From contig JAFPWU010000007.1 of NCBI GenBank assembly GCA_017412715.1, positions 1-51,290 on the forward strand: a stretch of 51,290 nucleotides of DNA. Reading direction: 5' to 3'. Below the pieces are notes generated by a model. The model had not been told where the DNA came from and did no database searches. It saw only the letters and a list, made by a program, of their open reading frames with translations. Position 1 is the first letter of the stretch. The number at the start of each line of letters is the position of its first letter. Shown piece after piece: positions 1 to 51,290 of this stretch. A program made the translations under genes and the position numbers. This DNA comes from Clostridia bacterium (lineage in GTDB: Bacteria; Bacillota; Clostridia; Christensenellales; Aristaeellaceae).

Positions 1-64
1 ATGCGACCCTGCAAGCGTGGCAATGAACCAAGCGTACAAGGCCAATGAATTGGAGGTTTGCATT

Positions 65-517
65 ATGAGTACTTATCTTCCTACCGTGTTTGGTGAAAAC
101 CTGTTTGACGTCTTTGATGACTTTGACCGTGACTTCTTCCGCGGCTTTGGGCGTCCGGAGCATGTGCTCTATGGCAAGAAGGCCAGCCGCCTGATGAAAA
201 CCGATGTGAAGGAAACAGATGAAGGCTATGAGGTGGATGTGGATCTGCCCGGCTTCAACAAGGATGAAATCAAACTGGATCTGAACAACGGTTACCTGAC
301 CATCTCCACCGAGAAGAGCTTGAACAAGGAGAACAAGGGGAAGATGCTTCGTCAGGAGCGTTATGTCGGCACCATGCAGCGTAGCTTTTATGTGGGTGAG
401 AGCATTACTGAAGACGACATAAAAGCCAAGTTCGAGAATGGTGTACTGAGCCTGATGATTCCTAAGAAGGAAGCCCCGAAAGTTCCTGAAAAGAAACAGA
501 TTTTGATTGAAGGATAA
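65..517 (+). CDS. Hsp20/alpha-crystallin small heat shock protein
   Basis: This is a 150-residue ATP-independent holdase chaperone of the cytoplasm that binds unfolding proteins. After a Phe/Asp-rich N-terminal arm (residues 1-45, with FDDFDRDFFRGF), an alpha-crystallin domain runs from about residue 50 to 140. It contains the family motif AKFENGVLSLMIPK near its end, and the tail carries an I-x-I type motif (ILI) used for oligomer assembly. The start at 65 is chosen because TTGGAGG lies 8 bases upstream; the frame remains open further upstream but without a ribosome site. Length and motif order are normal for the family. It is followed at once by its own terminator, so it appears monocistronic. 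Its promoter is outside the window. Confidence 0.93.
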   Translation: MSTYLPTVFGENLFDVFDDFDRDFFRGFGRPEHVLYGKKASRLMKTDVKETDEGYEVDVDLPGFNKDEIKLDLNNGYLTISTEKSLNKENKGKMLRQERYVGTMQRSFYVGESITEDDIKAKFENGVLSLMIPKKEAPKVPEKKQILIEG

Positions 518-527
518 ACACAAACGA

Positions 528-575
528 CAGGCCCGCAGTCTGGATCTTGCGACCCCGACTGCGGGCCTGTTTTTT
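528..575 (+). terminator. Intrinsic terminator after hsp20-like gene
   Basis: A perfect 13-bp stem (CAGGCCCGCAGTC at 528-540 with its complement at 557-569) is followed by six T. It begins 10 bases after the stop of the heat shock gene. Confidence 0.9.
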
Positions 576-630
576 GCTTTGGCTCAAGAATCAGCTTTTC
601 AAAGTCATATGGACGCTGAGGTTTCTGTCC

Positions 631-1002
631 TCATTCAGCCACTTCGTATCCCGCTTTTTCCAGTGCATCCATCGCCCGCGCGAAGTTTTCCGCCTTCACC
701 AGGATGTAGTCCGTATTGTAGGTGGACACGGCGAAGATGCCGATTCCGTTCTCAGCGAGGATCGCGGAGAGCTTTGACAGAATGCCGATGAGGGAGAAAT
801 CCAGCACGCCTTCAATGCGAAAGCCCCGCCAGCCATCCTCCCGTTCCGAGGTTCTTTCCGGCACATCCTCCGTCCGGCAGACCAGCGAAAGCTCCTCCTC
901 CGTCCGGCCGAGGAAGTAGAAATCTTTGGACAGGTCCACGGCGGAAATATCCTCAGGCTTGCACACGGTCAAATCCCAGGTCAGTTTTTTCAGCTTCAGC
1001 AT
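631..1002 (-). CDS. ACT-domain protein
   Basis: This 123-residue cytoplasmic protein resembles the short ACT_7/CASTOR-like group. The N-terminal half (about 1-60) is a divergent ACT-like fold, and the second half (about 61-123) is a clearer ACT domain with FSLIGILSKLSAILAENGIGIF followed by a YNTDYILV strand. ACT domains bind amino acids or other small effectors. No catalytic domain is attached, so this is probably a stand-alone sensor or regulator; the ligand cannot be read from the sequence. The gene converges on the small heat shock gene and is divergent from the liv operon. The upstream ribosome site GGGAAAA is mediocre, and a tiny better-initiated frame overlaps the start (see 996-1025). 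Confidence 0.8.
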   Translation of the reverse strand: MLKLKKLTWDLTVCKPEDISAVDLSKDFYFLGRTEEELSLVCRTEDVPERTSEREDGWRGFRIEGVLDFSLIGILSKLSAILAENGIGIFAVSTYNTDYILVKAENFARAMDALEKAGYEVAE

Positions 1003-1025
1003 CTTTTTTCCCGTCCGCTATACAT
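996..1025 (-). other. Nine-codon leader-like frame overlapping the ACT gene start
   Basis: On the minus strand GAGGAGG is followed after 7 bases by an ATG opening the frame MYSGREKRC, which stops inside the first codons of the ACT gene (ATGCTGA). The ACT gene itself has only a weak ribosome site, so reinitiation after this small frame could be how it is translated. This is read directly from sequence; function is inferred, and chance is possible. Confidence 0.25.
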
Positions 1026-1152
1026 CGTCCGACCTCCTCACGCTTTTCCGCCCCATTATAAACATAAGAGTTAACTCGAAGTCAAGCGGTTTCCCGCAGC
1101 CTTTCCGGGCGCCGCAGGAGCCTGCTTCTTCACAGGACCGATTTTTTGGCCT

Positions 1153-1198
1153 GGAGCTGTGAAGAAAAGGATTGAAAAATCCTGAGCTTCACAGCTCC
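1153..1198. promoter_or_regulatory. Near-perfect hairpin/palindrome between ACT gene and liv operon
   Basis: GGAGCTGTGAAG (1153-1164) is exactly complementary to 1187-1198, and inside it AGGATT (1168-1173) pairs with AATCCT (1178-1183). There is no T-tract on either side, so it does not look like a terminator. It lies about 25 bases upstream of the probable liv -35 element, so a palindromic operator is more likely than an RNA element of the liv mRNA. The rest of the 1003-1283 gap holds only promoter elements. Confidence 0.5.
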
Positions 1199-1221
1199 AT
1201 TGTCTTTCCTTTGCATTTTCA

Positions 1222-1250
1222 TTGCTTTTTGTTCTCTGAACCATTATACT
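1222..1250 (+). promoter_or_regulatory. Probable sigma-A promoter of the liv operon
   Basis: TTGCTT (1222-1227), a 17-base spacer and TATACT (1245-1250) give a good -10 and a poor -35, 55 bases before the livJ start. The weak -35 fits an activated promoter. Confidence 0.5.
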
Positions 1251-1304
1251 AACGAGACCGAAGAGAACCCATGAAATCAATATATGCAAGGGAGGAAAAC
1301 TAAG

Positions 1305-2468
1305 ATGAAGAAACTGCTTGCTCTGGTACTTGTGGTCCTGATGGTGGTCCCTGCTTTTGCGATGGCGGACAATACCATCCGCATCGGCGTCTTTGAGCCC
1401 TCCACCGGCGATAACGGTGCGGGCGGAAAGCAGGAGATTCTTGGCATCGAGTATGCCAACAGCCTGGCTCCCACCGTGACCATCGGCGGTCAGGAATACA
1501 CCGTGGAGCTGGTCATTGAGGATAACCAGTCCCTGACGGATAAGGCCGTCTCCGCCGCCCAGTCCCTGGTCAGCAAGGATGTGTCCGTGGTGCTCGGTTC
1601 CTACGGTTCCGGCGTTTCCATGGCCGGCGGCGACGTGTTTGCCGAGGCGGGCGTGCCGGCCATCGGCGTCAGCTGCACCAATCCCAACGTCACCCTGCTG
1701 TGCGATTATTACTGGCGCATCTGCTTCCTGGATCCCTTCCAGGGCACCGTCATGGCCAACTATGCCAAGGAGCTGGGCGCTACCAAGGCCTATGTGCTGA
1801 CCATGCTGGGCGAGGATTACGGCGTGGGCCTGGGCAAGTATTTTGTGGAAGCCTTCAAGGCGCTGGGCCTCGAAGTGGTGGAAGAGAACTTCACGGAAGG
1901 CACCAGCGACTTCGCGGCGTATATCAACAATGCGGTATCCAACGGCTGTGACGTCATGTTCGCCCCCTGCGCCACCACCTATGCGGCGCTGATCATCGAC
2001 CAGGCCGCCGCCCAGGGCATCAGCTTCCCGATTCTGGCGGGCGACACCTGGGAGAACTCCGCGATCCTGAACGCCGCCAAGGGCAAGGACATCAAGGTTT
2101 ACTGCTCCACCTTCTTCGATGAAAACGACGACGCGGCTGCGGCTGCCGATTTCGTTTCCGGCTTCAAGGCCTGGCTGAACGCCGACAGCAGCAAGCTGAC
2201 CAACAACGGCGGCAACGACATCGTCGCTGCGGTTTCCGCCCTCGGCTTCGACGCGTATAACGTGGCCCTGGCCGCCATCACCGCCGCCGACAGCGCGGAT
2301 CCCGCCGCCATCGCCGCAGCGCTGCCCGGCGTCACCTATGAAGGGGTCACCGGCGCCATCGCCTTTGATGATGTCGGCGACGCCAAAAAGGATATGGCTT
2401 ACATCAAGTTCGCCAATCCGGAAACCGGCGCCTTCGACTTTGTGAAGACCCAGAGCGTGGCCCAGTAA
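1305..2468 (+). CDS. livJ: Branched-chain amino-acid type ABC substrate-binding protein
   Basis: This extracytoplasmic binding protein (387 residues) belongs to the periplasmic-binding fold type I, LivJ/Peripla_BP_6 family. A signal peptide covers residues 1-22 (MKKLLALVLVVLMVVPAFA), with no lipobox Cys. The mature start, NTIRIGVFEPSTGDNGAGGKQEILGIEYA, is the usual first strand and loop. The middle keeps the YGSGVS and LGEDYGVGLGKYF segments characteristic of the family. The start at 1305 is chosen over an in-frame ATG at 1284 because GGGAGGAAAAC sits just before it. It is the first gene of livJHMGF and is separated from the permeases by a hairpin that would raise its relative expression. Leu/Ile/Val is the default substrate; amides or urea are also possible for this family. 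Confidence 0.9.
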   Translation: MKKLLALVLVVLMVVPAFAMADNTIRIGVFEPSTGDNGAGGKQEILGIEYANSLAPTVTIGGQEYTVELVIEDNQSLTDKAVSAAQSLVSKDVSVVLGSYGSGVSMAGGDVFAEAGVPAIGVSCTNPNVTLLCDYYWRICFLDPFQGTVMANYAKELGATKAYVLTMLGEDYGVGLGKYFVEAFKALGLEVVEENFTEGTSDFAAYINNAVSNGCDVMFAPCATTYAALIIDQAAAQGISFPILAGDTWENSAILNAAKGKDIKVYCSTFFDENDDAAAAADFVSGFKAWLNADSSKLTNNGGNDIVAAVSALGFDAYNVALAAITAADSADPAAIAAALPGVTYEGVTGAIAFDDVGDAKKDMAYIKFANPETGAFDFVKTQSVAQ

Positions 2469-2487
2469 TCATTCGGTAATTTCAGCG

Positions 2488-2517
2488 GGGGCTGCTGCTT
2501 CAGGCAGCAGCCCCTTT
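2488..2517 (+). terminator. Partial terminator/attenuator between livJ and livH
   Basis: GGGGCTGCTGC pairs with GCAGCAGCCCC (11 bp, 5-base loop), followed by only three T. The short T-run suggests partial read-through, leaving the binding-protein mRNA in excess or protecting its 3-prime end. Confidence 0.65.
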
Positions 2518-2561
2518 CCGTTCCTGATGCGTCCGCAAGCTTTCTCGAAAGGGGACTCCTC

Positions 2562-3440
2562 ATGTTTGACACGCTGCTTCCCTACCTGCTGGCGGGAATT
2601 TCCGTAGGCGGCCAGTATGCCATGATCGCGGTGGGATACACCCTGGTTTACGGCATCCTGCGCCTGATCAACTTCGCCCACGGGGACATCTTTACCGCCG
2701 CAGGTTTTTTCATGATTTATCTGACCGCCAGCCTTCCCATCGGCATTTCCATCCCCCTGGTCATCCTGCTGACGGTGGTCCTCGGCTTCGTTGTGGAGCG
2801 GGTGGCCTATAAGCCCCTGCGCTCCGCGCCGCGGATGTCCATCATGATTTCCGCCATCGGCGTCAGCTATCTGTTGCAGAACCTGATGTGGTATATCACC
2901 GGCGGTCTGGCCAAGCAGTATCCGGTGCTGCCCTTCCTGTCCCAGACCATCCGTCTCGGTTCCGCCGCCACGAAGCTGGTGACCATCGTCACCCCCCTGC
3001 TGACCATCGGCCTGGTGGTTGCGCTGGTCATGCTGATCAACCACACGAAAATCGGCATGGCGATGCGCGCGGTCTCCGTTGATTTTGAAACCAGCCAGCT
3101 GATGGGCATCAAAATCAACAGCGTCATCTCGGTCACCTTCATCATCGGCTCCGCCATGGCCGCCATCGGCTCCGTGCTGTATTTTACCAATTATACCGCG
3201 GTTACGCCGACCGTCGGCGCCATGCCCGGCCTGAAAGCCTTTGTGGCCGCGGTATTCGGCGGCATCGGCTCCATCCCCGGGGCGATGATCGGCGCGCTGA
3301 TCATCGGCATCTGCGAAAACCTGATCAAAGCGGCGGGGCTCACCGCCTTCTCGGATGCCTTCACCTTCGCGCTGCTGATCGTGGTGCTGCTGTTCCGGCC
3401 CACGGGCCTCTTCGGCGAGAAAAACACGGATAAGGTGTGA
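2562..3440 (+). CDS. livH: Branched-chain amino-acid ABC permease LivH
   Basis: This integral membrane permease (292 residues) belongs to the BPD_transp_2 family and forms half of the translocation channel. It has about eight hydrophobic segments. The N-terminal segment GGQYAMIAVGYTLVYGILRLINFAHGD is the LivH hallmark, and a central cytoplasmic loop carries AMRAVSVDFETSQLMGI, the EAA-like contact with the ATPases. GGIGSIPGAMIGALIIGICEN near the C-terminus is also typical. It starts 93 bases after livJ, with GGGGA upstream, and is followed almost immediately by livM. Length is normal. Confidence 0.92.
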   Translation: MFDTLLPYLLAGISVGGQYAMIAVGYTLVYGILRLINFAHGDIFTAAGFFMIYLTASLPIGISIPLVILLTVVLGFVVERVAYKPLRSAPRMSIMISAIGVSYLLQNLMWYITGGLAKQYPVLPFLSQTIRLGSAATKLVTIVTPLLTIGLVVALVMLINHTKIGMAMRAVSVDFETSQLMGIKINSVISVTFIIGSAMAAIGSVLYFTNYTAVTPTVGAMPGLKAFVAAVFGGIGSIPGAMIGALIIGICENLIKAAGLTAFSDAFTFALLIVVLLFRPTGLFGEKNTDKV

Positions 3441-3450
3441 GGTGAGAAAC

Positions 3451-4527
3451 ATGAAAAAAGGAAACATGCGGCTCATCATTTCCCTGCTGGTCGTCGCGGC
3501 GCTGTATGCGGGCGGCTGTCTGATCGAGCACACGGCCGGTTCGAAATCCATGGTGGTCACCGTGCTGCAGAAGGGTGCGGTTTATGCCCTGATCGCCGTC
3601 TCCATGAACCTGCTGAACGGCTTTACGGGGCTCTTCTCCCTGGGCCAGGCCGGGTTCATGCTCGTCGGCGCCTATACCTACGCGATTCTGACCATTCCCA
3701 TGGCCAAGCGCGCCGCCGTGTACCAGTATTATGACGGGGGCTGGATCCAGTTCACCGTCGGAGTGCTTCCCGCCCTGCTGGCGGCGGGGCTGGTGGCGGC
3801 CCTCTTCGCCGCGCTGATCGGCCTGCCGGTGCTGCGCCTGAAGGGGGATTATCTTGCCATTGCGACCCTGGGCTTCGCGGAAATCATCCGGGCCATCGTC
3901 CAATGGGATACCATCGGCCCCCTCACAAACGGCTCCAACCTGCTGAAAACCTATCCGACGCTGAAGACCGTCATGCCGGGCAACACGGTGCTTTTCACCT
4001 TCCTGGTCGTGGGGGTCTGCATCGGGCTGATCCTGCTCCTGATCAACTCCACCTACGGCCGGGCCTTCAAGGCCATCCGGGATGACGAGATCGCAGCGGA
4101 GGCCATGGGCATCAACCTCTTCCACCATAAGCAGATGGCCTTCGTGGTCAGCAGCTTCTTCGCCGGCATCGGCGGCGCGCTCCTGGCCATGTATCAGGGT
4201 TCGCTGCAGGCGAACAGCTTCAAAAGCGCCATGACCTATGAAATCCTGCTCATTGTGGTCATCGGAGGCCTGGGCTCCGTCAGCGGCAGCGTGCTGGCCT
4301 CGTTCCTGTTCATCGCGTGCAGCGAGTGGTGGCTCCGTTTTCTGGACGCGGAAACCACGCTGGGCGCCTTCAAGGTTCCGCTCCTGGCCCCCGGCTTCCG
4401 CATGGTGGTCTTCTCGGTGGTCATCATGGTGGTGGTGCTCTTCTTCCGCAAGGGCATCATGGGAACCCGTGAGCTCTGGGAGATCGGAAACCGCAGGCAG
4501 GCGAAGGGAGGTCGGAACGTCAAATGA
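3451..4527 (+). CDS. livM: Branched-chain amino-acid ABC permease LivM
   Basis: This is the second permease subunit (358 residues), BPD_transp_2 family. Hydrophobic segments fill the protein. The LivM motifs NLLNGFTGLFSLGQAGFMLVGAY (about 50-70) and LPVLRLKGDYLAIATLGFAEI (about 128-148) are present, as is the coupling loop GRAFKAIRDDEIAAEAMGI. The ATG at 3451 is preferred over an in-frame GTG at 3442 because AGGTGAG lies 5-6 bases ahead of it; either is possible. The 3-prime end overlaps livG by four bases (ATGA), indicating translational coupling. Confidence 0.92.
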   Translation: MKKGNMRLIISLLVVAALYAGGCLIEHTAGSKSMVVTVLQKGAVYALIAVSMNLLNGFTGLFSLGQAGFMLVGAYTYAILTIPMAKRAAVYQYYDGGWIQFTVGVLPALLAAGLVAALFAALIGLPVLRLKGDYLAIATLGFAEIIRAIVQWDTIGPLTNGSNLLKTYPTLKTVMPGNTVLFTFLVVGVCIGLILLLINSTYGRAFKAIRDDEIAAEAMGINLFHHKQMAFVVSSFFAGIGGALLAMYQGSLQANSFKSAMTYEILLIVVIGGLGSVSGSVLASFLFIACSEWWLRFLDAETTLGAFKVPLLAPGFRMVVFSVVIMVVVLFFRKGIMGTRELWEIGNRRQAKGGRNVK

Positions 4528-5387
4528 GTGAAAACCGCAATCAGAGCACGAACGTCCTGCGATTGAAGGATATCACGATGCAGTTCGGCGGGGTCGTGGC
4601 GATCAATAATCTCTCTCTGGAGGTCAACCAGGGGGAAATCGTAGCGCTCATCGGGCCCAACGGCGCCGGAAAGACGACGGCCTTCAACTGCATTACCGGC
4701 GTCTATCAGCCCACCAACGGGGAGGTGGATTTTCACGGCAGCCCCATCGCCGTCAATCATCCCCAGGGCAAAATGATCCGGCAATACGCCGGCATCAACG
4801 GCGACGCCTATAAGAACAGAAAGCCCGTGGCCTACACCCCGGATAAGATCACCCGAATGGGCATCGCCCGCACCTTTCAGAACATCCGCCTGTTCAAAAG
4901 CCAGACGGCCTTTGACAACGTCCTCATCGGGACCCACCTGCGCCGCTCCAGCAATATGTTTACCGCGGCTTTCCGTCTCAACGCGCGGGAGGAAAAGGCG
5001 AACCGGGAAAAGACGGCCCGCCTTCTGGAAATCGTGGGCCTCTCCGACGAGGCGAATGAGCTGGCCACTTCCCTGCCTTACGGCAAGCAGCGGCGGCTGG
5101 AAATCGCCCGGGCCCTGGCCACGGATCCGACCCTGCTCCTGCTGGATGAGCCGGCGGCGGGCATGAATCCCCAGGAAACGGATGAGCTGGGGGAATTCAT
5201 CGTGGATATCAAAAACAGGTTTCATCTCACGGTGTTTATGATTGAGCACCACATGAATCTGGTCATGGATATCTCGGACCGGATCTACGTCCTCGATTTC
5301 GGCCGGCAGATTGCCGAGGGCACGCCGGACGAGATCCAGAAAAATCCGGTCGTCATCGCGGCCTATCTGGGGGTGGATGAAGAATGA
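4524..5387 (+). CDS. livG: Branched-chain amino-acid ABC ATPase LivG
   Basis: This cytoplasmic ATP-binding subunit (287 residues) energises the LivHM channel. The Walker A motif GPNGAGKTT lies at residues 44-52. The LivG-type signature reads LPYGKQRRLEIARAL (in place of LSGGQ), followed by Walker B LLLLDEPAAGM and the H-loop EHHMNLV. The family-specific insert after Walker A and the C-terminal BCA_ABC_TP extension (FGRQIAEGTPDEIQKNPVVIAAYLG) are present. It overlaps livM and livF by four bases each. Confidence 0.94.
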   Translation: MSENRNQSTNVLRLKDITMQFGGVVAINNLSLEVNQGEIVALIGPNGAGKTTAFNCITGVYQPTNGEVDFHGSPIAVNHPQGKMIRQYAGINGDAYKNRKPVAYTPDKITRMGIARTFQNIRLFKSQTAFDNVLIGTHLRRSSNMFTAAFRLNAREEKANREKTARLLEIVGLSDEANELATSLPYGKQRRLEIARALATDPTLLLLDEPAAGMNPQETDELGEFIVDIKNRFHLTVFMIEHHMNLVMDISDRIYVLDFGRQIAEGTPDEIQKNPVVIAAYLGVDEE

Positions 5388-6106
5388 GCCTGCTGAAAGT
5401 AACGGATCTGGTGGTTTCCTATGGCGGCATCGAGGCGCTCAAGGGAATTTCCTTTGAGGTGGAACAGGGGCAGATCGTTACCCTGATCGGGGCCAACGGC
5501 GCCGGAAAGAGCACGACCCTCCGCACGATCTCCGGCCTCGTCAGTCCCCATGCGGGCCGCATCTATTTTGAAGGGCGGGACATCACCGATGTCAACACCC
5601 AGAAAATCGTGGAAATGGGCATCGCCATGGTTCCGGAAGGACGGCGGGTTTTCGCCAACCTGACGGTGCTGGAAAACCTGCGCATCGGCGCCTATCTTCG
5701 AAAGGACAAGACGGAGATTGAAGAGGATATCAACTATGTTTACAGCCTCTTTCCCCGGCTGAAGGAGCGCTCCTGGCAGCTGGCCGGCACGCTCTCCGGC
5801 GGGGAGCAGCAGATGCTGGCGGTAGGCCGCGCGGTCATGACCAGGCCGAAGCTCATCATGATGGATGAGCCTAGCCTGGGCCTCGCCCCGCTGGTGGTCC
5901 GGGATATCTTCAAAATCATCCTCACCCTGAAGTCCACGGGAATGACGGTGCTTCTGATCGAACAGAACGCCAACGCCGCCCTCCATGCCTGCGATTATGC
6001 CTACGTCATGGAAACCGGGCGCATCACCACCAGCGGCACCGGCGATGAGCTGCTGTCCAGCGAGGCCATTCAGGAAGCCTATCTGGGAAAGGCCAGCCGA
6101 AGCTGA
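5384..6106 (+). CDS. livF: Branched-chain amino-acid ABC ATPase LivF
   Basis: This second ATPase subunit (240 residues) pairs with LivG. Walker A GANGAGKST is at residues 36-44. The signature LSGGEQQMLAVGRA, Walker B LIMMDEPSLGLAP and H-loop EQNANAAL are all intact, and the C-terminus ends in the usual EAYLG. It is the last gene of the operon and is followed by a terminator at 6163-6199. Confidence 0.94.
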   Translation: MSLLKVTDLVVSYGGIEALKGISFEVEQGQIVTLIGANGAGKSTTLRTISGLVSPHAGRIYFEGRDITDVNTQKIVEMGIAMVPEGRRVFANLTVLENLRIGAYLRKDKTEIEEDINYVYSLFPRLKERSWQLAGTLSGGEQQMLAVGRAVMTRPKLIMMDEPSLGLAPLVVRDIFKIILTLKSTGMTVLLIEQNANAALHACDYAYVMETGRITTSGTGDELLSSEAIQEAYLGKASRS

Positions 6107-6162
6107 GCGTTGACTCCCGGGGGACGCGCATCCCTGATCCCGACCGTTTCCGGATCAGCCTC

Positions 6163-6199
6163 AAAAAAGGAACATGCATTTTCTGCACGTTCCTTTTTT
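6163..6199. terminator. Bidirectional intrinsic terminator
   Basis: A6-GGAACATGCA (6163-6178) pairs with TGCACGTTCC-T6 (6184-6199) apart from one A/C mismatch; because the stem is flanked by A and T runs it can stop transcription in both directions. It ends the liv operon from the left and the binding-protein/kinase operon from the right. Confidence 0.85.
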
Positions 6200-6200
6200 C

Positions 6201-6350
6201 GCGCGGTTCTCTTTCTTTCATCCGCGTCTTTGAATACTTTGACATTCCCGGCGAGGTCGGATACGCTCCCGGCGCCCTCACCCCGGCCCTGGCCGAAGGC
6301 CTTGCGGTCCTTCAGCACGCGGGGCCCGGGGTTGAGGATCATTCCCCCAG
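6201..6350 (+). pseudogene. Remnant of an ABC exporter gene (decayed partial copy of the 10444 gene)
   Basis: About 130 bases here align without gaps to 11450-11580 inside the ABC exporter gene. By eye roughly four in five bases match, including TTTGACATTCCC and CGCCCTCACCCCGGCCC. In the exporter this is the linker between the membrane domain and the ATPase (IFEYFDIPVEIENAPDALTPA). No start codon, membrane domain or Walker motifs remain, and the piece ends in the 3-prime end of the convergent binding-protein gene. It is therefore a dead fragment of a duplicated or recombined copy. Confidence 0.75.
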
Positions 6351-7628
6351 GGAGCCGTATCCGCTGACGACTTCGTCAATGGTGGCGGCGCCGGTTCCGA
6401 CCTGATACGCCGCGTTCCTCACCTGCACGAACAGGGCATCCGTAATCCCGATGGTTTCCGGGCTCAGCACCCGTTCCTCGGGCACCCGGCCGAAGGGTTC
6501 ATAGACCGCGCTGAAGGACAGATCCTTCGTCGGGGTAATCAGGCGCTTCACCAGGGCCATCTGATTCAGCTCACTCCGGGAAATCAGAAAGCGCATGAAC
6601 TCGTTGGTCATATCCAGGTTGTCACAGGTTTTGTTGACGGAGAATTCGATGGACGGGCTGTCGATAAACCAGCCTCCGTCCTCCGAAAGCGGAATGGGGG
6701 CGAAGGTATAGGTGAAGGGATTCCGGGAGAAGGCCTCGGACTGGGTTTCCCGTTTTTCCGTTCCGGATACGGTATCCGCCATGCAGATCATCATGGGAAC
6801 ATCGCCTTCGAAGAAGCGGAGAATCACCTGGGTATAGTTGTCACCGATCTCGCCGCATTTCTCCATGTTGATATAGCCGCTGCCGATCAGCTGCATCATC
6901 GCCTCCAGGCTCGGGCGCATATACTCCCCGGCGGCGGGATCCATCGCGTTGGCGGCCTGAAGCGCCTCGGGATTCTCCGCCAGGGCCGCCACGACCTCCG
7001 GATACGCCAGGATGCTCATCAGGCAGCTGGAGGGGCCCGCGGTGTAGCCCATCATCGGGCTGGAATAGCCCCTGCTCAGGAACGCCTCGCAGACCTCCAG
7101 CAGTTCAGTCCAGGTGGCGGGAACCTGCAGCCCTTCCTTTGCAAACAGGTCGTCGTTCACCAGCATCCCGTAGTTCCTGGCGAAGACCGGCACCGTCCGC
7201 AGCTGCCCGTCCTCACCGTATCTCAGCAGGTTGGGGCGGATGCATTCCAGATCCAGGCCCAGCCCGGGATCGGAGAGATCCTCCATATGTTCGAAGGCCG
7301 TGCGATAGCTTTCATTGCCGTACATCCAGGGGAAGGAGAAGAAGATATTCGGGGCGTTTTTGCTCTCCAGCACCGTTCCCAGCAGGTTGTTATAGTCATC
7401 CGGCTTCACATAGGTCAGTTCGACATGGGGATAAATCTCATTGAAGCTTTCAAATTCCGCTTCCAGCGCCTCAAAGTTGGAATAGGTGCCAATCACGGTG
7501 ATTTCACATTCGGTGTCGGGATCCAGCCTCGGCTGGAACGCTCCGGCTTCCGCCCGCGCCGGGGAAGCGCAGGCCGCCGAAAGGACGGCGAGCAGGGCGC
7601 TCAGGATGACGCAAAGCATTTTCTTCAT
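6339..7628 (-). CDS. Extracellular solute-binding protein family 1 (lipoprotein)
   Basis: This 429-residue binding protein belongs to the sugar-type (SBP_bac_1) family. The N-terminus [20 protein letters not shown] is a lipoprotein-like signal with the probable lipidated Cys at residue 20, so it should be tethered outside the membrane. The mature part begins with [28 protein letters not shown], the usual first strand and helix, and keeps the hinge region ending in [12 protein letters not shown]. The start at 7628 has GGAGGAAAAGTC before it and overlaps the kinase stop by four bases (ATGA). No permease or ATPase gene for a sugar importer is adjacent. The coupling to a sensor kinase suggests a ligand-presenting role in sensing rather than import. 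That role is inferred. Confidence 0.85.
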
Positions 7629-10168
7629 GACTTTTCCTCCTTGATTCTTCGAATCTCTTTGATCACAAGCTTCAGATCCACCGGTTTCGCGATATGTCCG
7701 TTCATGCCCGCCTGCAGGCATTCCGCCACATTTTCGGAGAAGGCGTCCGCGGTCATGGCGATGATCGGGATGGAAGCGGCCCATGGGTTCTCCAGGCTGC
7801 GGATCTGCCGCGTGGCGTCCAGGCCGTTCATTTCCGGCATCTGGATATCCATAAAGATCAGGTCGTAGCGGCCTTCCGGGGCCTCCGCCATTTTTTCCGT
7901 GCAGATCCGTCCGTTTTCCGCCCGCTCCGACGTGATGCCGAACATGCCCAGCATGGTGGAGATGATCTCCCAGTTGATATCGTTATCCTCCGCGATCAGG
8001 ATATTCATTCCCGCCAGGTCGGAATAGTCGTCCGCCGGCTCCACCGCCTTTACTTCCATTCCGAGCAGCTCATTGATCTTCTCATACAGTCCGGAGCGGA
8101 ACAGCGGTTTGCTGATGAACCCGTTCGCCCCGGCCGCTTTCGCCTCCTCCTCAATATCGGACCAGTCGTAGGCGGAGATCAGCAGGATGGGGAGGGGCGC
8201 GTCGATTTCCTTCCGGATGCGCCTGATCGTCTCGACCCCGTCCTGATCCGGCATCTTCCAGTCCAGGATAATCACGTTGTAATCCTTTCCGGCCTCATGC
8301 CGGCGGCGGATCATGTCCAGCGCCTCCAGCCCGGTGCCCGCCTGCTCCGTATGGATTCCCATGGATTCCAGGGTATCCGCCGCGGTTTCCAGCAGGATCG
8401 GATCATCGTCCGCGATCAGGGCCTCCACCCCCTCGATCCGCATCTCCTCCAGCTGCTTATCGGCCACCGCAAGATCCAGCGTGATGATGAAGGTCGTCCC
8501 TTTTTCAAGTTCGCTCCGGCATTCAATGGTTCCGTCCATCAATTCGACCATCCGCCGGGTAATCGCCAGCCCGAGTCCGGTTCCCTGAATGCTGTTCACC
8601 CGGCTGTCCGTCTGGCGGGAAAAGGGCTGGTACATTTTTTTCAGGAATTCGGGGCTCATGCCGATCCCGGTGTCCTCAACCCGGTAGATCAGCCTGACGC
8701 ACCCTTCCCTGTCGCTCTTTTCCTCCCGCAGGTCCACGGAGACCCGGCCGCCCGGCATGGTGTACTTGATGGCGTTGGAGAGGATATTGATGTAAATCTG
8801 ATTCAGCCGCAGCTGATCCGCGTAAAGGTACTCCTTCTCGATCCGGTTGGTCCGGAAGCTGAAGACAAGGTTTTTCTCCTTGATCATGGGCTGGGACATG
8901 TTCACCAGGTTCTCCACGGTTTCCACAAGGGAAAAGGTCATCGGGCTCAGGCTGATCTTTCCGCTCTCCACCTTGGAAATATCCAGGATGTCATTGATCA
9001 GCGTCAGCAGATGATTGCCGGCCAGGTTGATCTTTCTCAGGTTGTCCCCCACGGCCTCCTGGTCCCCCAGGTTCCTTTCGGCGATGGTGGTCAGGCCGAT
9101 GATCGCGTTCATCGGGGTTCGGATATCGTGGGACATCGTGGAGAGGAAATCGGTCTTTGCCCGGTTGGCCGCTTCGGCCTCCCTGGCCATCACCTGCAGC
9201 TTCTTGTTGACGGACTGCATGTAAAGAAAGTCCGCTGCCAGCAGAAGCAGCAGCCCGAAGGAGATGACCCCGATCAGGATCCAGTTTTGCGTATCCGCGT
9301 TCAGATTGCTGACCAGCGCGGAGCTCAGCAGCACCCAGCCCTTTGTGGCGGTAATCGGGGTATGGGCGACGATGCATTCCCTCCCCTTGGAATCCAGCAT
9401 GGCAAAGGAGTCCGTACCGGACAGGATATCCGAAAAGAGCTGATTCTGCGCCGCGATTCCGGGCTGGTTGTAGGATTTGTAGAACTCGAAGAAGCTGCTG
9501 CTTTTAAAGGACTTTCCCCGGATGACATAGTTGCCGTCCTTGTCGATGATGGAAAAATCCTCCGCCCCGTACTCCGCCTTGGGGAATACCCACTTCTCCT
9601 CCAGATTGGACACGGGCACGATGCGCAGCAGATAGGCCTTCCGCTTTTCCCCGCTTTCCGCGTCCCGCACGGCAATCCGGTTGCAGAAGGCCAGGGACTG
9701 TTCCCCGTTCATGGGATTCGTAAAGGTCCGGGTCACGTTGACGGCCTCGCCGGTCTCCGCGATCCACGCCCCGTCCCCGAGCAGGTCCATGCGCGCGTAG
9801 GAAACCTCATAATCCTCCTCGCTGTTCAGCCTCGGCCGCGTCGAATAGCCCTCCAGGGTTTCCGCGTCGATCAGATGGGCGGAGGCGACCGTATTTACAT
9901 GGGTGACCCGGACATAGGCCGCCGCTTCCTCCAGCGTCATCTCCTGGCTGTTAATATACTTCGTCCAGTTGTCACAGATTCCCTGTTCCCCTTCCAGGTA
10001 ATTTCCCGTCACCCGCTCCAGGGCCACCGACGCGTTGACGAAATGTTCCACCTGAGCGCTGTAGTGGTCTTTTCGCTCAAAACTGGAATAAAAAGCAACG
10101 AAAACCAGAATAGCGCCCATCAGGGCGATGTTTGCAAGGACGATCCACGATGTCTTCAGACGGCTCAT
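7625..10168 (-). CDS. Membrane hybrid histidine kinase with two receiver domains
   Basis: This is an 847-residue sensor kinase. A membrane segment at 7-28 and another at 297-316 enclose an extracytoplasmic Cache-like domain (about 29-296). A HisKA domain carries the phospho-accepting His347 ([10 protein letters not shown]). The ATPase domain has the N-box near 465, DTGIGM near 499 and GTGLGLAI near 529. Receiver 1 (about 582-700) has the acidic pocket ADDD and phospho-Asp636, and receiver 2 (about 721-840) has AEDN and phospho-Asp774. There is no HPt or DNA-binding output, so the phosphate must go to a partner elsewhere. The downstream binding-protein gene is translationally coupled. It is divergent from the ABC exporter. 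Confidence 0.93.
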
Positions 10169-10307
10169 TCAGCAGTTCCTCCGGAAATGACGGTCTCGCC
10201 CAATTCCCTCTGTGAATGAATGCAGGGTCGAATCAGCAGCCGTCCGTTGAAAATAATATAGCAAAGATCGGCGAAAATGAAAAGAAAGAAATGTCGAAAA
10301 CTACTTC

Positions 10308-10337
10308 TTGCCAAAAATCTATAAGATGTTTTATGAT
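10308..10337 (+). promoter_or_regulatory. Probable promoter of the ABC exporter gene
   Basis: TTGCCA (10308-10313), 18 bases and TATGAT (10332-10337) precede the exporter start by about 105 bases. No clear hairpin was seen in the leader, and nothing else was seen in the 275-base divergent gap. Confidence 0.5.
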
Positions 10338-10443
10338 AATGGCGTTTTACGATCCTATGGTTACATCCCTGCACAGTATCGTACGCCTCGCGCCCGGAAT
10401 GGATATTCCGTAAGCGCCGACAGCGAAACAAGGAGGAACCGCC

Positions 10444-12321
10444 ATGACGCATGGCCGCGGACCGGGAGGATATGGCAGCCGCTTCTACCTGTCAGAGGAG
10501 GAAAAAGCGAATAAACCGCGGGTAACGCCGGAGCTGCTCAGGCGCATTTTTTCCTATTTCAAACCCTATTCCGTCAGGCTGGCCCTGCTTCTGCTGACCA
10601 TTGGGGCCACCTCTTTTCTGACGCTGTTTCCCTCCATCCTCACAGGCAAAATCATCGACGAAGGCCTCATGGAGCACAATCTCCAGGCCCTGATCAAATA
10701 TATCCTCCTGTCCCTCGGGGTGATGCTGGCCTCCAATCTGACCGGCGTGGCCCAGAGCTATATCAACACCTGGATCGCCCAGCATATCACCTATGATATG
10801 CGCAACCAGATGTACGCCCACCTGCAGAAAATGTCCCAGCGCTTCTTTACCTCCAACCATCAGGGGGATATCATCACCCGCATGACCAGCGACATCGACG
10901 GCGTGCGGCAGATGGTCAGCACCAACCTGACCTCCATCCTCTCCGATCTGGTGACGGTCATCATCTCCCTGATCGCCATGTTTCAGAAGAACTGGATTCT
11001 GGCCCTGATCGGCATCGTCATCGTGCCGCTGTTCACCATCCCGACCCGCCGCGCGGGCCAGACCCGCTGGAAATACGCCCACGAATCCCAGGCCTGCAAT
11101 GACGAGATCAACAGCATCCTCAACGAAACCCTCTCCGTCAGCGGTCAGCTGCTCAGCAAGCTGTTCTGCAGGGAGAAGTATGAATATGAGCGCTATAAGG
11201 AAACCAACAGCCGGATGATCCGCCTCAATATCCGTGAAGGCATGGCCGGCCGCTGGTTCCGCGTGGTGCTATCCACCTTTACCAGCATCGGCCCGATGCT
11301 GATCTACCTGGTCAGCGGCATGCTGATGATCGTCTACAAGGCGGAGCTGACCATCGGCGACGTTACGGTGCTGGTGGCCCTGCTGGGCAGAATGTACGCG
11401 CCGGTCAACAGCCTGCTGAACACCCACGTGGACTGGATGCGCTCCATGGCCCTGTTCACCCGCATCTTTGAATATTTTGACATTCCCGTCGAGATCGAAA
11501 ACGCGCCCGACGCCCTCACCCCGGCCCGGGCCGAAGGCAATGTGGTCTTTCAGCACGTAGGCTTCGGCTATGAAAAGGACCGTCCCGTGCTGAAGGACGT
11601 GAGCTTTGAATTAAAGGCCGGCCACAGCATTGCCATCGTCGGGCCCTCCGGCTCCGGCAAGAGCACCCTCGTCAATCTGATTCCCCGCCTGTACGACGTG
11701 AACGAGGGCAGCGTCACCTTTGACGGGATCGATGTGCGCAGACTTGACCTCAGCTTCCTCCGGGGCCAGGTGGGCGTCGTCAGCCAGGAAACCTACCTCT
11801 TCAACGGCACGATCCGCCAGAATCTGCTCTACGCCCGGCCCGACGCCACGGAGGAGCAGATGATCACCGCCCTGAAGAAGGCCAATATCTGGGATTATGT
11901 CTGCAAGCAGCCGGAAGGGCTGGACGCCGTCGTCGGCAACCGGGGCCTGAAGCTTTCCGGGGGCGAAAAGCAGCGCCTGTCCATCGCCCGGGTGCTCCTC
12001 AAGGATCCCACGATTTTCATCTTTGACGAAGCGACCTCCGCCCTGGATTCCATTTCGGAGCAGAAAATCCAGGAGGCTATCGATCCCATCATTCAGAGCC
12101 GCACCAGCATCCTCATCGCCCACCGGCTGTCCACCATTCTCGCCGCGGACGAGATCCTCGTTCTCCAGGACGGCCGGATCGCAGAGCGGGGCAGCCATAG
12201 GGAGCTCATCGCCCGCGGCGGCGTATACCGCGAGCTCTATGATACCCAGTTCTCCCGGGCGCTGCTTCCGGAGGGGGAAGCGGACAGCGCCCCCGCCGGC
12301 AGCCAGGCCGCCGCGGACTGA
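10444..12321 (+). CDS. ABC exporter, fused membrane and ATPase domains (MsbA/LmrA type)
   Basis: This 625-residue half-transporter is expected to work as a homodimer in the membrane, exporting lipids, drugs or peptides. Six transmembrane helices fall between residues 38 and 325. The ATPase domain follows, with Walker A GPSGSGKST (about 400), signature LSGGEKQRLSIARVL (about 504), Walker B IFIFDEATSALD (about 523) and switch His in IAHRLST (about 558). AAGGAGG is well placed before the ATG. It is a single gene, whereas Clostridia often carry such exporters as heterodimeric pairs; the decayed copy at 6201-6350 may be what is left of a second copy. The substrate cannot be inferred. Confidence 0.92.
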   Translation: MTHGRGPGGYGSRFYLSEEEKANKPRVTPELLRRIFSYFKPYSVRLALLLLTIGATSFLTLFPSILTGKIIDEGLMEHNLQALIKYILLSLGVMLASNLTGVAQSYINTWIAQHITYDMRNQMYAHLQKMSQRFFTSNHQGDIITRMTSDIDGVRQMVSTNLTSILSDLVTVIISLIAMFQKNWILALIGIVIVPLFTIPTRRAGQTRWKYAHESQACNDEINSILNETLSVSGQLLSKLFCREKYEYERYKETNSRMIRLNIREGMAGRWFRVVLSTFTSIGPMLIYLVSGMLMIVYKAELTIGDVTVLVALLGRMYAPVNSLLNTHVDWMRSMALFTRIFEYFDIPVEIENAPDALTPARAEGNVVFQHVGFGYEKDRPVLKDVSFELKAGHSIAIVGPSGSGKSTLVNLIPRLYDVNEGSVTFDGIDVRRLDLSFLRGQVGVVSQETYLFNGTIRQNLLYARPDATEEQMITALKKANIWDYVCKQPEGLDAVVGNRGLKLSGGEKQRLSIARVLLKDPTIFIFDEATSALDSISEQKIQEAIDPIIQSRTSILIAHRLSTILAADEILVLQDGRIAERGSHRELIARGGVYRELYDTQFSRALLPEGEADSAPAGSQAAAD

Positions 12322-12353
12322 TCGGAGGTGAATTCACTTAGGATCAGGAACTG

Positions 12354-12430
12354 ATGGACCGGGAGGTCCTGTGCATCATCGATCTCCGAAAGATTCAGAC
12401 CTTTATTTTCCATGCCGCCTCCCATGACGC
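12354..12430 (+). pseudogene. Possible N-terminal scrap of a Cas10-like (palm-domain) gene
   Basis: The frame from ATG 12354 begins MDREVLCIIDLRKIQTFIF and then loses all resemblance to protein as it runs into the terminator of the isomerase gene. The pattern of a hydrophobic strand followed by D-x-x-K-I-Q-x-F-I-F recalls the start of palm domains of Cas10/Cmr2-related proteins. No cas genes or CRISPR repeats are nearby. The match is short and from memory of the motif only. An in-frame stop lies five codons upstream and there is no ribosome site at a normal distance, so it cannot be a live gene. Confidence 0.25.
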
Positions 12431-12454
12431 GGTTTTCCTGTCAGACGAGCGCAC

Positions 12455-12496
12455 AAAAAAACGGCGCGGCCAAATGCCGCGCCGTCGTTTGTTTTT
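12455..12496 (-). terminator. Terminator of the isomerase gene (possibly bidirectional)
   Basis: ACGGCGCGGC (12461-12470) pairs perfectly with 12476-12485 around a 5-base loop. Reading leftward the stem is followed by a run of T (A-run at 12455-12460 on the plus strand). T-rich sequence on the other side could also stop exporter transcripts. Confidence 0.85.
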
Positions 12497-12507
12497 GGAA
12501 TGGATGC

Positions 12508-13983
12508 TTACGCCCAGGGATTCTCGGTGGGATAGGGCAGGGACTTGGGCTGATTGTAGCCGATGTCCTTCACGCCCAGGAACTTGAACACCTCGAACAG
12601 GGCCTTGCCGTGATGGCCGAAGGCCACCGCGCCGTGATGAGGATAGCGCTTCTGGATCAGCACGTGGCGATAGAAGCGGCCCATCTCATGGATGGCGAAT
12701 ACGCCGATGCCGCCGAAGCTGGTAGTGGCCACAGGCAGCACCTCGCCCTCGGCGATGTAGGCGCGCAGGGTGCCCTCGGAGTCACACTGCAGCCGGTAGA
12801 AGGTGATATCGCCGGGAGCGATGTCCCCTTCCAGGGTGCCGCGGGTGAAGTCCGGATCGGAGCCGGCGGGCTCCAGCAGCCGGTGCTGGATCAGCTGATA
12901 CTTCACCGCCCGGTCGGCGCACATCTTGCAGCTGGGGGTATTTCCGCAGTGGAAGCCCATGAAGGTATCGGTCAGGGTGTAGTCGTACTTGCCCTTGATC
13001 TGCTCCTCCCACATCTTGGCGGGCACGGAGTTGTTGATGTCCAGGATTGTCACCGCATCCTGAGAGATGCAGGATCCGATGTATTCGGACAGGGCGCCGT
13101 AGATATCCACCTCGCAGCTGACCGGGATGCCCCGGGCCGCCAGACGGGAGTTCACATAGCAGGGTTCAAAGCCGAACTGCTCCGGGAAGGCGGGCCAGCA
13201 CTTATCCGCGAAGGCCACATACTTCCGGGCGCCCTTGTGGGCTTCCGCCCAGTCCAGCAGGGTGATTTCGAACTGCGCCAGCCGCTCCAGCATATCGGGG
13301 AAATACTTTCCCTCGCCCATCTCTTCGGCCATTTCCTTGCAGATTCCGGGAATCCGCTTGTCGCCCGCGTGGGCCTTGTAGCTCACCAGCAGGTCCAGCT
13401 CGGAGTTCTCCTCGATCTCCACGCCGATCTCGTACAGGCCCTTGATGGGGGCGTTGCAGGCGAAGAAGTCCTGGGGCCGGGGGCCGAAGGTGATGATCTT
13501 CAGGTTCTGCAGGCCGATGATCGCCCGGGCGATCGGCACGAAATCGCAGATCATCTTCGCGATGTCTTCCGCCGTTCCCACGGGATATTCCGGAATGTAG
13601 CCCTTCAGATGCCGCATGCCCAGGTTGTAGGAGCAGTTCAGCATACCGCAGTAGGCGTCGCCGCGGCCGTTGATCAGGTCGCCGTCGCCTTCCGCCGCCG
13701 CCACGAACATGCAGGGGCCGTCAAAGTTCTTCGCAATCAGGGTCTCCGGCGTCTCGGGGCCGAAGTTGCCCAGGAACACCACCAGGGCGTTGCAGCCGGC
13801 GGCCTTCACGTCCGCCACGGCGGCCAGCATGTCCTTCTCGTTCTCCACCGTCACGGGGCATTCGTACACTTCGCCCGGATACGCCTTCACGATGGCGGCA
13901 CGGCGGCTCTCGGACAGGCTGATGATGAAGCAGTCCCGGGATACGGCCACGATGCCCAGTTTGACCTCAGGAATATTCTGCAT
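12508..13983 (-). CDS. L-fucose/L-arabinose isomerase family protein
   Basis: This 491-residue cytoplasmic protein has the FucI/AraA fold. The N-terminal Rossmann-like part (about 1-170: KLGIVAVSRDCFIISLSESRR, VVFLGNFGPETPETLIAK) matches the fucose isomerase N1 domain. The central part contains CWPAFPEQFGFEPCYVNSRLA and CEVDIYGALSEYI, with candidate metal ligands Glu and Asp. The C-terminal part supplies the conserved late His residues (RYPHHGAVAFGHHGKALFE). These enzymes interconvert aldoses and ketoses with Mn2+. The specific sugar is uncertain, because this subfamily is annotated only at family level and no kinase or aldolase is next door. The start at 13983 is set by GGAGGAGATCGCT; it has its own strong promoter and terminator. 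Confidence 0.82.
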   Translation of the reverse strand: MQNIPEVKLGIVAVSRDCFIISLSESRRAAIVKAYPGEVYECPVTVENEKDMLAAVADVKAAGCNALVVFLGNFGPETPETLIAKNFDGPCMFVAAAEGDGDLINGRGDAYCGMLNCSYNLGMRHLKGYIPEYPVGTAEDIAKMICDFVPIARAIIGLQNLKIITFGPRPQDFFACNAPIKGLYEIGVEIEENSELDLLVSYKAHAGDKRIPGICKEMAEEMGEGKYFPDMLERLAQFEITLLDWAEAHKGARKYVAFADKCWPAFPEQFGFEPCYVNSRLAARGIPVSCEVDIYGALSEYIGSCISQDAVTILDINNSVPAKMWEEQIKGKYDYTLTDTFMGFHCGNTPSCKMCADRAVKYQLIQHRLLEPAGSDPDFTRGTLEGDIAPGDITFYRLQCDSEGTLRAYIAEGEVLPVATTSFGGIGVFAIHEMGRFYRHVLIQKRYPHHGAVAFGHHGKALFEVFKFLGVKDIGYNQPKSLPYPTENPWA

Positions 13984-14095
13984 AGCGATCTCCTCCTTTT
14001 GTTTTCGACCATTTTCACGCACTCATCCAGACCCCTCGGTCTCCGGCTTCCGCCGCCCCGCGCAGTTCGAATGAATTGCCTGAAATCCTTTTTAT

Positions 14096-14125
14096 ATCAT
14101 AGCATTCCTTCCAATTGTTAGTCAA
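14096..14125 (-). promoter_or_regulatory. Strong promoter of the isomerase gene
   Basis: Reading leftward, TTGACT (14125-14120), 18 bases and TATGAT (14101-14096) closely match the sigma-A consensus. The leader to the start at 13983 is about 105 bases. Confidence 0.7.
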
Positions 14126-14151
14126 CGACAACTTGCAGCCGTTTTCCTCTC

Positions 14152-15435
14152 CTACGGGCAGCGCTTCTGACAGCATTGCTTGTATTTTTTTCCGCTGCCG
14201 CAGGGGCAGAGATCATTGCGGGAAAGGCCCCGGACAGATTCCCGCTCCGCGCGAACCAAGGCCTCCATAATGTCCTGCCTGCTTTTGCGGGCGGCGGAAA
14301 GCCGCATAGCCTGGCGGAGCCGGGGAACGGCATAGGCAAAAAACGATTTCAGGCCTTCACAAAGATAATACTGGCCTTCCTCTCCGCCGGGAGAGCGGGC
14401 AAAGCGATCCTTCGGGCAGCCGCCGTGGCAGAGAAACAGCCAGGGGCACGCACGGCACTCCGCCGTGAGGCTGTCCCTTTTAGCGTTCCCGAAGCGCTCC
14501 TGCCGGGAAGAGGACATCAGGGCCTGCAGGCTGTTTTCCTCCGTGGAGCCGAGGCGGAAATCCGGACGGACAAAATGGTCGCAGGAAAAAACGCTGCCGT
14601 CCTTTTCAACAACCGGAACCCGACCGCAGGTTTCCCGCATCCAGCAAAGGCTCGCCTCCTGCCCGTTCAGCACCCGGGCGGTTTCGCTGAAAAGCTGCAC
14701 CTCCGTCCGGTCGAGATCGTGGAAAAGCCACTGGGAAAACACATCCTTCAGGAATTCGCCGTATTGCGTGGGGGAGACGGAATCCGCAGTTATCCCGCCT
14801 TCACCGTCCCGTCGCACGATAGGGATGAACTGCATCCAGCCCGTACCCAGATCCCGGAGGGTGCGGTAGACCAGGTCGCCGTTTTCCGCCGTTTCCGGAG
14901 TTACGGTGCAGAGCAGATCCGGCTGGATACCATGGGACTGCAGGAGACGGATGCTTCGGACAACGCGGTCAAAGGTTCCCTGCCCGGCGGCATCCTTTCG
15001 GTACCGGTCATGAACAAGGGCCGGTCCGTCGATGCTGACGCCCACATCAAAACCGTTTTCCGCGAGGAATTCACACCAGGCATCATCCAGCAGCAGGCCG
15101 TTGGTCTGCAGATTGTTCCGGCAGGCCATGCCCGGAGGCAGGAGTTGCTGTTCGAGCCTGACGGCTTCCCGGTAAAAGTCCAGCCCGGTGAGCATGGGTT
15201 CGCCGCCGTGCCAGGTAACCGTAACCTCCGGAAGAGAAGAGGCGGAAAAGTACTGCCCCAGGAGGCTTCGCAGAAGGTCCGGCTTCATCCGGCCGGAGGC
15301 ATTGCTGCCGGAAGTGTGCAGATAATAGCAGTATTCACAGCGCATATTGCAGGCGGAGCCTGCGGGCTTTACCATCAGGGTAAACGGCTCGCAGGCTCCG
15401 GCTTTTCTGTTTTCATATCCCGGTTCTGTTCTCAT
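14152..15435 (-). CDS. Radical SAM/SPASM protein, anaerobic sulfatase-maturase-like, with SEC-C tail
   Basis: This 427-residue enzyme has the radical-SAM cluster motif C29-x3-C33-x2-C36, followed by YYLHTS and TWHGGEPMLTGLDFYREAV, as in anSME enzymes that oxidise Cys/Ser to formylglycine in sulfatases. A SPASM-type Cys array follows (CWMRETCGRVPVV, FSCDHFVRPDF, ECRACPWLFLCHGGCPKD) for two auxiliary clusters. The last 20 residues form a zinc-binding SEC-C motif (NDLCPCGSGKKYKQCC). It is the last gene of the peptide-importer operon and overlaps the hydrolase gene by ATGA. No sulfatase gene is in the window, so the substrate protein is unknown; it could be a distant sulfatase or another enzyme. 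The family call is firm and the target is not. Confidence 0.85.
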   Translation of the reverse strand: MRTEPGYENRKAGACEPFTLMVKPAGSACNMRCEYCYYLHTSGSNASGRMKPDLLRSLLGQYFSASSLPEVTVTWHGGEPMLTGLDFYREAVRLEQQLLPPGMACRNNLQTNGLLLDDAWCEFLAENGFDVGVSIDGPALVHDRYRKDAAGQGTFDRVVRSIRLLQSHGIQPDLLCTVTPETAENGDLVYRTLRDLGTGWMQFIPIVRRDGEGGITADSVSPTQYGEFLKDVFSQWLFHDLDRTEVQLFSETARVLNGQEASLCWMRETCGRVPVVEKDGSVFSCDHFVRPDFRLGSTEENSLQALMSSSRQERFGNAKRDSLTAECRACPWLFLCHGGCPKDRFARSPGGEEGQYYLCEGLKSFFAYAVPRLRQAMRLSAARKSRQDIMEALVRAERESVRGLSRNDLCPCGSGKKYKQCCQKRCP

Positions 15436-16211
15436 GGCGTTTTCAGGTGGCGGCCGAAGAAATCCAGGGTGATGTTCCAGGATTCCATGGCGGCTTCCGG
15501 GCGGTAGAGGGGCTTGTCGTAATACCAGATGCCGTGGCCGGCCCCGTCCCAGCGGTGGAATTCATAAGCCTTGCCGCACTGCTTCAGGCGATCCTCCAGG
15601 ATATCCACATCCTCCTTCGAGGGCTTCCTGTCCTCGTTGCCGAAAATGCCCAGCAGCGGGATTTCCAGCTGAGGCGTGTAATCAATGGGCGCGACAGGAC
15701 GGGCGGAGCTCAGCTGATCCGCAGGCATCACCACGCCGCCGCCCCAGCAGTCCACCGCGCAATCAAAGCCCGGAACCGTGCAGGCCGCAAGGAATGCGTG
15801 GCGGCCGCCGGAGCACATGCCGATGACGCCGGTTTTCCCGTTGGAACGGGGCTGGGAACGCAGGAAGTCCAGGCAGCCCGCAGTGTCGCCCATCACGCTG
15901 TCATCATGGACGAAACCCGCCTCCCGCATACGGGCGGAGACTTCCGGAGGCGTGCCTGCGCCGAAATCCTGATAGATATCCGGACAGAGAACGCTGTAAC
16001 CGTGGCTGGATAGCCGGTAACAGGTTTCCCGGCACCACTCGTCCCAGCCGGGCATATGGGGGATAAGGACGATGCCCGGAACCGGACCGCCGCCCAGGGG
16101 GCGGGACCACCAGGCACGGACCGATTTTCCGCCGTGTCCCTTCACAGCCACTGTTTCGGCCGTCACCCCGGAATAGGCGTCCGTCTGAAAATCGTTCCAA
16201 TGATTCTTCAT
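15432..16211 (-). CDS. Dienelactone hydrolase family alpha/beta hydrolase
   Basis: This 259-residue soluble hydrolase has the nucleophile elbow GMCSGG with a catalytic Cys, as in dienelactone hydrolases, the acid residue in GNEDRKPS and the His in GAGHGIWYYD. An early PGIVLIPHMPGWDEWC segment forms the oxyanion region. The family opens lactones or small esters. The start at 16211 sits five bases after the stop of the upstream epimerase gene and uses GAGGTG inside that gene as ribosome site; an ATG at 16238 lacks one. It overlaps the radical-SAM gene. Context suggests processing of an imported compound. Confidence 0.85.
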   Translation of the reverse strand: MKNHWNDFQTDAYSGVTAETVAVKGHGGKSVRAWWSRPLGGGPVPGIVLIPHMPGWDEWCRETCYRLSSHGYSVLCPDIYQDFGAGTPPEVSARMREAGFVHDDSVMGDTAGCLDFLRSQPRSNGKTGVIGMCSGGRHAFLAACTVPGFDCAVDCWGGGVVMPADQLSSARPVAPIDYTPQLEIPLLGIFGNEDRKPSKEDVDILEDRLKQCGKAYEFHRWDGAGHGIWYYDKPLYRPEAAMESWNITLDFFGRHLKTP

Positions 16212-16216
16212 GCTGC

Positions 16217-17092
16217 TTACCACACCTCGATCTTCCATGAATTGATATGGACCGCGCCGGGATCCAGGGCGGTCATGCCCGCCATCTCCTCCAGATCTTC
16301 CACGATGCCTTCACGGCCGGGCAGGGCGGACCAGGGCTCGATGCACACATACGGCGCTTCACTCCGGGACTTGTGCCAGAAGCCGATGTAGGCCATCTGC
16401 GGCCAGGAGACCCGGACACCTCGGCGCCCTTCCGGACTGGAGAGGGTTACGCCCCGCGGGGCATCCGCCAGGACGACGGCATCCCGGTCAAAAAGCTCAT
16501 GGCGAAGCGGAAGGGTGATGTTATCCTTCAGGGGATAACGGGTCCGAACTCCGCTGACAAGCACAGTGGGGGAAAAGTCCACAAGCGCGGGCATGGAGGC
16601 TTCCCGGAAGGTCAGATTGTAATCCTCAAACTTCAGGCCCGGCTCCAGGGGGACATTAAAGCCCGGATGAGCGCCCTCGCAAAAGAACATGGTTTCGTCT
16701 GAACGGTTGACGGCCTCACAGCGGACCGACAGGCAGCTTTCGTCCAGGGTATAGCGGAGACGATATTCAAAACGGAAAGGATAGCAGGCACGGGTTTCTT
16801 CGCTGTCCCGCAGCAGCAGGGTGCAGCTGTTTCCGGAGGCTTCCTCCACTTCCATTTCCGAACGGGGAAGGAAGCCGTGGATGGGCATATCATAGGATTT
16901 CCCATGCAGGGTATACCTTTTTTCAAAGAGGCGCCCGATGAACGGAAACAGGTTCGGCGCCCGTTTGGCCCACCAGGCAGGATCCCCCTGCCAGAGGTAT
17001 TCGGTACCGGTATCCTTGCTGAAGAGGGACTGCAGCTCGCCGCCCGTTTCGCTGAGGCGGACCCGCAGGCGCCCATTTTCGAGAAGAAGCAT
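16217..17092 (-). CDS. Aldose 1-epimerase family protein
   Basis: This 291-residue beta-sandwich protein belongs to the galactose mutarotase superfamily. It begins with LLENGRLRVRLSETGGELQSLFSKDTGTEYLW, then WWAKRAPNLFPFIGRL, the usual N-terminal pattern of the YeaD/GalM-like group. The catalytic region EGAHPGFNVPL provides the conserved His. A C-terminal YVCIEPWSALPGREG supplies the catalytic Glu. It would interconvert sugar anomers, with the specific sugar unknown. The start at 17092 is preferred because AAGGA precedes it by 8-9 bases; ATG 17101 would be too close. It is part of the leftward operon. Confidence 0.85.
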   Translation of the reverse strand: MLLLENGRLRVRLSETGGELQSLFSKDTGTEYLWQGDPAWWAKRAPNLFPFIGRLFEKRYTLHGKSYDMPIHGFLPRSEMEVEEASGNSCTLLLRDSEETRACYPFRFEYRLRYTLDESCLSVRCEAVNRSDETMFFCEGAHPGFNVPLEPGLKFEDYNLTFREASMPALVDFSPTVLVSGVRTRYPLKDNITLPLRHELFDRDAVVLADAPRGVTLSSPEGRRGVRVSWPQMAYIGFWHKSRSEAPYVCIEPWSALPGREGIVEDLEEMAGMTALDPGAVHINSWKIEVW

Positions 17093-17139
17093 ACGGCTCA
17101 TCCTTTCCGATCGGAATATTTCCATATAAGAGTAATGTA

Positions 17140-18159
17140 TCACAGATCGTCCGGAATATAAACACCTTTGCGCAAATTATAGCTGATGACGCCGAAACCC
17201 TTCACATGCTTATACCAGGAGAGTCGTTTGGTGAAGGTGGCGCCGCCCATGGTTTCCTGGAAATAATCATAGTCATAGGGATCGGCGACGATGGCGTTCA
17301 GGGCGTCCAGAATGTTCAGGAGCACGCCCTTTTCCAGATTGACCATGAAGTGGCCGGGCATGATGTAGTCAAACTCGTCCAGCCGCATGCAAAGAGAGGA
17401 CAGCTCATTCCGGTAGGCTTCGACGGTGCAGTACTTCCGGAAGGGATCATCCGGCTTTCCGCCGGAGCCGCAGCCGATGACGTCACTGCAGACAACATCC
17501 CCGGCGAACAGGATGCGCGTTTTATGGTCCAGAAAGCCGCAGTGCCCGGAATCATGGCCGGGCAGCCAGACCACCTCGATATCATGATCGCCGCCCAGGT
17601 TGAAGATATGGTGGTTTTTGACGGGAATCAGCTCGTAATCCCGGTATTCCGGAACGTCCTTCGGATCAAAATCCAGCCAGATGTTCTTTCCGTTTTCATC
17701 GAACAGGTAATCCCACGCGCCTGGGCGGCATTTGTGGGTGATGTTGTATACACAGTACTCATGGCAGTACACCCTGTCGAAGAGCACGTTGCCCATGCAG
17801 TGGTCCGGGCCGGAGTGCGTATTGACCACCACCAGGGGCATGCCGCCGGTGATCTCGTCGCACAGGCCCCTGATATCGCCGATGCCGAAGGCCGTATCCA
17901 CCAGCATGGCTTTTTCCGGTCCTATGATCAGGTATTCCCATACGTCGCCGGCACCGTCGCAGTTCTGGTTGAATAGGCCGTACACGTTATCCCGGAAGCG
18001 GTAAACCTCGATGTAGGGATTAACGTCGTAGACCCGGCAGGTTTTATCCTTTTCGCGCAGCTCCTTCATGTAGGCCCAGCTGACATAGTTCTGCGGGGCG
18101 CCCCAGCGAATGCGCCTTGCTTTGCTCTGGCCTTCGATCGGCCACATGGATCCGTCCAT
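17140..18159 (-). CDS. MBL-fold metallo-hydrolase with altered metal motif (paralogue 1)
   Basis: This 339-residue protein has the metallo-beta-lactamase fold. The expected HxHxDH zinc motif reads H115-S-G-P-D-H120, so the second His ligand is Gly. The later ligands remain: H202 in PGHDSGH, Asp221 in FAGD and a late His in MPGHF. Loss of one ligand may change metal content or activity. It is clearly paralogous to the protein at 25416-26453 over its whole length, sharing GLFNQNCDGAGDVW and the N-terminal QSKARR/LSKARR stretch, and that copy keeps HDHFDH. GGAGGAT lies before the ATG. It follows the ATPase gene of the peptide importer by 11 bases, so it should act on something imported. The substrate is unknown. 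Confidence 0.85.
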   Translation of the reverse strand: MDGSMWPIEGQSKARRIRWGAPQNYVSWAYMKELREKDKTCRVYDVNPYIEVYRFRDNVYGLFNQNCDGAGDVWEYLIIGPEKAMLVDTAFGIGDIRGLCDEITGGMPLVVVNTHSGPDHCMGNVLFDRVYCHEYCVYNITHKCRPGAWDYLFDENGKNIWLDFDPKDVPEYRDYELIPVKNHHIFNLGGDHDIEVVWLPGHDSGHCGFLDHKTRILFAGDVVCSDVIGCGSGGKPDDPFRKYCTVEAYRNELSSLCMRLDEFDYIMPGHFMVNLEKGVLLNILDALNAIVADPYDYDYFQETMGGATFTKRLSWYKHVKGFGVISYNLRKGVYIPDDL

Positions 18160-18170
18160 ATTATCCTCCG

Positions 18171-19127
18171 TTACAGCTTATTGATTTCCCGGCAGCGACA
18201 GCAGGATACGAAATGCCCGGGAAGGACCTCATCCAGCCGCTGGGGCCTGCTGCACGCTTCGGTAGCATAAGGGCAGCGGGTGGCAAAGCGGCAGCCTGGC
18301 TTTGGATCGATGGGTGAGGTGATTTCCCCCTTGATAACGATGCGTTTTTGGGGGTGGTGGATGTCCGTCGAGGGAATCGCGGACAGGAGCGCCTTAGAAT
18401 AGGGGTGCAGCTGATTGCTGAAAAGCTCATCCGTCGCACAGGTCTCCACCAGCTGACCCAGGTACATGACACAGATGCTGTGGGAAATATGCTTGACGAC
18501 GGACAGGTCGTGGGTAACAAACATGTAGGTCAGGCCCAGGTTGTCCTGCAGGTCCATCAGCAGGTTCAGCACCTGCGCCTGGATGGATACGTCAAGGGCA
18601 GAAACCGGCTCATCGCACACGATGAAGCGGGGGTGCATAGCCAGGGCGCGCCCGATTCCCACCCGCTGGCGGCGGCCGCCGTCCATCTCATGGGGATAGG
18701 CGTTGTAAAGTCGGGATTCAATACCGACCAGATCCATCAGGCGGCGGCATTCATTTTCCAGTTCGGGTCCTTTGTATTTTCCCGAAAGCCGCAGCGGCTC
18801 GGCGATGGTGTCATGGACGGACATGCGCGGATTCAGGGAGGAATAAGGGTCCTGGAAAACGATCTGCATATCTCCGCGGAGTTTCTTCAGATCATTGCCC
18901 TTCACATCCGTGACATCCCTGCCGTCGAAGATTATTTTTCCGTCGGTGCTTGGCTGCAGGTGGATGATGGTACGGCCCAGGGTGGATTTGCCGCAGCCGG
19001 ATTCACCGACCACGCCCATGGTTTTTCCCGCATCCAGGGAGAAGGTGACGTCATCCACGGCATGGACAACGCCGCGGCTGGTGGGGAAATACTTTTTCAG
19101 GTTTTTGACCTCAAGCAGCGGAGCCAT
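18171..19127 (-). CDS. dppF: Peptide-type ABC importer ATPase (DppF/OppF)
   Basis: This 318-residue cytoplasmic ATPase has Walker A GESGCGKST (about 43), a signature in this subfamily reading MDGGRRQRVGIGRAL (a variant of LSGGQ), Walker B FIVCDEPVSALD and H-loop THDLSVVKHI. The C-terminal oligopeptide extension has Cys residues in CRFATRCPYATEAC, typical of a 4Fe-4S or metal-binding site in this family. The start at 19127 is preceded by AGGAGGAAGTGTA and overlaps the upstream stop (TAATG). Confidence 0.92.
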   Translation of the reverse strand: MAPLLEVKNLKKYFPTSRGVVHAVDDVTFSLDAGKTMGVVGESGCGKSTLGRTIIHLQPSTDGKIIFDGRDVTDVKGNDLKKLRGDMQIVFQDPYSSLNPRMSVHDTIAEPLRLSGKYKGPELENECRRLMDLVGIESRLYNAYPHEMDGGRRQRVGIGRALAMHPRFIVCDEPVSALDVSIQAQVLNLLMDLQDNLGLTYMFVTHDLSVVKHISHSICVMYLGQLVETCATDELFSNQLHPYSKALLSAIPSTDIHHPQKRIVIKGEITSPIDPKPGCRFATRCPYATEACSRPQRLDEVLPGHFVSCCRCREINKL

Positions 19128-20110
19128 TACACTTCCTCCTTTGCAGCCCGGATGCAGCGGCAGGTATGCACACCGCTGACCGTATAGTTTTCGATGACGC
19201 CCTTCCGGCATGCATCCGTGGCGTAAGGGCATCGGGGTGAAAAAGCGCAGCCCTGCGGAAGGTTGGTGGGATCCGGCGGGAGGCCGTCAATGGGGGAAAG
19301 CCGCGCGGCATTGTCATTCATATTGGGAAGGGCGTTGAACAGACCGACGGTATACGGATGGGTCGGGTGGTCAAAAATATCCTCTTTGGTGCCGTATTCA
19401 ATGATCTGGCCGGCGTAAGTGACCGCTACGGTGTCGCAGGTTTCCGCCACAACGCCCAGGTCATGGGTGATCATAATCATGGAGGTGCTCAGCTTCTCCT
19501 TCAGATCGTTGATCATCTCCAGCACCTGGGCCTGGATGGTAACGTCCAGGGCGGTGGTGGGCTCATCGGCAATCAGGAGCTGCGGATCGCAGGCGAGGGC
19601 CATGGCGATGACCACGCGCTGCTTCATGCCTCCGGAGAACTGATGAGGATATTCCCCTGCCCGATCAGCTGAAATGCCGACCATCGTCAGCATTTCCTTT
19701 GCCCGGTCCAGCGCCTGAGACCTGGAAACGTTATTGTGGAGGCGGACCGCCTCTGCAATCTGCTCCGCGACGGTTTTGACCGGATTGAGCGCCGTCATGG
19801 GATCCTGGAAAATCATGGACAGAGCGCGGCCGCGCAGCTGCTGCATTTCGTGCTCCGGCAGGGACATCAGTTCCTTTCCCTCCAGGGTGACACTGCCCTC
19901 CGTGTGCTCTACTGAATGGACGGGCAGGATGCGCATGAGTGCCTTGGCAATGGTGGTTTTTCCGGCGCCGGTTTCCCCGACCAGGCCGATAGTTTCTCCC
20001 TTGCCAAGATCAAAGGATACGCCGTTGACTGCTTTTACGGTCTTGCCTTCCGAATGATAATGCACGACGAGATCCCGGACGGACAGGAAATCGGAACGAT
20101 GCTCACTCAC
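19127..20110 (-). CDS. dppD: Peptide-type ABC importer ATPase (DppD/OppD)
   Basis: This 327-residue ATPase partners the DppF-like protein. Walker [10 protein letters not shown], signature [15 protein letters not shown], Walker [13 protein letters not shown] and H-loop THDLGVVAE are intact. The C-terminal domain contains [14 protein letters not shown]. The start codon is GTG at 20110, supported by AGGAGGAAAACATA directly upstream; no in-frame ATG is better placed. Confidence 0.92.
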
Positions 20111-20123
20111 TATGTTTTCCTCC

Positions 20124-21005
20124 TTAATCCTTCAGTTTGGGATCCAGCGCGTCACGGATGGCGTCACCGATCAGGTTGAAGCTGAGTACGCTCAGCATGA
20201 TGAACAGGCCGGGGAACATGATCATATGCGGATAGAGGCGAATGTAGTTGCGGGCCGAAGCCAGCATGGCTCCCCATTCCGGTGTCGGCGGCGTTACACC
20301 CAGGCCGATGAAGCTCAGGGAGGAGGCAGCCAGGCCGGCAGCCGCAATGGACATGGAGATTTCCACAATCAGCGGCGCGATGGCGTTGGGAATGACATGG
20401 CGGACGATGATGCGCGGCTTGGTGCAGGTGATGGACATGGCCGCTTCCACAAATTCCTGGTTGCGTACGGTCAGGATATTGGCGCGCATCATGCGGGCGA
20501 AGCGTGGGATGCCGGAGATGCCCAGGGCGTAAATGCACTTGTCAAACCCGGTACCCAGCACGGCGGAGACGGCGATGGCCAGCAGCAGCTGCGGGAAGGC
20601 CGCCATGATATCCAGGAAGCGCATGATGACCTGGTCCACAGCCCCGCCGAAGTAGCCGGCAACAGCGCCCAGGGCGACTCCGACACCGGCGGAGATCAGC
20701 ACGGACAGCACGCCGACGCTCAGGGTGTAGCGCGCGCCGTAAAGAATCCGGGCCAGGATGTCGCGCCCCAGTTCGTCACAGCCGAACCAGTGCTCTGCGC
20801 TGGGCCCCTGATAGGCGCTGCGCATATCGATCTTCGCATAATCATATTTCATGATATACGGCGAAAGGATCGACAGGATGACCAGCAGGCAGATCACGAT
20901 GACGCCGGCCAGGGCAAGGGGATTGCGGCAGATCTTATACCACACATATTTTGCGCTTCCAGGCCGCGGGATTTTCTTAGCTTTTCTGACAGATGTTTCA
21001 GCCAT
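20124..21005 (-). CDS. dppC: Peptide-type ABC importer permease (DppC/OppC)
   Basis: This 293-residue membrane permease belongs to the BPD_transp_1 family with a short N-terminal OppC extension. Features in order are a first membrane segment near 33-52, an extracytoplasmic stretch with HWFGCDELGRDILARILYGARYTL (family hallmark), and further hydrophobic segments. The EAA loop follows (EFVEAAMSITCTKPRIIVRHVIPNAIAPLIV), then the late GLGVTPPTPEWGAML. It overlaps the upstream permease gene by eight bases. Confidence 0.92.
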   Translation of the reverse strand: MAETSVRKAKKIPRPGSAKYVWYKICRNPLALAGVIVICLLVILSILSPYIMKYDYAKIDMRSAYQGPSAEHWFGCDELGRDILARILYGARYTLSVGVLSVLISAGVGVALGAVAGYFGGAVDQVIMRFLDIMAAFPQLLLAIAVSAVLGTGFDKCIYALGISGIPRFARMMRANILTVRNQEFVEAAMSITCTKPRIIVRHVIPNAIAPLIVEISMSIAAAGLAASSLSFIGLGVTPPTPEWGAMLASARNYIRLYPHMIMFPGLFIMLSVLSFNLIGDAIRDALDPKLKD

Positions 21006-21987
21006 TCTGGCTCACCGCCTTTCCGGAGGAGCGGACTTTCCTTTTCTTTTTTGACTGGCCCTCATACTGCGCTTTGATGCGCGGATCCACATAGGCGTAT
21101 ACAAGATCCACCAGCAGCATGACCACGGAGAAGGTGAATGCGATATACAGGACCGAACCCTGCACGGCGTTGTAGTCCCGGTTGTTGATGGCGTTGATCA
21201 GGTAAGCGCCGACGCCGGGAATGGAGAACACCTGCTCGATGACCACGGTGCCGCCCAGCTGACCGCCGAAACGGCCGCCCAGCATCGTAATGATCGGGAT
21301 CAGCGCGTTGGGCAGGGCGTGCTGCCAGATCACCACGCGTTCCGGGACACCCTTTGCGCGGGCGGTGGTGACATAGTCCGCGTGGATGACCTCCAGCATG
21401 CTGGAGCGGGTCAGGCGCGCGATGCCTGCGATGCCGCCCACCGCATTGGCGACAACCGGGAGGATGTAATAGTTCCACCCTTTATCACCGCTGGAGGGCA
21501 GCCAGTGCAGCTGCAGGGCAAAGAGCACAACCAGCATCAGGGCCAGCCAGAAGTTGGGCATGGACACGCCGATCATGGACACGAACATGGAGATATGATC
21601 CGGGGCTTTGTTGGCGTGAATGGCTGCGTTGATGCCCAGCGGGATTCCGATAATCGTAGAAAGAATGATGGAAAATGCTGCGATGGTCAGCGTTTTGGGA
21701 AAGCGGGAGGCCAGCTCTGCGCCGACGCTGGTTCCATAAATATAGGAATTTCCAAAGCTGTGGTTGACGAGGATTTCCTTCAGGAAGGTTCCCAGCCGGA
21801 CCAGATAGGGCTGATTAAAGCCCATTTCTTCCCTGACTGTATCCACCTGTGCCTGCGTTGCCGCCGGACCCAGGATGATTTCGACCGGGTCGCCCGGAAC
21901 GAAATACATCAGCGTAAAGATCAGGATCGCCACGCCTGCCAGGATGGGGATCATGAGCAGGAGCCTTTTCAGCACATATCGGATCAT
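20998..21987 (-). CDS. dppB: Peptide-type ABC importer permease (DppB/OppB)
   Basis: This 329-residue permease has the hallmark N-terminus MIRYVLKRLLLMIPILAGVAI and FVPGDPVEIILG. The EAA loop is present (YVTTARAKGVPERVVIWQHALPNALIPIITMLG), followed by EQVFSIPGVGAYLINAI. The start at 21987 has AAGGAGA ten bases upstream. It lies behind a hairpin terminator that separates it from the binding-protein gene. Confidence 0.92.
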   Translation of the reverse strand: MIRYVLKRLLLMIPILAGVAILIFTLMYFVPGDPVEIILGPAATQAQVDTVREEMGFNQPYLVRLGTFLKEILVNHSFGNSYIYGTSVGAELASRFPKTLTIAAFSIILSTIIGIPLGINAAIHANKAPDHISMFVSMIGVSMPNFWLALMLVVLFALQLHWLPSSGDKGWNYYILPVVANAVGGIAGIARLTRSSMLEVIHADYVTTARAKGVPERVVIWQHALPNALIPIITMLGGRFGGQLGGTVVIEQVFSIPGVGAYLINAINNRDYNAVQGSVLYIAFTFSVVMLLVDLVYAYVDPRIKAQYEGQSKKKRKVRSSGKAVSQNG

Positions 21988-22010
21988 AACCGCATGTCTC
22001 CTTCTTCTGT

Positions 22011-22054
22011 AAAAAATGCGTGCCCATCCACCCGGAGAGCGGATGGGCACGCGG
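22011..22054 (-). terminator. Attenuating terminator between binding-protein and permease genes
   Basis: Leftward, a perfect 12-bp stem (GCGTGCCCATCC at 22018-22029 with 22041-22052) is followed by six T. Partial read-through is needed to express the downstream genes, giving excess binding protein. Confidence 0.8.
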
Positions 22055-22073
22055 CTTCATTCCGACAGGGTTG

Positions 22074-23648
22074 TTACTTGGCCAGGGTCTGGAAGTCGTC
22101 AGCAAAGGTCAGGCCGGTGACGGTCATGTTGCCGAAGCCGTCCTGCTGGGTTTCGGTCACACCGGACTGGAAGACGTAGAAGGTCTGGAACTCGAACAGG
22201 CCGGCGCCGTAAGCCTTCTCCTTCAGGTAGCTGTGGAAGGCGTCCAGGGTCTCTTCGGAGTGGGTGGCGCTGGAGGCCGCTTCCATCAGCAGGCGCTGCA
22301 GCTCATCATCATGGGTGAAGCAGGCGGAGCCGTTGGTGAAGGCCTTGGTATCGAAGCAGTTTTCCCACACGGCGGTGGCGAAGTCAGAAGTGGCCTTGGA
22401 GTCAACGATGATGTCCCACTTGGTGTCATCATATTTATAGCTGTTGAACAGGGCCTGGTCAGCGGGCATGAGGTTGACCTTGACGCCGATATCCGCCAGG
22501 TTGTTCTGCAGTACGGTCAGGCCGGAGGTGGCGTTGGTGGAGTTCTGGTACATCAGGGTCACTTCGATGCCGCCATCCGGATAGCCGGCTTCCGCCATCA
22601 GTTCCTTCGCCTTTTCGAGGTTGTAATCAAAGTAGTCTTCATTCTTCCACTTCTCCAGGTAGTCGCCGGAAACCGCGGGGGAGAAGTCCTTGGAAGCTGC
22701 GCCGTAGAGGTAGCCATAGCCCAGGCGGACGGCGTCCGCATCGATAGCATACAGGCAGGCCTGGCGGAGAGCCTGGTTGTCGGCAAAGACGGAATTGTCA
22801 TTGTTGAACATGATCACGTTCATGCGGCCGTTGTAAACAGGCTGCACATTCCAGGCGGGATCGTTCATGAAGAAGGCAACTTCCGCGGAGTTCACGTTCT
22901 GAGCACCGTCGGTTTCGCGGTTTTCCAGGGCGATGGTGCGCATGGAGGATTCGCGGGCCACGTTCAGGGTGATGACGGCGAAGGTGTCGCTGTCATAGTA
23001 GGCACGGAGGGACTCATCGGTTTGCCAGTAGTCATCGTTGCGGACCAGCGTGGTGTGGGAGTCTGCGACGGTTTCCTTGAGGATGTACGGCCCGGTGACG
23101 GCGGGGTTCTGGGTCTTGTCGGCATCGGAAGCGTTGGAGAACCAGGCTTCACTGACGATCGGGACGGTATCCATGACCCATTCCATAGCACCCATGGAGT
23201 CGCTCTTCAGGGTGATATGCAGGGTGTATTCACCGGTGGCTTCGATGGTATCAAGGTAGCCGTTCAGCTTTTCCATCGTGCCGGAGGCAATGGCCTGCTG
23301 ATAGGAATAGACAACGTCGCTGGCGGTGATGTGGTTGCCCTGGCTGTCCTTGACGTAATCGAAGATTTCCACATCGATATTCTTGCTGTCAGCCACGGTC
23401 CAGGATTTGGCGATCTGGGGCTCCAGTTCATTAATGCTCTTGCCCAGGCCCTTGGAGGCGGCCAGGCAGTCATACATCATACGGTAGGTGTGATGGCGCC
23501 CGCCGGAGTCCCCGCCGAAGGGGCTCAGGTCGCCGACGTCGCCGGCCATGGTAAAGGTGAAGGTTTTGTCCGTTTTTTCAGCCGAGGCGATTCCTGCCAG
23601 AGACAGGACCATCAGAACGGCCAGGAAGATACAGGTCAGCTTTTTCAT
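22074..23648 (-). CDS. Peptide/nickel-type ABC substrate-binding protein
   Basis: This 524-residue SBP_bac_5 family protein has a cleavable signal peptide (residues 1-23, ending IASA) without a lipobox Cys. The mature protein starts EKTDKTFTFTMAGDVGDLSPFGG, then has the family-typical YDCLAASKG, NPAVTGPYILKE and NDDYW segments. The segment YAIDADAVRLGYGYLYGAA fits the usual AIDR region. Length is normal for oligopeptide or dipeptide binding proteins, but the ligand could be any peptide-like or glycoside compound. GGAGAGAAAAACC precedes the ATG. It is the first gene of the nine-gene operon running to 14152. Confidence 0.9.
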   Translation of the reverse strand: MKKLTCIFLAVLMVLSLAGIASAEKTDKTFTFTMAGDVGDLSPFGGDSGGRHHTYRMMYDCLAASKGLGKSINELEPQIAKSWTVADSKNIDVEIFDYVKDSQGNHITASDVVYSYQQAIASGTMEKLNGYLDTIEATGEYTLHITLKSDSMGAMEWVMDTVPIVSEAWFSNASDADKTQNPAVTGPYILKETVADSHTTLVRNDDYWQTDESLRAYYDSDTFAVITLNVARESSMRTIALENRETDGAQNVNSAEVAFFMNDPAWNVQPVYNGRMNVIMFNNDNSVFADNQALRQACLYAIDADAVRLGYGYLYGAASKDFSPAVSGDYLEKWKNEDYFDYNLEKAKELMAEAGYPDGGIEVTLMYQNSTNATSGLTVLQNNLADIGVKVNLMPADQALFNSYKYDDTKWDIIVDSKATSDFATAVWENCFDTKAFTNGSACFTHDDELQRLLMEAASSATHSEETLDAFHSYLKEKAYGAGLFEFQTFYVFQSGVTETQQDGFGNMTVTGLTFADDFQTLAK

Positions 23649-23695
23649 GGTTTTTCTCTCCTTTTTTTTGCGGCTTCTGCCGCGTTTCTGGCTGT

Positions 23696-23725
23696 ATTGT
23701 ATCAGCGGGCGTGATCTGATTACAA
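23696..23725 (-). promoter_or_regulatory. Promoter of the peptide-importer operon
   Basis: Leftward, TTGTAA (23725-23720), 18 bases and TACAAT (23701-23696) precede the binding-protein start by about 45 bases. Confidence 0.55.
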
Positions 23726-23746
23726 TTCAGATTCGGCATTGAAGGT

Positions 23747-23761
23747 TTTCTGATTTGGAAT
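23747..23761 (-). promoter_or_regulatory. Degenerate LysR-type box upstream of the importer promoter
   Basis: On the minus strand ATTCC-AAATC-AGAAA resembles the perfect ATTCC-N5-GGAAT repeats at 24299 and 25376 and keeps T-N11-A. It sits 21 bases upstream of the -35, a position typical for LysR activation. The assignment is inferred. Confidence 0.4.
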
Positions 23762-23831
23762 AATCGGTAAAAATTCTTCTGAAAAAAGCATCCCCGGCGA
23801 AACGTCCGGGGAAGAAAGAGCGGATAAGAAA

Positions 23832-24239
23832 TTACCGAAGGAGAACAAACAGCGCGCCCATCGCAAGGAAAAACAGGCCGATCCAGACCCGTGGCCACAG
23901 GATCAGGGACTTCAGTTCCGGTTCCTGCTCCTTCCGGAATTCGGGAAAGGAAAGGGGTGTTTCCTCTTCCTGTTTCATGCGGCGGCGGCGGGCCTGCCGA
24001 AGAAGGAAACGTGCCAGGTACAGCGAATACCCCGGCCAGTCCAGGGCATGCTGTTTACGGAGCCACCCTTCCAGGGCGGAGAGAAGCAGGAGCATGCCGG
24101 CGATGGAAAAGGCATTGGAAAGGTGGGTATACATCCGGCGGGAGGACTGCCAGTCAAAATCATGATGAACCGCAAAGTAAAGAACGATGATCATCAGCGC
24201 ACCGACGGCGCAGTTTATGACTGAACGCTTTGCTTTCAA
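23832..24239 (-). CDS. Small two-helix membrane protein, DUF3899-like
   Basis: This protein is about 135 residues from a TTG start at 24239, chosen because AGGCGGTGAT lies just before it; the frame is open upstream but lacks another ribosome site near a start codon. It has hydrophobic segments near residues 8-24, 41-60 and at the C-terminus (IGLFFLAMGALFVLL). The central stretch LSNAFSIAGMLLLLSALEGW resembles DUF3899 proteins, with a basic cytoplasmic loop (RQARRRR). Function is unknown. It lies between LysR and the importer operon, with its own promoter and LysR-like box. I am confident that it is a gene and moderately sure of the family. Confidence 0.6.
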   Translation of the reverse strand: MKAKRSVINCAVGALMIIVLYFAVHHDFDWQSSRRMYTHLSNAFSIAGMLLLLSALEGWLRKQHALDWPGYSLYLARFLLRQARRRRMKQEEETPLSFPEFRKEQEPELKSLILWPRVWIGLFFLAMGALFVLLR

Positions 24240-24269
24240 GGTATCACCGCCTTCCGGATCGATGCCTGC

Positions 24270-24299
24270 ATTATAACGGGAAGGACCCCGGAGAGTCCA
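24270..24299 (-). promoter_or_regulatory. Promoter of the DUF3899-like gene
   Basis: Leftward, TGGACT (24299-24294), 18 bases and a perfect TATAAT (24275-24270) lie about 30 bases before the TTG start. The poor -35 is directly abutted by the operator at 24299-24313, as expected for activation. Confidence 0.5.
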
Positions 24300-24313
24300 T
24301 TCCATTTCGGAAT
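24299..24313. promoter_or_regulatory. Perfect LysR-type inverted repeat
   Basis: ATTCC-ATTTC-GGAAT is a 15-bp inverted repeat with the T-N11-A core. Two weaker TTCC half-sites follow at 24324 and 24341. It shares both arms with the repeat in the lysR promoter. Confidence 0.55.
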
Positions 24314-24334
24314 AACAGGGGGCTTCCATTTGAA

Positions 24335-24363
24335 TTGTCTTCCAAAAATCGCGATGCTATACT
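24335..24363 (+). promoter_or_regulatory. Rightward promoter-like element facing the 3-prime end of lysR
   Basis: TTGTCT (24335-24340), 17 bases and TATACT (24358-24363) would start transcription into the antisense strand of the lysR gene. No rightward gene follows. It may make an antisense RNA or be a leftover. Confidence 0.35.
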
Positions 24364-24408
24364 GAACCCGCAAAAGGGAAGCCTTCACTTAATATCCGGA
24401 CAGGGGCT

Positions 24409-25320
24409 TTATTTCAGAAGAGGGCAGACGTAGCTCTCCAGCGAGGCGGTGATCCATTCCCGGAAGGCAGTCTTCTCCGGCGTCTGCCTGCTGCCGGCTT
24501 TCTCCAGCAGGACGACCGGCAGCTCGGGAAGCTCATTGATCGGAAGGGCACAGATTTCCTGGTCGCGAAACATGAACACGTCCCGCCCGCAGTAGAGGCT
24601 GACCGCCTTGCCCCGGATGATCCGGTGAAAAACCTCCTCGCGCTTGACCAGGTGCGTGCGGGTTCCCTCCTCGTCCGGTTCGATCCGGCCCGGGGTGAAG
24701 CTGAAGCAGCGCATCAGCTCCCGAAGCAGATACCAGGAGAAAGGGCTTTCGCAGAAGGTGAGCCCCTCCATGTCCTGAAAGGAAACGCTTTCCTTTTCCG
24801 CAAGGGGAGAAGAGCTGCTGACGATCAGGTAGGGGACATCGGTGTAGAGGCAGGTCATCTTTAGCGTTGGCGGAAGCATCAGCGGCTTCGGGGTGACAGC
24901 CAGGTCATAGCCGCCGTCCAGCATCTGCTGAACGATGTTATCGTACTCGGAGGTCTGGTCGTATTCAATCAGATCCTGCGGATGCGCTTCCTGGTAATCC
25001 CGGATGGCATTCCGGTAGGCATAGGACTTCGGGCATCCGAGCACCCGGAGCCTGCGTCGTTCCCGGAAGGCTTCCTGATGCCGAAGGGCTTCCTGGAACT
25101 GCGGGCGCAGAGCGCACATATCCCGATACCAGACGCGGCCTGCTTCCGTCAGCTGAATCGGATGCTTCGTCCGGTCCAGCAGCCGGACGCCCAGATCCTT
25201 CTCCAGGCGCATGATTGCCTTTGAAAAAGAGGACTGAGAAATATGGTGGATATCCGCCGCCTCGGAAAAATTCAGGCATTCCGCGACAGTAATGAAATAC
25301 GAGATGGTTTCCAGTTCCAT
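24409..25320 (-). CDS. LysR family transcriptional regulator
   Basis: This 303-residue regulator has an N-terminal winged helix-turn-helix (residues 1-60: METISYFITVAECLNFSEAA, ISQSSFSKAIMRLEKDLG, LLDRTKHPIQLTEAG). An effector-binding periplasmic-like domain follows (about 90-295, including SVSFQDMEGLTFCESPFSWYL). The ATG at 25320 follows GGGAGG. It is divergent from the MBL gene at 25416, the usual LysR arrangement with a regulated target. Its own promoter has a perfect T-N11-A inverted repeat between -35 and -10, implying self-repression. The probable targets are the MBL gene, the DUF3899-like gene and the peptide-importer operon. The effector is unknown. Confidence 0.93.
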   Translation of the reverse strand: MELETISYFITVAECLNFSEAADIHHISQSSFSKAIMRLEKDLGVRLLDRTKHPIQLTEAGRVWYRDMCALRPQFQEALRHQEAFRERRRLRVLGCPKSYAYRNAIRDYQEAHPQDLIEYDQTSEYDNIVQQMLDGGYDLAVTPKPLMLPPTLKMTCLYTDVPYLIVSSSSPLAEKESVSFQDMEGLTFCESPFSWYLLRELMRCFSFTPGRIEPDEEGTRTHLVKREEVFHRIIRGKAVSLYCGRDVFMFRDQEICALPINELPELPVVLLEKAGSRQTPEKTAFREWITASLESYVCPLLK

Positions 25321-25367
25321 GAAAAGCCTCCCTCATCAGGCAGTATGGCAGTTATCAAACCACTTTT

Positions 25368-25396
25368 ATCATATTATTCCCAAATGGAATCGTCAA
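25368..25396 (-). promoter_or_regulatory. lysR promoter
   Basis: Leftward, TTGACG (25396-25391), 17 bases and TATGAT (25373-25368) form a near-consensus promoter whose spacer is almost entirely filled by the inverted repeat at 25376-25390. Confidence 0.65.
25376..25390. promoter_or_regulatory. Perfect inverted repeat, probable LysR operator
   Basis: ATTCC-CAAAT-GGAAT satisfies T-N11-A. Its position inside the lysR promoter would block RNA polymerase, and it lies about 26 bases before the divergent MBL gene. Confidence 0.6.
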
Positions 25397-25415
25397 GAGC
25401 AAGGAGGAAAATAAA

Positions 25416-26453
25416 ATGAAATGCATGGAACCGATCCAGGGGCTGTCAAAGGCGAGACGCAAACTGTGGGGCAATCCGCAGAACGTGATCAGCTGGGCCT
25501 TTATGAAGCAGCTGCGGGAACACAACGAGACCCGGAAAGTTTACGCCTGCAACCCGTATATCGAGGTTTACCAGTTCCGGGACAACCTGTACGGCCTGTT
25601 CAACCAGAACTGCGACGGGGCGGGCGACGTATGGCAGTGGCTGATTGTCGGCCCGGAAAAATGCCTGCTGGTGGATACCGCTTTCGGCCTGGGCGACATG
25701 AAAGCACTTGTGGATGAAATCAGCGGCGGCAAGGAAATCATTGTCGTCAACACCCATGACCATTTTGACCACGCCTTCGGCAACTGCCGCTTTGGCCGCG
25801 CTTACTGCCATGAGTCGCTGGTGCCCCTGCTGGAGGCCCAGAATGAACATATGTGGGACTACCTCTGGGATAAAAAGACCGGGGAAACCATCTGGCTGGA
25901 CTTTGACAAAAAAGACCTGCCGAAGTTCAAACCCTATGAAATCATCGGCGTACCGGACGGATACACCTGGGACCTGGGCAAGGGCTATCTGGTGGAGCTG
26001 ATCAACTCCAACGGCCACGGCGGCCCCGGCGCGTCCATGTACCTGGACCACAGCAACAAAATCCTTTTCCCGGGCGACAACATCTGTTCCGATATTTCCG
26101 GCTGCGGAAACGTATCCTATCCCATCGAAGAATGTTCCCTGTACAAATACCGGGAATGCGTCCGCAGGCTGGTCAGCCGGATCGACGAGATCGACGCCAT
26201 CTTCCCCATGCATTTCATCTGCGACCTGGAAAGCAGAATGCTGGAGGACGTGCTGGAGTGCCTGAACGCGATCCTGGAGGATCCGGAGCACAACTACGAT
26301 TTTGTGACGGAGACAATCAACCCCAACGACGTCAACGGGCCAAAGCGCATCCGCTTCAGCCGTTACATCAAGGGATTCTCGATCATCAGCTATTCCATTA
26401 CGGAGAAGGAGGAGCCGCCGGTTCCTTCCGCCATCCGCGCCCTGAGTAAATAA
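25416..26453 (+). CDS. MBL-fold metallo-hydrolase (paralogue 2)
   Basis: This 345-residue metallo-beta-lactamase-fold enzyme has an intact zinc motif H114-D-H-F-D-H119 in VVNTHDHFDHAFGN. Further ligands are His in SNGHGGPG and Asp in FPGDNICSD, and a late His lies in FPMHF. It has no signal peptide. It is paralogous to the protein at 17140-18159 over its full length, but that copy lacks one His. The family includes lactonases, thioesterases and beta-lactamases, and the substrate cannot be assigned. CAAGGAGGAAAATAAA precedes the ATG. It heads a rightward set with the MATE and nitroreductase genes at 20 and 14 bases spacing. Confidence 0.88.
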   Translation: MKCMEPIQGLSKARRKLWGNPQNVISWAFMKQLREHNETRKVYACNPYIEVYQFRDNLYGLFNQNCDGAGDVWQWLIVGPEKCLLVDTAFGLGDMKALVDEISGGKEIIVVNTHDHFDHAFGNCRFGRAYCHESLVPLLEAQNEHMWDYLWDKKTGETIWLDFDKKDLPKFKPYEIIGVPDGYTWDLGKGYLVELINSNGHGGPGASMYLDHSNKILFPGDNICSDISGCGNVSYPIEECSLYKYRECVRRLVSRIDEIDAIFPMHFICDLESRMLEDVLECLNAILEDPEHNYDFVTETINPNDVNGPKRIRFSRYIKGFSIISYSITEKEEPPVPSAIRALSK

Positions 26454-26473
26454 ACAATCCCCGGAGGCATCAC

Positions 26474-27850
26474 ATGACACAGAGAAAAAAAGTCGGCCGC
26501 GACCTGACGCAGGGTTCCGTCCTGAAGAACCTGATGCTTTTTGCTCTGCCGATTATCCTGACAAACCTGATCCAGCAGCTTTACTCCATGGTGGACCTGA
26601 TGGTGATCGGGCAGTACGTGGGAAACGCCGGAACATCCGGCGTTTCCATCGGCGGGGAGGTCTCCGATTTTCTGACTCCGGTGGCTACGGCATTTGCCAC
26701 GGCCGGGCAGATTGTTATCGCCCAGCTGGCCGGCGCGAAGCGGCATGAGGAGCAGCGGGAGGTTATCGGGAGCTTTCTGACCCTGATGATGGCGGTTTCA
26801 TTCGGCTTTACCGTCCTGATCCTGCTGCTGCGCGCTCCGCTGCTTTCTGTCCTCAACTGTCCGCCGGAAGCCTATGGGCAGGCGATGGATTACCTGGTAA
26901 TCACAGCCTGCGGACTTCCGTTTATCTTCGGATACAATGCTGTCTGCGGCATACTGCGGGGCATGGGCGACAGCCGCCGGCCGCTGCTGTTCATCTCCGT
27001 TGCGGCCACTGCCAATATTGTCCTGGACCTGCTGCTGGTGGCTGTGTTCAGGCTGGAGGCCGCCGGAACTGCCATTGCGACCGTTGCTTCCCAGCTGGCT
27101 TCCTTCATTGCGGCCTTTGTATGCCTGTACAGGAACAAGGAAGCCTTCCGGCTGGAATTCAACAGGGAATTCTTCCATATCCGGAAGGATCCGACCGTTG
27201 TGATTCTGAAGCTGGGACTTCCCCAGGCATGCAGGACGATCCTCGTCCGCTTCTCCATGCTCTGGGTCAACGCGAACGTCAATGCCTACGGACTGGTGGA
27301 ATCCTCCACGAACGCCATTGGCAACAAGCTGCAGAAATTCCTTGAGATTTACTCCCAGAGCCTGTCCCAGGCCGGAGGTGCCATGGTTGGCCAGAACCTC
27401 GGAGCGAAAGCCCATGACCGGGCAAAGAAGACCGTGTACTGGACCTGCCTGACCTGTCTCATTTTCGCGACCTTTGTTTCCATCCTGGTATACTTCTTCC
27501 CGAAGCAGGTGTTCGGCATCTTTACCAATGACCCGGCGGTGCTGGAAATGGGCGTTGACTACCTGTACATCATGATCATTCATTTCTACGCTTCGGCGGT
27601 CACCAGTTCCTTCCAGTGCATGGTGATCGGCGCGGGCAACGCGACGCTGAACTTCATCATCGGCATTATGGACGGCATCATCTGCAAGATCGGGCTGAGC
27701 CTGATCTTCCTGGGCACAATGAACCTGGGCGTATACAGCTACTTCTGGGGCACAGCCCTGAGCCGCATTATCCCGGGCATCATCTGCATCATCTACTTTA
27801 TCCGCGGCACCTGGAAAAACGCAAACGTTCTGAGAGCAAAGAAAGCCTGA
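26474..27850 (+). CDS. MATE family efflux transporter
   Basis: This 458-residue membrane protein has about twelve transmembrane segments in two MatE halves (about 18-178 and 240-400). The opening GSVLKNLMLFALPIILTNLIQQLYSMVDLMVIGQYVG is the family hallmark, with NAVCGILRGMGDSRRPL after helix 4. It exports cationic drugs or other organic compounds with Na+ or H+. CCGGAGGCATCAC precedes the ATG. Its place after an MBL hydrolase and before a nitroreductase fits a detoxification role. Confidence 0.92.
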   Translation: MTQRKKVGRDLTQGSVLKNLMLFALPIILTNLIQQLYSMVDLMVIGQYVGNAGTSGVSIGGEVSDFLTPVATAFATAGQIVIAQLAGAKRHEEQREVIGSFLTLMMAVSFGFTVLILLLRAPLLSVLNCPPEAYGQAMDYLVITACGLPFIFGYNAVCGILRGMGDSRRPLLFISVAATANIVLDLLLVAVFRLEAAGTAIATVASQLASFIAAFVCLYRNKEAFRLEFNREFFHIRKDPTVVILKLGLPQACRTILVRFSMLWVNANVNAYGLVESSTNAIGNKLQKFLEIYSQSLSQAGGAMVGQNLGAKAHDRAKKTVYWTCLTCLIFATFVSILVYFFPKQVFGIFTNDPAVLEMGVDYLYIMIIHFYASAVTSSFQCMVIGAGNATLNFIIGIMDGIICKIGLSLIFLGTMNLGVYSYFWGTALSRIIPGIICIIYFIRGTWKNANVLRAKKA

Positions 27851-27864
27851 GGAGGGGCAGTCCA

Positions 27865-28404
27865 ATGAAGAATGAAGCATACGAAAATCTGCTGCGGCGC
27901 AGGTCCTGCCGGTGCTTTGATCCGGACAGCCAGTTGGATGAAGAGACGCTGCAGGCGATCCTGGACGCCGGAACCTACGCCCCCTCCGGCGGCAACCGGC
28001 AGTCCGCAGTCATCCTTGTGCTGCGGGATAATCCGAAGGCCAGGGAATGGCTCGCGGGAATGAACCGTAAATACGGCAAGCCCGGCGGAGACCCGTTCTA
28101 CGGCGCACCGACCATCCTGATCGTGCTGGCGGAACGGAGCAATCCGAATCACGTATACGACGGAGCACTGGTAATGGGCAACCTGATGAATGCCGCATGT
28201 GCCCTTGGGGTAGATTCCATCTGGATCAACCGGGCCCGGGAGACCTTTGACGATGCGGAAGGAAAAGCTATGCTAAAGGAATGGGGAATAGCAGGCGACT
28301 ACGAAGGCATCGGCCACTGCGCACTGGGCTATCGCATGGCTCCCCTGGCCCCTGCCGCTCCCCGGAAGGACGGATATGTGATCCGCATACCAAAAATAGA
28401 GTAG
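27865..28404 (+). CDS. Nitroreductase family protein
   Basis: This 179-residue FMN-dependent oxidoreductase has the N-terminal FMN-binding RRSCRCF, then APSGGNRQ, the middle MGNLMNAACALGVDSIWI and the late IGHCALGYR. The family uses NAD(P)H to reduce nitro groups, quinones or flavins. GGAGGGGCAGTCCA precedes the ATG at 27865. It is the last gene of the rightward set. Only a weak GAGGGG/CCCCTC pairing follows, without a T-run. Confidence 0.9.
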   Translation: MKNEAYENLLRRRSCRCFDPDSQLDEETLQAILDAGTYAPSGGNRQSAVILVLRDNPKAREWLAGMNRKYGKPGGDPFYGAPTILIVLAERSNPNHVYDGALVMGNLMNAACALGVDSIWINRARETFDDAEGKAMLKEWGIAGDYEGIGHCALGYRMAPLAPAAPRKDGYVIRIPKIE

Positions 28405-28456
28405 AGGGGATTAGCCCTCACCCCCTCTCATTACACGGTAAACCTGTCTTCATCCT

Positions 28457-28852
28457 TCAGCATGTGCTGTTATGATCCTGCCGATCATCATCAGCCGGGA
28501 AACCTTTTTCCTGAAGCAATAAACCAGGGTTCTGGATAACCATATCCCGGAAGACGCTGGTATATTCGGTTCCGGTGTCCGCAATCAGATAAACATAAAT
28601 GATATCGTCTACTCTTTTGTAAATGGATACATTTCTGCGGTCGCTGATTACCATTCTGTAACCAAGACTGTTTAGCCACGGATCAGGTGTCAGCGATCCT
28701 GAATCAGGAAAAGACTGAAGACGTTCCAAAGAATCAAGAATTGCATTTGCGACCTTTTCGGCTGTTTTTTCATCAAACGCTGCCGCAACATAATGCCTTA
28801 TCTTCAGAAGGCCCTCCCAGGCTGCCGGCAGCAATTCAACCGATTTGATCAT
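28457..28852 (-). CDS. RelE/ParE family toxin
   Basis: This 131-residue protein has the ParE/RelE fold pattern. It starts KSVELLPAAWEGLLKIRHYVAAAF, has a central helix with ILDSLERLQSFPDSGS, and ends its core with YRMVISDRRNVSIYKRVDDIIYVYLIADTGTEY. It is longer than usual, with about 25 extra polar residues at the C-terminus. ParE-type toxins poison gyrase and RelE types cleave mRNA; the sequence does not decide which. The gene overlaps the upstream antitoxin gene by four bases, the normal order for this pair. Confidence 0.85.
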   Translation of the reverse strand: MIKSVELLPAAWEGLLKIRHYVAAAFDEKTAEKVANAILDSLERLQSFPDSGSLTPDPWLNSLGYRMVISDRRNVSIYKRVDDIIYVYLIADTGTEYTSVFRDMVIQNPGLLLQEKGFPADDDRQDHNSTC

Positions 28853-29103
28853 CTGCTTTTCAAAGCCTTCCTGGCCTCCTGAAGAGAAATGGTTTTTGCT
28901 CCGTATATTCGCTGTTCTTCCGCCAAAAGAATCTGCGCCCTCAGATTAAGCAGCTCTTCCCGTTTTTCATACGCCTCCATACTCATAAATACCCCGTCGC
29001 CGTCACCGTTTACTGTAATGAACACAGGCTCCTGAGATTGCTTTGCATATGCGGAAATAGCACTGTAATTGTTTCTGAGGGCAGAAGATGACTTGATTTC
29101 CAT
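28849..29103 (-). CDS. Phd/YefM family antitoxin
   Basis: This 84-residue antitoxin has an N-terminal DNA-binding Phd fold (IKSSSALRNNYSAISAYAKQSQEPVFITVNGDGDGVFMSMEAYEKRE) and a C-terminal helix that wraps the toxin. It should neutralise the toxin and repress the shared promoter at 29140-29168. ATGA overlap with the toxin gene keeps synthesis coupled. Confidence 0.88.
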   Translation of the reverse strand: MEIKSSSALRNNYSAISAYAKQSQEPVFITVNGDGDGVFMSMEAYEKREELLNLRAQILLAEEQRIYGAKTISLQEARKALKSR

Positions 29104-29139
29104 CGAACATTCCCCTTTCGCACCGCTTATCCCGCAAAA

Positions 29140-29168
29140 ATATTATCATAATTTTGATATAATCTCAA
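29140..29168 (-). promoter_or_regulatory. Promoter of the toxin-antitoxin pair
   Basis: Leftward, TTGAGA (29168-29163), 17 bases and TAATAT (29145-29140) lie in an AT-rich patch about 37 bases before the antitoxin start. Confidence 0.6.
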
Positions 29169-29204
29169 TATTATTTGTGGCTCGGAGGGTGCCTTGTCAG
29201 TTGC

Positions 29205-29930
29205 TTATATTTCCTCAATATGGGCGACATATTCCAGCGTGGCCAGGGCGTCGATGATCTCCTTATGGCTCTTGAACTGCTTCAGCTCCTTCTTCGTGAT
29301 GGACACGGACACGCTGTAGACGCTCAGGCCGGAGTTCACGTAGGCCGGGTTGGTCTCGATATCGTCGATCCGCAGCCCCAGCTCCCGGATGGTGGTCACG
29401 AAGTCCTTCAGCTTCGGGCTGCCGGTCAGCTCCAGATACATCTCGAAATGGTTGGACCGGTCCTTCAGCACCTTCTCCAGGGCGGGCAGCAGGCTGAGGC
29501 AGAACAGCATGGCCGCCGCGGCCGCCAGGGTCAGGGTATAGAATCCCGCCCCCACGCTGATGCCCAGCAGACAGCAGACCAGCACCCCCGCGGCGGTGGT
29601 GATGCCCTTAATCTGGTTCCGGGAGGAGATGAACAGCGAGTTGGTGGCGATCAGCGTCGTGGCGACCGCCGTCCCCGCCGTCAGCAGGAAGACGCCCGCG
29701 TGATACTCCTCCATCACCCACATATCCACCAGCATGGCGATGGTGCCCGCCAGGGAGACCAGCATGAAGGTCCGCAGTCCAGCGGAATGCCGCTTGCTGG
29801 ACCGTTCCGTCCCGATGACGGCGGAAAGCAGCGCGGAACAGAAAACCCTGAACAGCACGGACCACAGGTTGATATCCCCGGACCAGGCGCCCAGCACCTG
29901 GATCAGCGGATCGTTTGGCAGCGTATTCAT
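29205..29930 (-). CDS. MgtC/SapB family membrane protein
   Basis: This 241-residue protein has four to five N-terminal membrane segments (residues 15-145) and a soluble C-terminal ACT-like domain. The family signature reads AVIGTERSSKRHSAGLRTFMLV. MgtC proteins act in magnesium homeostasis and acid survival, partly by affecting F-ATPase. It starts within the stop of the antiporter gene (ATGA overlap), so the two are made together. Some members link to cation/proton balance, which fits its partner. Confidence 0.88.
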   Translation of the reverse strand: MNTLPNDPLIQVLGAWSGDINLWSVLFRVFCSALLSAVIGTERSSKRHSAGLRTFMLVSLAGTIAMLVDMWVMEEYHAGVFLLTAGTAVATTLIATNSLFISSRNQIKGITTAAGVLVCCLLGISVGAGFYTLTLAAAAAMLFCLSLLPALEKVLKDRSNHFEMYLELTGSPKLKDFVTTIRELGLRIDDIETNPAYVNSGLSVYSVSVSITKKELKQFKSHKEIIDALATLEYVAHIEEI

Positions 29931-31399
29931 CTGAAGTATCTTCCTCCCTTATATCTTCTGCCCCGCCGGGGCAGGTTCTCCCCGCCCCACATGGCGTCGT
30001 AGTGGCGGATGGCCTCCTCGGTAAAGGCCTGCTCCTCGGGGGTTCCCGGCTCCTGCCGGGCCGCCAGCTCCCGCTGGATGGCGTTCACCCGCTCGATCAG
30101 CTTCTGGGCCTCCGTCTTGGGCTTTCCCTGCTCGTCCGTCTCCGCCACGGGCACGATCTCCTCCAGCGTGTTGCTGTAGGATCCGGACAGGTACAGGCTC
30201 AGCTTGGCCAGCCCCGGCCCCACCAGCTCGTAGAGGATGCTGGAGGCCAGGATGATGGTTTCCAGCGCCTTGCCCGCCTCGCCCCCCAGGGTTCTGGCCC
30301 CCAGGGCCGCCAGGCCGATGGCCACCCCCGCCTGGGGCACCAGGGCCAGGCCCAGCCAGTTCCGCACCTTCGGCCCCTTCCCCGTCAGGGCGCATCCGGC
30401 AAAGGCGCCAGCGTATTTGCCGATGATCCGGGTCAGGAAATACAGGATGCCCACCAGCAGCAGCGGGGCGGAGCCCAGGGATCCCCCGGTGCTGACCACG
30501 CTCTTCAGGTCAAAGCTCATGCCGGAGCGCACAAAGAACATCAGCAGAATCGGCGGGGAGAAATACCCCAGCTGGCGGAAGAGCCGCTCGTCCTCCGTCA
30601 GATTGATGTACACCGTGCTCATGGCCATGCAGCCCAGCAGCGGGGAGATCCCCATCACCGTGCAGATGCCGCAGAAGGCGAACATCAGGGCGATGGCGAT
30701 AATCAGCCGGTTATCGCTGGAGGAGCGGTTCTGCAGCATCCATTTCAGCAGGAAGCCGAAGAGGGCCCCCAGCAGCAGCACCCCCAGATTCGCCGCCACG
30801 GGCTTCATCAGAATGGAGAAGGAGAATCCCGTGCCGGAGTAGCTGGAGACCGCCACGGCGATGGCGGCGGAGAAGGCCACCAGCCCCACGATATCGTCGA
30901 AGGCGACGATCTGCAGCAGGGTTTCCACAAAGTCCCCCTTCGCGTGGGTCTGCCGGATGGTCATCATGGTGGAGGCCGGCGCCGTGGCCGAGGCCAGGGC
31001 CGCCAGCACAATGGAAAAGGCCAGCTCCATTCCCAGCAGGCAATACACCGTGAGGAACACCAGCACCGAAGCCGTCAGCGCCTCGAAGAGGGTAATCACG
31101 ATGACCCGAAGGCCGTTTTTCCGGATGGCGGAAAGGCGGAAAAACTCGCCGGTGCTGAAGGCGATGAAGGACAGGGCCACGTCCGGCAGAAAATCCGTGT
31201 TCCGGATAAAGGAGGCGGGAACCATGTTCAGGCAGAAGGGCCCGATCAGGATTCCCGCCAGGATGTAGCCCGTCACGTTGGGCAGGCGAAGCCGCTTGGT
31301 GACCCGGGTCATCAGGAACCCGGCCAGCAGGATCACCGCCATGGATACAATCACGGAGGAGGCGGTATGTCCCGCGTCCTCAATTACCCAGGGAAACAA
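29927..31399 (-). CDS. Cation/proton antiporter (CPA2/Kef type)
   Basis: This membrane protein is about 490 residues with eleven to thirteen hydrophobic segments of the Na_H_Exchanger fold (residues 15-400) and a soluble hydrophilic tail (about 405-490). The tail is rich in Glu/Lys and has no NAD-binding RCK motif. A start at TTG 31399 is preferred because GGAGG lies seven bases upstream; an in-frame ATG at 31417 has no ribosome site. It follows the fused permease gene by 38 bases on the same strand and overlaps the MgtC gene. It should exchange K+ or Na+ for H+. Confidence 0.88.
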   Translation of the reverse strand: MFPWVIEDAGHTASSVIVSMAVILLAGFLMTRVTKRLRLPNVTGYILAGILIGPFCLNMVPASFIRNTDFLPDVALSFIAFSTGEFFRLSAIRKNGLRVIVITLFEALTASVLVFLTVYCLLGMELAFSIVLAALASATAPASTMMTIRQTHAKGDFVETLLQIVAFDDIVGLVAFSAAIAVAVSSYSGTGFSFSILMKPVAANLGVLLLGALFGFLLKWMLQNRSSSDNRLIIAIALMFAFCGICTVMGISPLLGCMAMSTVYINLTEDERLFRQLGYFSPPILLMFFVRSGMSFDLKSVVSTGGSLGSAPLLLVGILYFLTRIIGKYAGAFAGCALTGKGPKVRNWLGLALVPQAGVAIGLAALGARTLGGEAGKALETIILASSILYELVGPGLAKLSLYLSGSYSNTLEEIVPVAETDEQGKPKTEAQKLIERVNAIQRELAARQEPGTPEEQAFTEEAIRHYDAMWGGENLPRRGRRYKGGRYFR

Positions 31400-31436
31400 C
31401 GTACCGCCTCCTTCCATGTTTTTTCTATTCAGTCGC

Positions 31437-33326
31437 TTATGCCCTGGTTTTTCCGGTCAGCTTCGCCAGCAGCTTTCTCCGCTTTTCCTTCCGCTCCAGG
31501 CGCTCGCCCAGATCCCGGGAGCCCACCCCGTAGACCAGGTACAGGATCAGCCCGGAGACCAGCATGATGAACACCGTGGAGGCGCAGCGCCGGCCGGAGG
31601 CGTTCATGTTCATGCCGTCCCGGCCTTCCTCGTTGCACATGCTCTGGATGACCATGGCATAGGAGGTGCCGTAGCTGGAATGGAAGGTGGCGCTCATGTC
31701 ATATTCCGTAAAGAGGGCATTGAAGTTCAGGGCGAACACCGCCAGCACGCTGGGCAGCACGATGGGCAGCTTCACCCGCAGGAAGGTGACCAGGGAGCTG
31801 GCCCCCAGGTTTCTGGCCGCGTCCTCCAGCTCGTCGTCGATGGCGTAGAAGGCGGCCTTCACCATGCGCAGGGCGAAGGGCAGCTTGACCACCGTATAGG
31901 CCATGATGATCAGGAAGCGCACATTCTCCGCGTAATACATGTTCTTCCCGAACACGTACCATACATTCTGGTTAAAGAAAATCCGGTAGCTGTAGCAGAT
32001 CAGGATCGTGGGCAGCAGCCAGGGGAACAGCAGGCAGGCCTCCAGCGCGGCGGCCCTTTTCTTGTTCCGGTGCTTGAAGATATAGTTGACCGCCACCACC
32101 ACGATGACGCAGGCCAGCGCCGCCGCCAGGGCCGACAGCAGGAAGCTGAGCCGGATGCCCCCCAGGGTCTTCTCGTTGGCAAACACGCCGGAGATGGCGT
32201 CCAGCCGCACCTTGGTCTTCCCCCGGGAGGTGGTATAGGAATAGTCCTGGGCTCCGAAGTAATTGATCAGGGTCCAGCCGTCAAAGTTCAGCGTCTTCGC
32301 CCGGATGGCCTGCCAGTTCTGGAAGGAAAAGATGACGATCATCACCACCGGGGTCATGTAGATGAGGAACAGCACGTAGGCGTAGATATGGGCCAGCACG
32401 TTGGCCGCCGGATTCTGGATCTTCTGCTTCACCAGCTTTGCCTTGGTCTTGCTGACGGACAGGTAATGCCCCTTCTTCTCATAGTGGTTCAGCACCGTCA
32501 GCAGCACCATGGTAAACATGGCCAGGATCACGGACAGCAGCGCCGCCCGGGCCTGGGGGAAGGATTCGTCCGCCGTCGTCGAGCCGGCCAGCCGAACGAT
32601 CTCCGGGTTAATGGAGTTATAGCCCAGCAGGGTCGGGGCGGACATGGCGCAAAGGCCGGTAATGAAGGTCATCACCGTCAGGGAGAACAGGGTGGGCAGC
32701 AGCGTGGGCATCACCACCCGGAACAGCACCTTGAAGGGCTTCGCCCCCAGGTTCCGGGCCGCCTCCACCGTGTTATAGTCGATGCCCCGGATGGCGTTGC
32801 GCAGGAACAGGGCATGGTTCGACGTGCAGGCGAAGGTCATGGTAAACAGCACCGCGCTGAAGCCGGAGAACCATTGCCGGTCCATATTGGGAAAGATCTG
32901 CAGCAGCCAGGTGGTCAGCATTCCGTCCTTGTCGTAGAGGAACTGGTACCCGGTCACCAGGGCCACGCCGGAATAGATCAGGGTGGTCATGTAGCCCAGC
33001 CGGAGGATCTTCGCGCCCTTGATATCGAAATATTCCGTCAGCAGCACGATGCTGACGCCCACCACGTTGACCGTCACCACCAGGATCACCGCCAGCTTCA
33101 GGGAGTTCAGCACGAAGCTGGGCATGTTCCCGGCGAAGAAGAAGCGGATCACGGCGAAGGGATCCGGGTTCCCCGCCCCGTCCTTCGTGGCAAAGATGGA
33201 GGTCAGGGTGTTCAGGCAGGGCACCACCATAAATCCCAGGAAGAGATAGAGGAACAGCACCCCGCCGAAAATCTTATACAGCAGCCCCGCGCTGATTCCG
33301 CCGCGGGATTTGATTCCAGCCTGCAC
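31437..33326 (-). CDS. ABC importer permease, fused two-domain (iron/thiamine type)
   Basis: This protein of about 629 residues has two BPD_transp_1 domains in tandem, about twelve membrane segments in all, like FbpB/ThiP. The first EAA loop reads NTVEAARNLGAKPFKVLFRVVMPTLLP and the second DELEDAARNLGASSLVTFLRVKLPIVLP, both with the conserved EAA-G pattern that contacts the ATPase. The start is set at GTG 33326, preceded by GAGGTGG that overlaps the ATPase stop; GTG 33341 is an alternative with a GTGA overlap. It is the third gene of a binding protein-ATPase-permease operon. Confidence 0.88.
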   Translation of the reverse strand: MQAGIKSRGGISAGLLYKIFGGVLFLYLFLGFMVVPCLNTLTSIFATKDGAGNPDPFAVIRFFFAGNMPSFVLNSLKLAVILVVTVNVVGVSIVLLTEYFDIKGAKILRLGYMTTLIYSGVALVTGYQFLYDKDGMLTTWLLQIFPNMDRQWFSGFSAVLFTMTFACTSNHALFLRNAIRGIDYNTVEAARNLGAKPFKVLFRVVMPTLLPTLFSLTVMTFITGLCAMSAPTLLGYNSINPEIVRLAGSTTADESFPQARAALLSVILAMFTMVLLTVLNHYEKKGHYLSVSKTKAKLVKQKIQNPAANVLAHIYAYVLFLIYMTPVVMIVIFSFQNWQAIRAKTLNFDGWTLINYFGAQDYSYTTSRGKTKVRLDAISGVFANEKTLGGIRLSFLLSALAAALACVIVVVAVNYIFKHRNKKRAAALEACLLFPWLLPTILICYSYRIFFNQNVWYVFGKNMYYAENVRFLIIMAYTVVKLPFALRMVKAAFYAIDDELEDAARNLGASSLVTFLRVKLPIVLPSVLAVFALNFNALFTEYDMSATFHSSYGTSYAMVIQSMCNEEGRDGMNMNASGRRCASTVFIMLVSGLILYLVYGVGSRDLGERLERKEKRRKLLAKLTGKTRA

Positions 33327-33337
33327 GCGCCGCCACC

Positions 33338-34342
33338 TCACTTCTCCGCCGGGTAACTCATGATATCCCGGGGATGGATTCCCAGGGTCACGTTCTCACC
33401 CGGCTCATAGATGTTGATGCCGTCGTTCTTCTCGATGACCTTCACGGTCTGCCCGGCGGCGGTAATGTAATACTTGATGTACAGCCCGTAGTACTCCCGG
33501 CTCTCGATCACGCCGGCGGTCTGAAATTCGTCCCCCGCCTTCTCCCGGTTCACCCGGACCCGCTCCAGCCGGATAAAATGGTGCTGATCCGCCGCCAGAT
33601 GCATGTCCCGGACCAGCCCGTCCTCCAGCCGGTTGATGTCCCCGATGAAGTTGGCCACAAACTCGGTTTTGGAGAAATTGTAGACCTCGTTGGGCGTGCC
33701 GATCTGCTCGATATTTCCCTTGCTGAATACGGCGATCCGGTCGCTCAGGGTCAGGGCCTCCTCCTGATCGTGGGTCACGTAGATGGTGGTGATGCCGAAA
33801 TCCTTCTGCATCTTCTTCAGCTCGTTCCGCAGCTGAACCCGCAGCTTGGCGTCCAGGTTGGACAGGGGCTCGTCCATGCAGATGATGGCCGGCTCCGTCA
33901 CCAGCGCCCGGGCGATGGCCACCCGCTGCTGCTGGCCGCCGGAAAGCCGGCTGACCGCGCTGGCCAGCTTCTCCTGCGTCAGCTCCACCTTCTTCGCGAT
34001 GGCCTGGACCTTCTCCTCCACCTCCTGCTTCTTCAGCTTCTTGATCTTCAGGCCGAAGGCGATATTGTCGTGCACCGTCATGGTGGGGAACAGGGCATAG
34101 CTCTGGAAGACGATGCCGATATTCCGCTTCTCGATGGGCTCATGGGTGATGTCCTTCCCGTTCATGAGCACCGTGCCGGAGGCCGGCTCCAGAAACCCGG
34201 TAATCGTCCGCAGAGTGGTGGTCTTGCCGCATCCGCTGGGGCCCAGGAAGGTAAAGAATTCCCCTTCCTTCACGTGGACGTTGATCTTATGCAGCGCCTC
34301 AAAGTCTCCGAATTTGACAACAATATCCTTCAGCTCAATCAT
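33338..34342 (-). CDS. ABC importer ATPase (PotA/FbpC type)
   Basis: This 334-residue cytoplasmic ATPase has Walker A GPSGCGKTT, signature LSGGQQQRVAIARAL, Walker B ICMDEPLSNLD followed by AKLRVQLRNELKKMQ, and H-loop THDQEEAL. A C-terminal TOBE-like domain (about 240-334) may sense substrate or fix the regulatory state. The ATG at 34342 is chosen as the usual IELKDI start with GGGAG 11 bases upstream; GTG 34354 sits too close to it. Lineage covers iron, thiamine, polyamine and phosphonate importers. Confidence 0.9.
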   Translation of the reverse strand: MIELKDIVVKFGDFEALHKINVHVKEGEFFTFLGPSGCGKTTTLRTITGFLEPASGTVLMNGKDITHEPIEKRNIGIVFQSYALFPTMTVHDNIAFGLKIKKLKKQEVEEKVQAIAKKVELTQEKLASAVSRLSGGQQQRVAIARALVTEPAIICMDEPLSNLDAKLRVQLRNELKKMQKDFGITTIYVTHDQEEALTLSDRIAVFSKGNIEQIGTPNEVYNFSKTEFVANFIGDINRLEDGLVRDMHLAADQHHFIRLERVRVNREKAGDEFQTAGVIESREYYGLYIKYYITAAGQTVKVIEKNDGINIYEPGENVTLGIHPRDIMSYPAEK

Positions 34343-34491
34343 CCTGAGTTCCACTCCCTTATTTCGGTTTCCTGTATGGGTCAGCCGCTCCGTGGGGAAG
34401 AAATCCCGCGCGCACCGCCCGCCCAGGCCTCTCCTGCCCGGGGCTGCCGCCCGTTTCTCACGGAAAACTGTCCGCCGGAAAGAAGCTCATA

Positions 34492-34515
34492 ATCAAAAGG
34501 GGGCGAGCCCCAATC
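34492..34515 (-). terminator. Short attenuator hairpin after the binding-protein gene
   Basis: Leftward, GGGG-CTCG-CCCC is followed by CTTTTG. The stem is short and GC-rich, so partial termination between binding protein and ATPase genes is likely. The remaining 34343-34491 gap shows no other feature. Confidence 0.5.
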
Positions 34516-34542
34516 CGGGACCCGCCGCCCATTCCGCGTTCC

Positions 34543-35748
34543 TTATTCGGCCTTCTGGGTCAGGGTCGCCCAATCCAGATTGTCCCAGTCCGGTTCCGCC
34601 GGCGCGGCCGCGTTGTCCGCCCAGTAGAAGCCCAGGTTGGTCATGATGTTGGTCCATTCGCTGGAATGGGCCGCCACATACTCGGCATAGCTCATGTCCG
34701 TGCCTTCCACGGTGTTCAGCGCAAAGTTCGGAATGGTATAGATGGCCGGGGTCTCGGTGAAGACTTCAGCCGCCGCATCGGTGTTGCAGGGATAGCTGTC
34801 GAATTCCTCGGACCAGGCCGCCTGGGTCTCGGCGGAGCCGAACCACTCGGCGAAGGCTTCCACAGCCTTGGTCTGCTCCTCGGTCCGGCCTTCCCGGTCC
34901 AGGATGCCCAGGTACTCGGCGATGTAGTAGGTGCCGTCGTCGATCTCTACCAGGGCCCAGTTTTCAGGCTCCAGGGTTCCGTGCAGGCAGTTCTCGATGC
35001 CGGCTTCCTCAGCCGCCTCGATGTTGCCGTACAGGGAAGAGGAGTAGAAGGTGGACACCTGCACGTCGCCCCGGATCAGGGGATCCAGGCCGTAGCTGTC
35101 GCCGGTGAAGTTGCCGCCCGCGCAATAGGCCCACAGGGTCTTCCAGCCGTCCACGGTGATACCGCCGGCGGGAGAGGAGGGATCGGCGAAGGGATACAGC
35201 ATGGAGCTGTTGATGTTGGCGTTGGTGGTGCCGCCGACCTTGCCCTGACGATACCACTTGTAGCCGCTGTTTACGATATCCGCCCAGTGGGCAAAATGCA
35301 GGGCTTCCCCATTGGTGCCCAGCTCGTCGTTCCGATAGAGCATCAGCACGTTCTGGATCACGATGCCGTAGGCCTTGCCGTCATACTTGAAGTCGCCAAC
35401 CTTGTCCGCCCAGGTGGGGGTCCAGTCCGCGATCTTCAGATTGGCGTAATTGCCCTTGATCAGCTGGCTCCAGCGGGTCTCGTTCAGGCCGAAGATCAGG
35501 TCTCCGTCCTTGTTCTCGTCCGCGGCCTGCACGGCGGCGGTGTCGCCAGAGATGACGGTATTGTCATCGATGGAGATGGTGAAGCCCGCTTCCTTGGCCG
35601 CGTTGATCAGCCAGGTGGTCCGCTCCGGAGAATTGGAATTGGAATAAATGCGGATCGTGTAGCCGGAATAATCCTCCGCCGACGCGCCGAAGGCGCACAG
35701 GCTCAGGATCAGGGCCAGCGACAGAACCAATGAAACAAGTTTCTTCAT
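34543..35748 (-). CDS. Extracellular solute-binding protein (iron/thiamine/polyamine-like importer)
   Basis: This 401-residue binding protein has a cleavable signal peptide (1-24, ending FGASA). The mature part begins YSGYTIRIYSNSNSPERTTWLINAAKEAGF, as in type II periplasmic-binding proteins of the iron/2-aminoethylphosphonate group. It continues with DLIFGLNETRWSQLIKG and YGIVIQNVLMLYRNDELG. An unusual run of acidic residues and paired Tyr-Tyr (GTYYIAEY) may form the ligand pocket. The ligand is not deducible; Fe3+ is the family default. AAGGAGGAACCCTT precedes the ATG. It heads the operon. Confidence 0.87.
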   Translation of the reverse strand: MKKLVSLVLSLALILSLCAFGASAEDYSGYTIRIYSNSNSPERTTWLINAAKEAGFTISIDDNTVISGDTAAVQAADENKDGDLIFGLNETRWSQLIKGNYANLKIADWTPTWADKVGDFKYDGKAYGIVIQNVLMLYRNDELGTNGEALHFAHWADIVNSGYKWYRQGKVGGTTNANINSSMLYPFADPSSPAGGITVDGWKTLWAYCAGGNFTGDSYGLDPLIRGDVQVSTFYSSSLYGNIEAAEEAGIENCLHGTLEPENWALVEIDDGTYYIAEYLGILDREGRTEEQTKAVEAFAEWFGSAETQAAWSEEFDSYPCNTDAAAEVFTETPAIYTIPNFALNTVEGTDMSYAEYVAAHSSEWTNIMTNLGFYWADNAAAPAEPDWDNLDWATLTQKAE

Positions 35749-35803
35749 AAGGGTTCCTCCTTTATTCACTTCCGGGGATGTTCTCCCCGGTGGGTTTGAG
35801 GGT

Positions 35804-35832
35804 AGTTTACCACAACCGGCCGGGAAATACAA
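35804..35832 (-). promoter_or_regulatory. Promoter of the second ABC importer operon
   Basis: Leftward, TTGTAT (35832-35827), 17 bases and TAAACT (35809-35804). The leader contains the hairpin CCGGGGA-TGTTC-TCCCCGG (35772-35790) just before the ribosome site. Confidence 0.5.
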
Positions 35833-35946
35833 TCTTTTTCATGAAATATTTTCCGTTTTCCCTTCCGGAAATCATTCGGAGCTGACTTCCTTTATATCAT
35901 CCGTTATTGCTCACGGGATCAGGAGGCCGCCTGCAGCTGCCGCCGG

Positions 35947-35976
35947 TTGCGCCGGGCCGATGCCCTGTAGTATAAT
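35947..35976 (+). promoter_or_regulatory. Promoter of the polysaccharide deacetylase gene
   Basis: TTGCGC (35947-35952), 18 bases and a perfect TATAAT (35971-35976). The leader to 36124 is about 140 bases and very GC-rich, with possible pairings between runs of G (35979-35995) and C (36002-36008), but no convincing known riboswitch. The 35749-36123 gap otherwise holds only the divergent promoter. Confidence 0.55.
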
Positions 35977-36123
35977 CCGGGGGAGGGCCGGGGCTGAAAT
36001 CCGCCCCCGGGCGGGCCTCCCATCCCCCGCCGGAGGGAGAGTCTCTTCAGCCAAAGCCGCCTTCCTGATCGTTCCCCGGCCCGGCGCCGGGTGCCGAAAG
36101 ACATCCAGAAACGAGGGCAATTC

Positions 36124-37485
36124 ATGCGCATTTTTCAGATATTCCGCAGGGGATTTCCGCTGGCAGGGCTGCTGCTCCTGCTGATGCTGCCCCTGTTCGC
36201 CCTGGGGGAAGCCATCTCCCCCCTGCATCAGGTGACCAATACCCCCACGGATACCGCCAATGACAATAAATCCGTCGTCCGGACCTGGCTGGTGGAAACG
36301 GCGAACGCCGACGTCACCCAGGAGGTCAACGGCATCGTCCGGGCCTACGCGGACCGGCTGGGGCCGGATCTGCCCGCCCAGAAGAACGCCACCGTGGGCA
36401 ACAGCCGCCTGGACGTAACGGTCCGCTACAGCCGGACCGGGCATACCTGGCTCAGCTTCCTCGTCTCCGCCCGGACCCAGTACCGCCAGCAGGTCACCGC
36501 CCAGGAGATTACCTCCCGCACCTATAATATGAGCACCGGGGCGCGGATCATGCTGACGGACATCTTCGACGAGGACCCCGCCACCTGGGAGTATCTGGCG
36601 GAGCGGGTGCGGGACGGCCTGACCGCCTACTGGCCGGATATCGAGCCGGATCCGGAGGCCCTGGAGGCCCTGTGTGGCCGGGAGGCCCTGAGTCAGGCGG
36701 ATTTCACCCTGCACGGCATGAGCCTGGTGCTGCATTATCCGGCGGATCTGCTGTACGAGGGGAAGCATACCCTGATGAATATTACCCTTTTCTATCCCCA
36801 GATCCGGGACATGATGGCGGAGGAGGCCTGGCTGGAGACGGACAATCTGAGCTATTACCATACCTGCGCCCTCACCTTTGACGACGGCCCCAGTGTCCTC
36901 AATACCCCCAAGCTGCTGCGGGTCCTGATGGAAACCGGCGGTGTCGGCACCTTCTTCGTCATCGGGAACCGGGTTCCCGCCTACGAATACCTGGTGCAGC
37001 GGGAGAGCGACGAGGGCCACGCGGTGGCGTCCCATAACTGGCACCACGGCAACGTGGCCAAGTCCTCCAAATCGGCGCTTCGCGCCATGCCGGAGAAGGT
37101 CAATCAGGCCATGATTGCCGCCATCGGCATCCCCGTCCGTTATAACCGGGTGCCCGGCGGCCTCTATCCCCGGATGATCGAGGCGAAGGTGGGCTGGCCC
37201 TGTATCCAGTGGAGCCTGGATACCTACGACTGGCGGGGCCGGAGCACCGCCCAGGTGGTGTACAAGGTCCGCGACGCCATCCAGGACGGGGATATCATCC
37301 TCTGCCACGATATCAAGGACAATACCCCGGAGAGCGCCAGGCAGATCGTCCGGTATCTGGAAGAGCAGGGATACATGCTGCTCACCGTGGACGAGCTCTT
37401 CGCCAAGGACGGGATCACCCTGGAGCCGGACAAGGTCTATTACCGGTGCCAGAACGGGGATACCTCCAAGCGGGAGGATCCCTGA
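36124..37485 (+). CDS. PdaC-like secreted polysaccharide deacetylase
   Basis: This 453-residue protein has a signal peptide or anchor (1-30, ending FALGEA). An RsiV/DUF4163-like domain (about 60-235) is followed by a NodB deacetylase domain (about 247-435). NodB motifs are complete: TFDDGP 251-256 (metal and base Asp), H304 and H308 in SHNWHH, R342-VPGG, SLDTYDW 364-370 and LCH at 393-395. It should remove N-acetyl groups from peptidoglycan or another envelope glycan, making cells lysozyme-resistant. The start at 36124 follows GAGGG; an in-frame GTG at 36091 has no ribosome site. Domain order is that of Bacillus PdaC. Confidence 0.9.
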   Translation: MRIFQIFRRGFPLAGLLLLLMLPLFALGEAISPLHQVTNTPTDTANDNKSVVRTWLVETANADVTQEVNGIVRAYADRLGPDLPAQKNATVGNSRLDVTVRYSRTGHTWLSFLVSARTQYRQQVTAQEITSRTYNMSTGARIMLTDIFDEDPATWEYLAERVRDGLTAYWPDIEPDPEALEALCGREALSQADFTLHGMSLVLHYPADLLYEGKHTLMNITLFYPQIRDMMAEEAWLETDNLSYYHTCALTFDDGPSVLNTPKLLRVLMETGGVGTFFVIGNRVPAYEYLVQRESDEGHAVASHNWHHGNVAKSSKSALRAMPEKVNQAMIAAIGIPVRYNRVPGGLYPRMIEAKVGWPCIQWSLDTYDWRGRSTAQVVYKVRDAIQDGDIILCHDIKDNTPESARQIVRYLEEQGYMLLTVDELFAKDGITLEPDKVYYRCQNGDTSKREDP

Positions 37486-37511
37486 TTGATGAATAAAGGA
37501 ACGCCCTGTAA

Positions 37512-37708
37512 CTATTCAGCTCTGAAAGCGGAGCGCTGAGGTGTTCCACTTCCGGGGGCCTTGATTCTCGCCGGTTCTTAGCGATTGGCAAGCCGCAAGG
37601 CGCAGACAGAGCTTAGAACCGCTGCGTAAGTGAACGGAGCCGAGAGGCGTCCCCCGGAGTGGAACAACCTCAGAGAGCGGAGCGATTGAATAGATAGGCC
37701 TTACGCAG
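37512..37708. ncRNA. Strongly structured intergenic element, candidate RNA with pseudoknot
   Basis: Nested complementary arms can be read directly. CTATTCA (37512) pairs with TGAATAG (37687). 37536-37558 pairs with 37651-37673 in about 21 bp (CTGAGG/CCTCAG, then GTTCCACT/AGTGGAAC and CCGGGGG/CCCCCGG with single bulges). TCTCG (37566) pairs with CGAGA (37641), and GGTTCTTAGC (37573) with GCTTAGAACC (37611) with one mismatch. An apical GCC-GCAA-GGC stem lies at 37592. A side hairpin GCTC/GAGC is at 37519. The junction sequence CTGCGTAAG (37622) is exactly complementary to CTTACGCAG (37700), outside the outer stem, forming a pseudoknot. A terminator follows. The strand is unproven; plus is favoured by the terminator. 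A palindromic MITE is the alternative. Confidence 0.55.
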
Positions 37709-37717
37709 AAGAACCGT

Positions 37718-37761
37718 AAAAAACAGCCCGCCGGGGCATGCAAACCCGGCGGGCTGTTTTT
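37718..37761. terminator. Bidirectional intrinsic terminator
   Basis: ACAGCCCGCCGGG (37723-37735) pairs perfectly with 37745-37757; A6 precedes and T5 follows. It separates the structured element from the convergent GerMN gene. Confidence 0.9.
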
Positions 37762-37768
37762 ATGATAT

Positions 37769-39322
37769 TTATCCGAAACTCTCTTCCCCGAGCCCGGCGT
37801 TTGGATAGAACACCCCGGCCCACCAGATGACGCCGGCGATATATTCCACCTGCTCCCCCTCGAAGAAGAAGCAGACCTGCCGGGCCCCGGTATTCTCGCA
37901 CAGGGTATTCACCATGCTGTAGCAAAGCAGCGTCTCCCGCTCCCGGCCCCAGCTCTGGATCTCGGACCGGAAGCTTTCGCTCAGGTTCAGCAGCAGGGTA
38001 TCCCCCTCCAGGGCGATTCCCAGGATGTCCTCTTCCCCCACCAGGTCCGGCAGGGTGGCCTCCATCCCTTCCGCCATCTCCCGGGCGCCGGGCCCGTCCA
38101 TCAGGGCCGTCAGCTGCTCCCGGGGGCTGTCCGCCTTCTCCCGATCCACGCTCTTCTCCGTCGGCACCAGCAGGCCCTCCCGGGCGAAGTACACCGTGGT
38201 GCGCCCCATCAGGAATCCGGAAAAGTCCTCCCGGTGGAACAGGCCCCCCAGCACCTGCACGGATCCGTATTTCTCGCTGCGCACGCTGGTCAGGGGCCGG
38301 TCGCCGATCCGGACGGCCACCCCCGCGATGCCGGGAATAAAGGTGGTCAGGGTGTAGCAGATCGCCGCCATCAGGCAGGCCTCGTCCACCCCCGCCTCCT
38401 CCCAGGCGCGCTCCGCCTCCTCCCGGAAGGACAGGGTCAGCATCCGCCCTCCGTCCGCCAGCTCACTGGTCAGAGGCTCATAGGCCAGCTGGGACGTCAG
38501 CTCCGGCATGTCCGGCACCCCCGTCAGGAACATGGCCCCGTGGCTCAGGTTCTCCAGGATGGTCAGGGTCATCTGGCCCGGGGTCTGCCCCTCGAAGGTC
38601 AGCGTCCTGTTCTCGCAGGTAATTCCTTCCCCGTTCTCCAGGGGATAATACAGCGTCATGTAGGAGGTCAGGGGCGTTTCCGCCGCGTTCTGCCCGATGG
38701 GCGCCCGCTTCGCCTCCATCTGCTCCCAGAGCACCGGCAGGTTCTCCCCGGGATGGGCCATCAGGCTGCCCATGGCCAGGCTGTTCGCGGTATCCAGGCC
38801 CACGCTGCGCCCCGCCACCAGCACGTTGACACACCGGACCGTGTCCAGCTCGCACAGGGTGGCCGCCAGCGCCAGGCTCAGGGTATACAGGGCCCGGTAG
38901 CTCAGCCCCAGGGCCGAGGACCCCAGGTTCACCGTCACCACGCCCCCGCTCAGCTCCACCGGGCTGTCCCCGTACAGGCTCAGCTCCGTGCCGCCCCCCA
39001 GGGCGTCCACCTGGGCGTTGGAGGGATAGTTCAGCAGCTCCATCACGATGGCCTCCATCTCCTCCGCCCGCAGCAGGCCCGATACGGAAGGCACATGCTG
39101 GGCTACCAGGTTCAGCCCGTTCTTTCCCGGCAGATACAGGGTCCAGAGGCCCTCCTGCACGGAGATGCGGTCCGCGTCCGGCGCCTCCCAGGCAACCTGG
39201 GCCGGGGGCAGGGTGGGCAGGTCTTCCCCTGTCTCCTCCCCGATCCGGGGCGCGCATCCCGTCATCAGCGGAAAGCAAAGGGCCAGCGTCAGCCACAGGC
39301 AGACGATTTTCCGTCCCCTCAT
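37769..39322 (-). CDS. GerMN-domain lipoprotein
   Basis: This 517-residue protein has a lipoprotein signal (MRGRKIVCLWLTLALCFPLMTGC, lipidated Cys at about 23). It has two GerMN-type domains. The first spans about residues 70-180 (VDALGGGTELSLYG, VTVNLGSSALGLS, ALAATLCELDTVRCVNVLVAG). The second spans about 395-500 (LVGEEDILGIALEGDTLLLNLSESF, LLCYSMVNTLCENTGARQVCFFFEG). GerMN domains occur in sporulation proteins and in LpqB of Actinobacteria. The gene overlaps the histidine kinase stop by four bases. Order regulator-kinase-GerMN lipoprotein matches mtrA-mtrB-lpqB, so it may modulate the kinase from outside the membrane. This role is inferred by analogy. Confidence 0.85.
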   Translation of the reverse strand: MRGRKIVCLWLTLALCFPLMTGCAPRIGEETGEDLPTLPPAQVAWEAPDADRISVQEGLWTLYLPGKNGLNLVAQHVPSVSGLLRAEEMEAIVMELLNYPSNAQVDALGGGTELSLYGDSPVELSGGVVTVNLGSSALGLSYRALYTLSLALAATLCELDTVRCVNVLVAGRSVGLDTANSLAMGSLMAHPGENLPVLWEQMEAKRAPIGQNAAETPLTSYMTLYYPLENGEGITCENRTLTFEGQTPGQMTLTILENLSHGAMFLTGVPDMPELTSQLAYEPLTSELADGGRMLTLSFREEAERAWEEAGVDEACLMAAICYTLTTFIPGIAGVAVRIGDRPLTSVRSEKYGSVQVLGGLFHREDFSGFLMGRTTVYFAREGLLVPTEKSVDREKADSPREQLTALMDGPGAREMAEGMEATLPDLVGEEDILGIALEGDTLLLNLSESFRSEIQSWGRERETLLCYSMVNTLCENTGARQVCFFFEGEQVEYIAGVIWWAGVFYPNAGLGEESFG

Positions 39323-40809
39323 GCCCTTTCGCCTCCCTTCCCGTCCTTCGGCAGCCTTACGGTGAAGCAGCTCCCGGCTCCCGGCTCGCTCTCCACGGAC
39401 ACGGTGCCTCCGTGCATGTTGACCAGCTGGCGCACGATGCTCAGGCCCAGGCCCGTGCCCCCGGTCTCCCGGCTGCGGGCCTTGTCCACCCGGTAAAACC
39501 GGTCGAAGATATGCTCCTGATCCTCCAGGGGGATGCCCACGCCGTTATCCCGCACCCGCCAGACCAGTTCCTCGCCCTCCCCGGTCAGGGACACCTGCAC
39601 GCTGCCCCCGTCCTGGGTATATTTCATCGCGTTGTCCGTCAGGTTGTACAGCACCTGGCTCAACCGGTTCCGGTCCCCCGTCATGGTCAGCCCCGGCTCC
39701 GCCCGGTAGGCCAGCAGCTGTCCCCGCTTCTCCGCCGCGGGGGCCAGCAGCCGGATCACCTCGCCCGTCAGGGCGGTCATGTTGATCTCCTCCCGCTTCA
39801 TGTCCCCGCCCGCGGTGTCCACCCGGGTCAGGGTCAGCAGGTCCGTAATAATCCCCGTCAGCCGGTCAATCTCATGGTTCATGTCGCCCATGAATTCCTG
39901 CCGCATCTCCTCCGGCATGTCCGGCTGATACATCATGGTTTCCAGCAGGATCTTCATGGTGGCCAGGGGAGTCTTCAGCTCATGGCTGGCGTTGGAGACG
40001 AACTGGTTTCTGGATTTGTCCAGGTTCTCCAGCTGGGCCGCCATGGTGTTATAGTTCTCCGCCAGCTGGCGCAGCTCGCCGCCGCCCTTCTCCTGCACCC
40101 GGACGCTCAGGTCGCCCCGCCCCATCTTCCGCATAGTGCGGCTCAGATCCACGATGGGGGTGGTCAGCACCTGGCTGAGGATCAGCGCCAGCGCCAGCGC
40201 CGCCACCGCGATGATGATGAACACCATGTTCAGCTGGCTGCTTACCGCGTACATGGAGTCCATCATGCCCTGGATCCTGCTCACGTACAGCAGCACCCCG
40301 TTCCGCCCCCGGGGCCCCACCATCTCGTGCGCCCCGTAGGCCACGTATTCCGCCTCCGTCTCGCCGGTCATGCGGGATACGGTTTCCCGATCCTCCCGGT
40401 GCATCCCGTAGGCGCTGGTCTCATCCATCACCAGCACCCGCACCACCTCCGCCAGCCTCAGCCGCTGGCCGCACAGATCCCTCATGCTGTCAAACTGGAC
40501 CTTCCCGTCCGTATCCAGCAGCAGCAGCCGCCCGTCCAGCCCGTCGGCGGAATCCTTCAGCCGGCTGGTCAGGGTGGCGCTGTCCGCCGACTGCATCAGG
40601 GGCCCGTAGACCGCCGCCAGGCTTTCCGCCGCCTGGGTGTCCTCCCGGGTCCGCTGCTCCGTCAGGTAATCGCTGACCACCCCGGTCAGCCGGGTGGCCG
40701 CCACCAGGAAGGATGTGCCCACCACGACAAAAAAGGCCAGCAGGATTTTAAACCTGATGCTGGCCCAGAAAGGAATCTTCTCAGTCCTGATCCGTGAAAT
40801 AGTAACCAA
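39319..40809 (-). CDS. HAMP-containing sensor histidine kinase (WalK/PhoR-like)
   Basis: This kinase is about 496 residues. A first membrane segment (about 20-40) is followed by an extracytoplasmic sensor of about 155 residues and a second membrane segment (MVFIIIAVAALALALILSQV). Then come a HAMP linker (TTPIVDLSRTMRKMGRGDLSV), HisKA with phospho-His in SNASHELKTPLATMK, and the ATPase domain with N-box LSQVLYNLTDNAMKYT, DNGVGI and GGTGLGLSIV. There is no cytoplasmic PAS domain, unlike classical WalK. The start is uncertain: no ATG is available near the overlap with the regulator gene. TTG 40809 after a G-rich stretch is my choice, with TTG 40857 an alternative. Confidence 0.88.
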   Translation of the reverse strand: MVTISRIRTEKIPFWASIRFKILLAFFVVVGTSFLVAATRLTGVVSDYLTEQRTREDTQAAESLAAVYGPLMQSADSATLTSRLKDSADGLDGRLLLLDTDGKVQFDSMRDLCGQRLRLAEVVRVLVMDETSAYGMHREDRETVSRMTGETEAEYVAYGAHEMVGPRGRNGVLLYVSRIQGMMDSMYAVSSQLNMVFIIIAVAALALALILSQVLTTPIVDLSRTMRKMGRGDLSVRVQEKGGGELRQLAENYNTMAAQLENLDKSRNQFVSNASHELKTPLATMKILLETMMYQPDMPEEMRQEFMGDMNHEIDRLTGIITDLLTLTRVDTAGGDMKREEINMTALTGEVIRLLAPAAEKRGQLLAYRAEPGLTMTGDRNRLSQVLYNLTDNAMKYTQDGGSVQVSLTGEGEELVWRVRDNGVGIPLEDQEHIFDRFYRVDKARSRETGGTGLGLSIVRQLVNMHGGTVSVESEPGAGSCFTVRLPKDGKGGERA

Positions 40810-41473
40810 CCCCCCACTTGGTGAAGATGAACTCCGGCTTCGTCGTATCCCGTTCAATCTTCTCCCGCAGGCGGCGGATATGCACGTCCACCGTCCGGGC
40901 GTCCCCGGCGTAATCGTATTTCCAGACCGTCTCCAGCATCTGCTCCCGGCTGAAGACCGTGCCCCGGTTGGTCACGAAGAGCTGCAGCAGATCGAACTCC
41001 TTGGCGGTCAGCTTGATATCCTTCCCGCCCAGCACGACGCTGCGCTTGATCAGGTTCACGTCCATATCGTGCACCCGGATGATCCGCTGCTCGGACTGCT
41101 GCATGCTGGCGGAAACCCGGCGGAAAATCGTCTTGATCCTGGCCTTGACCTCCAGGATGTTGAAGGGCTTGGTCATGTAATCGTCCGCGCCGTATTCCAG
41201 ACCCAGAATCTTATCCATGTCCTCCCCCTTGGCGGTGAGCATGATAATCGGAATATCGCTGGTTTCCCGAATCCGCTGGCACACCTCGATGCCGTCCTTC
41301 TTCGGCAGCATCACGTCCAGCAGGATCAGGTCATAGGCGCTCTCCTCAAACTTGCGCAGGGCTTCCTCCCCGTCGGTCGCGCTGTCCGTCTCGTACCCTT
41401 CCTGCTCCAGGGTATATTTCAGCCCCTTCAGGATCAGAGGCTCGTCATCCACCAGCAGTATCCTTTTCGCCAC
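40781..41473 (-). CDS. OmpR/PhoB-type response regulator (WalR-like)
   Basis: This 230-residue regulator has a receiver domain (1-118) with acidic pocket DDE 9-11, phospho-Asp53 (LLDVMLPKKDG), Thr in MLTAKGED and Lys in MTKPF. A winged-helix DNA-binding domain follows (about 130-230: IKLTAKEFDLLQLFVTNRG, YDYAGDARTVDVHIRRLREK). This recognition helix resembles WalR/PhoB members. The start is set at GTG 41473 behind GGGAGGGTGG; GTG 41485 touches the ribosome site. It heads the operon with the kinase and GerMN genes, from a promoter preceded by a WalR-type box. Confidence 0.92.
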   Translation of the reverse strand: MAKRILLVDDEPLILKGLKYTLEQEGYETDSATDGEEALRKFEESAYDLILLDVMLPKKDGIEVCQRIRETSDIPIIMLTAKGEDMDKILGLEYGADDYMTKPFNILEVKARIKTIFRRVSASMQQSEQRIIRVHDMDVNLIKRSVVLGGKDIKLTAKEFDLLQLFVTNRGTVFSREQMLETVWKYDYAGDARTVDVHIRRLREKIERDTTKPEFIFTKWGVGYYFTDQD

Positions 41474-41508
41474 GGTAAAAACCACCCTCCCGTAACCATT
41501 TGTACTTA

Positions 41509-41537
41509 ATATTAATTGATTTTTCCTAAAATTGCAA
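41509..41537 (-). promoter_or_regulatory. Promoter of the regulator-kinase-GerMN operon
   Basis: Leftward, TTGCAA (41537-41532), 17 bases and TAATAT (41514-41509) lie 36 bases before the GTG start. Confidence 0.65.
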
Positions 41538-41544
41538 GTATTTT

Positions 41545-41561
41545 GTTACAATTTCTTGACA
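41545..41561 (-). promoter_or_regulatory. WalR-type box, near match
   Basis: On the minus strand TGTCAA-GAAAT-TGTAAC matches TGTWAH-N5-TGTWAH except for one base, and lies seven bases upstream of the -35. This is an activating position for an OmpR-type regulator, suggesting self-activation. Confidence 0.45.
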
Positions 41562-41605
41562 TTTTTGAAAGGAGCACCCTTGATGTCCTTTTCATTCGTT
41601 CCCGC

Positions 41606-41634
41606 TTGCCATTCCCGGCCAAAACGTTTATACT
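41606..41634 (+). promoter_or_regulatory. Promoter of the alpha/beta hydrolase gene
   Basis: TTGCCA (41606-41611), 17 bases and TATACT (41629-41634). The transcript would have a leader of about 170 bases. Confidence 0.65.
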
Positions 41635-41646
41635 ATTTTTAAAGAT

Positions 41647-41708
41647 GAAAACCGGTTGCCGGAGCGGCCCCTCCGCGCAAGGGCGGAGGAGGAGGCTCCC
41701 CGGTTTTC
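41647..41708 (+). promoter_or_regulatory. Structured leader of the hydrolase mRNA
   Basis: Three nested stems can be read: GAAAACCGG (41647) with CCGGTTTTC (41700), GGAGC (41661) with GCTCC (41695), and CCTCCGC (41670) with GCGGAGG (41683). It begins about five bases after the expected transcript start. TTTT lies within the closing arm, so an attenuator is possible. No known riboswitch class was recognised. The rest of 41709-41811 shows only the ribosome site. Confidence 0.5.
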
Positions 41709-41811
41709 TGCGGTCTCCGGCCCGCGAAAACAACATACGCATCCTCAGCGCCTGTGTTTTCATGCGCGGTCCGCGGCAACAAAACAATACAGAATCAGGA
41801 GGAAACAGCTT

Positions 41812-42801
41812 ATGCCCACAGGACTGACGCCGGAAGGTCTCGTCTATTCCGACGGTTATGCCGATACCATGAATAACCTGGTGCTCCCCTCCCTGAAGAA
41901 GCGCGTCCGGCCCGTCACGGTCCGGGGCGCGGGGGATAAGCCCATTGCCGCCTTCCGCTATGACGCGGACCGGCCCCGGGGCACGGTGGTGGTCATCCAC
42001 GGGTTCACCGAATGCGCGGAAAAATTCAGCGAGCTGACCTGCAGCCTGCTGCACAGCGGATACAGCGTCCTCACCTGCGACCAGCGGGGCCACGGGGCCT
42101 CCTGGCGGGATGAGCGCCTGGGCGGGGATATGTCCCTGACCCATGTGGATTCCTTCCAGGAATACGTGGACGACCTGGGCGCCCTCTGCGACCAGGTGCT
42201 GAAGCAGATGCCCCGGCCCTGGTACATCTTCGCCCACTCCATGGGCGGGGCGGTCACCTGCTGCTTCCTGGAGGATCACCCCGGCGTCTTCGAGAAGGCC
42301 GTCCTCTGCGCCCCCATGATCGCCCCCCAGGTGGGAGGAATTCCCCTGCCCGCGGCCCGGGCCATGTGCCATGCCGCGACCCTGCTGGGCATGGGGTGGA
42401 AACGGGTCTCCCTCCGCCAGCCCTACGCCGGGCCGGAGGATTTCGCAACCTCCTGCGCCACCGGGCAAGCCCGCTTCGCCTGGTACGACGACCTGCGGGT
42501 CCGCACGGAGCGGTACCATAACAGCGCCCCCACCTGGAGCTGGACCCTGGAAGCCTTCCGGGTTACGGACCGGCTGCTGACCAGCGGCAGACCCGAGGGA
42601 GTTAAGATTCCGGTCATGCTCTATACCGCCGAGCGGGATGAGCAGGTGATGCCCGAGGCCCAGGCGAAGTTCGCGGCCCGCCTCCCCCATGGGCAGCGGA
42701 AAATCGTGCCCGGATCGAAGCATGAGATCTACCGCTCCACGGATGAGGTGCTCTTCCCCTGGTGGCGGGAGATTCTCACCTTCTATAACTCCAAGTCCTG
42801 A
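41812..42801 (+). CDS. Alpha/beta hydrolase, monoacylglycerol lipase/lysophospholipase-like
   Basis: This 329-residue cytoplasmic hydrolase of the Hydrolase_4 family has the oxyanion region VVVIHGFTECAEKF (about 59-72), CDQRGHGAS (89-97) and nucleophile Ser143 in AHSMGG. The acid residue lies in YTAERDEQVMP and the catalytic His in PGSKHEIYRS near 300. These enzymes release fatty acids from monoglycerides or lysophospholipids. AGGAGGAAACAGCTT precedes the ATG, and a terminator follows. It is divergent from the regulator operon and shares its intergenic region. Confidence 0.88.
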   Translation: MPTGLTPEGLVYSDGYADTMNNLVLPSLKKRVRPVTVRGAGDKPIAAFRYDADRPRGTVVVIHGFTECAEKFSELTCSLLHSGYSVLTCDQRGHGASWRDERLGGDMSLTHVDSFQEYVDDLGALCDQVLKQMPRPWYIFAHSMGGAVTCCFLEDHPGVFEKAVLCAPMIAPQVGGIPLPAARAMCHAATLLGMGWKRVSLRQPYAGPEDFATSCATGQARFAWYDDLRVRTERYHNSAPTWSWTLEAFRVTDRLLTSGRPEGVKIPVMLYTAERDEQVMPEAQAKFAARLPHGQRKIVPGSKHEIYRSTDEVLFPWWREILTFYNSKS

Positions 42802-42818
42802 TCCCTTGCAAATGCGAA

Positions 42819-42854
42819 GGGCCTGGGAGGCAGATGCCTCCCAGGCCCGTTTGT
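42819..42854. terminator. Terminator between convergent hydrolase and Lgt-like genes
   Basis: GGGCCTGGGAGGC (42819-42831) pairs perfectly with 42836-42848 around AGAT, followed by GTTTGTT. It may serve both sides. Confidence 0.8.
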
Positions 42855-43831
42855 TATTCATAAGCTTTTTTCAATGCAGTCCGGCAGAGCAGGATCATCC
42901 CCAGGCTGGCCAGCGCCATCACCAGGTAGCACAGATCCATCCGCATCCACTGCAGGAAGAGGATCTTCTTCTCCAGGGCGAATTCCATCGCCAGAATCAC
43001 GCCCATGCATCCCGCCAGCCCGGCGCCCAGCTCCCAGGGGATCCTCCGCCCCGCCCGGCGCAGCCGCCGGAAGCAGAGGCCCATGCATAGCACCAGCACC
43101 GCGCCGCTGATCAGCTGATTCACCCGCACGAAGCCCCATTTGGGCAGGCTGTCCGCCCGCAGGCTCTCCAGCGTCGTCTGGGCCCCGGCGTACAGGGTCA
43201 GCCCCCACAGAAAGAGCGCCCCCGGGGCATTCGCCTTCCCCTTCCGGATCAGCAGAATTAGGAAAAGGATCGCGAACAGCCCCTCCAGCAGGAAGATGCT
43301 GAAGTGATAATCCCCGTAGTAATCGGGAATGCCGAAGGGAAAGCGCATCAGGGGTTCCGGGTCCTCCAGGGGGAAGAAGGTGTACTCCCCCCAGGGGTCA
43401 AACCAGTCCTCCATGCTCCGGCCGTATCCGACGCCGATGACTCCTTCCGCCAGGCGGCAGACGGCGATCGCCAGCATGCCCGGAGCCGCGGCCAGATCCA
43501 GCAGGCGGCCCAGGGGCTCCCCGGTTTTCCGCACGGCGATCCAGGCCGCCAGCACCATGCCCCCCAGGGCCCCGTACAGCATGAACCCGCCCCGGCTGAA
43601 GTTGAAAAAGTAGTTCTCCCGCAGCAGGTACCATCCCTGGGACACCAGGCACTGGCCCAGCCGGGCGGCCAGGAACCCCAAGGGCAGCGCCAGCAGGGCG
43701 AAGCGCATCCGCGTCTCCCGCCGGATCTCCCCGGGCCGGGCCAGAAACCACCCCAGCGCGCAGCACAGCCCCGCCGCCAGCAGCAGGCCGTAGATCTGGA
43801 TATGCACCGGGCCGAGGGTTAATTCTTTCAC
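42854..43831 (-). CDS. Divergent prolipoprotein diacylglyceryl transferase (Lgt)-like protein
   Basis: This 325-residue membrane protein has seven to nine hydrophobic segments. It keeps the Lgt layout: early VHIQIYGLLLAAG (Tyr in helix 1), a central GGFMLYGALGGMVLAAW, and late ESLRADSLPKWGFVRVNQLIS, matching the Lgt E-x-x-R and GQxxS region. Two parts differ. The usual HGG after the Phe is YGA here, and the GR-x-GNF-x-N-x-E signature reads CRLAEGVIGVGYGR. It also has an extra C-terminal pair of helices. It may be an inactive or repurposed paralogue, or a divergent working enzyme. The start is GTG at 43831 with GGAGG in the stop region of the upstream gene. Confidence 0.75.
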   Translation of the reverse strand: MKELTLGPVHIQIYGLLLAAGLCCALGWFLARPGEIRRETRMRFALLALPLGFLAARLGQCLVSQGWYLLRENYFFNFSRGGFMLYGALGGMVLAAWIAVRKTGEPLGRLLDLAAAPGMLAIAVCRLAEGVIGVGYGRSMEDWFDPWGEYTFFPLEDPEPLMRFPFGIPDYYGDYHFSIFLLEGLFAILFLILLIRKGKANAPGALFLWGLTLYAGAQTTLESLRADSLPKWGFVRVNQLISGAVLVLCMGLCFRRLRRAGRRIPWELGAGLAGCMGVILAMEFALEKKILFLQWMRMDLCYLVMALASLGMILLCRTALKKAYE

Positions 43832-43835
43832 GCCG

Positions 43836-44765
43836 TTACTCCTCCGGATTCCGGGCCGAGGCGAAATAGATAATATCGCAGACCGCCCGCCCGCTCACCG
43901 TCTTGTGCACCTGTTTTCCGTTCACGATCAGATGGGTGGAGCCGCCCCCGTCCAGGTTATAGGCCATCCTGCAGTCCGGATAGATCTCCAGAATGAACCG
44001 GGCCAGCTCTCCCAGGTTCATGCCGGTGCCGTTTCCGCCGTCGGAGTCAATCTCCACCACCGCATATTCCAGCTCCCCCAGCTGCAGCAGGGCGATCCGC
44101 TGGGTGGCCAGGGTGGGATAGTGCATCTCCGGAGGATATTCGCTGTCCTCCCGGACGACCTTCCCATCCTTCACCAGCACCGGCCCGAAGGTGAAGACGT
44201 TGACCGGCTTCCGACCCTCGGCCTCCAGGGAGGCGATGGCCTCCGCCATGGATTCGCTGGTGGCCTCCGGCACGTCGTGGAAATCCCCCCGGTCGTCGAT
44301 GATCAGGGAATCCCAGGTTCCGTCCAGCGCGTCCCGGTACAGCACCCCCTGGCGCATCACGTAGCCCTTGTCGTAGTTATACTTGAAGTAGTCCCCGTTC
44401 AGCGCCACCGCGGCGTTCACGTACTGGGCCAGCTTCTTGGCGCTGGTGGTGCCCGGATCGTCGTAGCTGTCCATGCTCATAGCCGTCCGCAGCTGGGAGG
44501 CATCCGCCACCTGGATGGTGATCCACCGGCAGACCGTGGATTCCCGGCTGGATTTCGGCTTCCGGGTCTTGCTCTGGATCACCACGTGGAGGGATTCGTC
44601 CCGGTATTCCCGGTCCGTGATCCATCCGTCCTGCCGCAGGGGAACCCCGTGGGTCAGGTGATCCAGGTCCAGGGGAGCGACCTCTCCCAGGGCGGAAACC
44701 GCCGTGAGCAGCATCAGCAGCGCCCAGAGGAGGGCGCTGCTGATGAAATGATCTCTGATTCTCAT
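43836..44765 (-). CDS. Phosphodiester glycosidase family (NAGPA-like) exported protein
   Basis: This 309-residue protein has a signal peptide (1-26, ending AVSALG). The NAGPA domain (about 110-300) carries AVALNGDYF, TFGPVLVKDGK, RIALLQLGELEYAVVEIDSDGG and the hallmark NLDGGGSTHLIVNGK. Members cleave N-acetylglucosamine-phosphodiester bonds, and in bacteria they are linked with exopolysaccharide or wall teichoic acid metabolism. It lies 16 bases after the DUF3048 gene and 4 bases before the Lgt-like gene, so one operon is likely. AAGGA precedes the ATG by ten bases. Confidence 0.87.
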   Translation of the reverse strand: MRIRDHFISSALLWALLMLLTAVSALGEVAPLDLDHLTHGVPLRQDGWITDREYRDESLHVVIQSKTRKPKSSRESTVCRWITIQVADASQLRTAMSMDSYDDPGTTSAKKLAQYVNAAVALNGDYFKYNYDKGYVMRQGVLYRDALDGTWDSLIIDDRGDFHDVPEATSESMAEAIASLEAEGRKPVNVFTFGPVLVKDGKVVREDSEYPPEMHYPTLATQRIALLQLGELEYAVVEIDSDGGNGTGMNLGELARFILEIYPDCRMAYNLDGGGSTHLIVNGKQVHKTVSGRAVCDIIYFASARNPEE

Positions 44766-44781
44766 GGATGGATATTCCTTA

Positions 44782-45972
44782 TTATTCGTAGCTCACCTGG
44801 CGGTTCTCGGACTGATAGTCCATCACGACGATCAGGGTGCGGCCCCGCTGCAGGCGGATCTCCTCGCCGTTCTCATCATAGAAGACCGTCCGCTCGGACA
44901 TGGTGTCCCGGTTCCATACGCCGGTCAGGTGCTTGCCGCCCATGAAGTAGTCCGCGTTGCCGGTGCCCAGCACGGTGGGGTTCGGCGCGTCCACCCGGGC
45001 CCATTCCATGTCGGTGAACTGGATGATGACGTTGTTGAACTTGACGTCCTCTTCGCCTTCGTACCGGAGGTTCTTATAGACGTTGTTGTAGCTGCCCTTC
45101 TTGTCGGACATGTAGCGGTAGTAGCACTCCTCGTCCTCGTCCCACTCCAGCAGGCTGTTGTAGATGGCCAGATCGCCGCGGGCCCAGGTCACGTAGATGG
45201 CCTCCGCGTCGTCCCCCTCCTCCGGCAGCTCGTCCGTGAACAGCCAGGTATGGTTCGCGGCTTCAAAGTCGTAGGGGATCAGGGAAACCATGGCCGCCAG
45301 GTTGGCGGAGATGTGGTGGGGCTTGGTCAGGTCCACCTTCTTGCCGTTGGCCTTGCTGTAGGCGGTATAGTACTGCTTCCAGGGGTGGTTCGAGCCCACC
45401 GTGCCGGCAAACAGCAGCATGCCGTCAGCCTTGACGTCCGCGCCGTATTTCTTGAACTCGGCGGGCACGTTGGTGGCGGTGTATTCCTGCTGGCCGTAGA
45501 AGGCAAAGCCGCAGTCCCACTCTTCCCGCAGCCAGGCGTGGAACAGACGGGCGGACCGGCAGGGGCCTACCGCGTCGGGCAGCAGATCGGAGAACAGGAA
45601 GGTCAGACGGGTCTGTCCCTCGCGGTACAGGGGCGTCTCGTAGACGACGTCCGCGTATTTCACGCCCCAGGGGGCCCGGTTATAGGTCACCTTGCCGTCC
45701 TTGAAGCCGATGCCGCCGTCCGCGTTGTCAATCTGCACCAGGATGGGCATATACCGGCCGGTCACCGCCAGCCCGGCAAAGCCTTCGGGCGCCTGGGCCG
45801 CCACGTCGCTCAGCGCCAGGCCCGTAGTGGGAGAATAGCCGCTGATCGGATCGTTCTCATAGGCCTTGTCGATCACGATGCCCCGGTTCTCTCCCCCGTT
45901 CAGCACGGTCTCCGCCGCGGCGGCAGTAAAGAGCATCGCCAGGCACAGCACCAGGCTCAGAATCTTCTTCAT
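44782..45972 (-). CDS. DUF3048 domain exported protein (YerB-like)
   Basis: This 396-residue protein has a signal peptide (1-20). The N-terminal DUF3048 domain has GRYMPILVQIDNADG and YADVVYETPLYREGQTRLTFLFSD, then VGPCRSARLFHAWL. The C-terminal DUF3048_C domain has WARVDAPNPTVLGTGNADYFMGGKHLTGVWNR and ends TLIVVMDYQ. Its biochemical role is unknown; Bacillus YerB is a membrane-associated lipoprotein, but no lipobox is seen here. The start at 45972 follows GGAGGAGAGGAAGAG. A consensus promoter with a WalR-type box lies upstream, and it heads the operon with the NAGPA and Lgt-like genes. Confidence 0.88.
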   Translation of the reverse strand: MKKILSLVLCLAMLFTAAAAETVLNGGENRGIVIDKAYENDPISGYSPTTGLALSDVAAQAPEGFAGLAVTGRYMPILVQIDNADGGIGFKDGKVTYNRAPWGVKYADVVYETPLYREGQTRLTFLFSDLLPDAVGPCRSARLFHAWLREEWDCGFAFYGQQEYTATNVPAEFKKYGADVKADGMLLFAGTVGSNHPWKQYYTAYSKANGKKVDLTKPHHISANLAAMVSLIPYDFEAANHTWLFTDELPEEGDDAEAIYVTWARGDLAIYNSLLEWDEDEECYYRYMSDKKGSYNNVYKNLRYEGEEDVKFNNVIIQFTDMEWARVDAPNPTVLGTGNADYFMGGKHLTGVWNRDTMSERTVFYDENGEEIRLQRGRTLIVVMDYQSENRQVSYE

Positions 45973-46035
45973 CTCTTCCTCTCCTCCATCATGTCTTTTT
46001 CTCATGGGTCTGTTTTACAGAAAAAACCGACAGAC

Positions 46036-46064
46036 ATTTTACAGTTTCTTTACAGTTTTGTCAA
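46036..46064 (-). promoter_or_regulatory. Consensus promoter of the DUF3048 operon
   Basis: Leftward, a perfect TTGACA (46064-46059), 17 bases and TAAAAT (46041-46036), about 64 bases before the start codon. Confidence 0.75.
46038..46054 (-). promoter_or_regulatory. Perfect WalR-type box inside the DUF3048 promoter
   Basis: On the minus strand TGTAAA-GAAAC-TGTAAA is an exact match to the known WalR/YycF consensus TGTWAH-N5-TGTWAH. It fills the spacer and touches the -10, a position suited to repression. Confidence 0.6.
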
Positions 46065-46092
46065 TATTTCCGCGGCATCTTTAGCCGACGGT

Positions 46093-46587
46093 TTACTTCA
46101 TCAGGAACTGGGCTTTGGCGGGTCCGGTCTGGCAGTGGGTAATGGCGCAGGCGATGGCGTCCGCCGCGTCGTCCGGCTTTGGAATCGTGTCCATATGCAG
46201 CAGCAGCTTCACCATCTGCTGGATCTGCTTCTTGTCCGCCTTGCCGTATCCCGTCACCGCCTGCTTGATCTGCATGGGGGTGTATTCATACAGATTCTCC
46301 GTATATTCCGCCGCGGCGATGATGGCGGCCCCCCTGGCCGCCCCCACCATCAGGGCGGTGGTCACGTTCCGGGCGAAGAAAAGCTCCTCGAAGGCCACGT
46401 CGTCCGGCTTATAGATCTCAATCAGGTCCCGGACCCCCAGCTGCAGGGTCCGCAGCCGGTGCTGCATGGGCGTGCCCGCCTTCGTCTCCACGCATCCGTA
46501 GGCGATCAGCCGCATGCGGCTGCCGGTGCTCTCCACCACGCCCCATCCCATCAGCGCGTATCCCGGGTCAATTCCCAGCACGATCAA
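46093..46587 (-). CDS. ruvC: Crossover junction endodeoxyribonuclease RuvC
   Basis: This 164-residue Holliday-junction resolvase has an RNase-H-like fold with the acidic catalytic set. This comprises Asp in IVLGIDPGYALMGWG (residue 7), Glu in VAFEELFFARN (about 66) and the late pair in DDAADAIACAITHC (about 138-141). The start is TTG 46587, with GGAGGG eight bases upstream. It is the last gene of the leftward set starting with the RNase PH/RdgB fusion, 42 bases after queA. Confidence 0.93.
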   Translation of the reverse strand: MIVLGIDPGYALMGWGVVESTGSRMRLIAYGCVETKAGTPMQHRLRTLQLGVRDLIEIYKPDDVAFEELFFARNVTTALMVGAARGAAIIAAAEYTENLYEYTPMQIKQAVTGYGKADKKQIQQMVKLLLHMDTIPKPDDAADAIACAITHCQTGPAKAQFLMK

Positions 46588-46629
46588 TCTGTTTTCCCTC
46601 CACTTTGCATCCGTCAGGCCGGCGGGGGC

Positions 46630-47658
46630 TCATTCGATGAACATGGCGTCGCCGAAGGAGAAGAAGCGGTACCGCTCCTTTACCGCCTCGGCGTAGATCC
46701 GCAGGGCTTCCTCCCGGCCCAGGAAGGCGCTGACCAGCATCAGCAGCGTGCTCTGGGGCAGATGGAAATTGGTGATCAGGGCGTCCACCGCCTTGATCCG
46801 AACCCCGGGATAGATGAAGATCCGGGTTTCCACCTCCCCGGGATGGATCACCCCGTCCTCCCCGGCCATGGTCTCCAGCGTCCGGACGGAGGTGGTGCCC
46901 ACGCAGACGATCCGGCCTCCCGCCCGGCGGACGGCGTTCAGCTCCGCGGCGGCGCTTTCCGACACCTGGCAGTATTCGCTGTGCATCACGTGGGTTTCCA
47001 CGTCCTCCACCTTCACGGGGCGGAAGGTTCCGAGGCCCACGTGCAGCAGCACCGGGACCACATGGACCCCCTTCGCCCGGACCTTCTCCAGCAGCTCCGG
47101 GGTAAAATGGAGTCCGGCGGTGGGGGCAGCGGCGGAGCCCTCCTGCTTCGCGTACACGGTCTGGTACCGCTCCGGGTTCTCCAGCCGCTCATGAATATAC
47201 GGGGGCAGGGGCATCTCCCCCAGCCGGTCCAGCAGCTCCTCGAAGACCCCTTCGTAGAGGAAGCGCACCTTCCGGCCCCCGGTGTCCGCCACGTTTTCCA
47301 GCACCTGGCACCGGAGCAGCCCATCCCCGAAGGAGCAGAAGGTGCCGGGCTTCAGTCGGCGGCCGGGCCGCACCAGGGCCTCCCAGTCGGTGGCGTTCTC
47401 CCGGCGCAGCAGCAGCACCTCCACCGGCACCCCCGTATCCTCCTTGACGCCCAGCAGCCGGGCGGGAATCACCCGGGTCTCGTTGATCACCAGGGCATCC
47501 CCGGGGTTCAGGTAGTCCGCGATATCATAGAAATGCCGGTGCTCCAGGCTTCCGTCCTTCCGGTGGACCACCAGCAGCCGGGAATGATCCCGGGGCTCCA
47601 CGGGGGTCTGGGCAATCAGCTCCTCCGGCAGCTCATAGTCAAAATCCGCAGTCCTCAT
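46630..47658 (-). CDS. queA: tRNA preQ1(34) S-adenosylmethionine ribosyltransferase-isomerase QueA
   Basis: This 342-residue enzyme transfers the ribosyl part of SAM to preQ1 in tRNA, forming epoxyqueuosine at position 34. Typical segments are [59 protein letters not shown] and [11 protein letters not shown], ending [17 protein letters not shown]. Length is normal. AAGGACGGA precedes the ATG, and the stop of ruvB lies eight bases upstream. Confidence 0.95.
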
Positions 47659-47666
47659 TCCGTCCT

Positions 47667-48701
47667 TCAGATCTCCATCGTCATCTGGGTTTCCGATGCC
47701 CCCGCGGGCATCTGCTTTTTCATATGGGCCCAGGCCAGGGGAGTGCAGACCCGGCCCCGGGGCGTCCGCTGGATGAAGCCCAGCTGCATCAGGTAGGGCT
47801 CGTAGACGTCCTCGATGGTCACCGCGTCCTCCCCGGTGGTGGCCGCCAGGGTATCCAGCCCCACCGGGCCACCGGCGAATTTATCCATCATGCAGGTGAG
47901 CACGTTCCGGTCCACCTTGTCCAGCCCCAGCTCGTCCACCTCCAGCAGGGTCAGCGCCTCCCGGGCGATCTCCCGGGTAATCTGGCCGCCGCCCTTCACC
48001 TGGGCATAGTCCCGGACCCGCTTCAGCATCCGATTGGCGATCCGGGGGGTTCCCCGGCTCCGGCGGGCAATCTCCAGCAGGCCCTCCTCATCCGCCTGGA
48101 CCCCCAGGATGCCGGCGCTGCGCCGGACGATCCGGCTCAGCTCCTCCGGGGAGTACATCTCCAGCCGGAACAGCATGCCGAACCGGTCCCGCAGGGGGGC
48201 GGAAAGCTGCCCCGCCCGGGTGGTGGCGCCCACCAGGGTAAACTTCGGCAGATCCACCCGGATGGACCGGGCGGTGGGCCCCTTGCCGATCATGATGTCG
48301 ATGGCGTAATCCTCCATGGCGGGATAGAGCACCTCCTCCACCTGGCGGGAGAGGCGGTGAATCTCGTCGATGAACAGCACGTCCCCGGCGTTCAGGTTGC
48401 TGAGGATGGAGGCCAGATCCCCGGGCCGCTCGATAGCGGGACCGCTGGTGATCCGGATGCTCTGGCCCATCTCCGCGGCCACGATGCAGGCCAGGGTGGT
48501 TTTGCCCAGGCCGGGGGGGCCGTAGAGCAGCATATGGTCCAGGGCGTCGTGGCGGGAGAGGGCGGCCTGAATATAGATGTTCAGACTGTCCCGCACCGCC
48601 TGCTGCCCGACGTATTCCTTCAGGGTCCGGGGGCGAAGGGTCTGCTCCGTGGCGGAGTCCTCCATCTGCATCCCCGAGGCTACAAAGCGTTCCTCATCCA
48701 T
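47667..48701 (-). CDS. ruvB: Holliday junction branch-migration DNA helicase RuvB
   Basis: This 344-residue AAA+ motor has the N-terminal [11 protein letters not shown], Walker [10 protein letters not shown], Walker [10 protein letters not shown], sensor 1 [18 protein letters not shown], sensor 2 in [21 protein letters not shown], and a C-terminal winged helix ending [11 protein letters not shown]. With RuvA it drives branch migration at Holliday junctions. Length is normal, and it lies 43 bases after ruvA. Confidence 0.96.
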
Positions 48702-48744
48702 TTCTTTCTATTCCTTACTGCTCATATTATAAAGCGGAGCGCCG

Positions 48745-49359
48745 TCATACGCCGGCCATGCTGCGCAGGGCCAGGCGGATCAGCTCCTCCGGCCGGTCGC
48801 TCTGATCCCGGACCCCGGCCAGGGCGTTCCGGGCTTCCATGGCGGAATATCCCAGGGCGGTCAGAGCCTCCATGGCCTCCATCACGTGGTCCGCCTGATC
48901 CAGGGAGGCCGCCGCGGCCGCCGCCGCGCCGGAATCCGCCGTGGCGGAGACGTCCGCCTGGGTCACCTTCTCCTTCAGCTCCAGGGCGATCCGCTGGGCG
49001 GTCTTCTTCCCGATTCCCGGCGCCCGGGACAGGGCGTTCACGTCCCCCAGCAGGATGGCCAGGTTCAGATCCCGCAGGGGCATGGCCCCCAGCAGGCCCA
49101 GGGCGGTCTTGCTACCCACGCCGGATACGGAGGTCAGCTGCAGGAACATCCGCTTCTCCTCCTTCGTGGCGAAGCCGAACAGCTCCATGGCGTCGTCCCG
49201 TACGCTGAGCACCGTATAGCACCGCATGTTTTCCCCCGCGGCAGGGGCCGCCTGCAGGGTATTGTTGGAGCAGCTCAGCTGCCAGCCCACCCCCCCGGCC
49301 AGAATCACCAGGGATCCGTTGGCCTTTTCGCAGACCTGTCCCTCAATAAAAGCGTACAT
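48745..49359 (-). CDS. ruvA: Holliday junction branch-migration protein RuvA
   Basis: This 204-residue junction-binding protein has the N-terminal OB fold MYAFIEGQVCEKANGSLVIL. Two helix-hairpin-helix motifs follow (SVSGVGSKTALGLLG and RAPGIGKKTAQRIALELKEK). The C-terminal three-helix domain that contacts RuvB (about 155-204: ALTALGYSAMEARNAL) is joined by an Ala-rich linker. The start at 49359 follows GAGGGAAGC and lies seven bases after the fusion gene. Confidence 0.95.
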   Translation of the reverse strand: MYAFIEGQVCEKANGSLVILAGGVGWQLSCSNNTLQAAPAAGENMRCYTVLSVRDDAMELFGFATKEEKRMFLQLTSVSGVGSKTALGLLGAMPLRDLNLAILLGDVNALSRAPGIGKKTAQRIALELKEKVTQADVSATADSGAAAAAAASLDQADHVMEAMEALTALGYSAMEARNALAGVRDQSDRPEELIRLALRSMAGV

Positions 49360-49366
49360 GCTTCCC

Positions 49367-50686
49367 TCACTCCTCCCGCAGCTCGGCCATCTTTTCCTTC
49401 ATCGCGGCGCAAGCCCGGGCCCGGTGGCTGACGGCGTTCTTCTCCTCCCCGTTCACTTCCGCGAAGGTCTTGCCCAGGGGCTCGTAGAGGAAGAGGGGAT
49501 CGTATCCGAAGCCGCCCGTTCCCCGGCGCTCGTACAGGATGGTGCCCGGGCACCGGCCCTCCGTCAGGATGGGCTCCCGTCCCGGAATCTTCAGGGCCAG
49601 GGCGCAGATGAAGAAGGCCTCCCGGTCCGTCCGGTCCCCCATCTTCCGCAGCAGCAGATCGTTGTTTGCCTCGTCGTCCCCGTGCACCCCGGCGTACCGG
49701 GCGGAATAGACCCCCGGCTCCCCGCCCAGGGCGGTAACCGACAGGCCGCTGTCGTCGGCGATGGCCGGCAGCCCCGTGGCGGCGCAGACCGCCTCCGCCT
49801 TGATGGCCGCGTTCTCCGCGAAGGTGGCGCCGTTCTCCTCGATGTCCTCGGTGAAGCCCGCGGCGCTCATGGGCAGGATGGTGTAATAGTCCGCGAAGAT
49901 CTGCTGCAGCTCCTGCAGCTTATGGGCGTTTCCGGTGGCGGCCAGCAGCACCGGCCGGGCGCACAGATGCCGGGCCCGGTCTCCCAGGGCCTCCCGCTGG
50001 GCTTCCATCAGCTCCCGGACGCCCTTCTCTCCCAGGGCCAGCAGCCGGTCCAGCTCCTCCCGGGAGAAGGCCCTGCCCTCCCCGGTGCCCTGGATTTCGA
50101 TCATCTCGCCCCGCTCGTTCATCACGATGTTCATGTCCACCTTCGCCTGGCTGTCCTCCTGATAGCACAGGTCCAGGCAGGGCTCCTTCCCCACGATGCC
50201 GCAGGAGATGGCCGCCACCTGATGGCGCAGGGGGGAAGCCAGCAGCCTGCCCTCCGCCATCATCCGGTCCACGGCGCAGGTCAGGGCCACCATGGCCCCG
50301 GTAATGGAGGCCGTGCGGGTTCCCCCGTCCGCCTCCAGCACGTCGCAGTCCAGGGTGATGGTCCGTTCGCCCAGGGCCTTCAGGTCGATGGCCTGGCGCA
50401 GGGACCGGCCGATCAGCCGCTGAATCTCCACCCCCCGGCTGTCCTTCTTGACCCCGTCCCGCTTCTTCCGGGTGCCGGTGGAGGCGGGGAGCATGGCGTA
50501 TTCCGCCGTCACCCATCCCTGGCCCTTCCCCTTCAGGAAGGGGGGCACCGTCTCCTCCACGCTGGCGGTGCAGATCACCCGGGTCTTCCCCGTGGCGATC
50601 AGGCAGCTGCCCGCCGCCGTGCCGACAAAATCCGTCTGAATGCTGATGGGGCGCTTGTCCCCGGTTTCTCTTCCGTCTATCCGCAT
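49367..50686 (-). CDS. rph-rdgB: Fused RNase PH and XTP/dITP diphosphatase (RdgB/Ham1)
   Basis: This 439-residue bifunctional protein starts with RNase PH at residues 1-243 ([53 protein letters not shown]). That domain trims tRNA 3-prime ends phosphorolytically. It is followed by the Ham1/RdgB domain at about 246-439 ([57 protein letters not shown]), which hydrolyses ITP/XTP and deoxy forms. Both active sites look intact. The fusion is known in some Bacillota. GAGGG precedes the ATG. It is the first gene of the leftward operon with ruvAB, queA and ruvC. Confidence 0.94.
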
Positions 50687-50822
50687 CGTTCTTACCCTCG
50701 CGTATATGTCTTGATCATGACCCCCGTTCTGTCAGGGCCACCCTTCATTTTATCGAAACCAGGAAACCCTGTCAATCACTCGCGGCCGGCCGCCGGCCCC
50801 GGCTCAACCTGATTCGCAACCA

Positions 50823-50854
50823 CAAAACGGGCCGGCGGGAATTCTCCCGCCGGC
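50823..50854 (-). terminator. Terminator downstream of the decayed gene end
   Basis: GCCGGCGGGA pairs perfectly with TCCCGCCGGC around ATTC; leftward it is followed by CGTTTTG. It suits a leftward gene whose remains lie at 50877-50975. Confidence 0.7.
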
Positions 50855-50876
50855 TCTGTGCACATCTCCCGGGAAC

Positions 50877-50975
50877 TTACTGCGCGCCGTCCCTGCTTTC
50901 CTCGTTCATGATTCTCACAAACTCCTCTCCGGTGATGGTTACAGTGCCATCCGGTATATAGCCTCGATATCCGCT
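50877..50975 (-). pseudogene. C-terminal remnant of an unidentified gene
   Basis: A leftward frame encodes a protein-like end, YIPDGTVTITGEEFVRIMNE, plus nine residues, then stops 23 bases before a good terminator. Upstream the frame is closed by a TAA at 50976-50978, after which it continues with charged residues (GSKNERRLKE) into the tandem repeat. There is no start codon or ribosome site. This looks like the surviving 3-prime end of a broken gene; the family was not recognised. Confidence 0.35.
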
Positions 50976-51000
50976 TTATTCTTTGAGCCGTCTCTCGTTT

Positions 51001-51066
51001 TTACTTCCTTTTACTGGTTTTTACTGGTTTTTTCTTTTTTTACTACTTTTTACTACTTTTTACTGG
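51001..51066. repeat. 10-bp tandem repeat, about 6.6 units
   Basis: Units fall in exact 10-base register: TTACTTCCTT, TTACTGGTTT twice, TTTCTTTTTT, TACTACTTTT twice, then TACTGG. The unit length shifts reading frames and every leftward frame has stops. It is pyrimidine-rich on the plus strand. No other feature was seen from 51067 to 51124; a short TGCGG/CCGCA hairpin with T7 lies at 51125-51144. Confidence 0.7.
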
Positions 51067-51156
51067 TTACTGCTTTAAACCGGCCATGCAGTGCTTTCAT
51101 CGCAAGTCAATCAGCTGAAATTTTTGCGGCATCCGCATTTTTTTCACAAATCGTTT

Positions 51157-51290
51157 TTATCTGGAAATAAGGCTCTCATCCAGAAGGAAATCCTCAATGC
51201 CAACGTACTGAATTCCATTCTCATCCCGCCACGGTTTTACATAATCTTTCACAACAACTATTTTCTTGAATGAATCGGGAATTCTGATCA
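51157..51290 (-). CDS. 3-prime end of an ATP-binding protein (AAA/DUF4143 type), partial
   Basis: The last 44 codons of a leftward gene enter from the right edge. They read IRIPDSFKKIVVVKDYVKP, then WRDENGIQYVGIEDFLLDE and SLISR before the stop at 51157. This matches the conserved C-terminal tail of bacterial AAA_14/DUF4143 ATPases (IPDSFKKI-x-V, then a GI-x-x-x-G-x-x-DFLL pattern). The ATPase domain lies outside the window. The function of these proteins is unknown; they are often in accessory regions. Confidence 0.6.
   Translation of the reverse strand, partial: IRIPDSFKKIVVVKDYVKPWRDENGIQYVGIEDFLLDESLISR

Follow-up and report, generated by a model that had tools for sequence, protein, structure and literature searches.

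A candidate IS66-type MITE with a structured RNA core, dispersed in genomes of gut Clostridia

Small mobile repeats such as ERIC and Correia/NEMIS (about 100-200 bp) are transcribed into RNAs that form long stems, for which an effect on mRNA stability or processing has been proposed (PMC2229807). RAGATH-18, the reRNA of IS607 TnpB, represents another type of structured RNA of mobile elements, and 64% of these RNAs lie next to tnpB (PMC11061315). To judge from the relevant passages of these two papers, MITEs such as ERIC and Correia/NEMIS and the reRNAs of TnpB elements are the nearest described things to the element reported here. Like ERIC and Correia/NEMIS, it is a small mobile repeat whose transcript would fold; differently, TA is given at the termini in the table of that review (PMC2229807), whereas 8-bp duplications, a branched core with a GNRA loop and copy-specific arms were found here. 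Like RAGATH-18 (PMC11061315), it combines a mobile element of gut Firmicutes with a conserved, apparently structured RNA, but no tnpB was present among the 10 neighbours scanned and no Rfam match was obtained. Compared to IS66-family MITEs, the ends, the 8-bp target duplication, the lack of an own transposase, the many copies and the occurrence of full-length IS66 elements that carry these ends in the genus are the same, whereas the interior here would be a conserved junction RNA, one that is found without IS66 ends as well. No published description of the element was found in a limited full-text literature search, and it is not claimed to be unpublished.

The window, that is the whole stretch of 51,290 nucleotides analyzed from a Clostridia bacterium (contig JAFPWU010000007.1), carries the element between two genes and without an own transposase gene (Table 1). 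The initial annotation had placed a structured RNA with nested complementary arms at 37512-37708; the limits were revised to 37508-37697, which adds a little on the left and removes some bases on the right, while the nested arms and the terminator 3' of the feature were both recovered. The RNA fold of 37500-37770, terminator included, reached -129.5 kcal/mol versus a shuffled mean of -90.3 (sd 4.9, 200 shuffles; z -7.97), and the opposite strand also folded well (z -6.18). The P1 arm of this copy is 23 nt long, interrupted and 74% complementary. In the minimum-energy fold TCTCG was paired with CGAGA in competition with the P4 hairpin, and the latter was preferred because P4 covaries. A long-range pseudoknot between 37622-37630 and 37700-37708 had also been proposed. 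The two 9-mers are exact complements, but the pairing was rejected as a meaningful one, since the second 9-mer is unique flank outside the repeat. Among 33 distinct copies in which the junction 9-mer occurs, only the window copy is followed within 130 nt by a complement of 8 bases or more. At least one 9-bp inverted pair also arose in 8% of 2000 simulated sequences that kept the nearest-neighbour composition, and the proposed pairing is most likely due to chance. The deacetylase and Germane-domain genes, convergent and close in the window, had a different relative orientation in eight of the nine relatives with both best flanking-gene matches on one contig; the ninth (G026) had the same orientation with about 1.9 kb between the matches. 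In view of this difference in gene order the window flanks may be rearranged, and no clean empty site for the window copy was found among relatives because the two genes are arranged differently there.

Table 1. Positions in the window of the element, its parts and its neighbours
Feature	Position	Strand	Remarks
Mobile element (putative MITE), 190 bp	37508..37697	+	Own-genome copies align over these limits and stop there; ends are terminal inverted repeats
Left terminal inverted repeat GTAACTATTCAGCT	37508..37521	+	2 mismatches to consensus set
Right terminal inverted repeat	37684..37697	-	3 mismatches; 8-bp target duplication absent at this copy (2/8 bases match)
Outer arm	37509-37518 with 37687-37696		10 nt, 90%
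Long arm P1, 5' strand	37536..37558	+	Inverted-repeat search and fold; pairing kept elsewhere with copy-specific sequence
Long arm P1, 3' strand	37651..37673	+	Inverted-repeat search
Core arm	37572-37582 with 37611-37621
Conserved core	37569..37626	+	P2 CGC/GCG, CT bulge 37622-37623, P3 CGGTTCT/AGAACCG, inner hairpin
P4 hairpin GCC-GAGA-GGC, GNRA tetraloop	37639..37648	+
Junction 9-mer CTGCGTAAG	37622..37630	+	Conserved within close family; no conserved partner
Claimed pseudoknot partner	37700..37708	+	Unique flank; beside this copy only (1/33)
Intrinsic terminator, outside element	37719..37761 (arms 37719-37735 with 37745-37761)	+	Between 3' ends of two convergent genes
Upstream gene, polysaccharide deacetylase (Polysacc_deac_1)	36091..37485	+
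Convergent gene, Germane (sporulation and spore germination) domain protein	37769..39322	-

The element is dispersed in its own genome. By blastn, 33 rows were obtained at E<=10, 14 of them of at least 104 bases including the window copy, and the other 13 long matches were 90-96% identical over the matched part; the covariance model likewise gave 14 copies in this genome (1.77 Mb, 54.7% complete). Within the genus, covariance-model matches were detected in 31 of 45 genomes, with up to 34 per genome. In some copies, the P4 hairpin had structured inserts within it or next to it. One type of insert, a GC-rich hairpin of about 50 nt (CCGCGCGCGGTGCGCG type), was located at differing positions, beside P4 or in the P3 loop (L007, L008 and L014 in the own genome; L314, L319 and L321 in G061), and it looks as if it were a second, smaller mobile hairpin nested in the element. 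Another insert beside P4 (L015, L016, L017, L018, L049, L064, L086) had the hairpin loop CC-AGT-GG and a stem that varied between species yet paired (AAAACTGTCC/GGACAGTTTT, GAGAAAGAGCC/GGCTCTTTCTC). Additionally, G061 matched the query L331:600-19601 at positions 10017-10123 and 10791-10977, outside its element part, and these matches represent further dispersed repeats, about 107 and 180 nt long. Contigs C1, C11, C30 and C31 of G061 started or ended inside element copies with equal model scores, and the two that were read were identical; draft assemblies may break in element copies, and copy numbers may be underestimated.

The ends connect these copies with IS66. Many copies ended in GTAACTATTCAGTC-like repeats and their inverse, and others had lost them. 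In a congener, an IS66-family insertion sequence (L442, 1370-2958) had the same inverted ends on both sides and an 8-bp duplication CTTCTGTT, and encoded a 492-aa protein with a DDE_Tnp_IS66 domain; the same ends, one with a mismatch, flanked L441 on both sides. Matches to the IS66 transposase were obtained in four of six genomes asked, with none in the own genome (54.7% complete) or G061, and no match to the element core was found inside seven IS66 loci. The 8-bp target duplication was evaluated in 35 copies with both ends recognised, for which up to 3-4 mismatches were accepted and a few end assignments are doubtful: 12 of the 35 matched at 7-8 of 8 bases (five perfectly), compared to 0.34% of swapped pairs, and lengths of 5-7 and 9-12 gave no comparable excess in the same copies. 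At one site of the close relatives G061 and G062, the element was present in G062 (L324) and absent in G061 (L321), with small further differences. In L032 (G027), a copy was situated in or beside another copy; the 8 bp duplicated there, GCGGAGCG, correspond to a motif of the repeat itself, and a partial copy of the element lies just upstream. The window copy itself has degenerate ends and no 8-bp duplication (AACGCCCT versus GCCTTACG). MITE membership is therefore claimed for the repeat family, that of the window copy resting on its sequence identity and ends; by its family the window feature is a putative IS66-type MITE with this one feature missing. Mobility by IS66 transposase acting in trans appears well supported by sequence in the window's genus. 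Dispersed near-identical copies with target duplications, which the initial annotation had held to favour a MITE over an RNA, were thus found for the family.

The core is not confined to this genus. Among 297 genomes sampled in the order, the element was detected in five, all of the window's genus; in the class, 15 of 391 sampled genomes (12 of 223 genera; own genome included) were positive, of which eight belonged to family f58 and several of the rest were recognised by a 31-nt inner hairpin alone. These two scans scored 11 and 9 candidates per genome, respectively, so that the copy numbers are minimum values. In named genomes, 47 stretches were obtained by a pattern scan; 40 had titles indicating a ruminant gut sample, and one was titled Mogibacterium sp. 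Ten genomes picked for carrying matches had 3 to 24 each, and eight genomes of the genus of one of them had 0 to 13. The 31-nt inner hairpin (GATTGGCRAGC..GCGMAGACAGAG) also occurred alone, capping hairpins with unrelated arms (L176-L180, L045, L056, L119, L132), and in L176 it was present three times with a spacing of about 61 nt. Plasmid and phage collections gave no blastn match and viral contigs no match in two pattern scans, on which grounds a phage or plasmid origin was rejected. A wider RNA family in Clostridia, also without IS66 ends, with 1 to 24 matches per genome and often intergenic, is supported by these sequence matches. The element could be a mobile RNA family in its own right, in which a compact junction RNA with copy-specific arms spreads in Clostridia by its own route, and capture by IS66 ends was only secondary and took place in the window's genus. 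This explanation is regarded as possible, at clearly less than even odds. Neither a palindrome that was there before nor a copied flank accounted for the arms at the few empty sites examined.

The evidence for an RNA came chiefly from the core. A set of 38 diverse cores (A1) was aligned by sequence with MAFFT, and RNAalifold proposed 20 pairs, 12 of which had two-sided compensatory changes. When five lower P2 pairs were added, which were unpaired in 17 to 28 of the 38 rows, 17 of 25 pairs had two-sided changes, versus 4-6 with the partner slid by 1-3 columns. For this 25-pair core model the percentage paired, the two-sided changes and the covariation score each exceeded all 500 shuffles, and the count of further pair types, reached by 112 of 500 shuffles, was not exceptional. 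In a larger set of 99 rows (A4), 17 of 20 pairs showed two-sided changes, a biased figure as these rows were fitted to the model; the MAFFT alignment of the 38 is the cleaner test. The P4 loop was GNRA in 37 of the 38 rows of A1 (ACGA in the remaining row) and in 93 of the 99 rows of A4 (GAGA, GGGA, GCGA, GAAA, GGAA or GCAA; the other six had inserts or other lengths), and no GNYA loop was seen among the P4 loops of the aligned rows. These results supported the core as a predicted structured RNA, drawn as a three-way junction of arm P1, a P2/P3 arm with a CT bulge and the GNRA hairpin P4. None of the stretches and loci scanned gave an Rfam 15 family above its gathering cut-off at the element; at E<=10, three stretches gave weak unrelated matches only, in one of them mostly on the terminator. 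The core is regarded as a candidate RNA family absent from Rfam 15.

The arms were evaluated with segments picked by Watson-Crick matches alone, and 26 of the 201 elements were skipped because none of their segments scored 7. In the remaining 175, the pooled mismatches comprised 140 G-T/T-G versus 55 A-C/C-A, an excess that favours RNA pairing of the plus strand, although related copies make the count overstate independence; in the f58 subset the two were about equal (24 versus 22). Selection was also assessed at sites shared by pairs of genomes. In the comparison of G370 with G519, made at three orthologous sites, 253 of 254 core positions were identical, compared to 1884 of 2095 in the flanks (85-97% for single flanks, one flank itself being 368/378 identical); at one site of G338 and G342, the values were 96/99 and 641/753. 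No clear difference was determined at three sites of G061 and G062 (core 296/305, flanks 2158/2265). The core evolves far slower than its flanks at some shared sites and not at others. In a simple pairwise alignment of the arms at six shared sites, 2 pairs were compensatory, 4 were one-sided, 23 were broken and 13 had gaps; by themselves the broken pairs speak against ongoing arm pairing. Because shifted arms are hard to align, alignment-free cross-pairing was carried out at seven shared sites, and at two of them native arms paired much better than arms from different genomes: site a of G370/G519 (native -25.8 and -27.0, cross -8.9 and -16.7) and the G338/G342 site (native -38.3 and -37.4, cross -31.7 and -24.0). 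The other five showed no difference between native and cross pairs, and at one a native pair was weaker than both crosses. Only these two orthologous sites thus showed arm compensation. Stretches from ten congeners gave no match to one G370 site, and those from six gave none to a second.

Selection on RNA folding is supported by the changes in the core and less by those in the arms. Part of these data would also suit a palindromic DNA transposon, whose fold is a by-product of inverted ends and DNA hairpins with no role as RNA. The IS66 ends, the 8-bp duplications and the lack of a gene-orientation preference (see below) agree with it, as do the small excess of core conservation in G061/G062, the missing G-U over A-C asymmetry in f58 and the predominance of broken over compensated pairs at the six shared sites. 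Differently, two-sided changes in an internal core outside the ends, P4 loops that vary within GNRA with GNYA unseen, the G-T excess in the pooled arms and the core identity at the G370/G519 sites argue against DNA alone, and this explanation is considered unlikely. The structured RNA outside known families that had been proposed at first was supported on these grounds. It had been set against a MITE as an alternative, whereas the evidence fits both together.

The arms differ between copies. In several genomes outside the window's lineage, copies with near-identical cores had wholly different arms. For 201 of 253 matches (those under 91 bases, too near a locus end or repeated were dropped), the median number of arm pairs was 39, versus 15 with swapped 3' flanks; the count is permissive, as 7 of the 201 real arms had fewer than 10 pairs, yet 136 of the 201 swapped controls reached 10. 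Shared arms occurred in some amplifications, e.g. G695, G718 and a subset of G342, and in G061/G062 copies short arms varied with matching changes on both sides, as read by eye. At two G342 sites the element was absent in G338 and G721. The G338 spacers there contained neither a palindrome nor arm sequence, and the G721 spacer at the first site had a short 5-bp hairpin unrelated to the arms. Other sequence was present in G720 at the first site and in G343 at the second, where an inverted repeat with a P4-like AGCGAGAGCGTGCCC (L431) occupied the place of the full element of G342 and may be a remnant or another form of the element. In G344 the element was present at the first site with unrelated arms. 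It seems that the arms either arrive together with the element or change rapidly once it has inserted, and inverted duplication of the flank as their source was not supported at the empty sites, where spacers had diverged. Insertion of the core into the tips of pre-existing palindromes would also yield copy-specific arms. It would explain near-identical cores with wholly different arms within one genome and the 31-nt sub-module on top of unrelated hairpins, but the core-free sites in G338 and G061, with diverged spacers, had no palindrome or arm, and the one in G721, diverged as well, had only its unrelated hairpin. This route is judged improbable.

The gene context was counted with a crude ORF caller on 116 elements, a hand-made distinct list from 154 matches with repeats and some contig-end matches left out. 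Two clean neighbours were obtained for 70, the other 46 having overlapping ORF calls or a missing neighbour: 26 lay between convergent, 22 and 16 between tandem and 6 between divergent genes. These counts suggest that the element is tolerated at 3' ends and argue against a classic riboswitch. Tandem contexts showed no clear strand preference (22 versus 16), which a function in the 3'UTR should give. Ten neighbouring proteins scanned in f58 genomes were ordinary enzymes, regulators and a release factor, and unrelated. A stand-alone regulatory RNA or riboswitch, repeated by chance, would account for the aptamer-like layout and conservation, and one f58 copy does lie between ilvN and ilvC in sense direction; however, there was no consistent position upstream of genes, the scanned neighbours were unrelated and the dispersal involves target duplications. 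The riboswitch was rejected on context, as a sense position upstream of a consistent gene set was not found, and is very improbable. The weakest candidate, hardly credible, is the guide or scaffold RNA of a nuclease-bearing element (the OMEGA, TnpB or HEARO type) whose protein gene was lost and whose arms are former guides: a conserved scaffold with adjacent copy-specific arms of about 20 nt would suit it, but no such Rfam family appeared even at E<=10 in three stretches, no nuclease gene was present among the 10 neighbours scanned, and the arms pair with each other.

The best explanation is that the element is an IS66-type MITE carrying a structured RNA core, to which we assign an overall probability of about 70%. 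An RNA copy would have been caught between IS66 ends in the window's genus, and the captured copy would then have been amplified by IS66 transposase acting in trans. On read-through from a neighbouring gene, the RNA would fold into a compact 3'-end structure, which may be bound by a host factor or dock on itself via the GNRA loop. Such a structure could block exonucleases and separate neighbouring transcripts. Intergenic insertions would be harmless or mildly useful owing to this shielding, which would explain the retention of the core at some sites. Shielding of 3' ends or separation of transcripts by the folded RNA, suggested by the context, is put forward tentatively as the less probable part of the scheme, at clearly less than even odds, and the missing strand preference in tandem contexts counts against it. 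Overall, we favour a selfish element that is tolerated at 3' ends and whose RNA would shield the transcripts next to it, its function being putative.

These results join a transposon-mobilised repeat and a structured RNA that appears to be under selection, two things usually annotated apart, in a family that recurs in gut Clostridia genomes. Its copy-specific yet well-pairing arms pose a concrete question of how folded RNA or DNA elements spread and persist beside ordinary genes.
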